Shown: positions 1 through 64,000 of the stretch, piece after piece
Position numbering within the stretch: the stretch's first letter is position 1
How the letters are laid out: the number at the start of each line of letters is the position of its first letter
Source of the DNA: Chitinophagales bacterium
GTDB taxonomy: Bacteria; Bacteroidota; Bacteroidia; Chitinophagales; CAIODY01
Assembly: GCA_947452995.1 (NCBI GenBank)
Contig: CANGEV010000004.1
Span: 62,001 to 126,000 of the forward strand
Direction: 5' to 3'
DNA length: 64,000 nucleotides
Notes under the pieces: generated by a model
The model's input: only the letters and a program-made list of their open reading frames with translations
The model's database searches: none
What the model was told of the DNA's origin: nothing
Translations under genes and position numbers: made by a program

Positions 1-2466
1 TGTATCATTTCCATCAATGATCGCATCGCCGTCAGCATCTGCATGCTTGGCATCTACTGACGGAGCCGTGAATAGATTCCAATTATTCGATGGCATACCT
101 TGAAAGTTACCAAAACCCACATTGCGAGTCGTCCCTGTCCATCCATATCCTAGTCCAATATTCAAAACATCGAAATTGTCTACAATTCCATCATGATTAC
201 AATCTCCTGGCCATACACAATCCGAAGAACAGGCTTCAATTTTTATAGAATCATTCAAGGTACATCCATTCGCATCAAGCACCTGAAAATGCAATGCTGT
301 TGTCGAAAGCGGTGTCAAGAATCCTGAAGAACAAGCTCCGCAATTTAAGTTAGGTGTCCAATTAACACTAACGATGGAAGAAGCAGCATTAAAATCAGTA
401 AGTCCTAAGCTTAATGAATCTCCGTAACTTAAAGTTACGTCAACCAAAGAAGTGACAATTGAATCATATTGCAAATAATAGAATACTTGCAAATTCTGAC
501 TATCTAATAAATTATCAGAAACAGTCAAAAGAACCGTAGCATTTGCATTTAATTGCACAAACGGACTTGTGCATTGTACACAAGAAAGACTTGCACCGCC
601 GCTCTGCCAACTATAGCTATAGTTTCCGCTACCACCCGTAATTAATGGTGGATTCAGTTGAATTGAGCTTCCTGCGCAAACGGTAGCGTTGATAGAGGAT
701 GCATTGGATTGTAATGCTGGAACAATGTTCAGAATAACCGTTGCGGTATCACTTAGATTCGGCGACCCATTATCTGTTAAGACATAGGTAAAAGAATCTA
801 CTCCAATAAAAGCGGCATTCGGCAAATAATAGAAACGACGATCCCATACACTATATGCAACTGAGCCGTGCAAAGGATTTTGCAAAGTCATCAGCGTTGC
901 CATGGATAAATTTCCTTGTGGAGACACCGGACCATCAAGATCTACATCATTTTTAAGAACATCCAAATTTTGAGCAATCGTTCTGTTTGCCTCGACATAT
1001 ATTAAATCGGTATTTGCAATCGGAGCATGGTTAATACAAACAGTTTGTAAGGTTGCAAAAACAGTATCAAAGAAATTACATTGATGGAAGGTATCGATAA
1101 CTGTCAAGACAAATATCTCGTTTGCTGTTATCGCAATTGCTGGATTCAGGCTAGTAACCGCACTAATTTGGGTAGTCGTGTTTTGGTATTGCCAATGAGA
1201 TAACATCGTGGAGCTCGCATTGGTAAGGCTTCCATTTAAGTTAATCGTTTGCAATGGACAAACACTAAAGTCGACTCCGGCATTCACTGTTGGTGAAACA
1301 CCGATATTAACTGATTTAGTAATACTATCTACGCAGCCTGTTGTACTCAACAAAACTAACTTAATAGCATAAGTTCCTGAGGTAATATAGTTGTGAATCG
1401 GACTCGCGTTAGTGGCGTAGTTCTGGGCACCGGCCCCCAAATCTCCAAATGACCAAGCATAGGTGCTCATATGAATAGACGTGTCGCCTAAGCATTTAAA
1501 CTGCGTTTGATTATTCACACAATTTTCCAAACTTATAAAGTCGGCGAACTTAAAAATGGTTGGAGCCATTTTCAAGGTATGCCAATACGTGAAAGCGACA
1601 CCTTGTCCTGCCGTTGGGTAAAGTAACATTTCGACAGAATCGCCAATATTGGCAGCACTTAGGTTGCTTAATAAAAAAGTATTTCCTGCGCCAAGACGAA
1701 GGCCTGTATTACTTTTCCAAATTATAGAATCATATGCACCTTGCGGAGCAACTAATTCTAAGTTGGCGCCTCCACAGTAATTTTCTTTCGGAGCGAGGGT
1801 TCCTACCGAACGTAAATCGAAATAGGCCAATGATGCGGCACCAAACGTATTCGTTAAAGGAGTATTACTAAGTTCATAGGTAACAATCACCTTTTGACCA
1901 GCATAGTTCAGTAAGTTAACGTATTGATCCGACCATGGTAGATATTGAATAGTGGTATCGAAGTTTGCTTTCTGCCATTTGTATAGATTCAGACCATTAT
2001 AAAAAACTTGATTCGTTATAGCTAGTGCATTTCCATTAACATCCGAAAAACGGAAATACGGAAGTCCTTGTGCTGCTGACATCCCTTGCCACGTATTTCG
2101 TAATGCTGCGAGAGAAAAGCGGAAATAATAATTGAAAGAATCGACTTGAATGGTATCCATTAAACGAAGCATAGGACTTGGATAATTCCAATTTCCAAGT
2201 CGTATGGAATGACTTCCACCTTTTGGATCTACCGGAGAAAATAAATTAATATTATTGAAGCTCGATGCTGAGGAGACATTAGCGCCAAAAAAGCTAAGAT
2301 CTTGCTGCCATCCTTGATTGGGACAGCAAAGTGCAGTATCATATCGCCAATTCGATGGATTTAATACGCCTTGTTCAGCACCCAAAGTTTGCAGAAATGC
2401 ATTTTGCTGTGCATGTAACCCTGTACAAACCAACAGGAATAATAATGAAGCGAATACCTTTTTCAT
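1..2466 (-). CDS. Large secreted surface protein with PKD, Ig-like and dockerin-like modules (5' part only; runs off the window)
   Basis: The frame is open from ATG at 2466 to base 1 (822 codons), so the C-terminus is outside the window. A signal peptide is seen (MKKVFASLLFLLVCTGLHAQ). Residues about 310-390 form a PKD-like domain (AWSFGDLG, then HNYITSGTYAIKLVL). Residues about 478-575 look like a cadherin/VCBS-type Ig domain (NHAPIAN, DVLKNDVDLDG, GVDSFTYVLTDNG). Near residue 752 is WPGDCNHDGIVDNFD, and at the window edge ADADGDAIIDGND: two Asp-rich EF-hand-like loops typical of dockerin-like ends in Bacteroidota secreted proteins. Such proteins usually end in a type IX secretion sorting domain, which here would lie beyond base 1. 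Its ligand or substrate is unknown; no catalytic domain is seen in the visible part. Confidence 0.8.
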   Translation of the reverse strand, partial: MKKVFASLLFLLVCTGLHAQQNAFLQTLGAEQGVLNPSNWRYDTALCCPNQGWQQDLSFFGANVSSASSFNNINLFSPVDPKGGSHSIRLGNWNYPSPMLRLMDTIQVDSFNYYFRFSLAALRNTWQGMSAAQGLPYFRFSDVNGNALAITNQVFYNGLNLYKWQKANFDTTIQYLPWSDQYVNLLNYAGQKVIVTYELSNTPLTNTFGAASLAYFDLRSVGTLAPKENYCGGANLELVAPQGAYDSIIWKSNTGLRLGAGNTFLLSNLSAANIGDSVEMLLYPTAGQGVAFTYWHTLKMAPTIFKFADFISLENCVNNQTQFKCLGDTSIHMSTYAWSFGDLGAGAQNYATNASPIHNYITSGTYAIKLVLLSTTGCVDSITKSVNIGVSPTVNAGVDFSVCPLQTINLNGSLTNASSTMLSHWQYQNTTTQISAVTSLNPAIAITANEIFVLTVIDTFHQCNFFDTVFATLQTVCINHAPIANTDLIYVEANRTIAQNLDVLKNDVDLDGPVSPQGNLSMATLMTLQNPLHGSVAYSVWDRRFYYLPNAAFIGVDSFTYVLTDNGSPNLSDTATVILNIVPALQSNASSINATVCAGSSIQLNPPLITGGSGNYSYSWQSGGASLSCVQCTSPFVQLNANATVLLTVSDNLLDSQNLQVFYYLQYDSIVTSLVDVTLSYGDSLSLGLTDFNAASSIVSVNWTPNLNCGACSSGFLTPLSTTALHFQVLDANGCTLNDSIKIEACSSDCVWPGDCNHDGIVDNFDVLNIGLGYGWTGTTRNVGFGNFQGMPSNNWNLFTAPSVDAKHADADGDAIIDGNDT

Positions 2467-2636
2467 AAGACTTAGTTCAATTTAAGCAATCTAAAACACA
2501 TAAGACCTTTTCACCTTACAAAAATGAATAATAAACCACAAGATAAAAGGTACACTTTAAAACAATAATACGAACCCACTACACTATTTTATAAAAATAA
2601 CGTATCTTTCAAATACCTTAAAAGAAACATTAAATC

Positions 2637-4064
2637 GTGAAAACAGAAAAGCTTACCCATAATAAATTGCATCATTTGCTGCTTACTCTCTCGCATCAGG
2701 AGAGAGAACGTTTAAATGATTTTTTACAAAGTCCTTATTTTAATCAAAACGAAGAACTGCGCAAATTTTACGAAGCGATTCGACCTACGCTTCGTCGAAC
2801 GAAATCTGAAACATGGGATGATAAAAGGATTTGGCAACTTTGTCAAGGAACTAAAAAATTCAATAAGGCTCGTTTTCAGCGATTAAGTTCTGACTTACAA
2901 CAGAAAACAGAACGTTTTCTCATAACCTTTCGTTTCGACCAACAGAAGCCGTTGCAAGAGGTATTTCTCTTACAATCGCTTACAAGTAAAAATCTACTTA
3001 CTCAATTCCCTTACGCTTTACAACAAGCAAAAAAAGCGCAAAGCAAGAGTCAATACCAGGACGGAAATTACTACCTCACTCAATTCTTAATTGAGTTAGA
3101 AAACAATACTTATTTAGATATCGTCAAAAAACGAACAGACGACAGCAACTTAAAGGATGTAATGCAACATCTAGATGTGTTCTATTTGATCCATAAGCTA
3201 AGATGCTGTTGTGCGATTTTACATTACAAAAACGTTACCAGCTTCGATACAGAGCTCGTTTTAATGGATGAGATTTTGTTACATCTACAAAAACGCTCCT
3301 ATGCGGATATTCCTATCGTAGACGCATATTATCAAATACTACAAACCTTAATTAAGCCAGAAGAGGAAGCGCATTTCAAAACACTTCGTCATTTGCTCGA
3401 ACACAATTCTGACAATCTGGATCCTGGCACTATCAAAGAGCTCTATTTGTATGCCATTCAATATTGTATTGTTCGTATCAATGCAGGACAATTAAATTAT
3501 TACGAGGAAATTTTTGCATTGTACAAAAAAGCGCTGGAGAAAGGGGCCTTATTCGATCATGGCGTTTTATCTCCAGGTAATTTTAAGAATATCATTACTG
3601 TTGGATTACGCCTACGCGAATTTATTTGGGTTGAAAAAATGATTGAGCAGTATACAAGCTATTTACCGAAGCACGAACAAAATAATGCTTTCACGTTTAA
3701 TATGGCGAGAGTTAATTTCTTTCAGAAAAAGTATGATGCCGTTTTAACACTATTACAAGCTGTCGAATACAACGACATTTTTTATATGCTAGACGCGAAA
3801 GTAACCTTAATTAAAACATTTTACGAACTAAAGGAATACGAATCTTTAGACGCACTTTTAGACAGCTTCAGCATCTTATTACGACGCAAGAAGAGCATAT
3901 CGCAGCAATACAGAACCATTTATTTACACTTCATTCGTTTTGTAAAACAACTTCTAAAAGCATCCAATAAAGTAAAACGCAAGCTGTTGCTCTCTCAACT
4001 TTCAGAAGCAAAAAACTTGGCAGACAAAGGCTGGCTATTAGAAAAGGCCGAAGAGCTTTCCTAA
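2637..4064 (+). CDS. Uncharacterised helical-repeat protein (Bacteroidota family)
   Basis: A 475-residue soluble protein with no signal peptide and no membrane segment. The start is GTG at 2637; no ATG lies close upstream. The N-terminus (LSHQERERLNDFLQSPYFNQNEELRKFYEAI) resembles an uncharacterised Bacteroidota family in which a short helical opening with 'SPyFN' precedes a long all-alpha, TPR-like body. The body is rich in Leu, Tyr and charged residues, as expected of stacked helices. No catalytic motif can be seen. It converges on dnaE with no intergenic base: its stop ends at 4064 and the dnaE stop begins at 4065. Function unknown; a scaffold or protein-binding role is only an inference from the helical pattern. 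Confidence 0.75.
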   Translation: MKTEKLTHNKLHHLLLTLSHQERERLNDFLQSPYFNQNEELRKFYEAIRPTLRRTKSETWDDKRIWQLCQGTKKFNKARFQRLSSDLQQKTERFLITFRFDQQKPLQEVFLLQSLTSKNLLTQFPYALQQAKKAQSKSQYQDGNYYLTQFLIELENNTYLDIVKKRTDDSNLKDVMQHLDVFYLIHKLRCCCAILHYKNVTSFDTELVLMDEILLHLQKRSYADIPIVDAYYQILQTLIKPEEEAHFKTLRHLLEHNSDNLDPGTIKELYLYAIQYCIVRINAGQLNYYEEIFALYKKALEKGALFDHGVLSPGNFKNIITVGLRLREFIWVEKMIEQYTSYLPKHEQNNAFTFNMARVNFFQKKYDAVLTLLQAVEYNDIFYMLDAKVTLIKTFYELKEYESLDALLDSFSILLRRKKSISQQYRTIYLHFIRFVKQLLKASNKVKRKLLLSQLSEAKNLADKGWLLEKAEELS

Positions 4065-7000
4065 CTATTTCAACTTTATAGGCGAGGCTGCAAAAAATTC
4101 TAACTGCGAAAGAACTTCTTCTGAAGGTGAAATTTTGTACTGCTTTGCGACTAGACGTACTGACGTTTGATCTTGTTCATCAAAAACTGTGATCCCTAAC
4201 AAACATCTACCAGGATTGGCTTCGCAAATCTGTTTAATTGATTCTGCATTTTCAGTAGTAGCATTGCGAGTGGCAATGATCATATCCACTGCTTTGGTTT
4301 CGTTTTCGCGCAATTCTGATAATAAGCTAATGGTGCGGATTTTTAAATCATAATCTTCAGAATTTTTCCAACGTGCTTGATAATTTCCACGAATTAAAAC
4401 CAATTTCCCTTCCTCGATATAATTTTGTGCTTTCAAATAGTTTTCAGAAAAGAGCATCATTTCTAAAGTTGCAGAAAAATCCTGAAGCTTAAATCGTGCA
4501 TACTTATTCCCGTTTTTATCGAGACGTATTTCCGGCTTCGTAATCATACCTCCCAAAACCACTTCTCTATCTTTCATCAACGACAAACGCTCTACATTGG
4601 TATTCGTAAACGATTGCAATTCGCGTTTATAATTATCCAAAGGATGACCACTTAAGAAGAACCCAGTCACTGTTTCTTCATGGCGTAATTGTTCGATATT
4701 CGACCAAGGTTCGCACTTAGGAAAAGTAGGCTGAGGAATCGTCTTATCTTCCGCAACGGAACCGAATAAAGAGCCTACAGCAGAAGCCTTACGATCTCCG
4801 AGCATAGCTGCCCACTTCGACACCTGCTCTATAAACGTCATGCCCTCTTTTACAGGATAAAAATATTGCGCTCTATTTCCACCATTAAAATCATCTAGCG
4901 CACCCGCATAAGCCAAGGCTTCAATAGCACGTTTATTGACACTTCGCAAATTAACGCGTTGCATCATATCAAAGAAATCCTTAAATTCTCCATTCTGTTT
5001 ACGTTCTTTGATAATATCATCCGCAGCACCTTCACCAAATCCTTTAATAGCAGAAAGTGAAAACCGGATATTCCCCTTACTGTTTACTGTAAACATCTTA
5101 TCGCTTTCATTCACATTTGGACCAAGTACCTCGATCCCCATCCGACGGCATTCTTCAGAAAGAAAGCTAATCACACTTACATCTCCTGACTTACGTGTCA
5201 TAACAGCAGCCATATATTCGGCTGGGTAATGCGCCTTTAAATAAGCCGTTTTATATGCGAGGACAGAGTACGCTGCAGCATGACTTCTATTGAAACCATA
5301 TTGCGCAAACTTCTCCATGATATCGAAGATTTCATTCGCTTTCTTTTCGGTAAGTTGATGTACCTCTGCAGCGCCTTTCACAAACTTTTCCCGTTCCTTC
5401 GCCATTTGGTTCGCATCTTTCTTACCCATGGCACGACGTAATAAATCGGCGCCACCGAGTGAATAGCCAGCCATAATCTGTGCCGTGAGCATGATCTGCT
5501 CCTGATACACCATAATTCCATAGGTAGGCTTCAAAAGCTCTTCCAAAGCCGGATGCGGATATTCAGTTACTTCGCGACCATGCTTACGTGAAACGAACAA
5601 AGGAATATAATCCATCGGCCCTGGGCGATACAAGGCGTTCATGGCAATAAGATCCTCGATATTCGTAGGCTTCAGTTCTTTCAAATACTTCTGCATCCCG
5701 GCGCTCTCAAACTGAAACACAGCAACAGTTTCACCACGCTGAAATAACTCAAAGGTCTTTTCATCCTCCAACGGAATTTCATCCACGTCAATCTCAATCC
5801 CTTTCGCTGCAAGTATTCGCAAAGTGTCTTGAATGTTATTCAAGTTAGTCAGACCCAAGAAGTCCATTTTCAGCATGCCTGCTGATTCAATCACTTTACC
5901 ATCGAATTGTGTTACCAAAAGATCGCTATCCTTCGCAACTGAAACAGGTATATATTTAGTGATATCATCCGGCGCGATAATAACTGCCGAAGCGTGTGTT
6001 CCGACGTTTCTAACCGAACCTTCTAATACCATCGCTTGCTTCAAAATCTCCGCACGCTGATCGCCGCTACGCATAATCTCCTGCAACTCCTTTGAATCCG
6101 CAATTGCCTTTTGCAAGCTAATCCCAGGTGTATCAGGAATCAGTTTTGGCAATGCTTTTATCTCTGGTGTAACTTCATCCATCACCACGCGCGTCACATC
6201 GTTGATAGCCATCTTCGCAGCCATCGTACCATAGGTAATGATTTGCGCTACTTGATTTTTACCATAGGCCTCCACCACGTAATCAATTACTTTTTGACGG
6301 CCTTCTTCATCGAAGTCCGTATCGATATCGGGCATACTCACACGCTCCGGATTCAAGAAACGCTCGAATAGAAGATTATATTTTATCGGATCGATATTAG
6401 TTATTTCTATGCAATAAGCAACTGCAGAACCTGCGGCAGAACCACGACCTGGTCCAATCATAACGCCTATCTCCTTGCCCTTGCGAATAAAGTCACTCAC
6501 AATTAAGAAGTAACCGCTAAAGCCCATTTTGATAATAATCTCTAGCTCAAAATTCAATCGCTCTTCAACTTCGGGAGTCAATATTTTATAGCGCTTACGT
6601 GCCCCTTCAAAAGTAAGATGACGTAAATATTCATCTGCATTTTGAAATGGAGCTGGTATTGGAAAGTGAGGTAATAAAATATCACGTTGTAATTTCGGAG
6701 GCGTAACTTTACTCACAATCTCCATTGTATTGTCAATTGCTTCAGGTACGTCAGCAAATAAAGTAGACATTTCTTGTGTCGACTTGAAATAAAATTCATC
6801 GTTCGGAAATGCAAATCGTTGGCCCTTTTCATCCCCTTTTTGTTGACTTTGCTTTGCACCTGTATTGATACAAAGCAAGATATCATGGGCATTTGAGTCA
6901 GATTGCTGCACATAATGCGAGTCGTTAGACGCAATCATTTTAACATTATACTTCTTCGCAAAACGCATGAGCACTGCGTTTACCTTATCCTGCTCGGGTA

Positions 7001-7538
7001 AATTATGTCGTTGTAATTCGATATAATAATCCTCTCCAAAAAGATCCAACCACCATTTGAACTCCTTCTCAGCCGCTTCTTCGCCTTGCGTCAAAATCAT
7101 TTGTGGAACCCTAGCACCAAGACAACAAGTAGTGGCAATCAGCCCTTCATGATATTCCTCTACCAAACGCTTATCAATACGAGGATATTTGGAATACAAG
7201 CCTTCCATAAAACCTAATGAACATAACTTTGCTAAGTTTTGATATCCTGCTTGATCTTTAGCTAATAGTAATTGATGATAGCGATTATCTCCTGCCTCCT
7301 TCGTGAAGGTCTTTTTAAAACGATCTTCAACTAAATAAAATTCACAACCTACAATTGGTTTGATGTTCCGCTTGTTTGCCTCCGCCACAAATTTAAAAAC
7401 CCCGAACATATTACCATGGTCGGTGATTGCTGCCGCCATCATATTATCAGCAACGGCTTTGTCCAACATATTTGGAATACTGCTAGCGCCGTCTAGAAGG
7501 GAAAACTGTGTATGACAATGGAGGTGAGCAAACTGCAT
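4065..7538 (-). CDS. dnaE: DNA polymerase III subunit alpha
   Basis: Replicative polymerase catalytic subunit, 1157 residues, the normal length. The PHP domain opens at once (HLHCHTQFS, His7 and His9). The catalytic palm contains MPDIDTDF near residue 402-409 (two metal-binding Asp) and the third Asp in MDFLGL near residue 559. The motif GPGRGSAAGS precedes the palm. After a helix-hairpin-helix region and a possible clamp-binding motif (GSLFGS) comes an OB-fold (VVLGGMITKPEIRLDKNG). It stands alone, divergent from the gene at 7686 and convergent with the gene ending at 4064. A -7-like element TAAATTCG lies upstream at 7560-7567. Confidence 0.97.
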   Translation of the reverse strand: MQFAHLHCHTQFSLLDGASSIPNMLDKAVADNMMAAAITDHGNMFGVFKFVAEANKRNIKPIVGCEFYLVEDRFKKTFTKEAGDNRYHQLLLAKDQAGYQNLAKLCSLGFMEGLYSKYPRIDKRLVEEYHEGLIATTCCLGARVPQMILTQGEEAAEKEFKWWLDLFGEDYYIELQRHNLPEQDKVNAVLMRFAKKYNVKMIASNDSHYVQQSDSNAHDILLCINTGAKQSQQKGDEKGQRFAFPNDEFYFKSTQEMSTLFADVPEAIDNTMEIVSKVTPPKLQRDILLPHFPIPAPFQNADEYLRHLTFEGARKRYKILTPEVEERLNFELEIIIKMGFSGYFLIVSDFIRKGKEIGVMIGPGRGSAAGSAVAYCIEITNIDPIKYNLLFERFLNPERVSMPDIDTDFDEEGRQKVIDYVVEAYGKNQVAQIITYGTMAAKMAINDVTRVVMDEVTPEIKALPKLIPDTPGISLQKAIADSKELQEIMRSGDQRAEILKQAMVLEGSVRNVGTHASAVIIAPDDITKYIPVSVAKDSDLLVTQFDGKVIESAGMLKMDFLGLTNLNNIQDTLRILAAKGIEIDVDEIPLEDEKTFELFQRGETVAVFQFESAGMQKYLKELKPTNIEDLIAMNALYRPGPMDYIPLFVSRKHGREVTEYPHPALEELLKPTYGIMVYQEQIMLTAQIMAGYSLGGADLLRRAMGKKDANQMAKEREKFVKGAAEVHQLTEKKANEIFDIMEKFAQYGFNRSHAAAYSVLAYKTAYLKAHYPAEYMAAVMTRKSGDVSVISFLSEECRRMGIEVLGPNVNESDKMFTVNSKGNIRFSLSAIKGFGEGAADDIIKERKQNGEFKDFFDMMQRVNLRSVNKRAIEALAYAGALDDFNGGNRAQYFYPVKEGMTFIEQVSKWAAMLGDRKASAVGSLFGSVAEDKTIPQPTFPKCEPWSNIEQLRHEETVTGFFLSGHPLDNYKRELQSFTNTNVERLSLMKDREVVLGGMITKPEIRLDKNGNKYARFKLQDFSATLEMMLFSENYLKAQNYIEEGKLVLIRGNYQARWKNSEDYDLKIRTISLLSELRENETKAVDMIIATRNATTENAESIKQICEANPGRCLLGITVFDEQDQTSVRLVAKQYKISPSEEVLSQLEFFAASPIKLK

Positions 7539-7559
7539 CTCTGTTCTTTTTTAGGTGTA

Positions 7560-7567
7560 CGAATTTA
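7560..7567 (-). promoter_or_regulatory. Probable -7 element for dnaE (TAAATTCG)
   Basis: Matches the Bacteroidota consensus TAnnTTTG with T-to-C at the seventh base, 21 nt before the dnaE ATG. The variant TAnnTTCG recurs before several genes in this window. Confidence 0.4.
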
Positions 7568-7685
7568 CAAAATGGCGACCAAAAACATGAATAAAATATC
7601 CGTTTAGAAACGCTTACAAACGAATACAAACATTTAATTCACAATATTTACGTCAAAGTGGTCGTTATATTTCAAAATCACGATA

Positions 7686-8432
7686 ATGAAAAACCAAATC
7701 TTAGCAACAGAGACTTCCTTTTGGCCAGACACTTTACAAAGTATGAGCGCACAGGCACACCGGGTAAACTTCGCACATATTGAAGGTAGTACTGCGTTTG
7801 AATTACTTGGCGCACCTATTTTGCCAAGCTGGGATACGCTCAGCAATTCATCTATTTTATCGATTTTAACTCGCCTAAAGCGACTATTTCAAATCATCGG
7901 CTTGGAAGTCGTATTTAAATACGCCTACCCTCCTGCCTTGAAATACCGTTTCATAACGGAATATGTCTTGTATCAACCTATAACCGCAGACGTACTGAAC
8001 GGCAAAAAGATGTGTATATATTACGAACAAATTTTTCCCAATCATGTAGAGACGCTTAAGGAAGAATGCAAGACATTAATAAAATGCTGGACAATAAATC
8101 TAAACGACCAACTTGAGCCAGAAACTGTCCCTGCAAACGTTTATATCAATGGTGAACGAACGTATGCAAGCGAACGATTTTCGCTATTTTTCAAGGCACT
8201 TCAGCCACTTTCTATCAAATGGTGCGGAATTGAAATAGAACAGGTATATGTAAACTGGGCCAAACGAGAAGCAGAAATCAGCTGTACGATTTCCTTTATG
8301 CATGAGCAAGGACCCGCACTAATAAGCAGGTATAATACGCATTTCAACTTCTGTTGGGAAGAGGATAAGCAATGGCAATTACGCGCCGCAGATTTAAGCT
8401 GGTTGGCCCAAGCAAAACGATTAAGATCTTGA
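7686..8432 (+). CDS. Hypothetical protein, about 248 residues
   Basis: Start ATG at 7686 (MKNQILATETSFWPDTLQSM). No signal peptide or membrane span. Notable features are a Cys/Trp-containing middle (KCWTINLNDQ) and a C-terminal beta-rich part ending FCWEEDKQWQLRAADLSWLAQAKRLRS, which resembles a small fold with alternating polar and aromatic residues. I do not recognise the family. The stop overlaps the end of the convergent pepP gene by 12 bp. It is divergent from dnaE and appears monocistronic. Confidence 0.65.
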   Translation: MKNQILATETSFWPDTLQSMSAQAHRVNFAHIEGSTAFELLGAPILPSWDTLSNSSILSILTRLKRLFQIIGLEVVFKYAYPPALKYRFITEYVLYQPITADVLNGKKMCIYYEQIFPNHVETLKEECKTLIKCWTINLNDQLEPETVPANVYINGERTYASERFSLFFKALQPLSIKWCGIEIEQVYVNWAKREAEISCTISFMHEQGPALISRYNTHFNFCWEEDKQWQLRAADLSWLAQAKRLRS

Positions 8433-9719
8433 ACGCATCAAATCCTCGACGTCAGCAATTTCAATAGGAATATTAGCCATTAAATCAATATTTCCCTTAT
8501 CAGTGATGAGGATATCGTTCTCTAAACGGATACCGATATTCTCTTCTCTGATATAAATTCCTGGCTCGCAAGTAAACACCATTCCCGCTGAAAACTTATT
8601 ACCGTAGTAGTTTCCAATATCATGAACATCCAATCCTAAGAAATGCGAAGTTCCATGCATGAAATACTTTTTATAAAGTGGCGCATTAGGATCTTGCTTG
8701 GCAACGGCTTCCTTCGTTAACAACCCCAGTTTGATTAACTCTTCGGTAGCAACCTTGCCCACTTCACGCTCATATGGCTGACGCTCATTACCCACCACTA
8801 ACATTTTGGTGGCAGCCTTTTGAATATTTAATACCGCTTGATACACTTCCTTTTGACGAGGTGTGAAAGTGCCACTCACAGGCAAAACACGGGTCATATC
8901 CGCATTATACATTCCATATTCTGCACCATAATCCAGTAATATAACATCACCTGCCTTACACTGCTCGTTATTCTTATTGTAATGCAAAACACATGAATTC
9001 GCACCACTAGCCAAAATAGGCTCGAAGGCAAAGCCAGTCCCACGATTACGCAAAAACTCATGAATAATTTCAGCTTCAATTTCGTATTCCCATACACCCG
9101 GTTTGATAAACTGAGCAATACGACGGAATGACTTTTCAGTAATATCAATAGCAGTTTGCAACAGCGCGACTTCCGTAGCTGATTTTATTTCACGAAGTTT
9201 AGCCATGATCGGAGCACTGCGCTTATAGGTGTGCAATGGATAAGCCTTCTGCATCGAGAATACGTTACGTAAGTTGCGATCTTCTACTTCATGCACATAA
9301 CGATCATTCTCATTTGTGTTCATATAAACACTATCCGCATGACGCATCAACAAATTCAAAATCGCTGGCATTTGATCCAACCAAAATACATTTTGAATTC
9401 CACTAGTCGCACGAGCTTCTTCAATGGTATATTTATGTCCTTCCCAAATTGCAATCTCCTCGCTAGTACGTTTTACAAACAAAACCTCCTTTCGATTATC
9501 AATAGAACAATCCGGAAATAACAATAATACAGACTCCTCCTGATCAATACCCGTTAAATAAAATAAATCGCTATTCTGACGCCATAAATGCGTAGCATCC
9601 GCATTGCGTGGCATCATGTCATTCGAATGAAAGATTGCTAATGCATTACTAGCCATCTCTGCTACAAAACGTTTTCTATTGGCAATAAATAATTGCGGAT
9701 CAATTGCAGTATATTTCAT
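8421..9719 (-). CDS. pepP: Xaa-Pro aminopeptidase (M24B family)
   Basis: Dinuclear-metal exopeptidase that removes an N-terminal residue preceding proline. 432 residues, like E. coli PepP. Residues 1-170 form the AMP_N domain and 175-420 the creatinase/pita-bread catalytic domain. All five metal ligands are recognisable: Asp263 and Asp274 (LLDYGAEYGMYNADMTR), His359 (MHGTSHFLGLDVHD), Glu385 (CEPGIYI) and Glu400 (IRLENDI). It is the last gene of an operon amidase-gldA-pepP, 6 nt after the gldA stop. No signal peptide, so cytoplasmic. The 3' end overlaps the convergent hypothetical gene by 12 bp. Confidence 0.93.
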   Translation of the reverse strand: MKYTAIDPQLFIANRKRFVAEMASNALAIFHSNDMMPRNADATHLWRQNSDLFYLTGIDQEESVLLLFPDCSIDNRKEVLFVKRTSEEIAIWEGHKYTIEEARATSGIQNVFWLDQMPAILNLLMRHADSVYMNTNENDRYVHEVEDRNLRNVFSMQKAYPLHTYKRSAPIMAKLREIKSATEVALLQTAIDITEKSFRRIAQFIKPGVWEYEIEAEIIHEFLRNRGTGFAFEPILASGANSCVLHYNKNNEQCKAGDVILLDYGAEYGMYNADMTRVLPVSGTFTPRQKEVYQAVLNIQKAATKMLVVGNERQPYEREVGKVATEELIKLGLLTKEAVAKQDPNAPLYKKYFMHGTSHFLGLDVHDIGNYYGNKFSAGMVFTCEPGIYIREENIGIRLENDILITDKGNIDLMANIPIEIADVEDLMRSRS

Positions 9720-9725
9720 AAAATT

Positions 9726-10640
9726 CTAATTCTTAGTTTGTGTTAATTGCTGAAAAACGGCTTCGAGCGACTGTTTTTCTTCTTGCAAGCCTTTCAGCCC
9801 CCAATTCATTTGTACGACTTTTTGCAAGACGACATTTCGAATATCCTTATCGGCACTGATACGCCATTGCAAAGCATTTTGCTTTTCAACTTTCTTGATT
9901 CCAGAAATTTCTTTCCATGCATCACTCGAAATCTCAGACTCTAACTCAATCAAATAAACATAACCCTCACCCTCACCTGCACGTTTTTTCAAATCTTCAA
10001 TTGGTGTGTCTAAAACAATCTTCCCTTGATGAATAATAATTACACGACTGCAAATAGCCTGTACTTCCTGCATAATATGAGAGGACAGTAGAACCGTTTT
10101 ATCCTTCCCAATCTGCTTGATAACATTGCGAATTTCTACTATTTGATTAGGATCTAAGCCCGTAGTAGGCTCATCCAATATCAAAACTTTAGGGTCGTGA
10201 ATCATTGCAGCAGCCAAACCGACACGCTGACGATACCCCTTGGATAATTGTCGTATTAATTTCCCTTGTTCTTTTTCCAATCCCGTTAAGGAAATCATCT
10301 CCTGTACACGCTTTGCAACATCCTTCACTTGATAAACACCGGCCACAAAAGCCAAATACTCCTTAACGTACATATCGACATATAAGGGATTATGTTCTGG
10401 CAAATACCCGATGTTCTTTTTTACCTCTTCGGAATTTTTCTGAACATCAAAATTGCAAACAGTTGCAAGCCCACTTGTTGGCGGGATAAAGCCTGTGAGC
10501 ATTTTCATCGTGGTACTTTTGCCGGCGCCATTCGGACCAAGAAAACCAACGATTTCACCAGGCTGAATAGAAAAATCAATAGCATCAACCGCCTTCTGTG
10601 CTTGATACTCTTTACTTAGTTGCTTAACAATTATTGACAT
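9726..10640 (-). CDS. gldA: ABC transporter ATP-binding protein, GldA-like
   Basis: ABC ATPase of 304 residues. Walker A is GPNGAGKS (35-42), signature LSKGYRQR (132-139), Walker B VLILDEP (152-158), and switch His188 in SSHIMQEV. The stretches NIGYLPEHNPLYVDMYVKEY and LDEPTTGLDPNQIVEIR closely resemble GldA of gliding Flavobacterium, which works with the permease GldF and GldG. No gldF or gldG is beside it; instead it lies 14 nt after the amidase stop and 6 nt before pepP. The GldA call is by recalled similarity; a general ABC-2 export ATPase is the alternative. Gliding itself cannot be inferred from this gene alone. Confidence 0.8.
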   Translation of the reverse strand: MSIIVKQLSKEYQAQKAVDAIDFSIQPGEIVGFLGPNGAGKSTTMKMLTGFIPPTSGLATVCNFDVQKNSEEVKKNIGYLPEHNPLYVDMYVKEYLAFVAGVYQVKDVAKRVQEMISLTGLEKEQGKLIRQLSKGYRQRVGLAAAMIHDPKVLILDEPTTGLDPNQIVEIRNVIKQIGKDKTVLLSSHIMQEVQAICSRVIIIHQGKIVLDTPIEDLKKRAGEGEGYVYLIELESEISSDAWKEISGIKKVEKQNALQWRISADKDIRNVVLQKVVQMNWGLKGLQEEKQSLEAVFQQLTQTKN

Positions 10641-10654
10641 GGGTAAATTTCAGC

Positions 10655-11872
10655 TTAATAATCTCCAACGTTTCCTGTTGCTTGGCGTTTTCCTTCCTTA
10701 TAAAGAACCATAAATGCGTCATTAAAGCCTGCTTTCCTAAATTCATTTTGCACCTTTAAAGCAGTCATTGAATCCGGCATTTTCTCGGACATATAATGAT
10801 AACGACCTTGTCCATCTTGTTCGATCGTAAATTTACCTACATTTTTGAGACGCGCATCATCCAGATTCAACGGAGTGGATGAAACATAAAACTGAACAGA
10901 ATAAAAATCAGGGGCCTTTGCAACAGGCATTTCAAGCGGCTTTTCAGGACTTGGCGTATTCGTATTTGCCGGCTCATTATTAATATTAACGTTCATAACA
11001 GGCTTTATCTCAGAAACATTCACCGGGATTACAACTTTAGGGCGAACCAATTTCGCAACACCCTTCACCTTTTCCATTTCAACTTTATATTCTGCAAACC
11101 CATTATAAATGCACGCTGATAAAATAGTCAACCCGGAATCAGAAGTCATAAATTTCTCCTCGGTTGGATTCGTTAAAAAACCAGTCTCTACTAGAATTGA
11201 AGGCATCGAAGTATGTACCAAAACCGCAAAGCCCGCTTGGTTTACACCGCGATTAAAACGACCATACCCTTCAAATTGATCTTGAATTTTAGAAGCGATA
11301 TTTACACTCTGATCTAGATTTGCGTTTTGCAACATACTGAACATAATGTAGGAAGCGGGGTCATTCGGATCAAATCCTTCGTAATGCGACTGATAGTCGT
11401 TTTCCATCAAGATTACCGCATTCTCACGCTTCGCAACCTGAAAATTATCATCTGTACGATGCAAGCCCATGGTATACGTTTCTGTACCGTAAGCAGAGTG
11501 ATTCGTGCTTGCGTTACAATGGATACAGATAAACAAGTCTGCATTCGCCTTATTCGCCATTACAGCACGCTCATACAAATCAACAAATTGATCCGTCGTT
11601 CTTGCAAACACCACTTTCACATCTGGATAATTCATGTTAATATACTTACCCACCAACATAGAAATCTTCAAAGCAACATCTGCTTCTTTTGAATATACGC
11701 CATGACAACCGGGATCGGTACCCCCATGGCCGGGATCAATAAAAACTGTCTTAATTTTATACTTACTTTGCGTTGCGGCAGGCTGTGCCATGACAGCACA
11801 AAATGCCGTTAAAAAGAACAAAGAGAGTCCTATTTTGAAACAATTAACAATAGATGATGCACTGCTTTTCAT
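10655..11872 (-). CDS. N-acetylmuramoyl-L-alanine amidase (Amidase_3) with SPOR-like C-terminus
   Basis: Zinc amidase that cleaves the MurNAc-L-Ala bond of peptidoglycan in the periplasm. 405 residues with an N-terminal signal segment ending near AQ (residue 30). The catalytic domain covers about 40-260: His49 (FIDPGHGG), Glu63 (SKEADVAL), His118 (FICIHCNAS) and Glu229 (LVETGFLTN). A Pro/Asn-rich linker (about 285-325) leads to a C-terminal domain (FYSVQFYVSS to FNDAFMVLYKEGKR) that resembles a SPOR domain, which binds denuded glycan at division sites. It leads the operon with gldA and pepP. Confidence 0.92.
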   Translation of the reverse strand: MKSSASSIVNCFKIGLSLFFLTAFCAVMAQPAATQSKYKIKTVFIDPGHGGTDPGCHGVYSKEADVALKISMLVGKYINMNYPDVKVVFARTTDQFVDLYERAVMANKANADLFICIHCNASTNHSAYGTETYTMGLHRTDDNFQVAKRENAVILMENDYQSHYEGFDPNDPASYIMFSMLQNANLDQSVNIASKIQDQFEGYGRFNRGVNQAGFAVLVHTSMPSILVETGFLTNPTEEKFMTSDSGLTILSACIYNGFAEYKVEMEKVKGVAKLVRPKVVIPVNVSEIKPVMNVNINNEPANTNTPSPEKPLEMPVAKAPDFYSVQFYVSSTPLNLDDARLKNVGKFTIEQDGQGRYHYMSEKMPDSMTALKVQNEFRKAGFNDAFMVLYKEGKRQATGNVGDY

Positions 11873-11949
11873 AATACACTGCTACTAAACGCTTATTTTT
11901 ACACAAATTTCTAAAAAACTATTCTATAAATATACGTAAAGCTCCGCGA

Positions 11950-14448
11950 TTGTTACAACGATTTATTTCCATATTAACAATAATAATTTCTCTGAGCATT
12001 CGCTTAAGCTTTGCCCAGCAGGATAGCGCATTCGTTTTACAAGATAGTATTCACACAAATCCATCTATAACTTATTCCAAAGACGCTCCTGACACCAGTA
12101 TCATTTATAAAGCCGCAGACAGTATGCTGTTCGATGTAAGCAGCAATCAGATTTACTTATGGAACGAAGCGTCTATAGAATATAAAGAATTTCAGTTAAA
12201 CGCGTTTAAAATAGGCATCAATTGGCAAGAACATCTTCTAAGCGCCGACCAACAAATAGATTCTTCGGGTAACATAATTGGCCGTCCAAACTTCACACAA
12301 GACGGTCAAACCATGGAGGCGCGTAGAATGCTTTACAACTACGAAACAAAAAAAGGTAAAATCTACGAGTTACGATCAAAAGAGGATCAAGGTATCATTC
12401 ATAGTAGTGAAGTGAAACGGATTGACGATTCTTCTTATTTCAGCAAAAAAGCCATTTACACAACCTGCGACGCACCGCATCCCCACTTTGGATTTGAAGC
12501 CTCTAAAATGAAAGTGATCCCCAATAAATTAATTGTAGCTGGTCCAACTCATTTGGTTATTGCTAATATCCCCACCCCAGTTGTTCTTCCCTTTGCCATC
12601 TTCCCAATATCAAAAGGACAAAGTTCGGGTTTAATCTTACCCGCGCCTGGACAAGATTTGGTCAAAGGTTTTTTCTTAAAACACGGAGGATATTACTTCG
12701 CATTGGGTCATCACCACGACATGGCACTTACCGGAGATATTTACTCCTTAGGAAGCTATGGTGTTCAATTAAACAGCAATTACAATTACCTCTATAAATT
12801 CAAAGGGAATCTTGCATTGAGTTATAGCCAAACAAGGTTAGGCGATCCACAAGAAACAGGATTTAGGAAATTAAAAGACTTTAAAATTCTTTGGAATCAT
12901 GTGCAAGATAACCGCGCTAATCCGAATTACTTATTCAGTGCCTCTGTACAAATGGGAAGTAGTAGGTTCGATCGAAACAACAGTTATGATGTAAATGACT
13001 TCCTAACTAATACCTATCAATCGTCCGTTTCGTATCAACGCTTATTCCCGGGTAAACCGTTTAATATGAGTTTGAGTGCAACCCACTCACAGAACAATCG
13101 CACACGTGAGATGAACTTTGATTTACCGAATTTCAGTTTTTCCATGAACAGGCAATATCCATTTGCTAGAAAAAAACCTAGTGGAGCTAAACGTTGGTAT
13201 GAAAGCATAGGTATATCCTATAATACACGTATGTTGAATCATTTGAAAACATACGACACTTTATTACTTAATGGAATAGTTGGCCTTAACGATTTCGACA
13301 ATGGAATGATTCATCAAATTCCTATCTCTGGCTCGTTTAATATATTAAAATACATAAATATAAGTCCGAACTTCAACTATACGGAGCGTTGGTATAGTCG
13401 AACCAGCAATTGGCAATATGATTCATTGGATGCAATCGTGCGAAACAAAATAAATGGATATCAAACACAACGCGATTGGAATGCGAGTATTACTGCCAAC
13501 ACGCGTATTTATGGCGTGAAACAATTTAGAAAAGGAAAGCTAAAAGCCATACGTCATATTCTAACCCCTAGCGCCTCCTTCATTTATCATCCCGACTATG
13601 GAAAAGCGAAGTACGACTACTGGAGATATACCAACCCGAATTCAAATGGCTACCGAACTTTATATTCTATTTTTGATGGCAGTTTAATTGGCGGCGCTCC
13701 TGCACCAGGAAAATATGGCGCAATTGCGCTCAGTTTGAATAACGATTTTGATGTGAAGATCTATTCTAAAAAGGACTCTATTTCACACACGCAAAAATTA
13801 AACTTGCTACGAAGTTTCAATATCAGCACTGCCTATAATATTGCGGCAGATTCGTTTAAATGGTCGAACATAAACATATCAGGCAATACGACGCTATTTC
13901 AAAAAGTAAACATCGTTCTTAATATGGGCTTCGACCCCTATCATTATGAAAACAGGCGGCGTGTAGATCAATTAGCGGTATTAACGGATGGAAAGTTAGG
14001 AAAATTAAATAACGTCAATTTAGCTATTGGATCTTCGTATTCAAATAACGTAAAAGGCGGGCCTGTAGCAGGTGCAAATGCCGCAAACAACGACTTAATT
14101 TGGGACGGAATTAGCGTTCCATTTGATGTTTCTGCCTATTATATTTTAACGATTCAACCAACAGTCATTAACTACCGCGATACCACTTTGTTCACGCAAA
14201 GCATAAGTGGAAGTTTTCATATTTCGCCAACCAGTAATTGGCGTATTGGTCTTGAGCCAGGATATAATTTCAGAACCCATTCCATGGGATATACCAACAT
14301 TAACATCATTCGAGATATTCACTGTTGGGTATTACGCATTAATGTGTCGCCTGGTCATTTTTACAGCATAGATTTAAATGTAAAAGCTTCCATGTTGAAT
14401 GACATGAAACTTTCCAAACGCAAACAATTAAATCCATATTTCTATTAA
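11950..14448 (+). CDS. lptD: LPS-assembly protein LptD (putative)
   Basis: Outer-membrane translocon that inserts lipopolysaccharide into the outer leaflet. 832 residues: a signal peptide (MLQRFISILTIIISLSIRLSFAQ), an OstA-like jelly-roll region (about 60-230, with YKAADSMLFDVSSNQIYLWNEASIEYK), and a C-terminal beta-barrel with alternating aromatic strands. The pattern TTCDAPHPHFGF and VLPFAIFPISKGQSSGLILP is typical of Bacteroidota LptD. The start is TTG at 11950; no ATG fits the signal peptide better. It overlaps the following PAP2 gene by one base (TAATG), so the two are translationally coupled, joining lipid-carrier recycling to envelope assembly. Confidence 0.87.
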   Translation: MLQRFISILTIIISLSIRLSFAQQDSAFVLQDSIHTNPSITYSKDAPDTSIIYKAADSMLFDVSSNQIYLWNEASIEYKEFQLNAFKIGINWQEHLLSADQQIDSSGNIIGRPNFTQDGQTMEARRMLYNYETKKGKIYELRSKEDQGIIHSSEVKRIDDSSYFSKKAIYTTCDAPHPHFGFEASKMKVIPNKLIVAGPTHLVIANIPTPVVLPFAIFPISKGQSSGLILPAPGQDLVKGFFLKHGGYYFALGHHHDMALTGDIYSLGSYGVQLNSNYNYLYKFKGNLALSYSQTRLGDPQETGFRKLKDFKILWNHVQDNRANPNYLFSASVQMGSSRFDRNNSYDVNDFLTNTYQSSVSYQRLFPGKPFNMSLSATHSQNNRTREMNFDLPNFSFSMNRQYPFARKKPSGAKRWYESIGISYNTRMLNHLKTYDTLLLNGIVGLNDFDNGMIHQIPISGSFNILKYINISPNFNYTERWYSRTSNWQYDSLDAIVRNKINGYQTQRDWNASITANTRIYGVKQFRKGKLKAIRHILTPSASFIYHPDYGKAKYDYWRYTNPNSNGYRTLYSIFDGSLIGGAPAPGKYGAIALSLNNDFDVKIYSKKDSISHTQKLNLLRSFNISTAYNIAADSFKWSNINISGNTTLFQKVNIVLNMGFDPYHYENRRRVDQLAVLTDGKLGKLNNVNLAIGSSYSNNVKGGPVAGANAANNDLIWDGISVPFDVSAYYILTIQPTVINYRDTTLFTQSISGSFHISPTSNWRIGLEPGYNFRTHSMGYTNINIIRDIHCWVLRINVSPGHFYSIDLNVKASMLNDMKLSKRKQLNPYFY

Positions 14449-15023
14449 TGATTCAAATTATTAAAGATATAGATTATGACTGTTTCGCTTGGTTGCAGCA
14501 ACACCTTCGCGGAATTGGAATAGATCAAGCATTTATTTTCTTGCGCGACCCCATCCATCTGAAATGGGCTTATGGAGGACTTGCTGCAGCACTATTGCTT
14601 CGTTTCAAACAGAAGGCAATTCCTACGATGGCCTTACTTGGCGGAGCAATGGGTTTGGCGGATATTACAAGTAGTAGATTATTCAAACCCTTGGTACATC
14701 GTTTAAGACCTTGTCAAGATTCCTACTGGACAGATAAAAATTGGCACGCCTTGGTTGATTGCGGAACAGGTTTTAGCTTCACTTCTAGTCATGCAGCTAC
14801 CAATATGGCTGCTTCAGTTTTTCTAGCTATCCTTCTTCAACCGCTTATAGGTAATAAGTCACTCCTATTCTTATTTTGGGGACTTTTCATCGGATTCTCA
14901 CAGATTATGGTAGGCCTTCACTACCCTACCGATGTGTTAGGAGGCTTTATTATTGGTGCTTTCTGGGCGATAGCTTTCTTTTTTGCGTATCGCAGATTAC
15001 CCCAAAAATATCAACTCTATTAA
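14448..15023 (+). CDS. PAP2-family membrane phosphatase (probable undecaprenyl-diphosphatase or lipid phosphatase)
   Basis: Integral membrane phosphatase of 191 residues with about five to six hydrophobic spans. The three PAP2 motifs are present: K80..R87P (KPLVHRLRP), TSSHA (His115) and a third motif FSQIMVGLHYPTDV (His158, Asp162). The canonical third motif begins SR; here it is SQ (Gln152, codon CAG), a change at a phosphate-contacting Arg. Related Bacteroidota proteins may share this. The likely substrate is undecaprenyl diphosphate or a phosphatidyl-lipid; the sequence does not decide. It is coupled to lptD and ended by the palindromic terminator at 15026. Confidence 0.87.
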   Translation: MIQIIKDIDYDCFAWLQQHLRGIGIDQAFIFLRDPIHLKWAYGGLAAALLLRFKQKAIPTMALLGGAMGLADITSSRLFKPLVHRLRPCQDSYWTDKNWHALVDCGTGFSFTSSHAATNMAASVFLAILLQPLIGNKSLLFLFWGLFIGFSQIMVGLHYPTDVLGGFIIGAFWAIAFFFAYRRLPQKYQLY

Positions 15024-15025
15024 AC

Positions 15026-15057
15026 AAAAAATCCCCTCAAATTTGAGGGGATTTTTT
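15026..15057. terminator. Perfect palindromic bidirectional terminator between PAP2 and ompA genes
   Basis: A 32-bp perfect inverted repeat: six A, a GC-containing arm TCCCCTCAAA and its complement, six T. It lies 2 nt after the PAP2 stop and 17 nt from the stop of the convergent OmpA gene, so it can end both transcripts. Confidence 0.9.
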
Positions 15058-15074
15058 ATGGGGAATTATCCGTA

Positions 15075-17537
15075 TTACTTAATTATTTCAAATTCAACGC
15101 GGCGGTTTTTCTTACGTCCTTCTTCCGTGCTGTTATCCGCTACAGGACTTTCAGGACCATAGCCAATTGCGGTGATACGATCTTCGGCAACACCCTTAGT
15201 AACTAAATAAGCTTTTACTGCTTTCGCACGATCGTCACTCAATTTCTTATTATGCTCGGCATTACCTTTATTATCGGTATAGCCTGCAAGTAATAAGCGA
15301 TACTTTGTTTTCTTCATCATCAAATTAGCCAAGGTATCTAATGACGCATAGGAAGAAGTATCAATAATTGATTTATCCGTTGCGAATAACAAATTCTCGA
15401 ATGCCGCTGAAAGTACTGCTTGTTCAGCTTCAGGAATTTTCTTTTCAGGACAACCTGCGTTAGTAGCAACACCTTTTTGATTTGGACATTTATCTTCATT
15501 ATCAGCAATGCCATCTTTGTCTTTATCTGGACAACCTTTCAAAGCCTTTTCACCAGCCTTGTCTGGACAACGATCTTCGCTATCTTGCACTCCATCCTTA
15601 TCCTTATCCGGACAACCTTCAAATTCTTTCAATCCAGATTGATCAGGACATTTATCTGTATCATCGAAAAGCCCATCATGATCAGAGTCGGGGCAACCAT
15701 TCGCTTTTTTGTCACCTTTCTTCTCCGGACACTTGTCATCTTTATCAGGAACATTATCACCATCCTTATCCGGACAACCTTCTAATTTGATCAGACCAGC
15801 AGTTTCAGGGCATTTATCCAATGAATCAACCACATGGTCACCATCGGTATCAGGGCATCCACTGAAATAATAAACACCATAAACATCTGGGCATTTGTCG
15901 ACATTATCTGGAATGCTATCATTGTCGCGATCAGGGCAACCTTCAAACAAGCAATCTCCTTTTTCTGATTTACACTTATCGTGACGATCACTCACTTTGT
16001 CGCCATCTTTATCTTTAGGAATATGTTTAGCGATATCAATACATGCTCCGAAATAAATATCTAAGCCGTGAATTTGACCAAGTGATGCAAAGGCGCCAAG
16101 ATTATTCGTTCCAATATAACATGGGCCTAGACGTGCAGCTAATCCAACTGTAGCCGTTTTATAAAGCGGATTAACAACAACAGGAAGAGCTAATTCCACC
16201 CAACGTGTTTCATAACGAGGCGTCAAAGCAAGGTAGCTAGGCGTTTTATAACCATCTACTAATTTGTTGCGTAAAGATTGCTGATAGAAAACGTTCAGAT
16301 ATACATGCTTTTGAATTTGGTAATCGAACAACAAATTCAATGTCATTGGTAAACGCATTTTATAAACCACACTCGTTGGAGAAACACCTCCCATTGCCGC
16401 ATTAATTTGTTCAGCAATCTGTGTGGAACTTCCTGCTTTAAAACGATCCAATTGTCCCCAATGTAAGGTGTCATGAACCCCATTTTGCGCCTTACCTACC
16501 TTCATATCAAACGACTTAACTTCAGGATTATCATACGTGATATGTCCGATATCATTAACAGAAGCTGCAACCTTAAACTTGTATTTATTAACTTCAGGAT
16601 TACGTCTTTTATCACAATCCATCGTATAATAGTAACGACGGTTTGGACGATATTCATAAACAAAACCAAGATCGGCACCGAAGCCCGTTCCTAATGCGTC
16701 ACTACCGAAGAACCACTTTTTTAAGGTTTTAGTTGCATTTGAATTGCTTGTCAGCGCCGCTTTCGGATCTGTTCCAAATATCTTACTCGTATTCTTGAAA
16801 GAGTCAATACCAAAATATTTTTCTGAAGAATAGGTAATAGTTCCATCAACGTTATACGCATCAATAGAATCTTTAGCCGCTAAACGAAAATCCATCAAAC
16901 GATTATCCCAATTGAAAACAAACAATCCGCGCTCACGTTTTAGGGTGATACCAGCCTTTAAAAAATGCTGACGCTTGTCGTATACAACACGGGAATAAGA
17001 CAAGCCAATTTCAGAATATGCGTTGAAGTTTAATTTAAATTTATCGGTTGTAGGCACACCTTGATACCAATTCAATTGACCAGCCTGAAAGCCCGTCTGT
17101 AAAGTAGTTATAAGATTCTCAGGAACTCCATAACCAGTAAATGAAGTGCGTAAACGCGTTGTAAATGCAATAGTATTTTTCTCATTCCATGAGAACATCA
17201 AGGATGGACCACGACTTTCATTTTGAAAGTCGAAGTTATGATCTTGTCCATTTCTTCTTTCTAGAAAATAGTCAGAATATTTAGCATTAGGCGTTTGAAA
17301 GAAATACTTCAACGGCTCATTAGAGGCATAGGCAGTATAGTCATTTCTAAAAATCAAGCCGTTGCCAAAAGCATTAAAATACAACCACTGACGAGAATCC
17401 GCTCCAGTTGCAGGATTCAATAGTATACCGTTGGTGCCTGAATAGTTACTTATGCTGTACGGGGTAAATACTTGCGCAATGGATTGCACTGTTCCGAGAA
17501 TCAGTAACAAGGCAAGAATGTGTATTTTTTGCTTCAT
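15075..17537 (-). CDS. OmpA-family outer-membrane protein with thrombospondin type 3 repeats
   Basis: 820 residues from ATG 17537 (MKQKIHILALLLILGTVQSIAQ signal peptide); the frame extends 9 codons upstream but that region holds the promoter. The N-terminal 480 residues look like the DUF5723-type beta-barrel of Bacteroidota (NYSGTNGILLNPATGADSRQW). Residues about 515-705 are seven tandem 27-residue calcium-binding TSP3 repeats of the form DxDxDxxxDxxDxCPxxxG...GCP. The C-terminal 110 residues are an OmpA peptidoglycan-binding domain (LLAGYTDNKGNAEHNKKLSDDRAKAV, RRVEFEIIK). It is expected to tether the outer membrane to the cell wall. Monocistronic between two convergent or co-directional neighbours. 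Confidence 0.9.
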   Translation of the reverse strand: MKQKIHILALLLILGTVQSIAQVFTPYSISNYSGTNGILLNPATGADSRQWLYFNAFGNGLIFRNDYTAYASNEPLKYFFQTPNAKYSDYFLERRNGQDHNFDFQNESRGPSLMFSWNEKNTIAFTTRLRTSFTGYGVPENLITTLQTGFQAGQLNWYQGVPTTDKFKLNFNAYSEIGLSYSRVVYDKRQHFLKAGITLKRERGLFVFNWDNRLMDFRLAAKDSIDAYNVDGTITYSSEKYFGIDSFKNTSKIFGTDPKAALTSNSNATKTLKKWFFGSDALGTGFGADLGFVYEYRPNRRYYYTMDCDKRRNPEVNKYKFKVAASVNDIGHITYDNPEVKSFDMKVGKAQNGVHDTLHWGQLDRFKAGSSTQIAEQINAAMGGVSPTSVVYKMRLPMTLNLLFDYQIQKHVYLNVFYQQSLRNKLVDGYKTPSYLALTPRYETRWVELALPVVVNPLYKTATVGLAARLGPCYIGTNNLGAFASLGQIHGLDIYFGACIDIAKHIPKDKDGDKVSDRHDKCKSEKGDCLFEGCPDRDNDSIPDNVDKCPDVYGVYYFSGCPDTDGDHVVDSLDKCPETAGLIKLEGCPDKDGDNVPDKDDKCPEKKGDKKANGCPDSDHDGLFDDTDKCPDQSGLKEFEGCPDKDKDGVQDSEDRCPDKAGEKALKGCPDKDKDGIADNEDKCPNQKGVATNAGCPEKKIPEAEQAVLSAAFENLLFATDKSIIDTSSYASLDTLANLMMKKTKYRLLLAGYTDNKGNAEHNKKLSDDRAKAVKAYLVTKGVAEDRITAIGYGPESPVADNSTEEGRKKNRRVEFEIIK
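15520..16015 (-). repeat. Seven tandem 81-bp units encoding 27-residue TSP3 calcium-binding repeats
   Basis: The units start DKDGDKVSD, DRDNDSIPD, DTDGDHVVD, DKDGDNVPD, DSDHDGLFD, DKDKDGVQD and DKDKDGIAD. Each ends in GCP except where the last runs into AGCPEKK. The units are diverged in DNA, so this is an old protein repeat, not a recent microsatellite. Coordinates are approximate. Confidence 0.8.
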
Positions 17538-17553
17538 AAACTTAAAATATGGC

Positions 17554-17561
17554 CGAAAATA
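17554..17561 (-). promoter_or_regulatory. Probable -7 element for the OmpA/TSP3 gene (TATTTTCG)
   Basis: A TAnnTTTG-like octamer 16 nt before the ATG at 17537. It supports 17537 rather than the upstream in-frame Met as the start. Confidence 0.5.
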
Positions 17562-17615
17562 CAAAAAAAAGCACGGAAAAGAGCTCGATCTACCTAGAAA
17601 AAACAGATTTACGCC

Positions 17616-18347
17616 TTAGCGAAGATAATAATCCTGAATTAAACCCTGCCATCTCTCCGTTCTCTGCCCTCCGACTTCATGAAGTGCAAGCTGATGAGTT
17701 TGCGCATCACGATTTTCTTCACCTTTAGAAAAGCAACAAATCACCCGGTTAAAAGGCTTTTGTAAATTATCAGCTGATTCCAAGAGATCTATCAGCTTGA
17801 AATCCTTTTGAAACAATTTCAAACACTCCTCCTTACGCGAATGCGGCAATAACAAAGCAAGCATACCTTGGTCTGTAAGATGTTTTTCAGCAATCTGGTT
17901 TAAATGCGTTAAACTTAGATAATCGTCATGCCGTGCCATAGCACGTTGTTCCCCTTCTGATAAAAGATGCTGATTGAAAAATGGTGGATTACAAATAATT
18001 AAATCAAAAATAGAATCTTCCGTTTCGTTCCAATGCAATACATCCTGACGAATAACCGTAATTCGTTCATTCCATGGCGAATTGAATACATTCTCCTTGG
18101 CTTGAATCGCAGCCTGTTCATCTAATTCTAAAGCAGTTATTTGTGCCTGCGGATGTTTTTGTGCTAACATCAAGCTTAATAAGCCTGTTCCTGTGCCAAT
18201 GTCTAAAATTGTACGAGGCAAGACACTACGACTTCGGCCTAATTCAGCAATATAAGCACCGAACAAACATGCGTCTGTACTGACTTTCATGGCACATCGG
18301 TCTTGCTGAATCGTAAATTGCTTGAAAGAAAAATATTGGTTGGCCAT
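17616..18347 (-). CDS. trmN6: tRNA1(Val) (adenine(37)-N6)-methyltransferase, TrmN6/YfiC-like
   Basis: SAM-dependent N6-adenine methyltransferase, 243 residues. The SAM motif I is LDIGTGTGLLSLML (about 48-61), motif II ALELDEQA, and the catalytic motif NPPFF (about 119-123). The N-terminus FSFKQFTIQQDRCAMKVSTDACLFGAY is the hallmark of the YfiC family. It follows ctaA after a 2-nt gap, so it is probably co-transcribed with it. The assigned substrate position rests on the E. coli family member. Confidence 0.88.
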   Translation of the reverse strand: MANQYFSFKQFTIQQDRCAMKVSTDACLFGAYIAELGRSRSVLPRTILDIGTGTGLLSLMLAQKHPQAQITALELDEQAAIQAKENVFNSPWNERITVIRQDVLHWNETEDSIFDLIICNPPFFNQHLLSEGEQRAMARHDDYLSLTHLNQIAEKHLTDQGMLALLLPHSRKEECLKLFQKDFKLIDLLESADNLQKPFNRVICCFSKGEENRDAQTHQLALHEVGGQRTERWQGLIQDYYLR

Positions 18348-18349
18348 GA

Positions 18350-19360
18350 CTAGGCTAAGTATCGAAGGCGTAAAACAACACTTAATAAAGCAACAGCTAC
18401 CAATTGATGCAATTCAGCCCAAAATAACGGTATTTTACCTACTGAGAAAAGAATAGTTGTAACTCCCAATAGTACTTGAATTATTATAACAATTGGCATT
18501 GCATTCAACAACAACTTATTGGAGGACGTTTTACGATTCATCCACCAATACCCCAAAACAAAAATCGTGAGTATATAAGCTGTGCTTCTATGAACAAACT
18601 GAATCCAAGTATTATTTTCCAAAAATTGTTTCCAAAAACTCAATTGTTCATTGTATAAAGAATCTGGAATAAAATGCCCATTCATATCGGGCCAGGTATT
18701 AAAATTCAATGCGGCATGTGCACCTGCAGTAAAACCTCCAAACATAATTTGAATTCCCGTTAGCAACAACAACAAGTTTAAAGTCAACTTCGACGAATTA
18801 TCTTTCACTTGAACGTCACCTCCTTTCGTTTGCCAATAAGTCCATAACAGGAAGCTATAGGTAAATAAGGCGAGCAGAAGATGTGAACTCAAACTAAACG
18901 GACTCACCCATGGCCGATCTTTTAAGCCTGTACTCACCATTAGCCATCCAACTAAACCTTGTAAGCCACCTAAAACAAACAGTCCTATCATACGACGTCC
19001 TAGGGCTTTATCAAAATATTTCTTGAATAAAAAATAACAAAAGGGTACAAAGAAAACAAAGCCAATTAAACGAGCCCATACACGATGAAAGTATTCCCAG
19101 AAAAAGATAAACTTGAATCCTGAAAGATCCATGTCTTCATTTAACAAATGGTATTGTGGTGTAGCTTGGTACTTTTCAAAAGCGCTGAGCCATTCCTCCT
19201 GATTCATAGGCGGAATCCATCCCATAATAGGTGCCCATTCCGTTATTGATAAGCCACTTCCTGTAAGGCGCGTTATTCCGCCTAAGGCAACTTGTACAAT
19301 AATCATCACACAACCGATCATTAACCAAATGCGAACAACTTTAGGGACATTCGTGAACAT
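18350..19360 (-). CDS. ctaA: Heme A synthase, COX15/CtaA family
   Basis: Membrane enzyme that oxidises the C8 methyl of heme O to make heme A for aa3-type cytochrome oxidase. 336 residues from ATG 19360; an in-frame TTG at 19366 adds two codons. Eight hydrophobic spans fit the two-fold four-helix bundle. Four histidines expected to bind heme lie in YFHRVWARLIG, SSHLLLALF, FVHRSTAYIL and ELHQLVAVAL. GGITRLTGSGLSITEW is the COX15-type opening loop. It implies aerobic respiration with a heme-A oxidase. First gene of an operon with trmN6. Confidence 0.93.
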   Translation of the reverse strand: MFTNVPKVVRIWLMIGCVMIIVQVALGGITRLTGSGLSITEWAPIMGWIPPMNQEEWLSAFEKYQATPQYHLLNEDMDLSGFKFIFFWEYFHRVWARLIGFVFFVPFCYFLFKKYFDKALGRRMIGLFVLGGLQGLVGWLMVSTGLKDRPWVSPFSLSSHLLLALFTYSFLLWTYWQTKGGDVQVKDNSSKLTLNLLLLLTGIQIMFGGFTAGAHAALNFNTWPDMNGHFIPDSLYNEQLSFWKQFLENNTWIQFVHRSTAYILTIFVLGYWWMNRKTSSNKLLLNAMPIVIIIQVLLGVTTILFSVGKIPLFWAELHQLVAVALLSVVLRLRYLA

Positions 19361-19377
19361 AAACAAGTATTTGATTG

Positions 19378-19385
19378 CAAAAGTA
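19378..19385 (-). promoter_or_regulatory. -7 element for ctaA (TACTTTTG)
   Basis: Exact match to TAnnTTTG, 17 nt before the ctaA ATG at 19360. Confidence 0.6.
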
Positions 19386-19426
19386 CGTCAGGAAAAATTT
19401 TCATTTGCTGTTTTTTTTTTAGAGTA

Positions 19427-20458
19427 TTGCATAAAGAAAAACTACCGCCGTTGAACAGAGATGAACATTTTATGGCTAGATGTCTTGTCTTAGCACAAAG
19501 AGGAGCACGAAATGTAATGCCAAACCCCTTGGTAGGCGCAGTTCTTGTTCATCAGGATCAAATTCTTGCAGAAGGATATCATCACTATTTTGGAGGACCA
19601 CATGCCGAAGTCGATTGCCTGAACAAGGTTAAAAAGGAGGATACAGCACTAATTTCGGAATCGACTTTATATGTCAGCTTAGAGCCTTGTAGCCATTTTG
19701 GAAAAACCCCGCCTTGCGCAAACTTAATCATTGAAAAGAAAGTCAAACGTGTAGTTATCGCTTGTCTAGATGCCAATCCACAAGTAGCGGGAAATGGCCT
19801 TGCCTTACTCAAAAACAATGGAATTGAAGTACTATTCGGCGTTCTAGAAAAAGAAGCCCGTGCCATTAATAAACGGTTCTTTACTAACCAGGAAAAACAA
19901 AGGCCTTATATTATTTTAAAATGGGCTCAAAGCGCTGATGGTTTTATTGCCAATGCAGATCAAGAGCCTGTTCAAATAAGTAATCCGCCAACGCAAATCT
20001 TGAATCATTATTGGAGAAGTCAAGAAGCTGCAATTGCCGTAGGCGTTAATACTGTATTGAAAGATAATCCGAGTTTGACGACACGCTTCGTGAAAGGAAC
20101 GAATCCACTACGAGTTGTTTTCGATCGCAAAAATGATTTAAAAGAAAATCAATTTCAAGTATTTAACGAAGATGCACCTTTCTTGCATTTAAGTGAAAAT
20201 GGAGGTATCCATAATTGGCAAGAAGTGATTCACTTTTTATGGAAAGAGCAGCAAGTATCTTCTGTGATAATTGAAGGCGGAAGTAAAACGCTGCACTACT
20301 TTTTAGCCCACGATTTGTGGGACGAAACTCGCATCATTACGAATGAAGAATTGAAGACAGGAAATGGCTATGCGGCCCCAATCTTCGAAAACCAAACTTG
20401 TTCTTATGAAGAACGGTTTGATGCTTGCACCGTTCGCTATTACGAGCGCTTTAATTGA
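19427..20458 (+). CDS. ribD: Bifunctional riboflavin biosynthesis deaminase/reductase
   Basis: Catalyses two steps of riboflavin synthesis: pyrimidine deamination and ribosyl-chain reduction. 343 residues from a TTG start. The zinc deaminase domain (about 10-145) has His59-Ala-Glu61 (GPHAEVD) and Cys88/Cys97 (EPCSHFGKTPPC). The reductase domain (about 150-343) starts RPYIILKWAQSADGFIA and includes NTVLKDNPSLTTR and IIEGGSKTLHYFL. The start is uncertain: no ATG lies before the conserved MARCLVLAQRG, so TTG 19427 or TTG 19451 is used, and an unbroken run of ten T (19411-19420) sits just upstream. It is followed 18 nt later by plsY. Confidence 0.93.
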   Translation: MHKEKLPPLNRDEHFMARCLVLAQRGARNVMPNPLVGAVLVHQDQILAEGYHHYFGGPHAEVDCLNKVKKEDTALISESTLYVSLEPCSHFGKTPPCANLIIEKKVKRVVIACLDANPQVAGNGLALLKNNGIEVLFGVLEKEARAINKRFFTNQEKQRPYIILKWAQSADGFIANADQEPVQISNPPTQILNHYWRSQEAAIAVGVNTVLKDNPSLTTRFVKGTNPLRVVFDRKNDLKENQFQVFNEDAPFLHLSENGGIHNWQEVIHFLWKEQQVSSVIIEGGSKTLHYFLAHDLWDETRIITNEELKTGNGYAAPIFENQTCSYEERFDACTVRYYERFN

Positions 20459-20464
20459 TTTTTG

Positions 20465-20472
20465 TATTTTTG
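20465..20472 (+). promoter_or_regulatory. -7 element abutting plsY (TATTTTTG)
   Basis: Exact TAnnTTTG; its last base is 4 nt before the plsY ATG at 20477. With the usual distance to the transcription start this predicts a leaderless mRNA. Confidence 0.6.
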
Positions 20473-20476
20473 CATC

Positions 20477-21124
20477 ATGATTCCTAATACCACCCTATTT
20501 CAAAATATTTTCTTAGTAATAGCTTATCTTCTTGGTTCAATCCCAACTGCAGTATGGGTAAGTCGTTATTTTTTCAAAACCGATATCCGAGAACATGGTA
20601 GTGGTAACGCGGGTACTACAAATACTTTACGCGTGCTAGGTAAGACGCCTGCAATCTTCGTTTTGGCTGTCGATCTTTTGAAAGGACTTGCAGCTGTAAA
20701 GTTGGCATTGCTTTTCCCAGAAACTATGCATGGTAGTAACTACTGGATGAACCTTGGCTGCGTTTATGGAATGGCTGCTGTTTTAGGACATATTTACCCT
20801 GTTTTTGCAGGCTTTAGAGGAGGAAAAGGAATAGCGACATTATTTGGTATGATTATAGGCTTAAATATCTTCTTAGCCTTGATATTGGCACTACTTTTCT
20901 TTAGCATTGTACTTGTTAGTAAGTACGTTTCTCTAGGAAGCATTCTTTCTGCAATTGCAATGCCAGTGGCAACGTGGGTTCTTTTTCCTAGTGATGAATA
21001 TACAAAGCTCCATATTCTAAGTATTTCAATCCCTTTACTGGTTATTTATACGCATCGTGAGAACATCCAACGCTTAATTAAAGGCGTTGAAAGTAAAACA
21101 AATTTGGTAGGCGGTAAAAAATAA
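20477..21124 (+). CDS. plsY: Acyl-phosphate:glycerol-3-phosphate acyltransferase
   Basis: Inner-membrane acyltransferase that makes lysophosphatidic acid from acyl-phosphate. 215 residues. ATG 20477 is chosen over an upstream TTG because the -7 element lies between them. Conserved cytosolic loops are GSGNAGTTNTLRVLG (family GSGNxGxTN motif) and GHIYPVFAGFRGGKGIAT (GH.FP.F..F.GGKG). Five or six membrane spans are seen (IFLVIAYLLGS, AIFVLAVDLLKG, GCVYGMAAVLG, IFLALILALLFF, LHILSISIPLLVIY). Two hairpin elements of unknown role follow at 21233 and 21378. Confidence 0.95.
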   Translation: MIPNTTLFQNIFLVIAYLLGSIPTAVWVSRYFFKTDIREHGSGNAGTTNTLRVLGKTPAIFVLAVDLLKGLAAVKLALLFPETMHGSNYWMNLGCVYGMAAVLGHIYPVFAGFRGGKGIATLFGMIIGLNIFLALILALLFFSIVLVSKYVSLGSILSAIAMPVATWVLFPSDEYTKLHILSISIPLLVIYTHRENIQRLIKGVESKTNLVGGKK

Positions 21125-21270
21125 GCCTTCTACGTAATTCCTCTATCTTTTTCAGTAATAAAACCGATGTTTTTGACATCGAATTGAATGCATCTTTACA
21201 ACAGAGGTTAATCAAAAACATACCCTGTTTTGAAGTCCGCTGGTTCGTGGTTGTCCAGCGGACTTTTTTT
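21125..21270 (+). ncRNA. Candidate small RNA / structured 3' region A
   Basis: No coding frame is visible. The region holds a small hairpin CGATGT-TTTTG-ACATCG (21165-21181), the 9-mer AGAGGTTAA (about 21203-21211), and a strong 9-bp stem GTCCGCTGG/CCAGCGGAC (21235-21243 with 21255-21263) closing an 11-nt loop TTCGTGGTTGT, then seven T. The same 9-mer and the same loop recur in element B 143 nt downstream. A weak -7-like TATCTTTT is at 21144-21151. It may be an independent small RNA or part of the plsY 3' untranslated region. Confidence 0.45.
21233..21270 (+). terminator. Hairpin terminator A with loop TTCGTGGTTGT
   Basis: Nine GC-rich pairs plus two A-T pairs into a run of seven T (21264-21270): a good intrinsic terminator on the + strand. 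Confidence 0.8.
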
Positions 21271-21284
21271 ATGCACAGTTTCGT

Positions 21285-21413
21285 GATACTATCTCATCTA
21301 TTGTAACTACTTATCGATAATTACGTATCTAATAAAGGAACAAATCAAATGTGAGACGTTCCAGTAGAGGTTAACTTATCCGCCGATTCGTGGTTGTATC
21401 GGCGGATTTTTTT
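21285..21413 (+). ncRNA. Candidate small RNA / structured region B (related to A)
   Basis: No coding frame. A possible stem GGAAC/GTTCC brackets AAATCAAATGTGAGAC; then AGAGGTTAA (about 21365-21373) and a 10-bp stem (21378-21387 with 21398-21407) around TCGTGGTTGT, followed by seven T. The outer stem core TCCGC/GCGGA is shared with A while the inner pairs differ and remain paired (TGG/CCA in A, CGAT/ATCG in B). This is compensated change, as expected for a conserved RNA structure. No clear promoter was found. Confidence 0.45.
21378..21413 (+). terminator. Hairpin terminator B with loop TTCGTGGTTGT
   Basis: Ten-pair stem (ATCCGCCGAT with ATCGGCGGAT) followed by a T run to 21413. The 11-nt loop core is identical to terminator A. 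Confidence 0.8.
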
Positions 21414-21417
21414 ACAA

Positions 21418-21449
21418 AAAAAAGGCTGAAGTATACTTCAGCCTTTTTT
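21418..21449. terminator. Perfect palindromic terminator at the nuoH 3' end
   Basis: Core GGCTGAAGTATACTTCAGCC flanked by A and T runs; 32-bp perfect inverted repeat, 19 nt from the nuoH stop. It can serve nuoH on the - strand and anything read from the + strand. Confidence 0.88.
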
Positions 21450-21468
21450 AACAGTATAAATCAAATGA

Positions 21469-22482
21469 TTAAAATAACCATAAACGAATAGCTCCTGTCA
21501 ATAATAAGTTCACAATTGCTAAAGGTATTAGCATTTTCCAACCGAGATTCATTAATTGGTCATAGCGGAAGCGTGGCAATGTCCAACGAACCCACATAAA
21601 CAAGAAGATGAAACCCGCAATCTTAGCAAATAAGAAGGCCGTACCAATGATAGTTTCAACATTATGTGATAAGCCAAGACGACCGATAAATGGCATATTG
21701 TAGCCCCCAAAGTAAAGCGTGCTCATTAAGGCTGAAGAGATGAACATGTTTACATATTCAGCAAACAAATAAAAGCCTAGTTTCATACTACCATATTCGG
21801 TATGATACCCTCCAATCAATTCCGTTTCACATTCTGGCAAATCAAAAGGAGCACGATTAGTTTCAGCGAACGCACAAATTAGAAAAATCAAGAAACCTAA
21901 TGGTTGATAAACGATATTCCAATGCCAACCCGTTTGTTGTGCTGCAATTTCTGATAAGCTTAAAGAACCTGTTCCAACAACCAACGCGATTATTGCAAGT
22001 CCCATAGCCAACTCATAAGAGATAATTTGAGATGCTGCGCGAATAGCACCCATTAAAGAATACTTGTTATTAGAAGCCCAACCTCCGATCATTATACCAT
22101 ATGCTCCTAATGAAACCACGGCAAACATATAGAGCAAGCCAACGTTCACATCGGCAACCGCCATGCTAATCTCTTTACCACCAATGATCAAACCTTTACC
22201 CCAAGGAAGCATCGCTCCGCCCATACAAGCCAAAAGCATAGCGAGTGACGGACCCAGAATAAATAAGAACTTATTGGCTTTGCCAGGAATGAATTCTTCT
22301 TTAAATAACAATTTCACACCATCCGCAATAGGTTGTAAAATACCACCAGGACCTGCACGATTCGGGCCAATACGATCTTGAAGCCACGCAGCGAGCTTTC
22401 TTTCCAATAATGTCAAATATGTGGCAAGACCTAATGAAACGCCTAATACGCTTCCAGCAATGATGAGTTTTTCAGTTGACAT
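21469..22482 (-). CDS. nuoH: NADH-quinone oxidoreductase subunit H
   Basis: Membrane-arm subunit of respiratory complex I lining the quinone chamber; 337 residues, eight or so spans. Diagnostic motifs: LLERKLAAWLQDRIGPNRAGPGGILQPIADGVKLLFKE, SYELAMGLA, AETNRAPFDLPECETELIGGYHTEY and FAEYVNMF. It stands alone: divergent from aroB on one side and ended by its own terminator on the other, whereas nuo genes normally form one long operon. The other nuo genes must be elsewhere. Its promoter (22505-22512) is 28 bp from the aroB promoter. Confidence 0.96.
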   Translation of the reverse strand: MSTEKLIIAGSVLGVSLGLATYLTLLERKLAAWLQDRIGPNRAGPGGILQPIADGVKLLFKEEFIPGKANKFLFILGPSLAMLLACMGGAMLPWGKGLIIGGKEISMAVADVNVGLLYMFAVVSLGAYGIMIGGWASNNKYSLMGAIRAASQIISYELAMGLAIIALVVGTGSLSLSEIAAQQTGWHWNIVYQPLGFLIFLICAFAETNRAPFDLPECETELIGGYHTEYGSMKLGFYLFAEYVNMFISSALMSTLYFGGYNMPFIGRLGLSHNVETIIGTAFLFAKIAGFIFLFMWVRWTLPRFRYDQLMNLGWKMLIPLAIVNLLLTGAIRLWLF

Positions 22483-22504
22483 ACACTTCTAGTTAACAAG
22501 TTTA

Positions 22505-22512
22505 CAAAAGTA
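22505..22512 (-). promoter_or_regulatory. -7 element for nuoH (TACTTTTG)
   Basis: Exact TAnnTTTG on the - strand, leaving a leader of about 20 nt before the nuoH ATG. Confidence 0.6.
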
Positions 22513-22518
22513 ACATTT

Positions 22519-22547
22519 TTTGCCTTTTAAAGGATATCGTACCTTTG
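22519..22547 (+). promoter_or_regulatory. -33/-7 promoter for aroB
   Basis: TTTG at 22519-22522, a 17-nt spacer, and TACCTTTG at 22540-22547 ending 4 nt before the aroB ATG at 22552. Fits the Bacteroidota promoter consensus and predicts a leaderless transcript. Confidence 0.6.
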
Positions 22548-22551
22548 ATAA

Positions 22552-23574
22552 ATGAAGCTTTTTTTTCAACCCCTTAAAAACAAGGTCGATTGGACACAAT
22601 GGTACCAAGCACAGGCCTATGATCAATGCTTTATATTGGTCGATTCAAATACTGAAAAGCATTGTCTCCCTGTTTTACGTAAGCTTTTTCCTGCTGATGC
22701 TTGTATTCTAAAAGTAAAAGCTGGAGAATCGAGTAAAGAGATCGGCACTGCGAAGCTACTTTGGGAGCGATTATTAAAAAAAGGGGCGAGCCGTCGTTCC
22801 GTACTTATCTGTGTTGGCGGAGGAGTTATTTGCGACTTAGGCGGATTTGTGGCTGCCTCTTATTTCAGAGGAATAGATTGCGTATATTTTCCCACCACCT
22901 TAATGGCGCAAGTCGATGCTGCTTATGGGGGGAAAACTGCCATTAATTCGAATGGGATTAAAAATAGTATAGGTTTTTTCAAAAGCCCCATTGCAATTGG
23001 TGTAGAACAGAAGCTCCTAAAAACGCTAGCCGCTGAGCAGCTATTGGATGCGTGGGCGGAAATCGTGAAACACGCCTTGCTGCAGGGGCCTGAAGTTTGG
23101 AAATTACTTCCTAAAAGCAATCATACCTCCAGTACTATCTTGGAGAAATGGGTAAAACTTTCAGTAGAATTTAAGGAAATGATTTGCGAGCAAGATCCAT
23201 TTGAAAAAGACATTCGGAAAGCGCTAAATCTTGGTCATACGATTGGGCATGCAATAGAAACAGTTCGCAAAAAGCAATCACATGGTAGATGCGTATTTGA
23301 AGGGCTTTGGATTGAAACTTTACTTTCCATGATGTTATGCCATTTGGATATTGCAGAAGGGAATAAGATACTGGCCTATTTGTCGAAGTTTGGACCACCA
23401 CCTTCCTTTACGCAAGCGGAAATTAAAGCTATCCTAAAACATTTACAGTACGACAAAAAAAACAGCCACGGGCAGGTAAAATTCATTTTACTTTCAGCGA
23501 TTGGAGATGTAAATATTGGCGTACCTTGTAGCGAAGCAGAAGTAAAGGATGTCTTATATTGTTTTTGTAAATAA
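22552..23574 (+). CDS. aroB: 3-dehydroquinate synthase
   Basis: Second step of the shikimate pathway: converts DAHP to 3-dehydroquinate using NAD and a divalent metal. 340 residues. NAD/phosphate-binding GGGVICDLGGFVAASYFRG, then PTTLMAQVDAAYGGKTAIN, NSIGFFKSP, metal-ligand Glu in WAEIVKHALL, and metal-ligand His in LNLGHTIGHAIE. The third metal-His motif reads SHGRCVFEG in place of the common HGEAVxxG. The 3' end overlaps aroA by 26 nt, so the two shikimate genes are coupled. Confidence 0.94.
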   Translation: MKLFFQPLKNKVDWTQWYQAQAYDQCFILVDSNTEKHCLPVLRKLFPADACILKVKAGESSKEIGTAKLLWERLLKKGASRRSVLICVGGGVICDLGGFVAASYFRGIDCVYFPTTLMAQVDAAYGGKTAINSNGIKNSIGFFKSPIAIGVEQKLLKTLAAEQLLDAWAEIVKHALLQGPEVWKLLPKSNHTSSTILEKWVKLSVEFKEMICEQDPFEKDIRKALNLGHTIGHAIETVRKKQSHGRCVFEGLWIETLLSMMLCHLDIAEGNKILAYLSKFGPPPSFTQAEIKAILKHLQYDKKNSHGQVKFILLSAIGDVNIGVPCSEAEVKDVLYCFCK

Positions 23575-24808
23575 ACCTATCCCTTCTTTAAAAGGGGTGG
23601 TGGAAGTTCCGGTATCAAAAAGCGTCGCAAATCGTTTTTTGGTACTTGATTTTTTGTGTGGCTTCGAAAGATACCAAACTCCGCAAAGCAACTGGCCAAG
23701 GGACATTCACGCTATATGGCAAGCCTTGCAACAAATAAAAACGGGGGCGAGCGAAATCAATATTGAAGAATCAGGCACTGCCCTACGTTTTTTATGTAGT
23801 GTACTTTCTTTACAGCAGGATCGAAAATTTACCCTAATAGGTACAGGACGAATTCCGGAACGACCAATGCAACCGCTTGTAGACGCCTTAAATGAGATGG
23901 GAGGACAAATAAATTACCTTCAAAAAAAAGGCTTTGCTCCGTTAGAAATTCATGGTCAAGCATTACATGCAACATCTATAGAAATGAATGGAAGCGCAAG
24001 TAGTCAATTTGCTAGCGCCCTCTTATTAATCGCCCCATTTATCGAAGGTGGAATTCGATTGAAGATACGCAAGGAAAGTAAGTCCTTATCCTACTTATAT
24101 CTTACGCTAGCAACCCTCAGCCAATATGGGGCTAAATATGAATACAAGGATCAACAAATTATAGTTCCTCAGCAACCCTTAATACCTCCAACAATAAAAT
24201 GGCCTTCTGATTGGAGTAGTATCCCCTATTTTCTGGCGCTTGCTGCCTGTGTGGATGATGCGGCTATTTTTATCAAGGATGTACAAAAAGACCCTTCGCA
24301 AGCTGATTTCGTAGCGGTAGCAATTTTTGAAAAGTACTTTGGCATCCAATGCATTTTTGAAAACGAAGGACTACGCATTCAAAGATTAAGAAGCGTGGCT
24401 ATCGAAGAGAAATTAGTTCTGAACGGTAAAGATTACCCCGACCTTATCCCTACGATAATTTGTTGTGCTGCATTTTTAAAACGTCCAATTGAAATTAGTG
24501 CGATCGAACATCTACGAAATAAAGAATCCGATCGTTTAGCAGTTTTGGTTCGTGAGCTTGACAAAGTCTCCTATCGTTTAAAAGAGAGTAATGAAACAAT
24601 ATGGCAAGGATTATACGAAGGCGAGGGGGCTTTGCCAGATCACTTAGTATTCGACACAGAAAGCGATCATCGTATGGCTATGAGTTTGAGTTTATTTGCA
24701 CTAGCGGGAATTCGTATAGAAATGACGGATGCTACCTGTATTGAAAAATCCTTCCCTCGTTACTGGGAAATGCTATCTATTTTAGGAATCCGACACGACA
24801 TTACTTAA
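23549..24808 (+). CDS. aroA: 3-phosphoshikimate 1-carboxyvinyltransferase (EPSP synthase)
   Basis: Transfers enolpyruvyl from PEP to shikimate-3-phosphate. 419 residues. Shikimate-binding PVSKSVANRFLVL, PEP-binding ESGTALRFLCS, GTGRIPERPMQPL, SSQFASALLL, catalytic Asp in KDYPDLIPTI and Glu in LRNKESDRLAVL, and DHRMAMSLSLFAL. The sequence is rather diverged from E. coli AroA (VSKS instead of GSKS at the start), as is common in Bacteroidota. It starts inside the 3' end of aroB. Confidence 0.93.
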   Translation: MSYIVFVNKPIPSLKGVVEVPVSKSVANRFLVLDFLCGFERYQTPQSNWPRDIHAIWQALQQIKTGASEINIEESGTALRFLCSVLSLQQDRKFTLIGTGRIPERPMQPLVDALNEMGGQINYLQKKGFAPLEIHGQALHATSIEMNGSASSQFASALLLIAPFIEGGIRLKIRKESKSLSYLYLTLATLSQYGAKYEYKDQQIIVPQQPLIPPTIKWPSDWSSIPYFLALAACVDDAAIFIKDVQKDPSQADFVAVAIFEKYFGIQCIFENEGLRIQRLRSVAIEEKLVLNGKDYPDLIPTIICCAAFLKRPIEISAIEHLRNKESDRLAVLVRELDKVSYRLKESNETIWQGLYEGEGALPDHLVFDTESDHRMAMSLSLFALAGIRIEMTDATCIEKSFPRYWEMLSILGIRHDIT

Positions 24809-24824
24809 AGCGAACGATTTTTCT

Positions 24825-24832
24825 TACTTTCG
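24825..24832 (+). promoter_or_regulatory. Probable -7 element for ffh (TACTTTCG)
   Basis: TAnnTTTG variant 23 nt before the ATG at 24856. It overlaps the upstream in-frame GTG at 24832, which argues for 24856 as the true start. Confidence 0.45.
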
Positions 24833-24855
24833 TGCTCCTAAAAAGAAGGGAAAGC

Positions 24856-26199
24856 ATGTTTGCCAACTTACAAGAAAGATTAGACAAAGCGATTAAAACG
24901 CTTAAAGGTGAAGGACGCATCACGGAGGTGAATGTATCTTCAACCATTAAAGAAATTCGTAAAGCATTAATCGATGCCGACGTAAACTATAAAATTGCTA
25001 AAGATTTTACAGATAGAGTAAAAGAAAAAGCAATCGGACAAGCGGTGTTAACCTCTGTCTCTCCAGGACAGTTATTAACAAAGATTGTCATGGATGAGTT
25101 GACTGAATTAATGGGCTCTTCATCGATCGACATTAATTTAAAGGGTAGTCCGGGTAACCCAGCCATCATATTAATTGCGGGATTGCAAGGTAGTGGTAAA
25201 ACTACGTTCAGTGCAAAATTGGCAAACTTTTTAAAGACCAAAAGAAGCAAATCAGTTTTATTAACGGCAGCCGACGTTTACCGTCCTGCAGCGATGGAAC
25301 AATTGCGTGTTTTAGGCGAATCCATTGGCACAGAAGTTTTCATCGAGCAAGACAATAAAAACCCATTAGACATTGCAAATAAGGCGATTGCACGCGCGAA
25401 AGCACATGGCTATGAAGTGGTGATTATAGATACTGCGGGGCGTATTGCGATCGACGAGGAGATGATGAACGAAATCAAAGCGCTTAAAAGCAACTTAAAC
25501 CCTTCTGAGAGCCTATTTGTCGTGGATAGCATGACTGGGCAAGATGCGGTTAATACAGCAAAAGCATTTAATGATGCCATTGATTTTGATGGTGTGGTAT
25601 TAACCAAATTAGATGGTGATACGCGTGGTGGTGCGGCTTTAACGATTCGTAGTGTCGTGAACAAACCAATCAAGTTTGTGAGCATGGGAGAAAAGGTAGA
25701 TACATTGGATGTGTTCTACCCAGATCGTATGGCGCAACGTATTTTGGGCATGGGTGATATCGTTTCTTTGGTTGAACGAGCACAAGCACAATATGATGAA
25801 AAAGAAGCAGCCAAGCTAAATGAAAAGTTAAGAAAAAACCAATTCGACTTCCAAGACTTCCTCACACAGTTGAATCAAATCAAGAAGATGGGAAATCTTA
25901 AAGATTTGTTAGGAATGATTCCTGGAGTTGGAAAGGCTATAAAGGATATTGATATCAGCGATGATGCCTTCAAAAAAATTGAGGCTATGATTTTATCTAT
26001 GACACAAGAAGAGCGCTCGAATCCTGATGTAATTGATGGAAGAAGAAGACAACGCATCGCTGCCGGTAGTGGCAACAGTATTCAAGAAGTAAATCAATTC
26101 ATGAAACAATTTGAAGAAATGCGTAAAATGATTAAAAGCATGAATAAGATGCAAGGCGCAGGGCGTATGATGGGTGGCTTACCTTTTGGAAAGCGATAA
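24856..26199 (+). CDS. ffh: Signal recognition particle protein
   Basis: SRP54 GTPase that binds signal sequences and 4.5S RNA to target proteins to the membrane. 447 residues from ATG 24856, preceded by the purine-rich AGAAGGGAAAGC. N domain to about residue 95; G domain with G1 GLQGSGKTT, ADVYRPAAMEQL, DTAGR, TKLDGDTRGGAA and GMGDIVSLVE; M domain with the Met-rich tail MRKMIKSMNKMQGAGRMMGG. It ends in a clear intrinsic terminator. Confidence 0.96.
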   Translation: MFANLQERLDKAIKTLKGEGRITEVNVSSTIKEIRKALIDADVNYKIAKDFTDRVKEKAIGQAVLTSVSPGQLLTKIVMDELTELMGSSSIDINLKGSPGNPAIILIAGLQGSGKTTFSAKLANFLKTKRSKSVLLTAADVYRPAAMEQLRVLGESIGTEVFIEQDNKNPLDIANKAIARAKAHGYEVVIIDTAGRIAIDEEMMNEIKALKSNLNPSESLFVVDSMTGQDAVNTAKAFNDAIDFDGVVLTKLDGDTRGGAALTIRSVVNKPIKFVSMGEKVDTLDVFYPDRMAQRILGMGDIVSLVERAQAQYDEKEAAKLNEKLRKNQFDFQDFLTQLNQIKKMGNLKDLLGMIPGVGKAIKDIDISDDAFKKIEAMILSMTQEERSNPDVIDGRRRQRIAAGSGNSIQEVNQFMKQFEEMRKMIKSMNKMQGAGRMMGGLPFGKR

Positions 26200-26218
26200 A
26201 CTTTTCAACAAATTATTT

Positions 26219-26251
26219 AAAAGGCTAAATATCAATTATTTAGCCTTTTTT
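26219..26251 (+). terminator. ffh terminator
   Basis: Stem GGCTAAAT/ATTTAGCC with a 7-nt loop, flanked by A and T runs, 20 nt after the ffh stop. Confidence 0.85.
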
Positions 26252-26276
26252 ATTTTCCTAGATTTTGTAAAACTTT

Positions 26277-26310
26277 TTTGCTTAAAAATTGCTAAAAAAG
26301 TTTATTTTTG
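26277..26310 (+). promoter_or_regulatory. -33/-7 promoter for the second OmpA-family gene
   Basis: TTTG at 26277-26280, 22-nt spacer, TATTTTTG at 26303-26310. This leaves an untranslated leader of about 65 nt before the ATG at 26381. Confidence 0.55.
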
Positions 26311-26380
26311 TAGCAAAGCTATTTCAGAAAGTTAAACACTTTTTGAACTTGGTTTATTGTCAATCATAGATTTATACGAA

Positions 26381-28438
26381 ATGAAATCAAAATTACTCGT
26401 ATTGCTTTTTGTCCTAATAGGAGGAATGAGTACAGTTGCTTGGGCACAGGAAGAACCAGAAACGGAAGATCCTGTAACACCGGTATTATCCAAAAAGGAA
26501 CAAAAGAAGTTGCAGAAAGATGCTTCTAACCAAGGTGCTACTGTTGCCACTCCGGTTGCAACACCGCCTGCAACTACTGTTACAAAGGCGGCTCCGAAAG
26601 CTACTGCAGCGCCTGCAGCAAGTGTTTCTAATCCTGTAATGAGCACAACGCAGAGCTTGAATATCGGGGAAAGTAAAACGAATAAAAGCTCAGACCCTCG
26701 CATCCAATACAAACTGGATTCAATTGCACAAGGGAATTTGAACCTATATCGTCCTGTGTACGATACGAACTGGGTTACCCCAAACAATCGTGAACAAGCG
26801 CGTGGATACGTATTTGGCCTTAATCCTTACCCTGCGAAGCCTCGTAATATGATCGAAGCAAGTGTCGGCATAGGTGTCCCTTACATGTCAGGTGATATCA
26901 CTTACAAATATTATTTACTCAATCAAAAAGGTACAACTTATGGAGTAAACCTTGGCTTGCGCAAGTCGCTTGGTTATATTTTTTCAATTAAAGGAGGATT
27001 AACCTTTGGACGATATTACGGTGTGGGCTGGAAAGGTTACAGCGGTATCATGAACAACCCTGCTATTACTGGTTTGTACGATCCTAATGTAAACTACTAC
27101 CCGCAAGTACACTTTAAAAACCCTATGGCGTTCAATTACCGAATGACCTATTCAGAAGGTAGTTTATTGGGTGTAATAAATCTTAATAATATCCGTTTCC
27201 ACAGAGAGCGTAATATTATCTCCTATTATGCACTATTGGGCGTTTCGGCCCTGTATTACAATACCAGAATTAACCAATTAGATGCGAATGGTCAAATGTA
27301 CGATTATGCAGCCTTGTATGAAACTGGCTTAACAACAACATCTCAAACAATTATCCAAGAAACTAAAATGAACATTTTGGATAAAAAATGGGATAATACC
27401 TACGAGTCGCAAGCTGAACAGGATGTTGTTTTCAGAAAGAAAGGAATCTATCGTTATCGCTTGGATTTAGGTTTCAATGCTGGTGCAGGCGCTTCATGGC
27501 GTATCAACAGAAGATTTAGTGTAGGTATCGAATCAAGATTTACAGTTGTAGATGATGATTTGATGGATGGTCAACGTTGGTCGGAGCACTCCATCGCAGA
27601 CCCTACCTTTACACCTTCTCGCGACTTATTAAACTATACAAGTGTTAATTTAAATTATGCAATTGGTAAAGATGCATCAGAACCACTTTGGTGGTTGAAT
27701 CCGATCGACCTTCCAATGGTAGAAATGAATGAAACTAAAAACAAACTCGCTAAAATACCTGAATTTACGGATAGTGATGATGATGGTATCATTGATGTAT
27801 TAGATCGTGAACCGAATACGCCTGAAGGATGCCCTGTTGACACACATGGTGTTCAAATTGATAGCGACAAGGATGGTATTCCTGATTGTAAGGATAAAGA
27901 ACCATTCTCTATTCCTGGTGCGCGTGTAGATGCTGATGGGGTTGCTACGAATAAAACACCTGAATTAAACCAAGATTCTTTGGTGCAACTGGTTAAAAAC
28001 ATTATTGCTGCCGAAGGAGGTGGAGGATCAGGTACTGGCGGAATTGGCGGCGGAAGCTTCCCTGGCTGGTATTTACCCATGATTCACTTTGATTTGGATA
28101 AAGACTTTGTAAAGCCTGACTACTACCCTGATTTATACCATATTGCTCAAGTAATGCGTATCTATCCTGGCATGCGTATTTTCATTGACGGGCATACGGA
28201 TATTCGTAATAGCAATTCCTATAACGAAGATTTATCTCGTCGTCGTGCAATCAACGTACGTAACTTCTTAATAAAGAACTACGGTATTGATGAAAGCCGT
28301 TTACTGCTACGTTATATGGGAGAATCTCAAAACCTTGTAAAAGACCTTCCTGATCGTTTTGATGCACACTACGAACGCGAACAATATATGAATCGTCGTG
28401 TTGAATTCACCATTGATTTAGAGTCTTTAAAAGACTGA
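26381..28438 (+). CDS. OmpA-family outer-membrane protein with two TSP3-like calcium loops
   Basis: 685 residues from ATG 26381, which opens the signal peptide MKSKLLVLLFVLIGGMSTVAWAQ. A Pro/Ala/Thr-rich low-complexity segment (about 45-95) precedes a beta-barrel-like region (about 135-455). TSP3-like loops follow (DSDDDGIIDVLD, DSDKDGIPDCKD, about 465-520), then a Gly-rich linker (GGGGSGTGGIGGGSF). The C-terminal OmpA domain (about 570-680) contains IFIDGHTD, RRAINVRNFLIKNYGID and MNRRVEFTID. Expected to link outer membrane and peptidoglycan. Monocistronic, between two terminators. Confidence 0.9.
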   Translation: MKSKLLVLLFVLIGGMSTVAWAQEEPETEDPVTPVLSKKEQKKLQKDASNQGATVATPVATPPATTVTKAAPKATAAPAASVSNPVMSTTQSLNIGESKTNKSSDPRIQYKLDSIAQGNLNLYRPVYDTNWVTPNNREQARGYVFGLNPYPAKPRNMIEASVGIGVPYMSGDITYKYYLLNQKGTTYGVNLGLRKSLGYIFSIKGGLTFGRYYGVGWKGYSGIMNNPAITGLYDPNVNYYPQVHFKNPMAFNYRMTYSEGSLLGVINLNNIRFHRERNIISYYALLGVSALYYNTRINQLDANGQMYDYAALYETGLTTTSQTIIQETKMNILDKKWDNTYESQAEQDVVFRKKGIYRYRLDLGFNAGAGASWRINRRFSVGIESRFTVVDDDLMDGQRWSEHSIADPTFTPSRDLLNYTSVNLNYAIGKDASEPLWWLNPIDLPMVEMNETKNKLAKIPEFTDSDDDGIIDVLDREPNTPEGCPVDTHGVQIDSDKDGIPDCKDKEPFSIPGARVDADGVATNKTPELNQDSLVQLVKNIIAAEGGGGSGTGGIGGGSFPGWYLPMIHFDLDKDFVKPDYYPDLYHIAQVMRIYPGMRIFIDGHTDIRNSNSYNEDLSRRRAINVRNFLIKNYGIDESRLLLRYMGESQNLVKDLPDRFDAHYEREQYMNRRVEFTIDLESLKD

Positions 28439-28450
28439 TAAAAAATAAAT

Positions 28451-28482
28451 AAAAAAAGCGGACCAAATGGTTCGCTTTTTTT
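28451..28482 (+). terminator. Terminator after the second OmpA-family gene
   Basis: Stem AGCGGACC/GGTTCGCT (one G-U pair), loop AAAT, with seven A before and seven T after. Confidence 0.85.
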
Positions 28483-28496
28483 ATTTTCACTGAAGC

Positions 28497-29645
28497 ATGA
28501 TTAGCAAGTCAGTTGTCTTACATATACCGTCATGGTTTCCTAACAGTGAAGATCCGTTTGCTGGTGACTTTATTGTAAGGCATATGCAAGCAATTCAAGG
28601 GATTACACCCATCGTAGCGGTGCACTTTACAAAGAGCAATCACAGTAGTGAAATTCAATTAATACAACACCCTGATGTAGAGGTCCCCTTTATTGAAGTA
28701 CTAATACCTGAAGAAAAAGGCATTAAATACTTACGTCAATGGAATGCACAACGTCGACAGCAAAAGGCAATAGCTGCTTGTTGTCATTATTTAAAAACAC
28801 AACAAATCAAGGTCCTTGCCATTCATTCACATGTGTTGCATCCAGCAGCCAACATTGCATTTCAATTCAAAAAACAACTTAAATGCCCATGGATACACAG
28901 TGAACATTGGTCGGCGCTCACGGAAGAAAATGGTGAATATAATCGCAAGTCCAATTTATTTAAACTGTATTACAAATCAATCATAGAAAAAGTGGATGCA
29001 TTCACATTTGTATCCAAGTATTTAAGTAATTCATTTCATCAACATTTCAAGATTAAAGTTGCCCAATTCATTGTCAGTAATACCGTTGACACTTCCCAAT
29101 TTTATATTCAAGAAAATTTAAAAAATAAAAGGCCGTTTCGATTTTTACACGTTTCGTCCTTAGGAGAGGTAAAACAAGCTGAGGCAATTATTGAAGCGTT
29201 TATCGCGTTAGGCCATAATGACTCGGAATTGTGGATAGTTGGCGGAACTTTCGAAAAAAATGATTCGTTGCGAGCCAAGTATAAAGATCAACGACTTCAA
29301 TTTTTAACGCCTCAAACCTACGATGCTATTGCTTTGTTGATGCAAGATTCCGACGCCTTAGTTTTAAACAGTTTGTACGAAACGCAATCGTGTGTTGCCA
29401 TTGAAGCACTTTGCTGTGGATTGCCTGTTCTAGCGCCATCCGTAGCTGCTTTACCCGAATTCTTAAACGCTGAAAATTCAATATTATTTAAAGAAGGGCA
29501 AATAATGGATGCATTGCAAAATGCTTTTATAAATATTGCCCAATTGAATAAACAAAAAATAGCTGAAAAAGCCCTAGCCCAATATAGTTATTCAAAGATT
29601 GGAAACGATTTTAAAGCCGTATATAAACAACTTGGTATCATTTGA
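28497..29645 (+). CDS. Glycosyltransferase, GT4-like (GT-B fold)
   Basis: 382 residues. N-terminal acceptor domain opens SVVLHIPSWFPNSEDPFAGDFIVRHMQAI, typical of GT4 enzymes; HSHVLHPAANIAF and HSEHWSAL follow. The C-terminal donor domain has FLHVSSLGEVKQAEAIIEAF and the E-x7-E motif Glu-TQSCVAI-Glu in SLYETQSCVAIEALCCGLPVLAP. It probably transfers a hexose from a nucleotide sugar to a surface glycan; the sugar cannot be told. First of a co-directional run with a MORN lipoprotein, a second glycosyltransferase-like gene and pepT. Confidence 0.88.
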   Translation: MISKSVVLHIPSWFPNSEDPFAGDFIVRHMQAIQGITPIVAVHFTKSNHSSEIQLIQHPDVEVPFIEVLIPEEKGIKYLRQWNAQRRQQKAIAACCHYLKTQQIKVLAIHSHVLHPAANIAFQFKKQLKCPWIHSEHWSALTEENGEYNRKSNLFKLYYKSIIEKVDAFTFVSKYLSNSFHQHFKIKVAQFIVSNTVDTSQFYIQENLKNKRPFRFLHVSSLGEVKQAEAIIEAFIALGHNDSELWIVGGTFEKNDSLRAKYKDQRLQFLTPQTYDAIALLMQDSDALVLNSLYETQSCVAIEALCCGLPVLAPSVAALPEFLNAENSILFKEGQIMDALQNAFINIAQLNKQKIAEKALAQYSYSKIGNDFKAVYKQLGII

Positions 29646-29661
29646 TATGTCCTTTGATTTG

Positions 29662-29669
29662 TATCTTAG
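29662..29669 (+). promoter_or_regulatory. Possible -7 element abutting the MORN lipoprotein gene (TATCTTAG)
   Basis: One mismatch to TAnnTTTG; ends exactly 4 nt before the ATG at 29674, like plsY, aroB and pheS. Confidence 0.35.
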
Positions 29670-29673
29670 CTAT

Positions 29674-30492
29674 ATGAAACGTGCGATTTTCAACTCTTTA
29701 CTTTTTCTGTTAAGTACTTGCTTTGGGGCATGTAGGAATCATATCGAAGTAAAACTATTTTGGGATACCGCTAAAAAGCAACCAAAAGAAATTTACCAAG
29801 TATTAAGTCGAAATACTACAATCAAAGACGGACCATTTGAATCGTATTTTAACAGTGGTAAGTTGGCAGTAAAAAAGAGATATGATAACAATAAATTGGA
29901 AGATTCTTGCATATTATATAATGAAAATCCATATTATAGAAGCGAACAGTTATATTACAAAAACGGCTTGCGTGAGGGCATTCGTATTCTTTTTTATGCG
30001 AATGGTAAATGGAAAATCATAGAACATTATACCAAGGATAAATTAGAAGGTGAATACAACCGTTATGATGAAAAGGGAAAGATCATTGAAGAAGGCCAAT
30101 TTAAAAATGGTCAAATGAGCGGGCAATGGATTTTTTACTTTGCCAATAGCACACAAATAAAAGAAAAAGTAAATTTCGTAAATGGGCAAGAATTGGGCTA
30201 TTATGAAAGTTATTACCAGAATGGAAAGCGAAAATCAGATGGTTATTATAAGGGAGAGGATAATATGGATTCACTTTGGCATCTTTATTATGAAACAGGA
30301 GAACTAATGGAAGATGCAATCTACAAGGACAATTGGGAGAATGGACTTGTACACACCTATGATAAAAACAATCAAGTAACGAAGGAAATTTTATATAATA
30401 AGGGCAGAGTTGTAAAGTATTCAGACTTCGTCAAACATATCTTTACAGAACATCCTGAGAATGCAAAGGATTTAAGTAGTAATGAAGAATAA
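29674..30492 (+). CDS. MORN-repeat (YwqK-like) probable lipoprotein
   Basis: 272 residues from ATG 29674. The N-terminus MKRAIFNSLLFLLSTCFGAC is a lipoprotein-like signal with Cys near residue 20. The rest is built of MORN-variant repeats of the pattern G-x-x-x-x-Y-x-x-N-G-K/Q: FESYFNSGKLAVKKRYDNNKL, GIRILFYANGKW, GEYNRYDEKGKI, GQWIFYFANS, GYYESYYQNGKRKSDGYY, LWHLYYETGEL. Such repeats occur in Bacteroidota surface proteins and the so-called YwqK antitoxin family; no toxin gene is adjacent. It lies between two glycosyltransferases and overlaps the next gene by 11 nt. Confidence 0.8.
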   Translation: MKRAIFNSLLFLLSTCFGACRNHIEVKLFWDTAKKQPKEIYQVLSRNTTIKDGPFESYFNSGKLAVKKRYDNNKLEDSCILYNENPYYRSEQLYYKNGLREGIRILFYANGKWKIIEHYTKDKLEGEYNRYDEKGKIIEEGQFKNGQMSGQWIFYFANSTQIKEKVNFVNGQELGYYESYYQNGKRKSDGYYKGEDNMDSLWHLYYETGELMEDAIYKDNWENGLVHTYDKNNQVTKEILYNKGRVVKYSDFVKHIFTEHPENAKDLSSNEE

Positions 30493-31594
30493 TCTGCAAT
30501 TACATATTGTTTCTTTCAGTATTCCCTACCCTGCCAATTATGGTGGCGTAATTGATGTGTTTCATAAGCTGCGTCTATTGAAACAAGCTAATGTAAAAGT
30601 ACATCTACACTGTTTTCAATACGATAGAAATCCAGCAAGTATACTGGAACAATATTGTAATACTGTAAAATATTATCCGCGAAAAGGCGGTATAAAAGCT
30701 TTATTAAGCAGCAAACCCTATATAGTAGCAAGCAGGATTAATGAAACCTTGCGCAACAATTTGGAGCGGGATGATTTTCCAATTTTATTTGAAGGCCTTC
30801 ATTGTTTAGGCAATATTCCAAGCAACGAGCGGCATCTACTTTACAGAGAAAGCAATATAGAACACGATTATTACAGAGCATTAGCGAAGGCCGATAAAAG
30901 TATTTGGAAAGGAATCTACTACAGGAGCGAGGCAAACAAACTTGAAGCATATGAGAGTCGCATAGCCCTTTGCAAAGACATTCTAACGGTTAATAACGCA
31001 GATGCACATTATTTTGCAGAAAAATTTCCGCTATCGAAGTCGAGTTATATTCCTTCCTTTCACGCAAATGATGAAGTTAACATTTTAGAAGGCAGAGGCA
31101 ATTATGTGTTAGTACATGGCAACTGGTTGGTCGAAGAGAACAAAGTTTATCTGGATTATTTTTTAAAACACATTGCAGCAGAAATAGACGCTCCGATAAA
31201 GATCGCGGGTCGATTTATTCCAGAAAAAACAAGTTCTATGTATGCGTATATAAAAAATATTCAATGGATAAATAATCCTGACGAGCAAACAATGCGCGCA
31301 TTAATACAACAGGCGCAAGTACATTTTCTTTATACAGAACAAGCGACTGGATTAAAATTAAAGTTATTGAATGTTCTTCACCTAGGAAGGCATGTGGTGC
31401 TAAATAGTAAAATGCTTGCCGGCACTGATTTGGAAGAAGCTTGTCATGTAGCTAATCAGCCTACAGCTCAGATAGAACAGATCAAACAATTGATGCAACA
31501 AGATTTTACCTCAAAAGATAGCGAGAAAAGAACCGTGCAATTGAGTAATTTCAACAACCATTCAAATATTCAAAAACTAATTAAGCTTTTATAA
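30482..31594 (+). CDS. Glycosyltransferase-like protein (GT-B family, divergent)
   Basis: 370 residues. The opening LQLHIVSFSIPYPANYGGVIDVFHKLRLLKQANVKVHLHCF is the typical N-terminal Rossmann start of a GT4-type enzyme with an acceptor loop GGV. C-terminal donor-like segments include YVLVHGNWLVEENK, IKIAGRFIPEK and VHFLYTEQATGLKLKLLNVLHLGRHVVLN; Glu-QATGLKLK replaces a clear E-x7-E motif. Substrate unknown. Its start overlaps the MORN gene, and pepT follows after one base. Confidence 0.75.
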   Translation: MKNNLQLHIVSFSIPYPANYGGVIDVFHKLRLLKQANVKVHLHCFQYDRNPASILEQYCNTVKYYPRKGGIKALLSSKPYIVASRINETLRNNLERDDFPILFEGLHCLGNIPSNERHLLYRESNIEHDYYRALAKADKSIWKGIYYRSEANKLEAYESRIALCKDILTVNNADAHYFAEKFPLSKSSYIPSFHANDEVNILEGRGNYVLVHGNWLVEENKVYLDYFLKHIAAEIDAPIKIAGRFIPEKTSSMYAYIKNIQWINNPDEQTMRALIQQAQVHFLYTEQATGLKLKLLNVLHLGRHVVLNSKMLAGTDLEEACHVANQPTAQIEQIKQLMQQDFTSKDSEKRTVQLSNFNNHSNIQKLIKLL

Positions 31595-31595
31595 T

Positions 31596-32837
31596 ATGAG
31601 TCAGACTTATCAAGTAGCAGAACGTTTCATGCGATATGTAAAAATAGATACACAGAGTGACCCCACCGCTACCTGTTTTCCTTCTACGGAAAAGCAAAAA
31701 GATCTATTGCATTTACTTGCGGAGGAGTTAAAAGTAATGGGCTTATCAGATGCGCATTGTGATGAACATGGTTACGTATATGCAACGATACCAGCTACGA
31801 CCTCTAAAAAAGTACCTATACTATGCTTTTGTAGCCATGCTGATACCGCGCCTGATTGCAGTGGTAAAGATGTAAAGCCAATACTTCACAAGAATTATCA
31901 AGGACAGGATATAGTATTGCCAGATGACGAAACACAAGTATTGCGTTTGGAAGATCATCCCTATTTGATAGAATTGATGGGTAATGATTTGATTACGGCT
32001 AGCGGTAAAACTTTATTAGGAGCAGATGACAAAGCGGGCGTGGCAATTATTATGGAGTTTGCAAAATATTTGATCGAGCATCCAGAAATAGAACACGGAG
32101 CAATCCGTATTTTATTTACGCCTGACGAAGAAGTGGGAAGAGGTGTAGAGAAAGTAGACATGAAAAAACTAGGTGCGGACTATGGCTATACTTTAGACGG
32201 TGGAGAGCGCGGTTCATTAGAAGCTGAGACCTTTTCAGCAGATGCGATGACCTTTAATTTTAAAGGAATAAGCGCGCATCCAGGCTATGCAAAAGGGAAA
32301 ATGGTACATGCAATGAAAGTTGCTGCAGAATTTTTATCGTTGATTCCAAGGGATGAGTGGTGTCCGGAGACAACAGAAGACCGTGAAGGTTTTATCCACC
32401 CGACTGCATTTACAGGAGGCCTTGAAGAATCAACTGTTAATTTTATAATACGCGACTTTGACACAACGAAACTAGCACATCATGAAATGCGTTTAGTAGA
32501 ATTTGCGAAAGAAGCTATTGCACGTTTCCCGGGTGCTAGTTTTACATCGAGCGTAAAAGAACAATATCGCAACATGTGGGAAGTGGTACAAAAAACGCCT
32601 GCATTAATTGATTATGCAGAAGAAGCGATGATAGCAGCAGGTGTTACACCACGTAAAATGCTCATTAGAGGTGGTACAGACGGCTCACGCTTGTCATTTA
32701 TGGGCTTACCCTGTCCGAACATTTTCACCGGAGAAATGGCCATTCATTCCAAGCTTGAGTACGTGTCTGTGCAAGATATGGAAGCTGCAATTGCTACAAT
32801 TGTTGAGTTAAGTAAAATTTGGGCTAATAAATCTTAA
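31596..32837 (+). CDS. pepT: Peptidase T (tripeptide aminopeptidase)
   Basis: Dizinc M20 aminopeptidase that releases the N-terminal residue of tripeptides; 413 residues. His81-x-Asp83 (CSHADTAPD), bridging Asp144 (LGADDKAGVA), Glu178-Glu179 (TPDEEVGRG), YTLDGG, and a C-terminal His in EMAIHSKLEYVS. RGGTDGSRLSFMGLPCPNIFTG is diagnostic for PepT. Cytoplasmic. It follows the glycosyltransferase by one base, so it may be read from the same transcript despite an unrelated role. Confidence 0.95.
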   Translation: MSQTYQVAERFMRYVKIDTQSDPTATCFPSTEKQKDLLHLLAEELKVMGLSDAHCDEHGYVYATIPATTSKKVPILCFCSHADTAPDCSGKDVKPILHKNYQGQDIVLPDDETQVLRLEDHPYLIELMGNDLITASGKTLLGADDKAGVAIIMEFAKYLIEHPEIEHGAIRILFTPDEEVGRGVEKVDMKKLGADYGYTLDGGERGSLEAETFSADAMTFNFKGISAHPGYAKGKMVHAMKVAAEFLSLIPRDEWCPETTEDREGFIHPTAFTGGLEESTVNFIIRDFDTTKLAHHEMRLVEFAKEAIARFPGASFTSSVKEQYRNMWEVVQKTPALIDYAEEAMIAAGVTPRKMLIRGGTDGSRLSFMGLPCPNIFTGEMAIHSKLEYVSVQDMEAAIATIVELSKIWANKS

Positions 32838-32914
32838 CGTATAACCTTAATTTAACACTAAGTACACACATAAATCAGATTCAGGATAGAGATTTGTATT
32901 GAAACCAAAAGAAC

Positions 32915-33589
32915 ATGGGCACAGCAGCCAAGATATTAATTGTAGATGATGAATCGGATATCACTGAATTTATATCCTATAACCTAAAAAAGGAAGGATA
33001 TGAAACACTGATAGCATCGAATGGTGTAGAGGCGATTAAAAAAGCAAAAGAAAGTCAGCCAGACCTAATTTTGTTGGATGTAATGATGCCCAAAATGGAT
33101 GGCTTACAGACCTGTGAATATTTACGCTCTCTTCCTGAATTTAAAGATACAGCCATAATATTCCTAACAGCATTACATGATGAAGCTGCGGAACTAAAGG
33201 GATTTAATGCGGGTGGCGATGATTATATCGCGAAGCCGATTAAACCAAAGGTATTAACAAGTCGTATCAAAGCTCGTCTTAAAAAGGTAAGTGCTGGAGT
33301 TGAACCTCAAATAATTGAAGTTGGTGATATCACCATCAACCGAGATAGATATGTAGTTAGCAAGTCTGGAGAAGATTTAGAACTTGCACGCAAAGAATTT
33401 GAATTATTAAGCCTTCTTGCTTCTAAGCCAGGACGTGTATTTCTTCGTCAGGAGATCCTAGATAAAATTTGGGGTAGTGATGTGGTAATCGGCGATAGAA
33501 CTATTGATGTTCATATCAGAAAAATCAGAAGTAAAGTTGGTGAAGATAGAATTAAAACTGTTAAAGGAGTTGGTTACAAATTTGAGTAG
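32915..33589 (+). CDS. Response regulator, OmpR/PhoB family
   Basis: 224 residues. Receiver domain with acidic Asp11-Asp12, phosphoacceptor Asp55 (LILLDVMMPKMDG), Thr in FLTALH and Lys107 (YIAKPIKP). Winged-helix DNA-binding domain (about 130-224) with LARKEFELLSLLASKPGRVFLRQEIL and RTIDVHIRKIRSKVG. It pairs with the histidine kinase that starts 9 nt downstream. The pair resembles PhoB/PhoR of Bacteroidota, but the signal cannot be read from sequence. Confidence 0.94.
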   Translation: MGTAAKILIVDDESDITEFISYNLKKEGYETLIASNGVEAIKKAKESQPDLILLDVMMPKMDGLQTCEYLRSLPEFKDTAIIFLTALHDEAAELKGFNAGGDDYIAKPIKPKVLTSRIKARLKKVSAGVEPQIIEVGDITINRDRYVVSKSGEDLELARKEFELLSLLASKPGRVFLRQEILDKIWGSDVVIGDRTIDVHIRKIRSKVGEDRIKTVKGVGYKFE

Positions 33590-33594
33590 ATTTG
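33587..33594 (+). promoter_or_regulatory. -7 element abutting the histidine kinase gene (TAGATTTG)
   Basis: Exact TAnnTTTG; its TAG is also the stop codon of the response regulator, and it ends 4 nt before the GTG start at 33599. It could give a kinase-only leaderless transcript. Confidence 0.45.
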
Positions 33595-33598
33595 TAGT

Positions 33599-34639
33599 GT
33601 GAAAAATCTAAAACCTTATCAGCTAGCAATAATTCTTAGTTTACCAATTAGTCTTATTGCCGTTCTATTTCATTTGTTATTCCTTCATACCAATTTGGGA
33701 TGGTGGGAGCCTATTGTGATGTTAATAATAATTGTGTTTATAACCACCTTTATTATTTTCTATGCGATAGAAAAATTCGTCTACCGGAAGATTAAACTTA
33801 TTTATAAATCAATTCATCGATTAAAATTGGGTAAAGACTTAAAAGATTCATTGGGCGAACGTATTTCTGAAGATCCTATTACGGATGTTCAGAAAGAGGT
33901 AATGGATTGGGCAAGTGATAAACGGACAGAAATTGAGAACCTAAAACGTACCGAAAAATTCAGAAAGGAATTTCTGCATAACCTTTCCCATGAATTTAAA
34001 ACGCCCCTATTTAGTATTCAAGGATTTCTTCAAACCCTTATTGACGGGGCGATTGACGACCCTGAAGTGAATATAAAATTCTTAGAGAAGGCGAATAAAG
34101 GAGTGGAACGACTTTGTAATCTCGTGGATGACTTAGATGAAATTTCAAAACTTGAATCTGGGGAATTAAAATTATATCCAATAGATTTTGATATCAATAC
34201 ATTGACGAAGGAAGTGTTCGATAGTTTGGAAATGAAATCATTCAAACGTTCGATTCAACTTCATATTAAAAAAGGCTGTGATCACCCATTTTGGGTACAT
34301 GCCGATAGAGAGAAAGTCGGGCAAGTAATGATCAATTTAATTACAAATTCGATTAAATACGGCAAGGAAGGAGGCGAAACTATTGTAGGTTATTATGACA
34401 TGGGGGATAATATTTTAATTGAAGTGACTGACGATGGAATTGGGATTAGTGAAGATCACCTTCCCCGCTTGTTTGAACGCTTTTATCGTGTCGATAGAAG
34501 TCGTAGTCGTGAAGCAGGAGGAACAGGTCTGGGTTTATCCATTGTAAAACATATTGTAGAGGCGCATGAGCAAACCATTCATGTACGCTCTACTAGCGGA
34601 GTTGGAAGCACATTTGGCTTCACACTCGAAAAGCGATAA
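33599..34639 (+). CDS. Sensor histidine kinase (PhoR-like)
   Basis: 346 residues, GTG start. Two membrane spans (about 9-30 and 36-58) joined by a short loop, so little periplasmic sensing domain. H box with His131 (FLHNLSHEFKTPLFSI), N box ITNSIKYGKEGGE, G1 TDDGIGISEDHLPRLFERFYRVD and G2 GGTGLGLSIVKHIVEAH. Autophosphorylates and passes phosphate to the adjacent regulator. The short sensor suggests an intramembrane or partner-sensed signal, as in PhoR-type kinases. Confidence 0.94.
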   Translation: MKNLKPYQLAIILSLPISLIAVLFHLLFLHTNLGWWEPIVMLIIIVFITTFIIFYAIEKFVYRKIKLIYKSIHRLKLGKDLKDSLGERISEDPITDVQKEVMDWASDKRTEIENLKRTEKFRKEFLHNLSHEFKTPLFSIQGFLQTLIDGAIDDPEVNIKFLEKANKGVERLCNLVDDLDEISKLESGELKLYPIDFDINTLTKEVFDSLEMKSFKRSIQLHIKKGCDHPFWVHADREKVGQVMINLITNSIKYGKEGGETIVGYYDMGDNILIEVTDDGIGISEDHLPRLFERFYRVDRSRSREAGGTGLGLSIVKHIVEAHEQTIHVRSTSGVGSTFGFTLEKR

Positions 34640-34711
34640 GCCTTTTATTTTAAACGCATTTTAAGCTTAGTTTTCGTAACTTCACCCTACTAAATTATTG
34701 GTGTGAGGACT

Positions 34712-36760
34712 ATGACTCAAGAAACCCTTTTGAAGGCTTGGAAACTGATGTGCTATGCGTCGCGCATGGCCGAAGTGTATGACGAAAATCGTCAGATAAC
34801 GAAGTATGTTCACAGTACTAGTCGTGGCCATGAAGCTATACAACTAGCTACTGCATTTCATTTGAAGCCTTATGATTATGCTTCACCATATTATCGTGAC
34901 GAGAGTCTTTTACTTGGTCTTGGCTTCACTCCATACGACCTAATGTTACAATTATTAGCTAAAGGAGACGATTATTTTAGTGGCGGCAGAAGTTATTATG
35001 GACATCCATCTTCCAAATTAAAAGATCGTCCATTGATACCGCATCAATCTTCGGCTACCGGTATGCAAACAATCCCTGCAACAGGCATGGCGCAAGGGGT
35101 TCAATATCTTTGGAAGACGAAGCAATTGAGCGCCCCACAACAACCCGTAGTTGTATGTTCGCTTGGTGACGGCTCCGTTACAGAGGGCGAAATCAGTGAA
35201 GCATTGCAATTCGCTGTACTTAAGAAATTACCAATCATCTATCTCGTACAAGATAATAACTGGGGCATTTCAGCAACTGCTGAAGAGACCAGAACAATGA
35301 ATGCCTACGAATATGCAGCAGGCTTCAAAGGGTTAGAACGCATCAGTTTTGATGGCACTAATTTCGCCACCGCCTATGAAGAAATGGGAATGGCCTTTGA
35401 ATATGTGCGCAATACCGGACAACCTATTTTAGTACACGCAACAGTGCCATTATTAGGTCATCATACTTCTGGTGTCCGCAAAGAATGGTATCGTACGGAA
35501 GAAGATTTAAACGATTGTTCGAATCGTGATCCACAAATTTTATTCAGAAAGCATTTAATCAGCACCGGCATTGATCCTTCTCAATTAGATCAAATCAAAG
35601 CGGAGGCGATTGAAACAGTTAATAAGGACTTTGAACGTGCTGTAGCGGCACCAGAGCCCGATCCAAGCACTGTGTTACAACATGAATTTGCTCCGAGTAA
35701 ATTCATGGATGAAACAGGTGTCCGTCAGCCTGAAGGCAAAGAAAAAGTGGTGATGGTTGACGCTGCATTACATGCGGTGGAAGAAATTTTACGCACATAT
35801 CCAGATGCTATATTTTTTGGTCAGGACGTTGGAAAGCGCTTAGGCGGGGTGTTTCGCGAAGCTGCTACTTTGGGAGATAAGTTCGGAGACGAACGTATTT
35901 TTAACACCGCCATACAAGAAGCCTATATTGTAGGTTCAACGGTAGGTTTAAGTGCTGTTGGCGTGAAACCAATTGTTGAAATTCAATTTGCCGATTATAT
36001 CTGGACGGGCGTGAATCAGCTAGTGGTGGAATTGGCGAAAAGTTGTTATTTGACTAATGGTAAATTCCCTGTTCAAAGTTTGATACGTGTTCCTATCGGA
36101 GCGTATGGAAGTGGAGGTCCTTATCACAGCGGAAGCGTGGAGGCAACACTAACCACCATTAAAGGAATAAAAGTGGTTTATCCATCGAATGCTGCGGATT
36201 TAAAAGGCTTGATGAAAGCGGCATTCCTTGATCCAAACCCAGTGGTTATGTTAGAGCACAAAGGTTTGTATTGGAGTAAAGTACCAGGTACAGAGGATGC
36301 AAAAACAATAGAACCAGATTCAGATTATATCTTGCCATTGAGTAAGGCTGGCATTGCGCTTGCGGCAGATAGTGCGCAGTTAGCCATGGGCAATACAATT
36401 TGTGTCGTGACTTATGGGATGGGTGTACATTGGGCAAAAAACGCAGCAGTGCAATTCCCTGGTCAGGTAGAAGTAATCGATTTACGAACTCTCTACCCTA
36501 TGGATGAAGAAACAGTATATGCGAAAGTAAAAGAACATGGCAAGTGTTTATTGCTAACAGAAGAAGCTTTATTAAACTCATTCATTGAAAGCGTAGCCGG
36601 TCGTATCAGTCGTGATTTATTTGAATATTTAGATGCGCCTGTTAAAACGATTGGTGCAAAAAATGTTCCTGCAATCGCTTTGAACAGTGGTTTAGAGAAG
36701 GCTGTATTACCGAATGCAGAGCTTGTTGCAGGCGCAATTAAAGAATTATTAGAATATTAA
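34712..36760 (+). CDS. Fused 2-oxoacid dehydrogenase E1 component, alpha/beta subunits
   Basis: 682 residues from ATG 34712, preceded by GAGG; a GTG nine bases upstream is possible. The N-terminal half (to about 330) is E1-alpha: TPP motif CSLGDGSVTEGEISEALQFAVLKKLPIIYLVQDNNWGIS and RKEWYRTEEDLNDC. The C-terminal half is E1-beta: FFGQDVGKRLGGVFREA, QEAYIVGSTVGLSAVGVKPIVEIQFADY, GAYGSGGPYHSGSVE, VMLEHKGLYW. Fusion of both chains is usual in Bacteroidota. The substrate is probably a branched-chain 2-oxoacid or pyruvate. No E2 or E3 gene is nearby. Confidence 0.92.
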   Translation: MTQETLLKAWKLMCYASRMAEVYDENRQITKYVHSTSRGHEAIQLATAFHLKPYDYASPYYRDESLLLGLGFTPYDLMLQLLAKGDDYFSGGRSYYGHPSSKLKDRPLIPHQSSATGMQTIPATGMAQGVQYLWKTKQLSAPQQPVVVCSLGDGSVTEGEISEALQFAVLKKLPIIYLVQDNNWGISATAEETRTMNAYEYAAGFKGLERISFDGTNFATAYEEMGMAFEYVRNTGQPILVHATVPLLGHHTSGVRKEWYRTEEDLNDCSNRDPQILFRKHLISTGIDPSQLDQIKAEAIETVNKDFERAVAAPEPDPSTVLQHEFAPSKFMDETGVRQPEGKEKVVMVDAALHAVEEILRTYPDAIFFGQDVGKRLGGVFREAATLGDKFGDERIFNTAIQEAYIVGSTVGLSAVGVKPIVEIQFADYIWTGVNQLVVELAKSCYLTNGKFPVQSLIRVPIGAYGSGGPYHSGSVEATLTTIKGIKVVYPSNAADLKGLMKAAFLDPNPVVMLEHKGLYWSKVPGTEDAKTIEPDSDYILPLSKAGIALAADSAQLAMGNTICVVTYGMGVHWAKNAAVQFPGQVEVIDLRTLYPMDEETVYAKVKEHGKCLLLTEEALLNSFIESVAGRISRDLFEYLDAPVKTIGAKNVPAIALNSGLEKAVLPNAELVAGAIKELLEY

Positions 36761-36781
36761 TTAGAAGATACAATAAGACAT

Positions 36782-36817
36782 AAAAAAAGGCGATTGAATA
36801 TTCAATCGCCTTTTTTT
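36782..36817. terminator. Perfect palindromic bidirectional terminator (E1 / POT transporter)
   Basis: 36-bp perfect inverted repeat with arm GGCGATTGAA, seven A and seven T at the ends, between two convergent genes. Confidence 0.9.
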
Positions 36818-36834
36818 ATAAGTTGTATCAGGTA

Positions 36835-38358
36835 TTAACGAATGCCATGCATCATCTTTTCTAACTTCTTACAAAGCAAGAACAAGATAATAGATGCAGC
36901 ACCAGAGAAGGCAACGAATACGATGAAATAAGAATATAAATCAGCGATTTCAAAACCTAAGATACTTGGATGGGTAGTTGCCTTTGGATCAGGATACAAA
37001 CTACTCATAGTACCCGCTAATTTATTGCCGGTAGCAACAGCTAAAAACCAGATACCCATCATCAATGAAGTGAAGCGTGCTGGCGTAAGCTTGTTTACCA
37101 TTGACAAGCCAATCGGACTTAAAAACAATTCACCAATAGTGTGTAAGAAATATAACCCTGTCAAGAAGAAAATAGAGGCTCCAGTTACAGGAATTGTTTT
37201 AGAACCGAATGCGATTAGCAAGAATCCGATAGCCAACAAAGCTAAGCCCATAGATTGTTTATAAGGCGCTGCAGGATTGATACCGCGCTTGGAAAGGCGC
37301 ATCCACATAGCAGAGATGATCGGAGCTAAAATCACGATAAATCCGGCGTTAAAACTTTGGAAATACGATGCTGGCATTAACCAACCGAAGATGTTACGAT
37401 TCGTTTGTTCTTCAGCAAAGAAAGTCAATGAAGCACCTGCTTGCTCAAAACACATCCAGAAGAAAATTACGAAAATCATGATTAGAATAATTACCCATAG
37501 ACGATCTTTCTCAATCTTAGAAAGCGACTTATCCGTGATGATCACAAATGGTCCGACTAATGTCATGCCGTAAATTAAAGCACCCCATACATCCACGCCT
37601 AAGGCAAAGTGAATGACAGAGAAAGCAGCGATGATACCTCCGATTAAAATCCCTAGTTGTGTTGAACTAAAGGCAGCTCCTTTTGAATCACCTTCGTTGG
37701 CTGACTTATTTGGCCCCATTCCAAGTTGTGTTCCATCCGGACCAACCACGTATTTGTCTTTCAACATATAGAAGATTACAAGACTCAATAGCATCCCAAC
37801 TCCGGCAGAGAGGAAGCCCCATTTAAAATCTACATTTTCTCCAAGGTAGCCACATAATAATGGAGCGACGAAAGCACCTGCATTGATACCCATGTAGAAA
37901 ATAGTATAAGCCCCATCCTTACGAGAATCGCCATCAGGATACAATTGACCAACCATCGTAGAGATATTTGGTTTGAAGAATCCATTACCGAAGATCAAAG
38001 TTCCTAAACCAGCCCACATCAAGGCTAGCGACAAGCCTTTATCTGCATTGTGCGCAAAGGACGCTGAGAAGAACATTAAAAACTGACCAATAGCCATTAG
38101 CAAACCACCAACGAAAATCGACTTACGGTTTCCCCAATAACGATCCGCTACATAACCTCCTATTAGGGGTGTTAAATAAACTAATCCAGTATAACTTCCA
38201 TATATATTACTTGCAAAGGCCTTATCTAGTAAAAGTACTTTTGTCATGTACAGGATAAAGATGGCGCGCATTCCATAATAACTAAAGCGCTCCCAGAACT
38301 CCGTTGCAAAAAGAACGTATAATCCCTTCGGGTGTCCTGTTTGGTTGTTTTGGCTCAT
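36835..38358 (-). CDS. Proton-dependent oligopeptide transporter (POT/PTR family)
   Basis: 507 residues with about 14 hydrophobic spans, the bacterial POT length. The proton-coupling ExxER motif is Glu20-x-x-Glu23-Arg24 (ATEFWERFSYYGMR). Also GGYVADRYWGNRKSIF, NGFFKPNISTMVGQLYP, IFYMGINAGAF and FWMCFEQAGASLTFFAEEQ, all POT signatures. It imports di- and tripeptides with protons across the inner membrane. It sits beside the DPP-IV-like peptidase on the same strand, and peptidases T and P are also in this window. Confidence 0.94.
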   Translation of the reverse strand: MSQNNQTGHPKGLYVLFATEFWERFSYYGMRAIFILYMTKVLLLDKAFASNIYGSYTGLVYLTPLIGGYVADRYWGNRKSIFVGGLLMAIGQFLMFFSASFAHNADKGLSLALMWAGLGTLIFGNGFFKPNISTMVGQLYPDGDSRKDGAYTIFYMGINAGAFVAPLLCGYLGENVDFKWGFLSAGVGMLLSLVIFYMLKDKYVVGPDGTQLGMGPNKSANEGDSKGAAFSSTQLGILIGGIIAAFSVIHFALGVDVWGALIYGMTLVGPFVIITDKSLSKIEKDRLWVIILIMIFVIFFWMCFEQAGASLTFFAEEQTNRNIFGWLMPASYFQSFNAGFIVILAPIISAMWMRLSKRGINPAAPYKQSMGLALLAIGFLLIAFGSKTIPVTGASIFFLTGLYFLHTIGELFLSPIGLSMVNKLTPARFTSLMMGIWFLAVATGNKLAGTMSSLYPDPKATTHPSILGFEIADLYSYFIVFVAFSGAASIILFLLCKKLEKMMHGIR

Positions 38359-38414
38359 GTGTGATTTATTTAGGTTTTAGATTTTACAATATACAAAAAT
38401 TTCCGTAAACATTT

Positions 38415-40655
38415 TTACAAGTTCGTTTGCAAGAACTTCGTCATTTTATCATAGACTAGCCAACGTGAATATCCGCCGGCGATACTATGATTTTTGTTTG
38501 GGAAGAAATATTGATCGAAAGATTTGTTTTTCGCAAAGAGTGCATTCGTTAACTCCATTGAATTTTGTAAGTGTACATTATCATCGGCAGTTCCATGCAT
38601 CAATAAAAACTTTCCTTTGAGTTGCTCTGCATAGAGTGTACATGCTGTATTTTGATAACCTTGCGCATTTAAGCTAGGAGTTTGCATATACCGTTCTGTA
38701 TAGATATTATCATAAAAACGCCAATCTGTAACAGGAGCAACAGCAATAGCACATTTAAAAACATCTGCCCCTTTCAGAATACAATTCGTTGCCATAAAGC
38801 CCCCATAACTCCATCCAAACATACTAATGCGTTTAGCATCCACCCACGACCAATTCGTGCCGATATACTTTGCAGCTTCGATTTGGTCGATAGTTTCTAT
38901 TTCTCCTAATTTCAAATAAGTACATTGTTTAAACGCTGCGCCGCGGTTGCCTGTACCACGATTATCGACACAAACAACTCCATAACCTAAATCCGTTAAA
39001 TATTGAAAATACATAAAGTTTGCACCGCCCCATCTATCTTCTACTTGTGAAGAACCTGGCCCACCATAACAGGTCATAAAAACAGGCGCCTTCGCTTTCT
39101 TTTTAAGTTTAGATGGCTTCATTGCATAGCCATACAAGCTTGTTCCGTCTACTGTTTTAAATTCAAAGAAGCTAGGATAGTTCATTTTAATTGTTGAAAG
39201 CTTCGCTTTCAAATTAGCATTGTCTTCCAGCAAACGAAGGTTCGTTCCGTCTTCATTGATCAAAGTAACTATCGGAGGGGTTTGAACATCTGAATAGGTA
39301 TAAACGCCATATTTAAAATTATCACTGAAGCTAACTCCTGCATTTCCTCTCTTGTTAGATGTAATTTTCAATTCAGCATTGTCGGAGTTAATAGCCACAA
39401 CTTCCTTCTCATAAGGCTTCATACAAACTTGGAAGAAAGCTAATTTCTTTTTCTCATCATACCCATACATGTGCGTCATCTGTCTACTTTCAAAATTACC
39501 AATTTGACTTAACACATGACCATCCAGCATACTTCTAAATTGAGCTTGCATCCAACCACTTTCCTCCGTAAGCCAGATAAATTTCGTTTGATCTTCTAAA
39601 AAGTAGGGTGCATCACCTTTTGCTTCAACATCAACGTAGGCATTTATAGAAATCTCGTTCAACAATACTCTTGAAGTTCCATGTTGCATATCCAACAATA
39701 AAACATTTAGATTATTCTGAATACGATTTAAATTCTCGACGCACAAATAATTGGAGGACTGTGTCCATTTTACACGTGGAATATAATAACTCTGCGCATC
39801 GTATTTCTCCTTACTGACAGGATTATAATCATAAATCAATTTCTTCGACTCTAACTCCATCACTTGAACACTCACCACAGCGTTATCTTCACCTGCTTTC
39901 GGATATTTATAAGTCTCAGAAACAGGATACGTTTCATTCCTATACAAAGGCAATGTAAATTGTTTTACGTTTGATTCATCGAAGCGATAAAAAGCTAAGC
40001 GACGACTATCCGGACTCCAATAAAAAGCGCGATTAATTCCGAATTCTTCTTCGTATACCCAATCAGTTGCTCCGTAAATTATTTGATTTTTAAGGCCGTC
40101 CTTCGTTAATTGCACTTCCGTTATTTCATCTGCTTGCAAATCTGCATAGAACATGTTGTTATCGATTATATAGGCCACTTTCAATCCATCAGGAGAAAAC
40201 TGTGCATAGCGCTGTTTGCCATTTCCTGTATTAGAAAGCAAATCCATTTTCTTAGATTCAACAAAATAGATATAGTTTTTCTCAATAGTAGAATGGCGAT
40301 AAATTGCTTCCATCTCCGTTGCTACTAAAAATCGTTTGCCATCAGGACTGATCGTTACTTGCGAAGGCTTGATAGTGATCGATGGTGAATTTTCATCTGC
40401 TTTGTAGGTGAAGTCTTTAGCGCGTAACAACGTATCAAGCGCCTTTCCTGTCGATAATTCATAGCGTACTACAGAAGGTTGCTCCTTATTAAATTGCAAA
40501 GTATAATAGGATTCTCCGTCTGGCATAAACTGAAATCCTCCTGCTGTTTGCGCAGCGAATGTTCCTTTTTTCCAAATCTCCTCAAGTGTAATTTGGGCTT
40601 TTACGTGAATGGCAAATCCCATCAATAATGCGAAAGCAACAATAGTCTTTTTCAT
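38415..40655 (-). CDS. Dipeptidyl peptidase IV-like serine peptidase (S9B)
   Basis: Secreted or periplasmic serine peptidase releasing X-Pro/Ala dipeptides; 746 residues from ATG 40655, which opens a signal peptide (MKKTIVAFALLMGFAIHVKA). The 46 codons upstream in frame are discarded because they overlap the divergent gene. Beta-propeller to about residue 480, with the Glu-Glu substrate clamp in DWVYEEEFGINRAFYWSPD. Alpha/beta hydrolase domain with triad Ser616 (GWSYGG), Asp691 (HGTADDNVH) and His723 (NKNHSIAGG). It lies 56 nt upstream of the POT transporter gene, a sensible pairing for peptide use. Confidence 0.93.
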   Translation of the reverse strand: MKKTIVAFALLMGFAIHVKAQITLEEIWKKGTFAAQTAGGFQFMPDGESYYTLQFNKEQPSVVRYELSTGKALDTLLRAKDFTYKADENSPSITIKPSQVTISPDGKRFLVATEMEAIYRHSTIEKNYIYFVESKKMDLLSNTGNGKQRYAQFSPDGLKVAYIIDNNMFYADLQADEITEVQLTKDGLKNQIIYGATDWVYEEEFGINRAFYWSPDSRRLAFYRFDESNVKQFTLPLYRNETYPVSETYKYPKAGEDNAVVSVQVMELESKKLIYDYNPVSKEKYDAQSYYIPRVKWTQSSNYLCVENLNRIQNNLNVLLLDMQHGTSRVLLNEISINAYVDVEAKGDAPYFLEDQTKFIWLTEESGWMQAQFRSMLDGHVLSQIGNFESRQMTHMYGYDEKKKLAFFQVCMKPYEKEVVAINSDNAELKITSNKRGNAGVSFSDNFKYGVYTYSDVQTPPIVTLINEDGTNLRLLEDNANLKAKLSTIKMNYPSFFEFKTVDGTSLYGYAMKPSKLKKKAKAPVFMTCYGGPGSSQVEDRWGGANFMYFQYLTDLGYGVVCVDNRGTGNRGAAFKQCTYLKLGEIETIDQIEAAKYIGTNWSWVDAKRISMFGWSYGGFMATNCILKGADVFKCAIAVAPVTDWRFYDNIYTERYMQTPSLNAQGYQNTACTLYAEQLKGKFLLMHGTADDNVHLQNSMELTNALFAKNKSFDQYFFPNKNHSIAGGYSRWLVYDKMTKFLQTNL

Positions 40656-40721
40656 ATCTACTAAAGAAAATAAAGTTTTTAGAATTATGCAAGAATTTAA
40701 ACAGAAAAGACCTCCAAATCG

Positions 40722-40729
40722 TACCTTCG
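40722..40729 (+). promoter_or_regulatory. Possible -7 element abutting the amidohydrolase gene (TACCTTCG)
   Basis: TAnnTTTG variant ending exactly 4 nt before the ATG at 40734. Confidence 0.4.
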
Positions 40730-40733
40730 GTAT

Positions 40734-41885
40734 ATGATTTTGTTGATTCCAAATCGTCTGTGGCATCCAGCGCAATATTGGTCGAGTGAACACGCTTTAC
40801 TTGTTGACGAAGATATGGCTCGTGTGGTCGATCTTCCACTAAAAACAGCTACTTCTCAATTTTCTAGTCAAAAAATAGAGGGTGATCTAATTCCTGGTTT
40901 TATAAACGTGCATTGCCATTTGGAACTTAGTCATATGTATGGCAAGATTCCGCAAAGAACAGGGATGAAGGCATTTGTGGAAGCGGTTAATCAACTTCGC
41001 AATGCAAGTGAGGCATCAGAAGAATTAAGTGCTATCGAAACGGCAGATTACAAAATGTGGAAAGCAGGCATCGTCGCAGTTGGAGATATTTCAAATGACG
41101 AAAGAAGCTTAACAACCAAAAGAAAAAGTAAAATTTATTATCATACCTTTCTTGAATTTTTTGGTTGGAACGCAGATCGATATGCTACAATGCTCAACAA
41201 TGCAAAAAAATGGCGAGATGATTTTAAAGTTTGCGGAAATGCAAGTATAGTTCCACATGCCCCATACAGCGTCCCTCCTACTCTATTTGAACTATTAAGA
41301 ACAGAGGGACTTGCTGATAAAATATGGACGATTCATCATGCGGAGTCGGATGCAGAAATGGAATTATTTGAGACTCGAAGCGGTGATCTAGCCAATTTTT
41401 TAAAATTTCTGAAGGTTGAATTATCTCATGAAACCTTTCATCGTGCGACTAGTCCGACCAGCTATTTATTAAATGAATGGCCGATGGATAAAAACAGTAT
41501 TTGGGTACACAATACACACATGAAGGAGGTCGACTTAAAAGCGGCACAAGAAAAACTTGGTAAATTACTTTACTTATGTACTTGTCCGAACGCCAATTTG
41601 TATATCGAGGATAACTTACCTGATTATGCAATGTGGATACGTAACGGAGCGCAGATTTGTATTGGAACGGATAGTTTAGCTTCGAATCATAGCTTAAGTA
41701 TTTGGGAAGAGATGAAGACAGTCATGAAGGAACACAAAATCCCATTGGAGACTTTACTAACTTGGGCAACCATTAATGGAGCAAAAGCGCTTGGCGTAGA
41801 AAATCGACTAGGAAGCTTCGAAACAGGAAAGCAGCCTGGCATTTTGTGGATCGACGCCAATCAAAACATTCAGCGTCTATTTTAA
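40734..41885 (+). CDS. Amidohydrolase-superfamily metal-dependent hydrolase (COG0402-like)
   Basis: 383 residues. The metal-binding motif is [12 protein letters not shown] (H-x-H), followed by His in IVPHAPYSV, His in TIHHAESD, and Asp in [19 protein letters not shown]. This set is that of COG0402 deaminases and chlorohydrolases. Possible roles include aminofutalosine deaminase of the alternative menaquinone pathway, or a nucleobase/cytosine-type deaminase; the sequence does not decide and no other menaquinone gene is nearby. Cytoplasmic. The next gene starts 45 nt downstream with its own promoter. Confidence 0.85.
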
Positions 41886-41906
41886 GGCGATATTCCGAAA
41901 AAAAAT

Positions 41907-41914
41907 TAAATTTG
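41907..41914 (+). promoter_or_regulatory. -7 element for the PorW/SprE-like gene (TAAATTTG)
   Basis: Exact TAnnTTTG, 15 nt before the GTG start at 41930. It excludes the longer in-frame start inside the amidohydrolase gene. Confidence 0.55.
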
Positions 41915-41929
41915 TCTAAAGCCATTCTA

Positions 41930-44692
41930 GTGTTGAACTCCCGCTCGCGTTACCTATTCTTCTTTATGCTGCTTTTTTCGCTAAGTGCAAATGCACAGTC
42001 GAAAAAATCGGCTCCGAAAGGTAGTGGTAAAAGCAATGCAGCCCCTATCACAACCGATGGCTATACCCGCCCTAAATTAACCATCGGAAGAGCGTATCAT
42101 GACCTAACCTGTCATTTCAACTATTGGTTTAATGCAAACCTCAAATTGGAAGAATCGATTCGAACGGTGAACGAATCAAGTACCGACGACTACACGCAAA
42201 TACTTCCCTTATACAATTACGATAACGAAGCCGCACTAGCAGCACTCAGTAGTACGATGGACGAAGTTATTAAAAAGGCTTCCATGGGAATCCAGTTACA
42301 TGAAAAGTCGGTGTGGACACAAGATTGTTATTTGGCCATGGGCAAGGCCTATTACTTCAAACGCTCGTATGACGACGCCTTAGAGACCTTCCAGTTTATT
42401 CAGACGAAATACAAAATCAAAACCATCAAAGGATTTCCCATTCCTCAAAAATGGTATGAGCATAAATTAAAAACCAATCAAAGTTTGATGTGGCTCATCA
42501 AGACCTATATCATGATGGGTAAGTTTGATGAGGCAGAGGCCATTATCAAAGACATAGAGGCGAGAAAAGGATTTCCGATCGAATACAAAGATCAATTAGG
42601 ATTACTTCACACCTTGGTATTGATCAAGAAAAAAGATTATATCGGAGCGGTTGCTCCACTAGCCCAAGTTATTAAATTAACGAAGAAGCCAGCACTAAAA
42701 GTACGTTATACATATATTTTAGCACAGCTCTATGAGTTCGGCAATGATAACAAAAACGCGATTGCCGTCTACCGCCAGGTAATTGCCTTGAAGCCCGACT
42801 TCGTAATGGACTTTCATGCACGTATGAAAATGGTCGAGTTATATTCAGAATTACCTAATCTGCCGGCTACCGAAATTCGTGGAATTCTAATGTCCATGCT
42901 AAGCGATAGCAAATACAGCGACTATTACGATCAAATCTATTATCGTTTAGCTGAACTAGAGCTTCGTAATAAAAACGAAAAAATGGGTATTCAGTATTTA
43001 CGACTGTCCATCGCATCGAGCACCAATAATTTAGAACAGAAGGGCCTTTCAAATAAACGACTTGCAGATATTTATTGGGAAAACCCTAAATATATTTTAG
43101 CAAAAAATCGTTATGATAGCGCCTATCAATATTTACCAGCTACCAATGAATTTTACCCTGTCGTGCGCGAGCGCAAAGAGATTTTGGAAGATGTAGTCAA
43201 GCGTATTAAAATCATTCAACTGGAAGACAGCTTGCAAAAACTTGCGTCGCTTAATCCACAAGAACTACAGAAAAAACTAGGCAAGGAATTAGAGCGGCAG
43301 AAGGCTAAGGCCATGGAAGATTCACTAAACAAAGCAAGTAATAATAAAGCGAATACAGAGAATAAGATATCGGAGAACGAAGCATCTGCCACCTTCTATT
43401 TTTACAATCCAGGCATGAAGGCAAATGGCTATAACGACTTCGTAAAAAAATGGGGAAACAGACCGCTAGCCGATGATTGGCGTCGCAGCAGAAAAAACCA
43501 AAAATCATTCAGCGCTACCACCACTGCGGATAACGCAGATAATAAAGAAGAAGACAAGAATAATACTGCAGAGGAAAAGAGTAAGACTGGAAACCCTGAA
43601 CTTGATAAAGCATTGGCAGCAGTTCCTACCACAGAAAAACAAATGCAAGCCTCTACAGACAGAATTGTGGATGCATATTATGAATTAGGCTATCTTTACA
43701 AGGATCGTGTAAAGAACGAAAAGAAAGCAATTGAGACCTTTGAAAAACTGGCAACAAAATACCCGAAAAATAAATTTCAAGCCGAAACCTATTATATATT
43801 GTATTTGATGTATGAAGACAATAAAAACTTCGCACAGTCGGCTAAATACAAGAATAAAATTTTGAATGAATTTCCTGCCTCGAAATTTGCAGCGATGTTG
43901 AAAGATCCTAACTATCAAAAAAAGGAAGAGGCCAAGAAAAACGAGGTGTTCACCTTTTATGACAAAACCTTCGAATACTATCAAGGAAAAGCTTATCAGG
44001 AAGTGGTTGAACGTGTAGGCACAGCGATGGAATCATTCAAACCAAATCCAATTGAAGCAAAATATGCCCTTTTGAAAGCTATTGCTGTAGGCGGATTAGG
44101 TGATGTTACAAATTACAGTAATGAATTAAATTCGGTGATTAAGAACTACCCGAATACAGCAGAGAAGAAAAAAGCAGAAGAGTTGTTAGCCGCCATTCGC
44201 GACTTTGGAAAGGAGAAGCCAAAGCTTGCAGATACCAACCCTAGTAAAATTGACAATAAAGCTCCGAATAAAACCGCAGGTAGCAATGCGAATGCAGGCG
44301 GCTCTACTGGTGGCACCTTTGAATATGAGCCAAGCGTTGAGCATTATTTTGTGGTAGTATTCAAGTCATTGAATCCTAAAGCGGCTGCAGGATTAGGCAA
44401 TGTTTCAAACTTTATCAATAGAAACCACAGCTTAGATAATTTGGTTGTGACTACACAAATGTTAGGCATGAATTCGCAGATGGCAATTGTAAAGAGTTTT
44501 CCAAATGCAGACAAGGCAAGTGAATTCTTAGACGAAATTGATGAGCAGGCCTCTCAACTCTTTAAAGGATTAACGAATGCGGAATATTATACCATGATTA
44601 TTACGCAAAAGAACTTGGAAGAGATGAATAAATTGGGTTATAGCAATTCCTATCAGACTTTCTACGAAGAGAAATATTTTGGAGAGCAGTAG
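41930..44692 (+). CDS. TPR-rich periplasmic protein, PorW/SprE-like (type IX secretion)
   Basis: 920 residues from GTG 41930, giving the signal peptide MLNSRSRYLFFFMLLFSLSANAQ. Many TPR-like units follow (AMGKAYYFKRSYDDALETFQFIQ; AQLYEFGNDNKNAIAVYRQVIAL; ELGYLYKDRVKNEKKAIETFEKLATKYP). A charged low-complexity section lies at about 475-580. The C-terminal 110 residues (EHYFVVVFKSLNPKAAAGLGNVSNFINRNHSLDNLVVTTQML to the end) resemble the end of PorW/SprE, a TPR lipoprotein needed for type IX secretion and gliding. Unlike that family the signal has no Cys lipobox. The PorW/SprE call is by recalled similarity and is moderate. Confidence 0.72.
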   Translation: MLNSRSRYLFFFMLLFSLSANAQSKKSAPKGSGKSNAAPITTDGYTRPKLTIGRAYHDLTCHFNYWFNANLKLEESIRTVNESSTDDYTQILPLYNYDNEAALAALSSTMDEVIKKASMGIQLHEKSVWTQDCYLAMGKAYYFKRSYDDALETFQFIQTKYKIKTIKGFPIPQKWYEHKLKTNQSLMWLIKTYIMMGKFDEAEAIIKDIEARKGFPIEYKDQLGLLHTLVLIKKKDYIGAVAPLAQVIKLTKKPALKVRYTYILAQLYEFGNDNKNAIAVYRQVIALKPDFVMDFHARMKMVELYSELPNLPATEIRGILMSMLSDSKYSDYYDQIYYRLAELELRNKNEKMGIQYLRLSIASSTNNLEQKGLSNKRLADIYWENPKYILAKNRYDSAYQYLPATNEFYPVVRERKEILEDVVKRIKIIQLEDSLQKLASLNPQELQKKLGKELERQKAKAMEDSLNKASNNKANTENKISENEASATFYFYNPGMKANGYNDFVKKWGNRPLADDWRRSRKNQKSFSATTTADNADNKEEDKNNTAEEKSKTGNPELDKALAAVPTTEKQMQASTDRIVDAYYELGYLYKDRVKNEKKAIETFEKLATKYPKNKFQAETYYILYLMYEDNKNFAQSAKYKNKILNEFPASKFAAMLKDPNYQKKEEAKKNEVFTFYDKTFEYYQGKAYQEVVERVGTAMESFKPNPIEAKYALLKAIAVGGLGDVTNYSNELNSVIKNYPNTAEKKKAEELLAAIRDFGKEKPKLADTNPSKIDNKAPNKTAGSNANAGGSTGGTFEYEPSVEHYFVVVFKSLNPKAAAGLGNVSNFINRNHSLDNLVVTTQMLGMNSQMAIVKSFPNADKASEFLDEIDEQASQLFKGLTNAEYYTMIITQKNLEEMNKLGYSNSYQTFYEEKYFGEQ

Positions 44693-44795
44693 AATCCCTA
44701 TTTAGTTTAGAATTAAGCTAAATAGAACTGCGACTTTTACTAATGAGCATATTTTATAAAACAAAACGCAATAAATGAATTTATTTCCGCGTTAT

Positions 44796-44825
44796 TAAAA
44801 TGCACGAATTAATTCGTGCATTTTA
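44796..44825. repeat. 30-bp perfect palindrome, copy 1 (core TGCACGAATTAATTCGTGCA)
   Basis: Perfect inverted repeat between convergent genes, 103 nt after the TPR gene and 50 nt before the bTHX terminator. Identical over all 30 bp to copy 3 at 63253 and over the 28-bp centre to copy 2 at 56033. It could fold as a hairpin terminator or bind a dimeric protein. Confidence 0.85.
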
Positions 44826-44874
44826 GTGCAAGCCAAAATTAATTTGCTTACTAAGAATTTGAATTATCCCAACA

Positions 44875-44900
44875 AAAAACCCCGCTTTAGCGGGGTTTTT
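44875..44900 (-). terminator. bTHX gene terminator
   Basis: Stem CCCCGCT/AGCGGGG with a 2-base centre between A and T runs, 2 nt past the bTHX stop. Confidence 0.88.
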
Positions 44901-44902
44901 AA

Positions 44903-45019
44903 TTAAGCTTTTGCAGCAGCTGCTTTTGCTTTTTTGATTGCAGAAGCACGTGGACGACTAACGCCATATGATCCTGAGTTGATTTTGCCTTTTTTAGTAC
45001 GGCGATCTCCGCGACCCAT
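44903..45019 (-). CDS. 30S ribosomal protein bTHX
   Basis: A 38-codon gene. The product MGRGDRRTKKGKINSGSYG continues VSRPRASAIKKAKAAAAKA. It matches the THX family (bacterial ribosomal protein bTHX, typically MGKGDkkTkrGKi..GSyG.xRp) that sits at the head of the 30S subunit in Thermus and is annotated in Bacteroidota. It is basic (Lys/Arg-rich) with no acidic stretch. A perfect -7 element is upstream and a strong terminator directly downstream, so it is monocistronic. Confidence 0.88.
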   Translation of the reverse strand: MGRGDRRTKKGKINSGSYGVSRPRASAIKKAKAAAAKA

Positions 45020-45048
45020 ATTTTTAAAATTTAGTTGGTTTCAAAAAA

Positions 45049-45056
45049 CAAATGTA
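45049..45056 (-). promoter_or_regulatory. -7 element for the bTHX gene (TACATTTG)
   Basis: Exact TAnnTTTG, 29 nt before the ATG at 45019. Confidence 0.55.
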
Positions 45057-45072
45057 CTAATTTTTTTCTAAA

Positions 45073-45870
45073 TCAGAAGGAATATACGCTGTTCTTGTTT
45101 CTAGCGAAAATTGGCAAAAACCAACTTAAATGCGCCCCAAGCATCATATCTAAGCGATAATCTAGGCCCGACTTCCCTGTATCAAAAATAATGGTACGCC
45201 TTCCTTTTAAATATCCAATATTGAAGTCTAGTCCAACACTAAAATTCACCAAGCGCTTTCTAGACATATAAAAATACTCCACCTGTTGTTGCAAGCCAAT
45301 TCCTGACGTTAAGCGATCATAACCAGCTTTATAGGCGTCCGTCAAGGCATAAATATTATCGTCGTTGTTGATCCGCACTCGATGTTGCCAATAGCCGACA
45401 CTCGTCCAAATAGCGATACCTGTATTCAAATAATGCTTTTCTAAGGGAATTAACTTCCCAACAGTGGCACCTACAAAATAACTCCGTGCATATAATTTAG
45501 CTTGTCCTAAGAGTCCATCATTGGTAATAATACTACCGTCATCGGCTAGAATTGCGGCTAAAATATCGCCGTCCTTGATCGTCTTTCCAAAATAGTACTC
45601 TCCTTGTATGCCTAGCATCCAGTTATGCTTATTTTTGAAAGCTACCCGTAAGCCCGTACTTTTAAAATAACCATAGCGGTCGTTCAAAATTCCTACAGGT
45701 TGCATAGCTCCCATCCGCAGACCAATCATAGTTGCTCTTACGACTGAATCATTCGGAATAATTTTGGCCTTTACACGAAAAACTCGACTCTCATCATGAC
45801 GCGGTTGAGCACGCAACAAGGATGGCAACAGGGTACCTAAAATAAATACCATCAAAGCAAGCTTACGCAT
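45073..45870 (-). CDS. Predicted outer-membrane beta-barrel protein, unknown function
   Basis: 265 residues with a signal peptide (MRKLALMVFILGTLLPSLLRAQ). The mature part has alternating hydrophobic/polar strands with aromatic ends (WMLGIQGEYYFGK, AIWTSVGYWQHRVRI, LVNFSVGLDFNIGYLKG, MMLGAHLSWFLPIF), a pattern of a small barrel of eight or so strands. No enzyme motif. It shares one base with the end of ftcD (TAATG), so it is translated from the same message. That pairing with a histidine-degradation enzyme has no obvious functional sense. Confidence 0.7.
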   Translation of the reverse strand: MRKLALMVFILGTLLPSLLRAQPRHDESRVFRVKAKIIPNDSVVRATMIGLRMGAMQPVGILNDRYGYFKSTGLRVAFKNKHNWMLGIQGEYYFGKTIKDGDILAAILADDGSIITNDGLLGQAKLYARSYFVGATVGKLIPLEKHYLNTGIAIWTSVGYWQHRVRINNDDNIYALTDAYKAGYDRLTSGIGLQQQVEYFYMSRKRLVNFSVGLDFNIGYLKGRRTIIFDTGKSGLDYRLDMMLGAHLSWFLPIFARNKNSVYSF

Positions 45871-47552
45871 TACGCTTTGATTTTACTATTTACAATCGCA
45901 AGAATAGCTTGTTCTTGCGCAAGGGTATCTTGTTCCATACGAGCCGCTTCTGCTAGAATAGTCTTCACATCACTATCTTCCAAATGATCTTGCGCATTGA
46001 TTTTAACATTCAAATGTGCTCCGCGAACCGCTGCAGAAATACACATAGCTCCCACCCCTGCATCAGAAACGCTGTTTGGATTTCCGATTTCAGCCATCGC
46101 TTTAAGTAAAGGTAAAGACTGATATGCTACCTGCATGGTTTGATACGGAACTTGAATCGCATAAATCGTCGCATTGCGAATAGCTTCACTGCGAGCAGCC
46201 TTTTCAGCATCATTTGCTTTCGGCAGACCAAAAGCATCCATTATTTTATTGAATGCATTGGTATCTTCATCTACCAAGTGAATCAATTTATCTTTCAATA
46301 GTTGTCCTTGCGCTGCATAATCACTGAACTCTTTCCAACGAGCATCCCATCCTTTTTTATGCGAAGACAAGTTGGCTACCATCGTTCCAAGAGCAACTCC
46401 TAGCGCACCAGCATAGGCAGCGATTGAACCACCTCCCGGAGCCGGTGATTCACTTGCCGTTTCATCAGCAAAACCAACTAATGTTTTATTCACTAACAAC
46501 TTGCTATTCACTTCACGCATCACATACTCAATGATTTTTTTGTTTGGATCAAATGAAGACAATTCATTCAACCCTAATGAATGAATGGCAGTACGGACGA
46601 GTTCTTGCTCTGAAACTCCTACCGAACGTTGTTGTTTCTCTAAGAAATAACGACCGGCTTCTAACATAGCTTGTAATGGAACTAAACCAACCAGTTCAGA
46701 ACCTGTAACACGCATGCCACGAGCATGCGCTCTTTCGACAGCCGTATCAAAGGCTTTATGCATCGATGTTTCACGAATATTAGTCAAGTTAATTGAAACT
46801 TGGGCGATGCCATATTCTTCAATAAACCAACCAATTGCTTTCACACTTTTCAAAAGACCAGGCTCCCAAATATCGTTGCCATTCGCATCTTTAAGCGCTT
46901 TGCCTTTTTCATCTACTTTCTTTCGTCCTTTTTCGCGCATATCAAAAGCCACTGAGTTAGCACGACGAACAGAAGTAGTATTAAGATTTACATTATAAGC
47001 AATTAAGAAATCACGAGCTCCGATAACGGTAGCACCGCTTTTCGCATTGAAGGTATCTGGACCGAAATCAGGCTTCCATTCAGGCTTAGCCATTTTAGCA
47101 GCCAATCCTTCATATTCCCCAGCACGAATATCGGCTAGGTTTCTGCGTTGCGCTGATGAAGCCGCGGCTTCGTAATTATAGACAGGAATCCCTAACTCTT
47201 CGCCTACTCGCTTAGATAATTTTTTAGCAAAAGCCACCGTTTCTTCCATGGTGGTATTTGCAATTGGGATAAGCGGACATACATCTGTCGCCCCCATACG
47301 AGGATGTTCACCTGTATGAGTACGCATATCAATTAATTCGCCAGCCTTCTTAATACCTTGAAAAGCGCCTTCAATAACTGCTTCCGGCTCACCGACAAAG
47401 GTTACTACCGTACGATTAGTTGCTTTTCCTGGATCAACATCCAATAATTTCACACCCTCCACAGCTGCAATGGCATCTGTAATCTGACGGATGATATCCA
47501 TATTAACCCCTTCACTAAAATTAGGGACGCACTCAATTAATTGCTTTTGCAT
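45870..47552 (-). CDS. ftcD: Glutamate formimidoyltransferase / formimidotetrahydrofolate cyclodeaminase fusion
   Basis: Links histidine degradation to one-carbon metabolism: moves the formimino group of formiminoglutamate to tetrahydrofolate, then deaminates it. 560 residues from ATG 47552, opening QLIECVPNFSEGVN, the start of the transferase; a farther ATG at 47588 adds 12 codons. Transferase motifs HTGEHPRMGATDVCPLIP and NYEAAASSAQRRNLADIRAGEYE (about 70-160). The cyclodeaminase domain (about 345-550) has SPAPGGGSIAAYAGALGVALGTMVANLS and NAFNKIMDAFGLPK. The order is the same as the vertebrate bifunctional enzyme. Confidence 0.95.
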   Translation of the reverse strand: MQKQLIECVPNFSEGVNMDIIRQITDAIAAVEGVKLLDVDPGKATNRTVVTFVGEPEAVIEGAFQGIKKAGELIDMRTHTGEHPRMGATDVCPLIPIANTTMEETVAFAKKLSKRVGEELGIPVYNYEAAASSAQRRNLADIRAGEYEGLAAKMAKPEWKPDFGPDTFNAKSGATVIGARDFLIAYNVNLNTTSVRRANSVAFDMREKGRKKVDEKGKALKDANGNDIWEPGLLKSVKAIGWFIEEYGIAQVSINLTNIRETSMHKAFDTAVERAHARGMRVTGSELVGLVPLQAMLEAGRYFLEKQQRSVGVSEQELVRTAIHSLGLNELSSFDPNKKIIEYVMREVNSKLLVNKTLVGFADETASESPAPGGGSIAAYAGALGVALGTMVANLSSHKKGWDARWKEFSDYAAQGQLLKDKLIHLVDEDTNAFNKIMDAFGLPKANDAEKAARSEAIRNATIYAIQVPYQTMQVAYQSLPLLKAMAEIGNPNSVSDAGVGAMCISAAVRGAHLNVKINAQDHLEDSDVKTILAEAARMEQDTLAQEQAILAIVNSKIKA

Positions 47553-47570
47553 AAAATTTAATTTACGTTT

Positions 47571-47578
47571 CGAAGTTA
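47571..47578 (-). promoter_or_regulatory. Probable -7 element for ftcD (TAACTTCG)
   Basis: TAnnTTTG variant 18 nt before the ATG at 47552, back-to-back with the uvrB promoter. Confidence 0.45.
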
Positions 47579-47634
47579 CGATTTTCATCCCAAAGAAAAC
47601 AATACAAGAGTCGCATCGCGCAAAATTTTTAAAC

Positions 47635-47642
47635 TACTTTTG
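47635..47642 (+). promoter_or_regulatory. Possible -7 element abutting uvrB (CTACTTTG)
   Basis: A TACTTTG core, one base short of TAnnTTTG; ends exactly 4 nt before the ATG at 47647. Confidence 0.3.
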
Positions 47643-47646
47643 CAGT

Positions 47647-49683
47647 ATGCCATTCAAACTCCACTCTCCTTATCAACCTGCAGGCGATCAACCGAGCGCT
47701 ATTCGTCAGCTTACAGAAGGAATACGTAATGGAGACAATGCTCAAGTACTTCTTGGTGTAACAGGATCAGGAAAAACATTCACGATGGCGAATGTTATTA
47801 ATGAACTGCAACGCCCCACGTTAATCCTTAGTCATAATAAAACTTTAGTAGCTCAATTGTATGGAGAATTCAAACAGTTCTTCCCCGAAAATGCAATAGA
47901 ATATTTCGTCTCATACTATGATTACTACCAACCAGAAGCTTATATACCTACTACTGACACCTATATTGAAAAAGACTTAGCCATCAATGATGAATTAGAA
48001 AAATTACGTCTCCGCACAACCTCTTCCCTTTTGAGTGGCCGAAGAGATATTGTCGTGGTGGCTTCTATTTCATGTATCTATGGACTTGGAAACCCTGCTG
48101 AATACAAAAACGGTATTATCCGAATTGCACAAGGGCAGATTATCCCTAGAAACCAATTGCTATATCGATTAACAGACGCCTTGTATGCGCGAACAGAAAT
48201 CGATTTCAAGCGTGGCTTGTTCCGCGTAAAAGGTGATACGGTCGATATTTTCCCTGCCTATGCAGATACCGCATTCCGAATAACTTTTTTCGGAGACGAA
48301 ATTGAACGCATCGACAATATCGAACCCGAAACCGGAAAACGACTTTCGACGGTAACAGACCTTGCCATATTCCCAGCGAATATGTATGTGGCTCCGAAAG
48401 ATATGTTCGAACAAATCATTCGAGAAATTGAAGACGAAATGCGCTTGCAGTGTGAATATTACGAGAGCATAGGAAAACATACAGAGTCGAAACGCTTGAA
48501 ACAGCGTGTGAGTCTGGATGTAGAGATGATGCGAGAACTTGGTTATTGTAGTGGCATTGAGAATTATTCACGCTTCTTGGATAGAAGAAAGCCGGGAGAT
48601 CGTCCATTTTGCTTAATTGATTATTTCCCAGATGATTTTGTAATGATGATTGATGAAAGCCACGTTACTGTACCGCAAATTGGAGGCATGTATGGTGGTG
48701 ATAGAAGTCGGAAAATCACACTAGTAGACCATGGCTTTCGCCTGCCCTCAGCTTTAGATAATAGGCCTTTGAATTTTGACGAATATCAGAACCTTGTCGG
48801 ACAAACCATTTTCGTAAGTGCGACACCAGGGAATTATGAACTTGCGCAGACAGAAGGCGTGGTCGTTGAACAAATCGTTCGACCAACCGGACTTCTCGAT
48901 CCACCAATTGAAGTTCGACCTGTCATCAATCAGATTGACGACTTACTTCATGAAATTGATATTCGCGTTAAGAAAGATGAACGTGTTTTGGTTACTACAC
49001 TTACGAAGCGGATGTCGGAAGAGCTTAGCAAATACTTTGCGAATTTAAATATCAAATGTAAGTACATTCATAGCGAAATCGACACCTTGGAACGTATCGA
49101 AATATTACGCGATTTACGACTTGGAAAATTCGACGTATTGATTGGTGTTAACCTACTAAGAGAAGGATTAGATTTACCCGAAGTGAGCTTAGTAGCGATA
49201 CTTGATGCTGATAAAGAAGGCTTCCTACGGAATCATCGTTCCTTAACACAAACAGCGGGTCGAGCAGCGAGAAATGTGAATGGCTTAGTCATTATGTATG
49301 CGAATAAAATTACAGATAGTATGCGTACGACTATAGAAGAGACGAATCGTCGAAGGGCGAAACAGATCAAGCATAATGAAGAAAATGGCATAACACCACG
49401 TACTGTAACGAAGTCGAAAGATGAAATCATACAGCAAACTAGTGTATTAGAAATACGCGGTTCATATAAAGAAATCGATTCATTGGCAGGAATAAGAATG
49501 GTCGCTGAAACAAGCGACCCATGGACAGCCTATCAAAGTAAGGATGAATTGAAAGCTGTGATGTTAAAAGTTAAAACGCAAATGGAACAGGCCGCCAAGA
49601 AATTAGAATTCCTAGAAGCGGCCCGTTTAAGAGATGAGCTATTTGCAATTCAGCAAAAGCTGGAAGAAAAAGAAAATGATTAA
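47647..49683 (+). CDS. uvrB: UvrABC excinuclease subunit B
   Basis: Damage-verifying helicase-like subunit of nucleotide excision repair. 678 residues from ATG 47647 (MPFKLHSPYQPAGDQPSAIRQL); an upstream in-frame start would overlap ftcD and is rejected. Walker A GVTGSGKTFTMAN, beta-hairpin YYDYYQPEAYIPTTDTYIEKD, DESHVTVPQIGGMYGGD, helicase motifs VGVNLLREGLDLPEVSLVAILDADKEGFLR and QTAGRAARN, and a C-terminal UVR domain LEFLEAARLRDELFAIQQKL that binds UvrC. Its stop overlaps the convergent HtrA gene by 4 nt. Confidence 0.97.
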   Translation: MPFKLHSPYQPAGDQPSAIRQLTEGIRNGDNAQVLLGVTGSGKTFTMANVINELQRPTLILSHNKTLVAQLYGEFKQFFPENAIEYFVSYYDYYQPEAYIPTTDTYIEKDLAINDELEKLRLRTTSSLLSGRRDIVVVASISCIYGLGNPAEYKNGIIRIAQGQIIPRNQLLYRLTDALYARTEIDFKRGLFRVKGDTVDIFPAYADTAFRITFFGDEIERIDNIEPETGKRLSTVTDLAIFPANMYVAPKDMFEQIIREIEDEMRLQCEYYESIGKHTESKRLKQRVSLDVEMMRELGYCSGIENYSRFLDRRKPGDRPFCLIDYFPDDFVMMIDESHVTVPQIGGMYGGDRSRKITLVDHGFRLPSALDNRPLNFDEYQNLVGQTIFVSATPGNYELAQTEGVVVEQIVRPTGLLDPPIEVRPVINQIDDLLHEIDIRVKKDERVLVTTLTKRMSEELSKYFANLNIKCKYIHSEIDTLERIEILRDLRLGKFDVLIGVNLLREGLDLPEVSLVAILDADKEGFLRNHRSLTQTAGRAARNVNGLVIMYANKITDSMRTTIEETNRRRAKQIKHNEENGITPRTVTKSKDEIIQQTSVLEIRGSYKEIDSLAGIRMVAETSDPWTAYQSKDELKAVMLKVKTQMEQAAKKLEFLEAARLRDELFAIQQKLEEKEND

Positions 49684-51140
49684 TTGAACGTATAATAGTA
49701 CTTACCATTATAACCAGGCATAACGCCTTCCATCATTATCATTCCTTTATTATTTTTAATAATATCCTTCACTTCAGCAACGCTATTCACTTCTTTTTTA
49801 TTCAACTTCGTTATAATAAATCCTTCAGGAACACCTACAGAGGCTAGTTTGGAGCCTGATTGAATTTGTTTAATCACTACTCCACTATTGATTTGCATTT
49901 TACGTTTTGTTTCGGCAGAGGCATTTTCAAAAACAGCACCAAGTTGATCAAAACTTACCGCAACAATTTCTTCTTTACTCATCAACTTATCATTCCCATC
50001 ACGGTTACGCAATTTAGCTTGGACTTTATTCAGTTTTCCATTGCGGTAATATTCAATATCCATATTATCTCCAGGACGTTTTCCTCCAACACGTTCTAAT
50101 AACTCAGGTGTCGACTTCACAATCGAACCATCCAAACGAACGATTACATCGCCCTTTTGCAGACCGGCTTCGGCAGCTGCTGTACCGTCTGTTACATTCG
50201 CCACATAGATTCCTTGCGGAGATGACAATCCTGCCTGACGTGCTAAATCATCATTCATTTCTTGCGGACTAACGCCTAAAATAGCGCGTTGAACAACACC
50301 ATATTTGGTAAGGTCGTCAATTACCTTTTTAACGATATTGACTGGAATGGCAAACGAATAACCTGCATAGGTGCCAGTCGGTGTAGCAATCGCAGAGTTG
50401 ATACCGATCAATTCACCATTCAAATTTACCAATGCGCCACCGCTATTACCTGGATTGACGGCAGCATCGGTTTGAATGAAAGATTCAATGGCAGCGTTAT
50501 TACGATCTTTAATGATGTTTATGTTACGACCTTTCGCGCTCACAATACCGGCAGTAACAGTAGATTCAAGGTTGAACGGATTACCTACCGCGAGCACCCA
50601 TTCCCCTACTTTTACGGAGTCGCTATTACCGAAATATACATAGGGAAGATTTTTCTCCTCTACTTTTAATAGAGCAAGATCTGTAGATGGGTCAGTGCCA
50701 ACTACTGTAGCAATGGCGCTATGTTTGTCGCTAAATACAATTTCAATTTTATCTGCATTATCAACTACGTGATTATTGGTTACGATATAACCATCTTCTG
50801 AAATAATTACGCCTGAGCCACTCGATTCTTGCGGTCCCATTTGATATGGATTCGCACCGAAAAACTGATCCCCAAAAAGATCAAAAATGGGATTATGAAA
50901 TCCACCCATATTCATTTTAGGTGTAGAAGTAGTTTTGATATGAACGACACCCGGCGTAACAGCTGCGGCAGCGGGTACAAAGTCGACACCTGCTGCGGGA
51001 TGATGCCCCATTTCAGCGTAGTTAGCAGGAAGATTAATTGAAGGTGCAGTCAGATGTGCGTACAATCCCACAGTGGTGAGTGAGCAAAAAACTGCAATGC
51101 CAGCAGAGGCGGCTAAGAATTTCCAATACTTTTGTATCAT
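49680..51140 (-). CDS. HtrA/DegP-family periplasmic serine protease
   Basis: 486 residues from ATG 51140 (a GTG two codons upstream is possible). Signal-anchor (about 5-27), then a trypsin-like domain with His124 (TNNHVVDN), Asp154 (STDLALLKV) and Ser233 (NPGNSGGALVN), and two PDZ domains (RAILGVSPQEMND...GLQKGDVIVRLDGSIV, and SGVVIKQIQSGSKLASVGVPEG). A Gly/Met/Phe-rich LA loop lies around residues 75-105. Degrades or refolds misfolded envelope proteins. Upstream is a perfect -7 element. Confidence 0.94.
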   Translation of the reverse strand: MIQKYWKFLAASAGIAVFCSLTTVGLYAHLTAPSINLPANYAEMGHHPAAGVDFVPAAAAVTPGVVHIKTTSTPKMNMGGFHNPIFDLFGDQFFGANPYQMGPQESSGSGVIISEDGYIVTNNHVVDNADKIEIVFSDKHSAIATVVGTDPSTDLALLKVEEKNLPYVYFGNSDSVKVGEWVLAVGNPFNLESTVTAGIVSAKGRNINIIKDRNNAAIESFIQTDAAVNPGNSGGALVNLNGELIGINSAIATPTGTYAGYSFAIPVNIVKKVIDDLTKYGVVQRAILGVSPQEMNDDLARQAGLSSPQGIYVANVTDGTAAAEAGLQKGDVIVRLDGSIVKSTPELLERVGGKRPGDNMDIEYYRNGKLNKVQAKLRNRDGNDKLMSKEEIVAVSFDQLGAVFENASAETKRKMQINSGVVIKQIQSGSKLASVGVPEGFIITKLNKKEVNSVAEVKDIIKNNKGMIMMEGVMPGYNGKYYYTFN

Positions 51141-51156
51141 AATCACTTATTTTTAT

Positions 51157-51164
51157 CAAAATTA
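51157..51164 (-). promoter_or_regulatory. -7 element for the HtrA gene (TAATTTTG)
   Basis: Exact TAnnTTTG, 16 nt before ATG 51140. Confidence 0.55.
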
Positions 51165-51221
51165 AATAGGGCGATTTTAGAGGACAAATCAACTCTGTTA
51201 ATAGACCTTTAAAATTAAACT

Positions 51222-51229
51222 TATTTTTG
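51222..51229 (+). promoter_or_regulatory. -7 element for dapF (TATTTTTG)
   Basis: Exact TAnnTTTG, 19 nt before the dapF ATG at 51249. Confidence 0.55.
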
Positions 51230-51248
51230 TTAAGTAGCTTTTAACTGT

Positions 51249-52121
51249 ATGGAAATAGAATTTCACAAATATCACGGAACGGGCAATGATTTTATTATCA
51301 TTGACGACCGTTTAAGTCGCTTTCCATTTGAAGAAGGTGAGTTGATTGCGAGGATGTGCCATCGCCGTTTTGGTATAGGCGCAGACGGACTTATTTTAGT
51401 GCGTCGCAACGAGGAGCATGGTTATGAAATGAAGTATGCTAATTCAGACGGAAAAGAGAGCACGATGTGTGGTAACGGAGGACGATGTTTTGCAGCATTC
51501 GTAAAAGCAAAAGAATCGAGATATAAAAGCGGGGATGTCCATTTCATTGCCATCGATGGCCCACACGAAGCTATCGTCAAACAAAATGGCAGAGTCTCCT
51601 TACGAATGCAGGATGTGAAAGCCATTGAAATTATCGATGAAACCAATTATTTACTAAATACAGGTTCGCCTCATTATGTACGTTTAGAAGAAAACATAAA
51701 AAATCTAGATGTATTTAAGGAGGGCCAAAAAATTCGCAATAGCGAACGATTTGCGCGTGAAGGGGTGAATGTAAATTTTATGGTGGAACATCTAACGAAG
51801 GCCGATCAAGCGCAGATTGATTTCACCAAAATCATCATGTCGTTTCAAGATCAAATACAAGCGAGAACTTATGAAAGAGGAGTTGAAGATGAAACATTGA
51901 GTTGTGGAACAGGGGCTGTTGCTTGTGCCTTAGTTAAAATACTATTGGCTGAAAGACATGGCCATCAAGAAAAGCGTGGCGTATTAGTTCGCACACCCGG
52001 CGGAGAACTAATCGTTAGTGCAAAAATGCCGCAATCAGGTATATTTACAGATGTATTCCTTGAAGGCCCTACGCAATTGGTATATAAAGGCAAAGTGAAA
52101 TTAGAACAGTTCTACGTCTAA
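51249..52121 (+). CDS. dapF: Diaminopimelate epimerase
   Basis: Converts LL- to meso-diaminopimelate for lysine and peptidoglycan. 290 residues with pseudo-twofold symmetry. Opening YHGTGNDFIIID, active-site Cys74 (MCGNGGRCFA) and Cys219 (SCGTGAVACA), plus GIGADGLI and YERGVEDETL. No co-factor motif, as expected of this Cys-pair racemase. It ends in a 4-nt convergent overlap with ccmE. Confidence 0.96.
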   Translation: MEIEFHKYHGTGNDFIIIDDRLSRFPFEEGELIARMCHRRFGIGADGLILVRRNEEHGYEMKYANSDGKESTMCGNGGRCFAAFVKAKESRYKSGDVHFIAIDGPHEAIVKQNGRVSLRMQDVKAIEIIDETNYLLNTGSPHYVRLEENIKNLDVFKEGQKIRNSERFAREGVNVNFMVEHLTKADQAQIDFTKIIMSFQDQIQARTYERGVEDETLSCGTGAVACALVKILLAERHGHQEKRGVLVRTPGGELIVSAKMPQSGIFTDVFLEGPTQLVYKGKVKLEQFYV

Positions 52122-52525
52122 TTAGATTTAGCCGAGAATTCGCTTATTTCTTCTTCCTTATTGGTGTATTTAGAAGGGCATTTCAACAGCATGTGATTGC
52201 CTTTAAAATCAGCACCACTCATTTTACCTGTAATAACAATTTGTTCACTACGTTCAAAGTCTTGCGGCTTGGTACCATTGAAGACCACATGATTGGTATC
52301 ATGATTTTTATCTACCATATAGAAGCCAAAGTAATTAGCGTTCTTCTCCGCATCGTATTCAATGGGACGAGAACGATCCAAAACACCAACTACATGCATT
52401 TCTATGTTTGGAGATTTCTTTGCGGTAGCGAAGCTTTCATAGGTGCTAAAATCGCCTACCAAGGCAATGATTACTCCGATTGCAATAGCGATTACTAAGA
52501 GTCCGATGATATGTGTCTTCTTCAT
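52118..52525 (-). CDS. ccmE: Cytochrome c maturation protein CcmE, CxxxY type
   Basis: Periplasmic heme chaperone anchored by one N-terminal span (about 5-23), followed by an OB-fold (EMHVVGVLDRS...EYDAEKNANYFGFYMVD...QIVITGKMSG). The heme-binding motif of E. coli is HxxxY; here it is Cys116-P-S-K-Tyr120 (LLKCPSKY), the CxxxY variant known from archaea and Desulfovibrio. 135 residues. Last gene of the operon pheS-permease-LolA-like-ccmE, 4 nt after the gene before it. Other ccm genes are not in the window. Confidence 0.87.
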   Translation of the reverse strand: MKKTHIIGLLVIAIAIGVIIALVGDFSTYESFATAKKSPNIEMHVVGVLDRSRPIEYDAEKNANYFGFYMVDKNHDTNHVVFNGTKPQDFERSEQIVITGKMSGADFKGNHMLLKCPSKYTNKEEEISEFSAKSN

Positions 52526-52529
52526 AACT

Positions 52530-53288
52530 TTACTTTTTCTTTTCTACAAAAATAGCGTCTTTCAAACCTTGATTAATTTTGTAGTTCGCATAATCAATCA
52601 CAATCTGACCGCGAGTGGATTTACTTTTATCTGATTTCTCGACATGTGCTGATTCACCAGTTAAATCGCCTGAAACACCTTTCGGCAGCTGTATCTTATC
52701 AACATCAAAGCTGATTAACAATTGGGTAGGCATGACCAATTTCGGCTGCTTAGGATCATAGGTTAATACTACATCAAACGTTCCATTTGCCTTTGTGGTA
52801 GTAGTGAACTTTTTAAGCTCGCTTTTCACAGGATCAATCCACATGGTAGAAATCACCACTTCACCTCCATCGTTAGGAATTACTTTTACTACAGCACAGT
52901 TAACTCCTTTCACCACTTCATCTTTTACATATAAGGCAGTATACGGATTATTCAACATCGAAGTATTGGCAAAATCCAATCCATTCCGCGGAAGCATGGC
53001 AAAACCTTGTGCATCCACTTTGATTTTATTAGGGGCTTTGTAGTAAATCTTCGCCTTCGTCACGGGCACCTTTAAAAAATCAACTTTTACTTTAATCACT
53101 ACGTCGGCTGTATAATCTTTAACGCAATTGAACTTCGCTTTGAGGCCCTTCAATAAGACTTCAGGGTCACGTGCAACAGGAGCATTGAATGAAGATAAGC
53201 CAATTGCCAATGTACACGCCACTACAAATACAAGTAATACCTTGATCATTACACTCCCACTCTTTCCCTTCGATATTCGATTCATCAT
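52530..53288 (-). CDS. LolA-like periplasmic protein (outer-membrane lipoprotein-sorting fold)
   Basis: 252 residues. A signal peptide follows a basic N-region (MMNRISKGKSGSVMIKVLLVFVVACTLAIGLSSFNA). The mature part starts EVLLKGLKAKFNCVKDYTADVVIKVK and runs through beta strands such as KIYYKAPNKIKVDAQG and VVISTMWIDPVKSELKKFTTTTK. This follows the half-barrel pattern of LolA/LppX proteins, which carry lipid chains. The family call is by pattern only. Its ATGA start overlaps the permease stop by 4 nt, so translation is coupled. Confidence 0.6.
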   Translation of the reverse strand: MMNRISKGKSGSVMIKVLLVFVVACTLAIGLSSFNAPVARDPEVLLKGLKAKFNCVKDYTADVVIKVKVDFLKVPVTKAKIYYKAPNKIKVDAQGFAMLPRNGLDFANTSMLNNPYTALYVKDEVVKGVNCAVVKVIPNDGGEVVISTMWIDPVKSELKKFTTTTKANGTFDVVLTYDPKQPKLVMPTQLLISFDVDKIQLPKGVSGDLTGESAHVEKSDKSKSTRGQIVIDYANYKINQGLKDAIFVEKKK

Positions 53289-54133
53289 GTTAAAATGTCT
53301 TTACGTTTGAATATCAATGCGGTTGCTGCCACGAATCCGACAATATGTCCAATCAAAATTAAAGTTGATTCTATTAAGCCGGTCTTATCGATTTCTTCTT
53401 CGAAGAAATACTTCCAAGCATTGATATGCGTGGTAAACAAAAATGGCTTGATTCGGTTCAATACTTCAACATCCGTTGCGTTGATTACTAAAAAAATGAT
53501 GATGATAACCATTGTTCCAACGATAGGGCCAACGGCATTTTCAGTAATGGAAGATAGCAATAAAGCGAGCGCCGCAACGGTAGACATTCCAAGCGCACCA
53601 AAAGTAAAGGCACATGCAAAACGCCATAGCACGTCATTAGAGGCAAATATGGTGATACTTGATGTTTTCATCACAATCAATTCTCCATGCCCAAATAGCA
53701 ATACACCGAGGCCTAATCCAACGATACAAAGCCACACAACCAGAGCGATCGTATAAATCATCGCGGCAAAATATTTAGCCACCACTACATTTACTCGAGA
53801 AACAGGACGCGTCAGTAAAAATCGAAAGGTCCCAGTACTCGCTTCTCCGGCGAGTAATTCACCTGCCACTAAGCTAACGAGCAAAGGAACGTGTACAATT
53901 AACGTTTGCAATACAATCAGGCAAACCAGATATCCATTCATTAAGTTGCCCGTAAAGATGAAGGACTCTTTTAAAGATTGGGTTGCAAAATCGACGAGTC
54001 GATTACCATCTATATAAAATGCAATTTCTAGGATCAGTACGAGCAAGGCAATTCCTGCAAAACCAATATAGGTACGCGGTCTACTAAAGACTTTAAATAG
54101 TTCGATATTAATTAGACGAATAAGCATTTTCAT
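53285..54133 (-). CDS. ABC-2 type transporter permease
   Basis: 282 residues with six hydrophobic spans (about 22-40, 65-90, 112-135, 140-160, 178-200, 205-225, 250-275). The motif AGELLAGEASTGTFRFLLTRPVSR is typical of NosY/GldF-like ABC-2 permeases. No ATPase gene is next to it. The start overlaps the pheS stop by 4 nt (ATGA). The exported substrate is unknown; a coupled LolA-like gene downstream suggests a lipid or lipoprotein connection, which is only an inference. Confidence 0.82.
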   Translation of the reverse strand: MKMLIRLINIELFKVFSRPRTYIGFAGIALLVLILEIAFYIDGNRLVDFATQSLKESFIFTGNLMNGYLVCLIVLQTLIVHVPLLVSLVAGELLAGEASTGTFRFLLTRPVSRVNVVVAKYFAAMIYTIALVVWLCIVGLGLGVLLFGHGELIVMKTSSITIFASNDVLWRFACAFTFGALGMSTVAALALLLSSITENAVGPIVGTMVIIIIFLVINATDVEVLNRIKPFLFTTHINAWKYFFEEEIDKTGLIESTLILIGHIVGFVAATALIFKRKDILT

Positions 54134-55158
54134 CGTGCACCTGCGAATTGAGATACAAAACGTTGATCATTTTCGCTAAACAAACGAAGGTCGTTAATTT
54201 GAAATTTCAACATGGTTAAACGTTCGATCCCCATTCCAAAAGCGAAGCCTGAATATTCCTCTGGATCGATATTACAATTACGCAAGACCTGCGGATGTAC
54301 CATTCCACAACCAAGAATTTCCACCCATCCACTTTGCTTACAAACAGAGCACCCTTTTCCTTTACACAACTGACAAGAGATATCCATCTCTGCAGAAGGT
54401 TCTGTAAACGGAAAATAGGACGGTCGAAAACGAACTTGCACGCCTTCGCCAAAGAATTGCGTTACAAAATAGTATAATGTTTGTTTTAGATCAGCGAAAG
54501 AAACTTTCTTATCGATATATAATCCTTCTACTTGATGAAAGAAGCAATGCGCGCGTGCTGAGATTGTTTCATTACGATACACACGACCGGGCATGATGCT
54601 GCGGATCGGTGGTTTTTGAGCCTCCATCAAACGCACTTGCACAGAGCTAGTATGTGTACGAAGCACCATATCTGGATTCTTATTAACGAAGAAGGTGTCT
54701 TGCATATCACGCGCAGGATGATCTTCGGGAAGATTCAATGCGGAGAAGTTATGCCAATCATCTTCAATCTCACGTGCTTCAGCAACACTAAAACCAATAC
54801 GTCCGAAGATATTATTGATTTCTTGTCCAACAATTTGAAGTGGATGACGAGAGGCGATACGACCATTCGTCGGAGCCGACCAATCGATATCAGAGTCGAT
54901 TTTCAGAGAAGCTGCTTCTTTCAAGTTAGAGTAATGCTGCAGTTTTTCTTCTGCCAAAATCTTAACACTATTAAGTAACTGACCTGCCTCCTTTTTTTGT
55001 TCGTTCGGCACATTTTTCATTTCTGCGAAAATGTCCTTCACCGTACCTTTTGAACCAAGAAATTGAATTCGATACTGTTCAAGAGAGGCAGCATCAGTAA
55101 TTGCAAAATCGTTAATTTGTAGAGAAAGGGCTTCTACCTTCTGACGTAATGAATCCAT
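54130..55158 (-). CDS. pheS: Phenylalanine-tRNA ligase alpha subunit
   Basis: Catalytic subunit of the alpha2beta2 enzyme; 342 residues. N-terminal coiled-coil for tRNA, then HPARDMQDTFFV, RTHTSSVQVR, motif 2 PGRVYRNETISARAHCFFHQVEGLYID, FTEPSAEMDI, and motif 3 GFAFGMGIERLTMLKF. A Cys-rich insert (CQLCKGKGCSVCKQSGW), which could bind zinc, sits before GWVEILGCGMVHP, a form common in Bacteroidota. It heads the overlapping operon with the permease, LolA-like and ccmE genes. pheT is elsewhere. Confidence 0.96.
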   Translation of the reverse strand: MDSLRQKVEALSLQINDFAITDAASLEQYRIQFLGSKGTVKDIFAEMKNVPNEQKKEAGQLLNSVKILAEEKLQHYSNLKEAASLKIDSDIDWSAPTNGRIASRHPLQIVGQEINNIFGRIGFSVAEAREIEDDWHNFSALNLPEDHPARDMQDTFFVNKNPDMVLRTHTSSVQVRLMEAQKPPIRSIMPGRVYRNETISARAHCFFHQVEGLYIDKKVSFADLKQTLYYFVTQFFGEGVQVRFRPSYFPFTEPSAEMDISCQLCKGKGCSVCKQSGWVEILGCGMVHPQVLRNCNIDPEEYSGFAFGMGIERLTMLKFQINDLRLFSENDQRFVSQFAGAR

Positions 55159-55162
55159 ATAA

Positions 55163-55170
55163 CAAACTTA
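55163..55170 (-). promoter_or_regulatory. -7 element abutting pheS (TAAGTTTG)
   Basis: Exact TAnnTTTG ending 4 nt before the pheS ATG. A TTGG sits 19 nt upstream as a possible -33 element. Predicts a leaderless transcript. Confidence 0.55.
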
Positions 55171-55269
55171 CTGCTTTACGAGCCATTTGCCAAGTAAAAA
55201 GCTGAACAATTGACGGATGAAATGTTATCAAGTTTAAAATTGTTAATTGGAAGAGGCTAAAAGAATTTT

Positions 55270-55277
55270 TATTTTTG
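55270..55277 (+). promoter_or_regulatory. -7 element for pyrH (TATTTTTG)
   Basis: Exact TAnnTTTG, 15 nt before ATG 55293. Confidence 0.55.
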
Positions 55278-55292
55278 TAAAAATCAACGACC

Positions 55293-56006
55293 ATGGCCTT
55301 AGCATTCAACCGTGTACTTTTAAAATTAAGTGGTGAAGCCCTTATGGGTGAACAAGAATTTGGTATTGACAACACTATTGTTGCGCAATATTGTCAAGAA
55401 GTAAAAGCGGCTGTTGATGCGGGTTTAGAAGTTTCTATCGTCATTGGCGGTGGAAACATCTATCGTGGATTAAATGCGGCTGAAACGGGGATTGAAAGGG
55501 TTCAAGGCGACTATATGGGTATGTTAGCGACCGTGATCAATGGAATGGCTATTCAAGCAGGATTAGAACGTGTTGGCGTAAGTACACGCTTATTGTCAGC
55601 CATTAAAATGGAACAAATTTGTGAGCCGTTTATTCGTCGCAGAGCAATTCGACACATTGAAAAAGGTCGTGTTGTAATTTTCGGAGCGGGTACGGGCAAT
55701 CCATATTTCACTACCGACACGGCTGCGGCCTTGCGTGCAGTGGAAATTCAAGCCGACGTAATTTTAAAAGGGACACGTGTAGATGGTATTTATACGGCAG
55801 ATCCAGAAAAAGACAAAACAGCCACTCGTTATGATGAAGTAAGCTTCGACGAAGCGATTACACGTAACTTGAAGGTGATGGATATGACAGCATTTGCATT
55901 ATGCAAGGAAAACAAAATACCAATTATCGTCTTCGACATGAATAAGAAAGGCAACTTACTAAAAATTGCACAGGGCGATACAAAGGTGGGAACGATAGTG
56001 AAGTAA
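55293..56006 (+). CDS. pyrH: Uridylate (UMP) kinase
   Basis: Phosphorylates UMP to UDP; 237 residues of the amino-acid-kinase fold. Motifs LLKLSGEALMG, VIGGGNIYRG, FGAGTGNPYFTTDTAAALRAVEI, DVILKGTRVDGIYTADPEKD and VFDMNKKGNL. It is usually beside frr (ribosome recycling factor), but no frr follows here; instead a 30-bp palindrome and a convergent gcvP. Confidence 0.96.
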   Translation: MALAFNRVLLKLSGEALMGEQEFGIDNTIVAQYCQEVKAAVDAGLEVSIVIGGGNIYRGLNAAETGIERVQGDYMGMLATVINGMAIQAGLERVGVSTRLLSAIKMEQICEPFIRRRAIRHIEKGRVVIFGAGTGNPYFTTDTAAALRAVEIQADVILKGTRVDGIYTADPEKDKTATRYDEVSFDEAITRNLKVMDMTAFALCKENKIPIIVFDMNKKGNLLKIAQGDTKVGTIVK

Positions 56007-56032
56007 TCATTAACTTATTTTACAGCCTCCTA

Positions 56033-56062
56033 AAAAATGCACGAATTAATTCGTGCATTTTT
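56033..56062. repeat. 30-bp perfect palindrome, copy 2 (core TGCACGAATTAATTCGTGCA)
   Basis: Located 26 nt after the pyrH stop in the convergent space with gcvP. Same 28-bp centre as copies 1 and 3; the ends are one A/T pair different. A separate conventional terminator for gcvP follows at 56133. Confidence 0.85.
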
Positions 56063-56132
56063 GTTGAAGAACACTTCAAATACTAATAACGCGCAAGACA
56101 ATCAATTTATTTTAAACTGAAACTTTACTCAT

Positions 56133-56167
56133 AAAAAAAATCCCGAACCATTTGGTCCGGGATTTTT
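56133..56167 (-). terminator. gcvP terminator
   Basis: Stem TCCCG..CCA/TGG..CGGGA with one A-C mismatch and a small loop, flanked by A and T runs, 20 nt past the gcvP stop. Confidence 0.85.
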
Positions 56168-56187
56168 TCGTTGTATACTACTCTGTA

Positions 56188-59076
56188 TTAGTTCATCGCC
56201 AACTCTTCTACGCTAGGGCATGTACAAATCAAGTTACGATCGCCATGCGTATTGTTTACACGTGCTACAGCAGGCCAGAATTTACGTACTTTCAAGTAGC
56301 TTAATGGGAAAGCCGCTTCTTCTCTAGTATAACTATGATTCCAATCATTCGACATGATACGTGCCATCGTATGCGGCGCTTGTTTCAACGGATTATCATC
56401 CTTCGACCAAGTTCCATTTTCTACTTTACGAATTTCCGCACGAATTGCGATTAAGGCATCACAGAAACGATCTAATTCACCTTTATCTTCACTTTCTGTT
56501 GGTTCAATCATCATTGTTCCAGCAACAGGGAACGAAACAGTAGGCGCATGGAAACTATAATCCATTAATCGTTTAGCAACATCTTCCACTTCTACACCAA
56601 AGGCTTTAAACGGACGGAAATCAAGAATGAATTCATGTGCCACACGGCCGTTAGCTCCACAATATAAAACTTCGTAATGATTCGCTAATCGAGCTTTCAT
56701 ATAGTTTGCATTGAGAATGGCCATCTTCGTAGACTCTACCAAGCCTTCACTACCTAACATTTTGATATACGCATAGGAGATCAACAAAATACTTGCAGAG
56801 CCCCATGGAGCAGCACTTACGGGAGTAGTCCCCTTTTCTCCTCCCGTTTTGTGGTAAGGATGATTCGGCAAGTAAGGAGCTAACTTTTCGTTACAGCAGA
56901 TAGGCCCCATTCCAGGACCACCACCGCCATGCGGAATAGCAAAGGTCTTGTGCAAATTGATGTGATTAACGTCTGCTCCGATAGTTGCAGGCGATGTCAA
57001 TCCTACTTGCGCATTCATATTCGCTCCATCCATATAAACCAAACCTCCATTATCGTGAATAATTTGACAGATATCAATAATCGATTCTTCAAATACACCA
57101 TGAGTTGAAGGATACGTAACCATCAAACAAGCAAGATTATCCTTGTGCTCTTCAGCCTTTGCCTTTAGATCTGCAACGTCGATATTACCTTTCTCATCAC
57201 ATTTTACAGCAACGATATTCATGCCACACATCGCTGCAGAGGCAGGGTTTGTACCGTGAGCAGATGTTGGAATCAAAGCAATCGTACGATGTGCATTGCC
57301 ATGATCTTCATGATATGCTTTGATAACTAACAACCCAGCATATTCACCTTGCGCACCACTATTTGGCTGTAAGCTACAGGCTGCAAAGCCAGTAACATCA
57401 CATAAATATTTCTCTAACTGTTGAATCATTTCCACATAACCGCCCATTTGGTCGATTGGTGCGAATGGATGCATTTTAGAAAAAGCTGGGTTTGACACAG
57501 GAATCATTTCAGAGGCCGCATTCAATTTCATCGTACAACTTCCTAATGAAATCATCGAAGTTGTTAAACTCAAATCTTTATTTTCAAGCGACTTGATATA
57601 ACGCATCATCATCGATTCTGAGCGATACGAATTAAAAATTTCATGGGTAAGAATAGCAGTACTACGCTTCGCTCCTTCAGGCATGCTATAAGCATTATTA
57701 TCTGCCAAATGACGCTTCCAATTCAGTTTGTTAACTTTTTGATTTTTCGCTTTAGCAAATACCTTACAAATATCTTCCACATCATCTAACGAAGTACATT
57801 CATCCAAAGTGATAGAAATGGTAGTATTTGAAGGATAGAAAAAGTTCATTTTGGCCTTTTCAGACAAGGTACGAATCTCAGAAACGCCTTCTGCAAGCTC
57901 AATCTGGATTGTATCAAAGAAGTTCGAATGCTTTACTTGATAACCCAAACCACTCACCGTTTCCTTTAAAATATTGGTAAACGTATGTACACGATAAGCA
58001 ATTCCTTTAATTCCTTCTGGTCCGTGATATACTGCATACATCCCCGCCATAATGGCCAATAAAGCTTGTGCGGTACAGATATTTGAAGTCGCTTTTTCAC
58101 GACGAATATGCTGTTCACGCGTTTGCAAAGCCATGCGTAAAGCGGTATTGTTATCCGCATCAATTGACACACCGATAATACGTCCTGGCAAATTACGCTT
58201 ATACTCTTCTTTGGTTGCGAAGAAGGCTGCATGCGGACCACCATTGCCCATTGGCACACCAAATCGCTGGGCAGAGCCAACAGCAATTTCAGCACCTAAT
58301 TCAGCCGGAGGCGTCAACAAAGCCAAGGCTAGTAAATCTGTCGCCATTACTACTAGTACACCTGCAGCATGTGCTTTATCAATAAAGGCTTTGTAGTTGT
58401 GAACTTGTCCATCGGCAGCAGGATATTGTACAATTGCACCAAAGAAATCCTCGTTTAATGCAATGGTATTAAAATCACCCATCACTAATTCAATCCCAAG
58501 AGGAGTGCTACGTGTTTTAAGCACTTCAATGGTTTGCGCAAAGCAATTTTGATCAACAAAAAACTTATTGACAGCATTCGCCGCATCACGACTTTTTGCG
58601 TTGTATAACATGATCATCGCTTCGGCAGCAGCTGTCGCTTCGTCTAGTAATGAAGCATTCGCAACAGGGAAGCCAGTCATCTGCGCAACCATCGTTTGAT
58701 AGTTCAATAAAGCCTCTAAACGACCTTGTGCAATTTCAGCTTGGTAAGGCGTATATTGCGTATACCAACCTGGATTTTCAAAAATATTACGAAGTATCAC
58801 ACTTGGCGTATGGGTATCATAATAACCCTGACCGATATAGCTTTTATAAATTTTATTTTGCGCTGCTAATTCCTTCACCAAGTTGAGATATTCCATCTCC
58901 GTAAGCGCTTCCCCGCCTACCTTTGGCACTTTCTTCAAACGAATTGCTTTCGGCACAGTTTCGTCAATTAGTTTGTCTAGCGACTTTGCGCCAACAGCTT
59001 GCAACATGTCATATAGCTCGTGTTCATTCGGGCCGATATGGCGATTCTTAAATTGATCTGGATATAAATGATTCAT
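56188..59076 (-). CDS. gcvP: Glycine dehydrogenase (decarboxylating), full-length P protein
   Basis: PLP enzyme of the glycine cleavage system; decarboxylates glycine and passes the aminomethyl to the H protein lipoyl arm. 962 residues, single-chain type (N- and C-halves joined). N-half opening RHIGPNEHELYDML and SYIGQGYYDTHTPSVILRNIFENPGWYTQYTPYQ; C-half with PLP Lys710 (HINLHKTFAIPHGGGGPGMGP). Also QPNSGAQGEYAGL and HGTNPASAAMCGM. No gcvT or gcvH is nearby. A -7-like TAACTTCG is at 59107-59114. Confidence 0.97.
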   Translation of the reverse strand: MNHLYPDQFKNRHIGPNEHELYDMLQAVGAKSLDKLIDETVPKAIRLKKVPKVGGEALTEMEYLNLVKELAAQNKIYKSYIGQGYYDTHTPSVILRNIFENPGWYTQYTPYQAEIAQGRLEALLNYQTMVAQMTGFPVANASLLDEATAAAEAMIMLYNAKSRDAANAVNKFFVDQNCFAQTIEVLKTRSTPLGIELVMGDFNTIALNEDFFGAIVQYPAADGQVHNYKAFIDKAHAAGVLVVMATDLLALALLTPPAELGAEIAVGSAQRFGVPMGNGGPHAAFFATKEEYKRNLPGRIIGVSIDADNNTALRMALQTREQHIRREKATSNICTAQALLAIMAGMYAVYHGPEGIKGIAYRVHTFTNILKETVSGLGYQVKHSNFFDTIQIELAEGVSEIRTLSEKAKMNFFYPSNTTISITLDECTSLDDVEDICKVFAKAKNQKVNKLNWKRHLADNNAYSMPEGAKRSTAILTHEIFNSYRSESMMMRYIKSLENKDLSLTTSMISLGSCTMKLNAASEMIPVSNPAFSKMHPFAPIDQMGGYVEMIQQLEKYLCDVTGFAACSLQPNSGAQGEYAGLLVIKAYHEDHGNAHRTIALIPTSAHGTNPASAAMCGMNIVAVKCDEKGNIDVADLKAKAEEHKDNLACLMVTYPSTHGVFEESIIDICQIIHDNGGLVYMDGANMNAQVGLTSPATIGADVNHINLHKTFAIPHGGGGPGMGPICCNEKLAPYLPNHPYHKTGGEKGTTPVSAAPWGSASILLISYAYIKMLGSEGLVESTKMAILNANYMKARLANHYEVLYCGANGRVAHEFILDFRPFKAFGVEVEDVAKRLMDYSFHAPTVSFPVAGTMMIEPTESEDKGELDRFCDALIAIRAEIRKVENGTWSKDDNPLKQAPHTMARIMSNDWNHSYTREEAAFPLSYLKVRKFWPAVARVNNTHGDRNLICTCPSVEELAMN

Positions 59077-59106
59077 TGAAGAAGAATTTTTAAATTAAAA
59101 TCTGCG

Positions 59107-59114
59107 CGAAGTTA
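59107..59114 (-). promoter_or_regulatory. Probable -7 element for gcvP (TAACTTCG)
   Basis: TAnnTTTG variant about 30 nt before the gcvP ATG, identical to the one upstream of ftcD. Confidence 0.4.
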
Positions 59115-59172
59115 ACACCCTAAGAAATGATAACAAAAGACAGATATAAACAGTTGCCCTACTTTTCCACAA

Positions 59173-59841
59173 TTAGAAAATATGGAATAAGCGAACGGTA
59201 ATCACATTATTGAACTGACTAGTCCCATAAATTGGATTACCTACAGAATATCCTTTATATATTGCGTTATCATAATGACGGATATAGAGCATAGAATAAC
59301 TAAAACGAGTATCTAGGCCCCATTTAGGAGCGAACATATATTGCAGATTGGCCATCCATGACAAATCACGTCTTTTGAAAGTACTCAGCGGGTTTTCGAC
59401 CTCATAAAAATTAATTTGTTCCTTTGCGGCAAATAGCTGTCCATAGACAATACCGCCTCCCAAACGCACTTTCCCGTCAGGATCATGGTAATTTAAGAAT
59501 AAAGGCACCGCCACATAGCGCAGTTTAGAAATATAATTCTGATTGGGAAAATATTCTTGATTGGGCGACCAGCGAGCGCCTACGGCATGATAGGCCATTT
59601 CAAAATTCATATAAAAGCGACCGCCAAGCCTGAATGCCACAGCAGGAGCGACTGACAAACCTGCCTGATGATAGCCTGCTACCCCATCCCCGTCTACTTG
59701 CGAAGCATTGAGGCCAACGCCTAGATATCCTTGAAAAGTGCGTCTATCCTCTGGCAAGGCCATACTCTTTTTATTGGATTTTGACTGGGAAAAGACAAAA
59801 AGTGGAAATGTTGATAAAATCAGAATGAATATGTGGCGCAT
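59173..59841 (-). CDS. Outer-membrane beta-barrel protein, PorT-like (unknown function)
   Basis: 222 residues from ATG 59841, chosen because it opens the signal peptide MRHIFILILSTFPLFVFSQ and follows a perfect -7 element. The mature part starts FQGYLGVGLNASQVDGDGVAGYHQAGLSVAPAVAFRLG, similar to the 'outer membrane beta-barrel / PorT family' proteins of Bacteroidota, and continues in amphipathic strands to the C-terminal Phe (TVRLFHIF). PorT proper is a type IX secretion component, but this broad family is larger, so no function is assigned. Confidence 0.75.
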   Translation of the reverse strand: MRHIFILILSTFPLFVFSQSKSNKKSMALPEDRRTFQGYLGVGLNASQVDGDGVAGYHQAGLSVAPAVAFRLGGRFYMNFEMAYHAVGARWSPNQEYFPNQNYISKLRYVAVPLFLNYHDPDGKVRLGGGIVYGQLFAAKEQINFYEVENPLSTFKRRDLSWMANLQYMFAPKWGLDTRFSYSMLYIRHYDNAIYKGYSVGNPIYGTSQFNNVITVRLFHIF

Positions 59842-59866
59842 AAGGGCAATTTTTACACTTGATAAA

Positions 59867-59874
59867 CAAAGATA
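59867..59874 (-). promoter_or_regulatory. -7 element for the PorT-like gene (TATCTTTG)
   Basis: Exact TAnnTTTG, 25 nt before ATG 59841. Confidence 0.55.
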
Positions 59875-59896
59875 CAAAGCACTTTACAATTTAACT

Positions 59897-60193
59897 ATGA
59901 GTTTGAAATATAATGCCGGCACGTTGAAGAAATTAGAGACCCTATTGGAGGAAGCCCGCTTTATTGTGCGCTACGAAAAAGGGAACTTTAATTCTGGACA
60001 TTGCATCTTGGAAGATAAACGCATTGTCGTTGTCAATAAATTCTTCAACTTGGAAAGCAAAATTAATTGCTTGATCGATATCGTTCAAAACTTAGATTTA
60101 AAGTCGGTAGAACTTTCTGAAGAGTCCGCACAGCTTTATTTGAAAATTGCGGAGAATAAATTGAACGAAATAGAAATCGCCAAAGAAGCTTAA
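59897..60193 (+). CDS. Small conserved Bacteroidota protein, unknown function
   Basis: 98 residues from ATG 59897. A longer in-frame opening crosses the divergent gene and is rejected. The sequence LKKLETLLEEARFIVRYEKGNFNSGHCILEDKRIVVVNKFFNLESKINCLIDIV recalls a small soluble family kept across Bacteroidota and usually near other housekeeping genes. No signal peptide, no metal motif. It is followed 12 nt later by an MBL-fold hydrolase, probably in the same transcript. Confidence 0.78.
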   Translation: MSLKYNAGTLKKLETLLEEARFIVRYEKGNFNSGHCILEDKRIVVVNKFFNLESKINCLIDIVQNLDLKSVELSEESAQLYLKIAENKLNEIEIAKEA

Positions 60194-60205
60194 TAATTTT
60201 TTACC

Positions 60206-60991
60206 ATGCGCATAACCTTCTTGGGCACAGGCACATCACAAGGCGTACCTATGATAGCTTGTCCATGCGAGGTTTGCCACTCATCCGATTCATTTGATAA
60301 ACGCCTTCGAAGCGCTATTCATATCCAAACAAATCATTATTCTATCGTAATAGATACCGGTCCGGATTTTCGCATGCAAATGCTAGCAAATGCTATTACG
60401 GAAGTGGACGCCATTCTTTTTACGCACGAACACAAGGATCATTCTGCTGGTTTAGATGACGTTAGAGGCTTTAACTATCACATGGCTTGCGATATGCCAA
60501 TATACGGCTCCGCGCATTGTATAGAAGCGATAAAACGTGATTTTCAATATATATTTAGAGAAAAGAAATACCCTGGCATTCCAGAATTGGAAGTGCATGT
60601 ACTTCCGAATGCGCCTTTTACTATTGCACATAAAGGTCGGCCAGCCTTAGCTGTGACACCGATCGAAGTATTACATTATAAATTACCCGTCTTCGGCTAT
60701 CGAATTGGTAGCTTTGCCTATATCACAGATGCCAATTACATTGCTGAAGAAGAGTTAGCGAAATTAAAAGGCGTTAAAACACTCGTGCTAAACGCACTTC
60801 GCCATGAGCCGCATCTTTCACATTTTACACTAAAAGAGGCCATAGAAATAGCACAGAAAATAGGCGCTGAACACACCTACTTCACCCATATCAGTCATCA
60901 ACTAGGCAAGCATCAAGATGTCGAACCTACACTGCCTGCCGGTATGCATCTAGCCTATGATGGACTATCCATCGCAGAAAAAGAATACTAA
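60206..60991 (+). CDS. MBL-fold metallo-hydrolase (PhnP-like)
   Basis: 261 residues of the metallo-beta-lactamase fold. Opening ITFLGTGTSQGVPMIACPCEVC, a Cys-bearing start seen in PhnP-type cyclic phosphodiesterases. Metal-binding FTHEHKDHSAGLDDVR (HxHxDH) and later Asp in YITDANY and His in HISHQLGKH. The likely reaction is hydrolysis of a phosphodiester; the true substrate is unknown, and no phn genes are near. Cytoplasmic. Confidence 0.87.
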   Translation: MRITFLGTGTSQGVPMIACPCEVCHSSDSFDKRLRSAIHIQTNHYSIVIDTGPDFRMQMLANAITEVDAILFTHEHKDHSAGLDDVRGFNYHMACDMPIYGSAHCIEAIKRDFQYIFREKKYPGIPELEVHVLPNAPFTIAHKGRPALAVTPIEVLHYKLPVFGYRIGSFAYITDANYIAEEELAKLKGVKTLVLNALRHEPHLSHFTLKEAIEIAQKIGAEHTYFTHISHQLGKHQDVEPTLPAGMHLAYDGLSIAEKEY

Positions 60992-60994
60992 ATT

Positions 60995-62785
60995 TTACGA
61001 ATCAAGCTTCAGGACAGCCATAAATGCGGACTGCGGAATTTCCACCGTACCAATTTGCTTCATCTTCTTCTTACCTTCCTTCTGCTTTTCTAACAACTTA
61101 CGCTTACGAGAAATATCACCGCCATAACACTTCGCAGTAACGTCTTTACGTAAAGCAGAAATGGTTTCACGTGCAATTACTTTCGCGCCGACAGCCGCTT
61201 GAATAGCAATTTGGAACTGCTGACGTGGTAACAACTCCTTCAATTTTTCGCACAACTTTTTACCAAAATCATATGCCCGACTTTGATGTATCAAGGCACT
61301 TAAAGGATCCACGTTCTCACCATTCAACTTCAAATCCATTTTTACAATTTCAGCTTGCTTATATTCAGTAGGATGATAATCAAAAGAAGCATAACCACGA
61401 GATATCGATTTCAACTTATCATAGAAATCAAATACGATTTCTGCAAGTGGCAATTCAAATATCATTTCAATACGCGAAGGCGTCAAATATGTCTGATTTA
61501 AAATCACACCACGCTTGTCCATACACAGCTTCATGATTGGTCCGATATAATCCGGCTTCGTAATGATAGAGGCTTTGATATAAGGTTCTTCGGAATAATC
61601 TAAACGGCCTGGATCTGGGAAGTCAGACGGGTTATTACAAATATGCAATTCACCATCGTTGGTATACACTTTATACGATACGTTCGGAATCGTTGTGATA
61701 ACACTCATATCAAATTCACGCTCCAGACGTTCTTGCACAATTTCCATATGTAACAAACCTAAGAAGCCACAACGAAATCCAAATCCTAAGGCAGCAGAGC
61801 TTTCTGGTTCATATACTAATGAAGCGTCGTTCAACTTCAATTTATCTAATGATTCACGCAACTCTTGATAATCGTCTGTATCGATAGGATAAACACCCGC
61901 AAATACCATTGGCTTTACTTCTTCGAACCCTTTAATAGCTTCCTCACAAGGCTGTGCAACGGTTGTGATGGTATCGCCCACTTTTACTTCGGAAGATGTT
62001 TTGATACCTGTGATAATATACCCTACGTCTCCGGTAAAAACTTCTTGGGCTGGAGATAATTTCAACTTCAAAACCCCCACTTCATCGGCACCATATTGCA
62101 TGCCTGTATTCACGAACTTTACAAGATCCCCTTTTTTAATAGAGCCATTCAAGACTTTAAAGTAAGCGATGATTCCACGGAAAGGATTAAACACAGAATC
62201 GAAGATCAAAGCTTGCAAAGGCGCATCAGGATTTCCTTTCGGAGCAGGAATACGTTCTACGATTTGCTCTAAAATTTCAGCAACCCCTAAACCTGTACGT
62301 CCGCTCGCTTTCATTACAGATTCACGTGGACAACCGATAAGGTCGACGATTTGATCTGTTACTTCCTCAATCATCGCACCATCCATATCGATTTTATTGA
62401 TGACAGGAATGATCTCCAAACCGCTATCCATTGCGAGATACAGGTTAGAAATTGTTTGGGCTTGAATTCCTTGTGTTGCATCTACTAACAGTAATGCACC
62501 TTCACAAGCGGCGATTGCACGTGACACCTCGTAGGAAAAGTCGACGTGACCAGGCGTATCAATTAAGTTAAGGGTATAGCGCTCTTTGTTATAGACATAG
62601 TCCATTTGAATCGCGTGCGATTTAATGGTAATCCCTCTCTCCTTTTCAAGATCCATATCATCGAGAACCTGATTCTGCATATCGCGAGCAGAAACGGTCT
62701 TGGTGGTCTCTAAAAGACGATCGGCCAAGGTACTTTTACCATGGTCGATATGGGCAATGATACAAAAGTTGCGAATATTCTTCAT
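60995..62785 (-). CDS. lepA: Elongation factor 4 (LepA)
   Basis: Ribosome-bound GTPase that back-translocates or assists assembly under stress; 596 residues. G domain with [47 protein letters not shown] and NKIDMDGA. Domains II-V follow, and the LepA-specific C-terminus [44 protein letters not shown] is complete. -7-like TAATTTCG at 62809-62816. Confidence 0.97.
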
Positions 62786-62808
62786 ACGCTAGTTCAGGAA
62801 TTAGAGGG

Positions 62809-62816
62809 CGAAATTA
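62809..62816 (-). promoter_or_regulatory. Probable -7 element for lepA (TAATTTCG)
   Basis: TAnnTTTG variant 23 nt before ATG 62785. Confidence 0.4.
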
Positions 62817-62859
62817 CTAAAAATCCACTCGTTTTTTCAGGTGATTAGCGCCTTTGCAT

Positions 62860-62867
62860 TAGATTTG
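62860..62867 (+). promoter_or_regulatory. -7 element for the small secreted-protein gene (TAGATTTG)
   Basis: Exact TAnnTTTG, 15 nt before the GTG at 62883. Confidence 0.5.
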
Positions 62868-62882
62868 TAAAAATTCTATCCG

Positions 62883-63200
62883 GTGAAAAATTATATGTTG
62901 CTCAGTTTTGGACTTTTCTTAAGCACCCTTGGACTTGCTCAGACCCAAAAACACCTTACGAAAGGCAAACAAACGACTACGGTAAAAAAGCAGGTAAGCA
63001 GACCAATTCAAGTAGTTAAATCACCAACGGTAGTAGCCGTAACAGTTCGAGTTCAAGATAGTTTACATGTTATAAAAGCCGACCCAATCAATCCCAATTA
63101 TAAAGGGCCTTATGGCGAAGTTATTTACACTACAACCGATGGTCGCATCTATTTTATTGATAAAAATGATCAGCGGGTATATATTGAATTAGAGAAGTAA
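62883..63200 (+). CDS. Small secreted protein, unknown function
   Basis: 105 residues from a GTG start, with a signal peptide MKNYMLLSFGLFLSTLGLAQ. The mature part is Lys/Thr/Val-rich and basic, ending YGEVIYTTTDGRIYFIDKNDQRVYIELEK, a short beta-rich tail. Reminiscent of small periplasmic proteins, but I recognise no family. It is followed by palindrome copy 3 and converges with clpP. Confidence 0.7.
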   Translation: MKNYMLLSFGLFLSTLGLAQTQKHLTKGKQTTTVKKQVSRPIQVVKSPTVVAVTVRVQDSLHVIKADPINPNYKGPYGEVIYTTTDGRIYFIDKNDQRVYIELEK

Positions 63201-63252
63201 ATTGTAATTGGAGGTTTTGTGAAAATAGCACTTAAAAAACAACGTAGCCACT

Positions 63253-63282
63253 TAAAATGCACGAATTAATTCGTGCATTTTA
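63253..63282. repeat. 30-bp perfect palindrome, copy 3 (core TGCACGAATTAATTCGTGCA)
   Basis: Identical over 30 bp to copy 1 at 44796; 52 nt after the small secreted gene and about 43 nt before the clpP terminator. Confidence 0.85.
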
Positions 63283-63325
63283 GTTCACTATAAACGCAAA
63301 AAAAACAAATTTAGTATTAAACAAA

Positions 63326-63357
63326 AAAATCACAAGCATTTTCATACTTGTGATTTT
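63326..63357 (-). terminator. clpP terminator
   Basis: Stem of 11 pairs (ATCACAAG/CTTGTGAT core) with a 10-nt loop, extended by A and T runs, 22 nt past the clpP stop. Confidence 0.83.
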
Positions 63358-63379
63358 CGCTTTGAAGTGAAATATATAA

Positions 63380-63979
63380 TTATGACTTCTTGATTAATAC
63401 TTCATCAATCATACCATACTGCTTAGCTTCTTCCGCTGTCATCCAATAATCACGATCAGAGTTCTTTTCTACTTCTTCATACGTTTTACCACTGTGATGC
63501 GCGATGATATCGTACAATTCTCTTTTCAATTTCAAAATTTCACGTGCAGTGATTTCGATGTCGCTTGCTTGACCTTCTGCGCCACCTAGTGGTTGGTGAA
63601 TCATGATACGGCTATGTTTCAAAGCGGTGCGCTTCTTGGCAGCACCCGCACACAACAATACAGCACCCATTGAAGCCGCTAATCCTGTACAGATAGTAGC
63701 TACATCACAGTTGATATATTGCATGGTATCATAAATACCCAAACCTGCGTAAACAGAGCCTCCAGGGCTATTTACATAAATTTGAATATCACGCTTAGAA
63801 TCTGTCGATTCTAAGAATAATAATTGTGCTTGGATGATGTTGGCTACATAATCATTAATACCTTCTCCCATGAAGATGATACGATCCATCATCAAACGAG
63901 AGAATACGTCCATTGACGCTACATTTAAAGGACGTTCTTCGATGATATAAGGAGTAAGGTTAGTTACTGACTTACGCAT
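63380..63979 (-). CDS. clpP: ATP-dependent Clp protease proteolytic subunit
   Basis: Forms the two-ring tetradecamer that degrades unfolded or tagged proteins with ClpX. 199 residues. Triad Ser103 (GLAASMGAVL), His128 (MIHQPLGG) and Asp177 (NSDRDYWMT); also SPGGSVYAGLGIYD. The start ATG 63979 lies near the right edge, so the promoter and any trigger-factor gene upstream are not visible. Confidence 0.96.
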   Translation of the reverse strand: MRKSVTNLTPYIIEERPLNVASMDVFSRLMMDRIIFMGEGINDYVANIIQAQLLFLESTDSKRDIQIYVNSPGGSVYAGLGIYDTMQYINCDVATICTGLAASMGAVLLCAGAAKKRTALKHSRIMIHQPLGGAEGQASDIEITAREILKLKRELYDIIAHHSGKTYEEVEKNSDRDYWMTAEEAKQYGMIDEVLIKKS

Positions 63980-64000
63980 AAAAGAATCAATCGTGTTGCC

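Follow-up and report, generated by a model that had tools for sequence, protein, structure and literature searches.

The plsY–nuoH intergenic region

The window, a stretch of 64,000 nucleotides from a Chitinophagales bacterium, carries two related elements between plsY, which ends at 21124, and a nuoH-like gene on the minus strand, which ends at 21469 (Table 1). As had been described in an earlier note on this DNA, the gap is noncoding (the ORF list holds no ORF of at least 60 aa between the two genes) and contains two terminator-like hairpins 143 bp apart. These lie at 21233-21265 and 21378-21407 and are 75% identical over 36 nt. The 9-mer AGAGGTTAA, which the note had placed ahead of both hairpins, was located at 21203-21211 and 21366-21374, and the matched changes that it had seen in the inner stems were confirmed. 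The loop sequence also occurs twice, the second time at 21387-21397. When the gap was shuffled with its dinucleotides roughly kept, two 8-bp hairpins with a common loop 7-mer appeared in none of the 2,000 shuffles.

Read as an RNA, copy 1 opens with AGAGGUUAA, which is single-stranded, continues with a weak A/U hairpin (hairpin 1), and closes with an intrinsic terminator whose loop is UUCGUGGUUGU. The stem of copy 2 (21378-21387/21398-21407) is perfect, and its loop occupies 21388-21397. The claim of a shared 11-nt loop held for the sequence, which is present in both copies, but not for the structure of copy 2, where the initial T of the "loop" belongs to the stem (GAT/ATC), leaving 10 nt unpaired. 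Copy 2 is without the ca. 20-nt hairpin 1 and without a recognisable -7 box; because the internal hairpin of copy 1 is missing from it, the 9-mers lie 163 bp apart and not 143. A covariance model, R1, built from nine copies of the family described below and with copy 2 outside the training set, scored copy 2 at 33 bits (E = 0.002 per genome). The two copies in the window differ in standing: copy 1 is a full family member, its -7 box being atypical yet conserved, while copy 2 is probably a duplicate that has been shortened or is decaying, and may not be a second active sRNA.

The inverted repeat downstream of copy 2 is a probable bidirectional terminator of nuoH. It is perfect over 16 bp, with A and T runs flanking both sides, and likely terminates the nuo operon.

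Table 1 Features of the plsY–nuoH region, in window coordinates
Feature	Position	Strand	Basis
plsY (glycerol-3-phosphate acyltransferase), upstream neighbour	20462..21124	+	ORF; Pfam G3P_acyltransf, E 1.3e-56
Divergent CAGTAATAAAACCGATG at the upstream-dyad position of the other copies	21153..21169	+	Upstream alignment of all copies, by eye
CATCTTTA, -7 box of copy 1, an atypical variant of TAnnTTTG (Bacteroidota)	21191..21198	+	Position matches TAnnTTTG/A of 12/15 copies
sRNA copy 1, ca. 68 nt, predicted +1 at A21203	21203..21270	+	Family comparison
GAGGTTA, single-stranded 5′ stretch; GAGG[TC]TA in 15/15 copies	21204..21210	+	Alignment
Hairpin 1 of copy 1, AAAACA/UGUUUU, weak	21215..21231	+	Fold; arms by eye
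Intrinsic terminator of copy 1: 11-bp stem AAGTCCGCTGG/CCAGCGGACTT and T tract	21233..21270	+	Fold; covariation over 15 copies
Terminator loop of copy 1, TTCGTGGTTGT; GTGGTTG in 15/15 copies	21244..21254	+	Alignment
ATTACGTAT 5′ of copy 2, displaced by ca. 3 nt from where the regulated copies have the dyad	21320..21328	+	Inspection
sRNA-like copy 2, T tract reaching 21413	21366..21413	+	Repeat search; fold; R1 match
Perfect inverted repeat AAAAAAGGCTGAAGTA/TACTTCAGCCTTTTTT	21418..21449	-	Repeat search
nuoH-like gene, convergent neighbour	21469..22482	-	ORF; name from the earlier note

Members of the family and their genomic contexts

A DNA search with 21190-21275 revealed further copies on contigs C29 and C10 of the same genome (G000), in G001 and G002, which are the two other genomes of its genus g1, and in one of the three genomes of the sister genus g2. 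With R1, all six genomes examined from the bacterial family were positive: G000 carries five copies at four loci, G002 four, G001 one strong copy, and each of the three g2 genomes one. Two copies 4 kb apart were present in a related GTDB MAG (CANFRC, 'Bacteroidetes bacterium Jr-16oct17-164'), which brings the family to 15 copies in seven genomes. The tandem pair pointed out in the earlier note is real but only part of the set, with three more loci in the same genome. The single copies outside the genus, as well as the atypical -7 box of copy 1, were counted against the interpretation that we favour below.

In ca. 390 other genomes of the order, R1 gave no match better than E = 2.7e-5, and those inspected were plain terminators; this search scored 12 candidates per genome, and weak members could be missed. 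The matches outside family f1 with E > 1e-5, obtained with R1 in the order and with R2 in the phylum, were mostly generic terminators without the loop and were rejected. A gapped pattern applied to GTDB contigs returned 14 stretches, of which six were true members (two in CANFRC, the others already known); the remaining stretches were without the hairpin and chance-like. The exact loop 11-mer was discarded as a family marker: because its counts outside the family were near chance among relatives, it is uninformative alone. Members scoring far above background were confined, among the genomes searched, to one Chitinophagales family.

The earlier note knew of no named RNA family with this loop; Rfam 15 showed nothing above the gathering threshold over the element, and the sub-threshold matches were to unrelated families. 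Besides, phage, plasmid and viral collections gave no match to the element, and no sRNA for this group was found in the literature searched. The family of ca. 68-nt sRNAs is undescribed.

Judged by their flanking genes, the copies occupy seven unrelated loci, with neighbours that vary in side and strand. In addition to plsY/nuoH (locus A), these are a site ca. 50 nt upstream of an epimerase ORF in both genomes that have it (locus B), the interval that separates a methylmalonyl-CoA mutase fusion gene from an acyltransferase (locus C), a site adjoining a protein with a secretion tail (locus D), a site in CANFRC (locus E), a site adjoining an uncharacterised 612-aa protein, where the G001 copy also lies (locus F), and a site in the sister genus (locus G). 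Loci A, B, D, F and G have conserved orthologous copies. At locus B of G000, inspection showed an extra TACATTTG between the terminator and the gene. Since the loci are unrelated, a cis role tied to one gene is excluded. For the same reason, and since most copies have their own promoter box, two readings offered in the earlier note, sequestering hairpins and a shared transcript reading through from plsY, were abandoned.

Conservation, promoter and upstream dyad

GAGG[U/C]UA and the loop core GUGGUUG were invariant in the alignment of all 15 copies, and a common core, G[A/U]GGUU, was seen in both exposed stretches of nearly all of them (GAGGCU in two copies at locus F). A terminator stem and T tract were present in every copy. 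The stem was 98.7% paired over the 15 copies; changes on both sides occurred at 6 of its 11 pairs, as compared with a shuffle mean of 4.0, and the number of doubly changed cells was 25 as compared with 9.3 in shuffles. Because any terminator must pair, stem covariation alone is no proof of a functional RNA, and the telling part is that the loop and the 5′ stretch stayed constant while the stem drifted. The arms of hairpin 1 read AAAAC/GUUUU in g1, those of g2 being AAAAG(U)/(A)CUUUU, and this hairpin is poor at locus E and in the locus F copies of G000 and G002. Folding z-scores ranged from -3.1 to -4.4. ATG was absent from 11 of the 15 copies, and no small ORF was conserved.

At locus F, two copies (L104:5910-5982 and L108:5270-5344) are divergent, with another promoter type and another 5′ domain (GAGGCUAACCGCC), and keep the GUGGUUG loop; the G001 copy syntenic with them is of the ordinary type.

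The -7 box of Bacteroidota is TAnnTTTG, placed at -12 to -5 (PMC9723704). In 12 of the 15 copies, TAnnTTTG/A stands 4-6 nt before GAGG, whereas, of all 474 GAGG sites in the same loci, only 13 are preceded by a box in this way, and the copies account for most of these. From the placement of the box at -12 to -5, the predicted transcription start coincides with GAGGUUA or differs from it by a few nt; the RNA would then carry the conserved stretch at its very 5′ end and, for copy 1, be ca. 68 nt long. The atypical CATCTTTA box of copy 1 is also kept in G002.

By eye, most g1 copies show the dyad ACG-N8-CG(T/G) at a fixed distance of 21 nt upstream of the -7 box. It is a candidate site for a DNA-binding regulator, and its position would suit an activator. 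In the four genomes searched, exact ATACGN4ANTACGTATG occurred only at sRNA copies, and total counts of the dyad were no higher than in the reversed control; consequently, no wider regulon was seen. The locus F copies of G000 and G002 are without the dyad and have the canonical box TATCTTTG in place. Near the start of what reads as a uvrA gene, two genomes conserve a site with one mismatch to the dyad.

The promoter and RNA of copy 1 (21190-21270) are identical to those of G002 at 81 of 81 positions, and the identical block starts at 21190. By comparison, plsY is 75.4% identical between the two genomes (48.9% at third codon positions) and the upstream gap 72%. The comparison at locus A covers copy 1, after which the G002 contig stops. 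On these sequences, copy 1 is under strong purifying selection. Similarity among the paralogues is limited to the interval from about -60 to the terminator, indicating that a whole gene was copied together with its regulatory site. The invariant loop core and 5′ stretch, the covarying stems, the -7 boxes and the selection on copy 1 all argue for the proposal of the earlier note that the elements are paralogous small RNAs with a functional loop. As a separate observation, the plsY homologue of G025 (L046) shows one internal TAA, which may be an artefact of an extended frame.

Proposed function and comparable RNAs

The elements constitute, in all likelihood, a real sRNA gene family, and its members are very probably regulators. 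By analogy with FopS, we consider it probable that the family consists of trans-acting paralogous sRNAs in which the loop and the 5′ end serve as pairing or protein-binding sites; that they act by trans pairing and not by another RNA function is a reading towards which we lean slightly. Each autonomous unit has a sigma-A-type -7 box, preceded in most g1 copies by the dyad, and is predicted to encode an RNA of ca. 65-75 nt. This RNA would start at or just before GAGGUUA, form the weak A/U hairpin, and stop at its own terminator, which would also supply stability. Both the 5′ (A)GAGGUUAA and the GUGGUUG core of the loop are exposed and were kept during the drift of the stem; they therefore appear to be the working parts. 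Their most likely role would be pairing to short complementary sites in several mRNAs, as described for the 5′ seed of FopS, and the G[A/U]GGUU core may alternatively or additionally be bound by an RNA-binding protein. The unit has been copied to new places within one genus.

FopS of B. thetaiotaomicron has 14 paralogues of ca. 65-70 nt with sigma-A-type promoters, each with a single-stranded 5′ seed and a terminator; pairing at the start region, it represses the translation of SusC transporters, with RbpB as its antagonist (PMC11697453). The family has 12-15 copies per genome and was, according to the authors, deposited in Rfam (PMC11697453). The family found here resembles FopS, as described, and GibS in being a multicopy set of paralogous sRNAs of ca. 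65-70 nt in Bacteroidota, with a sigma-A-type promoter, a conserved single-stranded 5′ stretch, a Rho-independent terminator, and scattered, mostly intergenic loci. The FopS layout of a 5′ seed followed by a terminator within 65-70 nt is matched in form only, as an extra, weak hairpin lies between the two here. Further differences are the 1-5 copies per genome, the invariant terminator loop and the upstream dyad. An Rfam search to E 5 yielded no relevant match, which would bear on FopS only if its model is part of the Rfam copy searched. If the analogy with FopS holds, candidate seeds are the 5′ end and, in this family, the loop as well. LhrC-type sibling sRNAs of Listeria likewise exist in several near-identical copies, with conserved loop motifs, one of them in the terminator loop, that pair with mRNAs; these Firmicutes RNAs have C-rich UCCC motifs and are larger than the family here. 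A hairpin loop is also the proposed pairing site of Rfp18, which is widely conserved in Flavobacterium, including F. psychrophilum (PMC9723704); to judge from this description, the family resembles Rfp18 and other Flavobacterium sRNAs in this respect.

The exact complement of the 5′ end (TTAACCTCTG) was not found just upstream of gene starts; its count was only slightly above the reversed control, and no target pattern emerged. At L257, near position 1500 (G398 contig 13), one arm of a terminator-like repeat, AACCTCTGCG...CGCAGAGGTT, matches the antisense of the sRNA 5′ end; this unrelated repeat was taken as a chance resemblance.

The lack of a complementary target site in this exact search also fits the main rival, in which the two exposed G[A/U]GGUU motifs bind an RNA-binding protein and titrate it as CsrB does CsrA, the copies providing dosage. 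The presence of the same core in both exposed stretches of nearly all copies, and its reappearance in a distant genus as GAGGUUA and GUGGUU (see below), point in the same direction. However, each RNA would offer two sites only, unlike CsrB-type RNAs, and the flanks of the loop and 5′ motifs differ; we regard this explanation as unlikely.

It is far less probable that the elements are ordinary terminators of plsY and its neighbours related through duplication. Copy 1 does lie 78 nt past the plsY stop on the same strand, and the stems and T tracts are typical of intrinsic terminators, but conservation reaches the 5′ stretch and the promoter, the loop is kept despite stem change, and copies are found upstream of, between or convergent to unrelated genes. 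A self-spreading REP- or MITE-like element would account for a copy number that varies among close species (5, 4, 2, 1) and for loci that are mostly not common to species; such an origin is very doubtful, as the copy number is low, no terminal repeats or target duplications were noticed, the unit is bounded by a regulatory site and a terminator, several loci have orthologous copies, and the phage and plasmid collections were without a match. A cis-acting leader or attenuator of the downstream gene, as the position before the locus B epimerase in both genomes might suggest, is equally improbable in view of the convergent or divergent neighbours at other loci and of the further TACATTTG between terminator and gene in G000.

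To our knowledge, few sRNAs have been described in Bacteroidota outside Bacteroides and Flavobacterium. The family supplies a well-defined RNA, in which two invariant stretches are candidate contact sites, together with natural copy-number and promoter variants, so that its targets and partner protein become directly testable. The upstream DNA site may tie it to one regulator.

In a phylum search with a 15-copy model, a match in genus g168, which is probably Flavobacterium, was alone outside f1 in keeping both GAGGUUA and the GUGGUU loop. The g168 module has the order GAGGUUA, A/U hairpin, and terminator with the GUGGUU loop, and pattern searches showed it to be multicopy in many g168 genomes, often with two or three modules ca. 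1 kb apart. With a stricter pattern in 395 genomes, folded copies were seen only in G000 and g168, and the others were chance-like single sites. Since the module lies 30-70 nt after tandem DUF3244 genes and no -7 box was seen, it is probably a 3′-UTR element. It differs from the sRNA family in its stem (CAGCUC/GAGCUG) and in having two further hairpins upstream. As its hairpin 1 can be drawn in several A/T registers, no covariation is claimed for g168. A rough estimate makes it unlikely that all the common features arose by chance, and functional convergence is possible. A bolder and less likely reading is that both are forms of an old Bacteroidota module, present as stand-alone sRNAs in Chitinophagales and as a 3′-UTR element behind tandem secreted DUF3244 proteins in g168, in which a shared RNA-binding protein would read the two G[A/U]GGUU motifs. 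If related, the look-alike would link stand-alone and mRNA-derived sRNAs across two orders.

At the g168 loci L176-L185, secreted DUF3244 proteins of ca. 120-135 aa are encoded in tandem groups of three or four, some of which are followed by the GAGGUUA/GUGGUU module and by two further hairpins, AGCGTA-GCAG-TACGCT and TATACT-N7-AGTATA.
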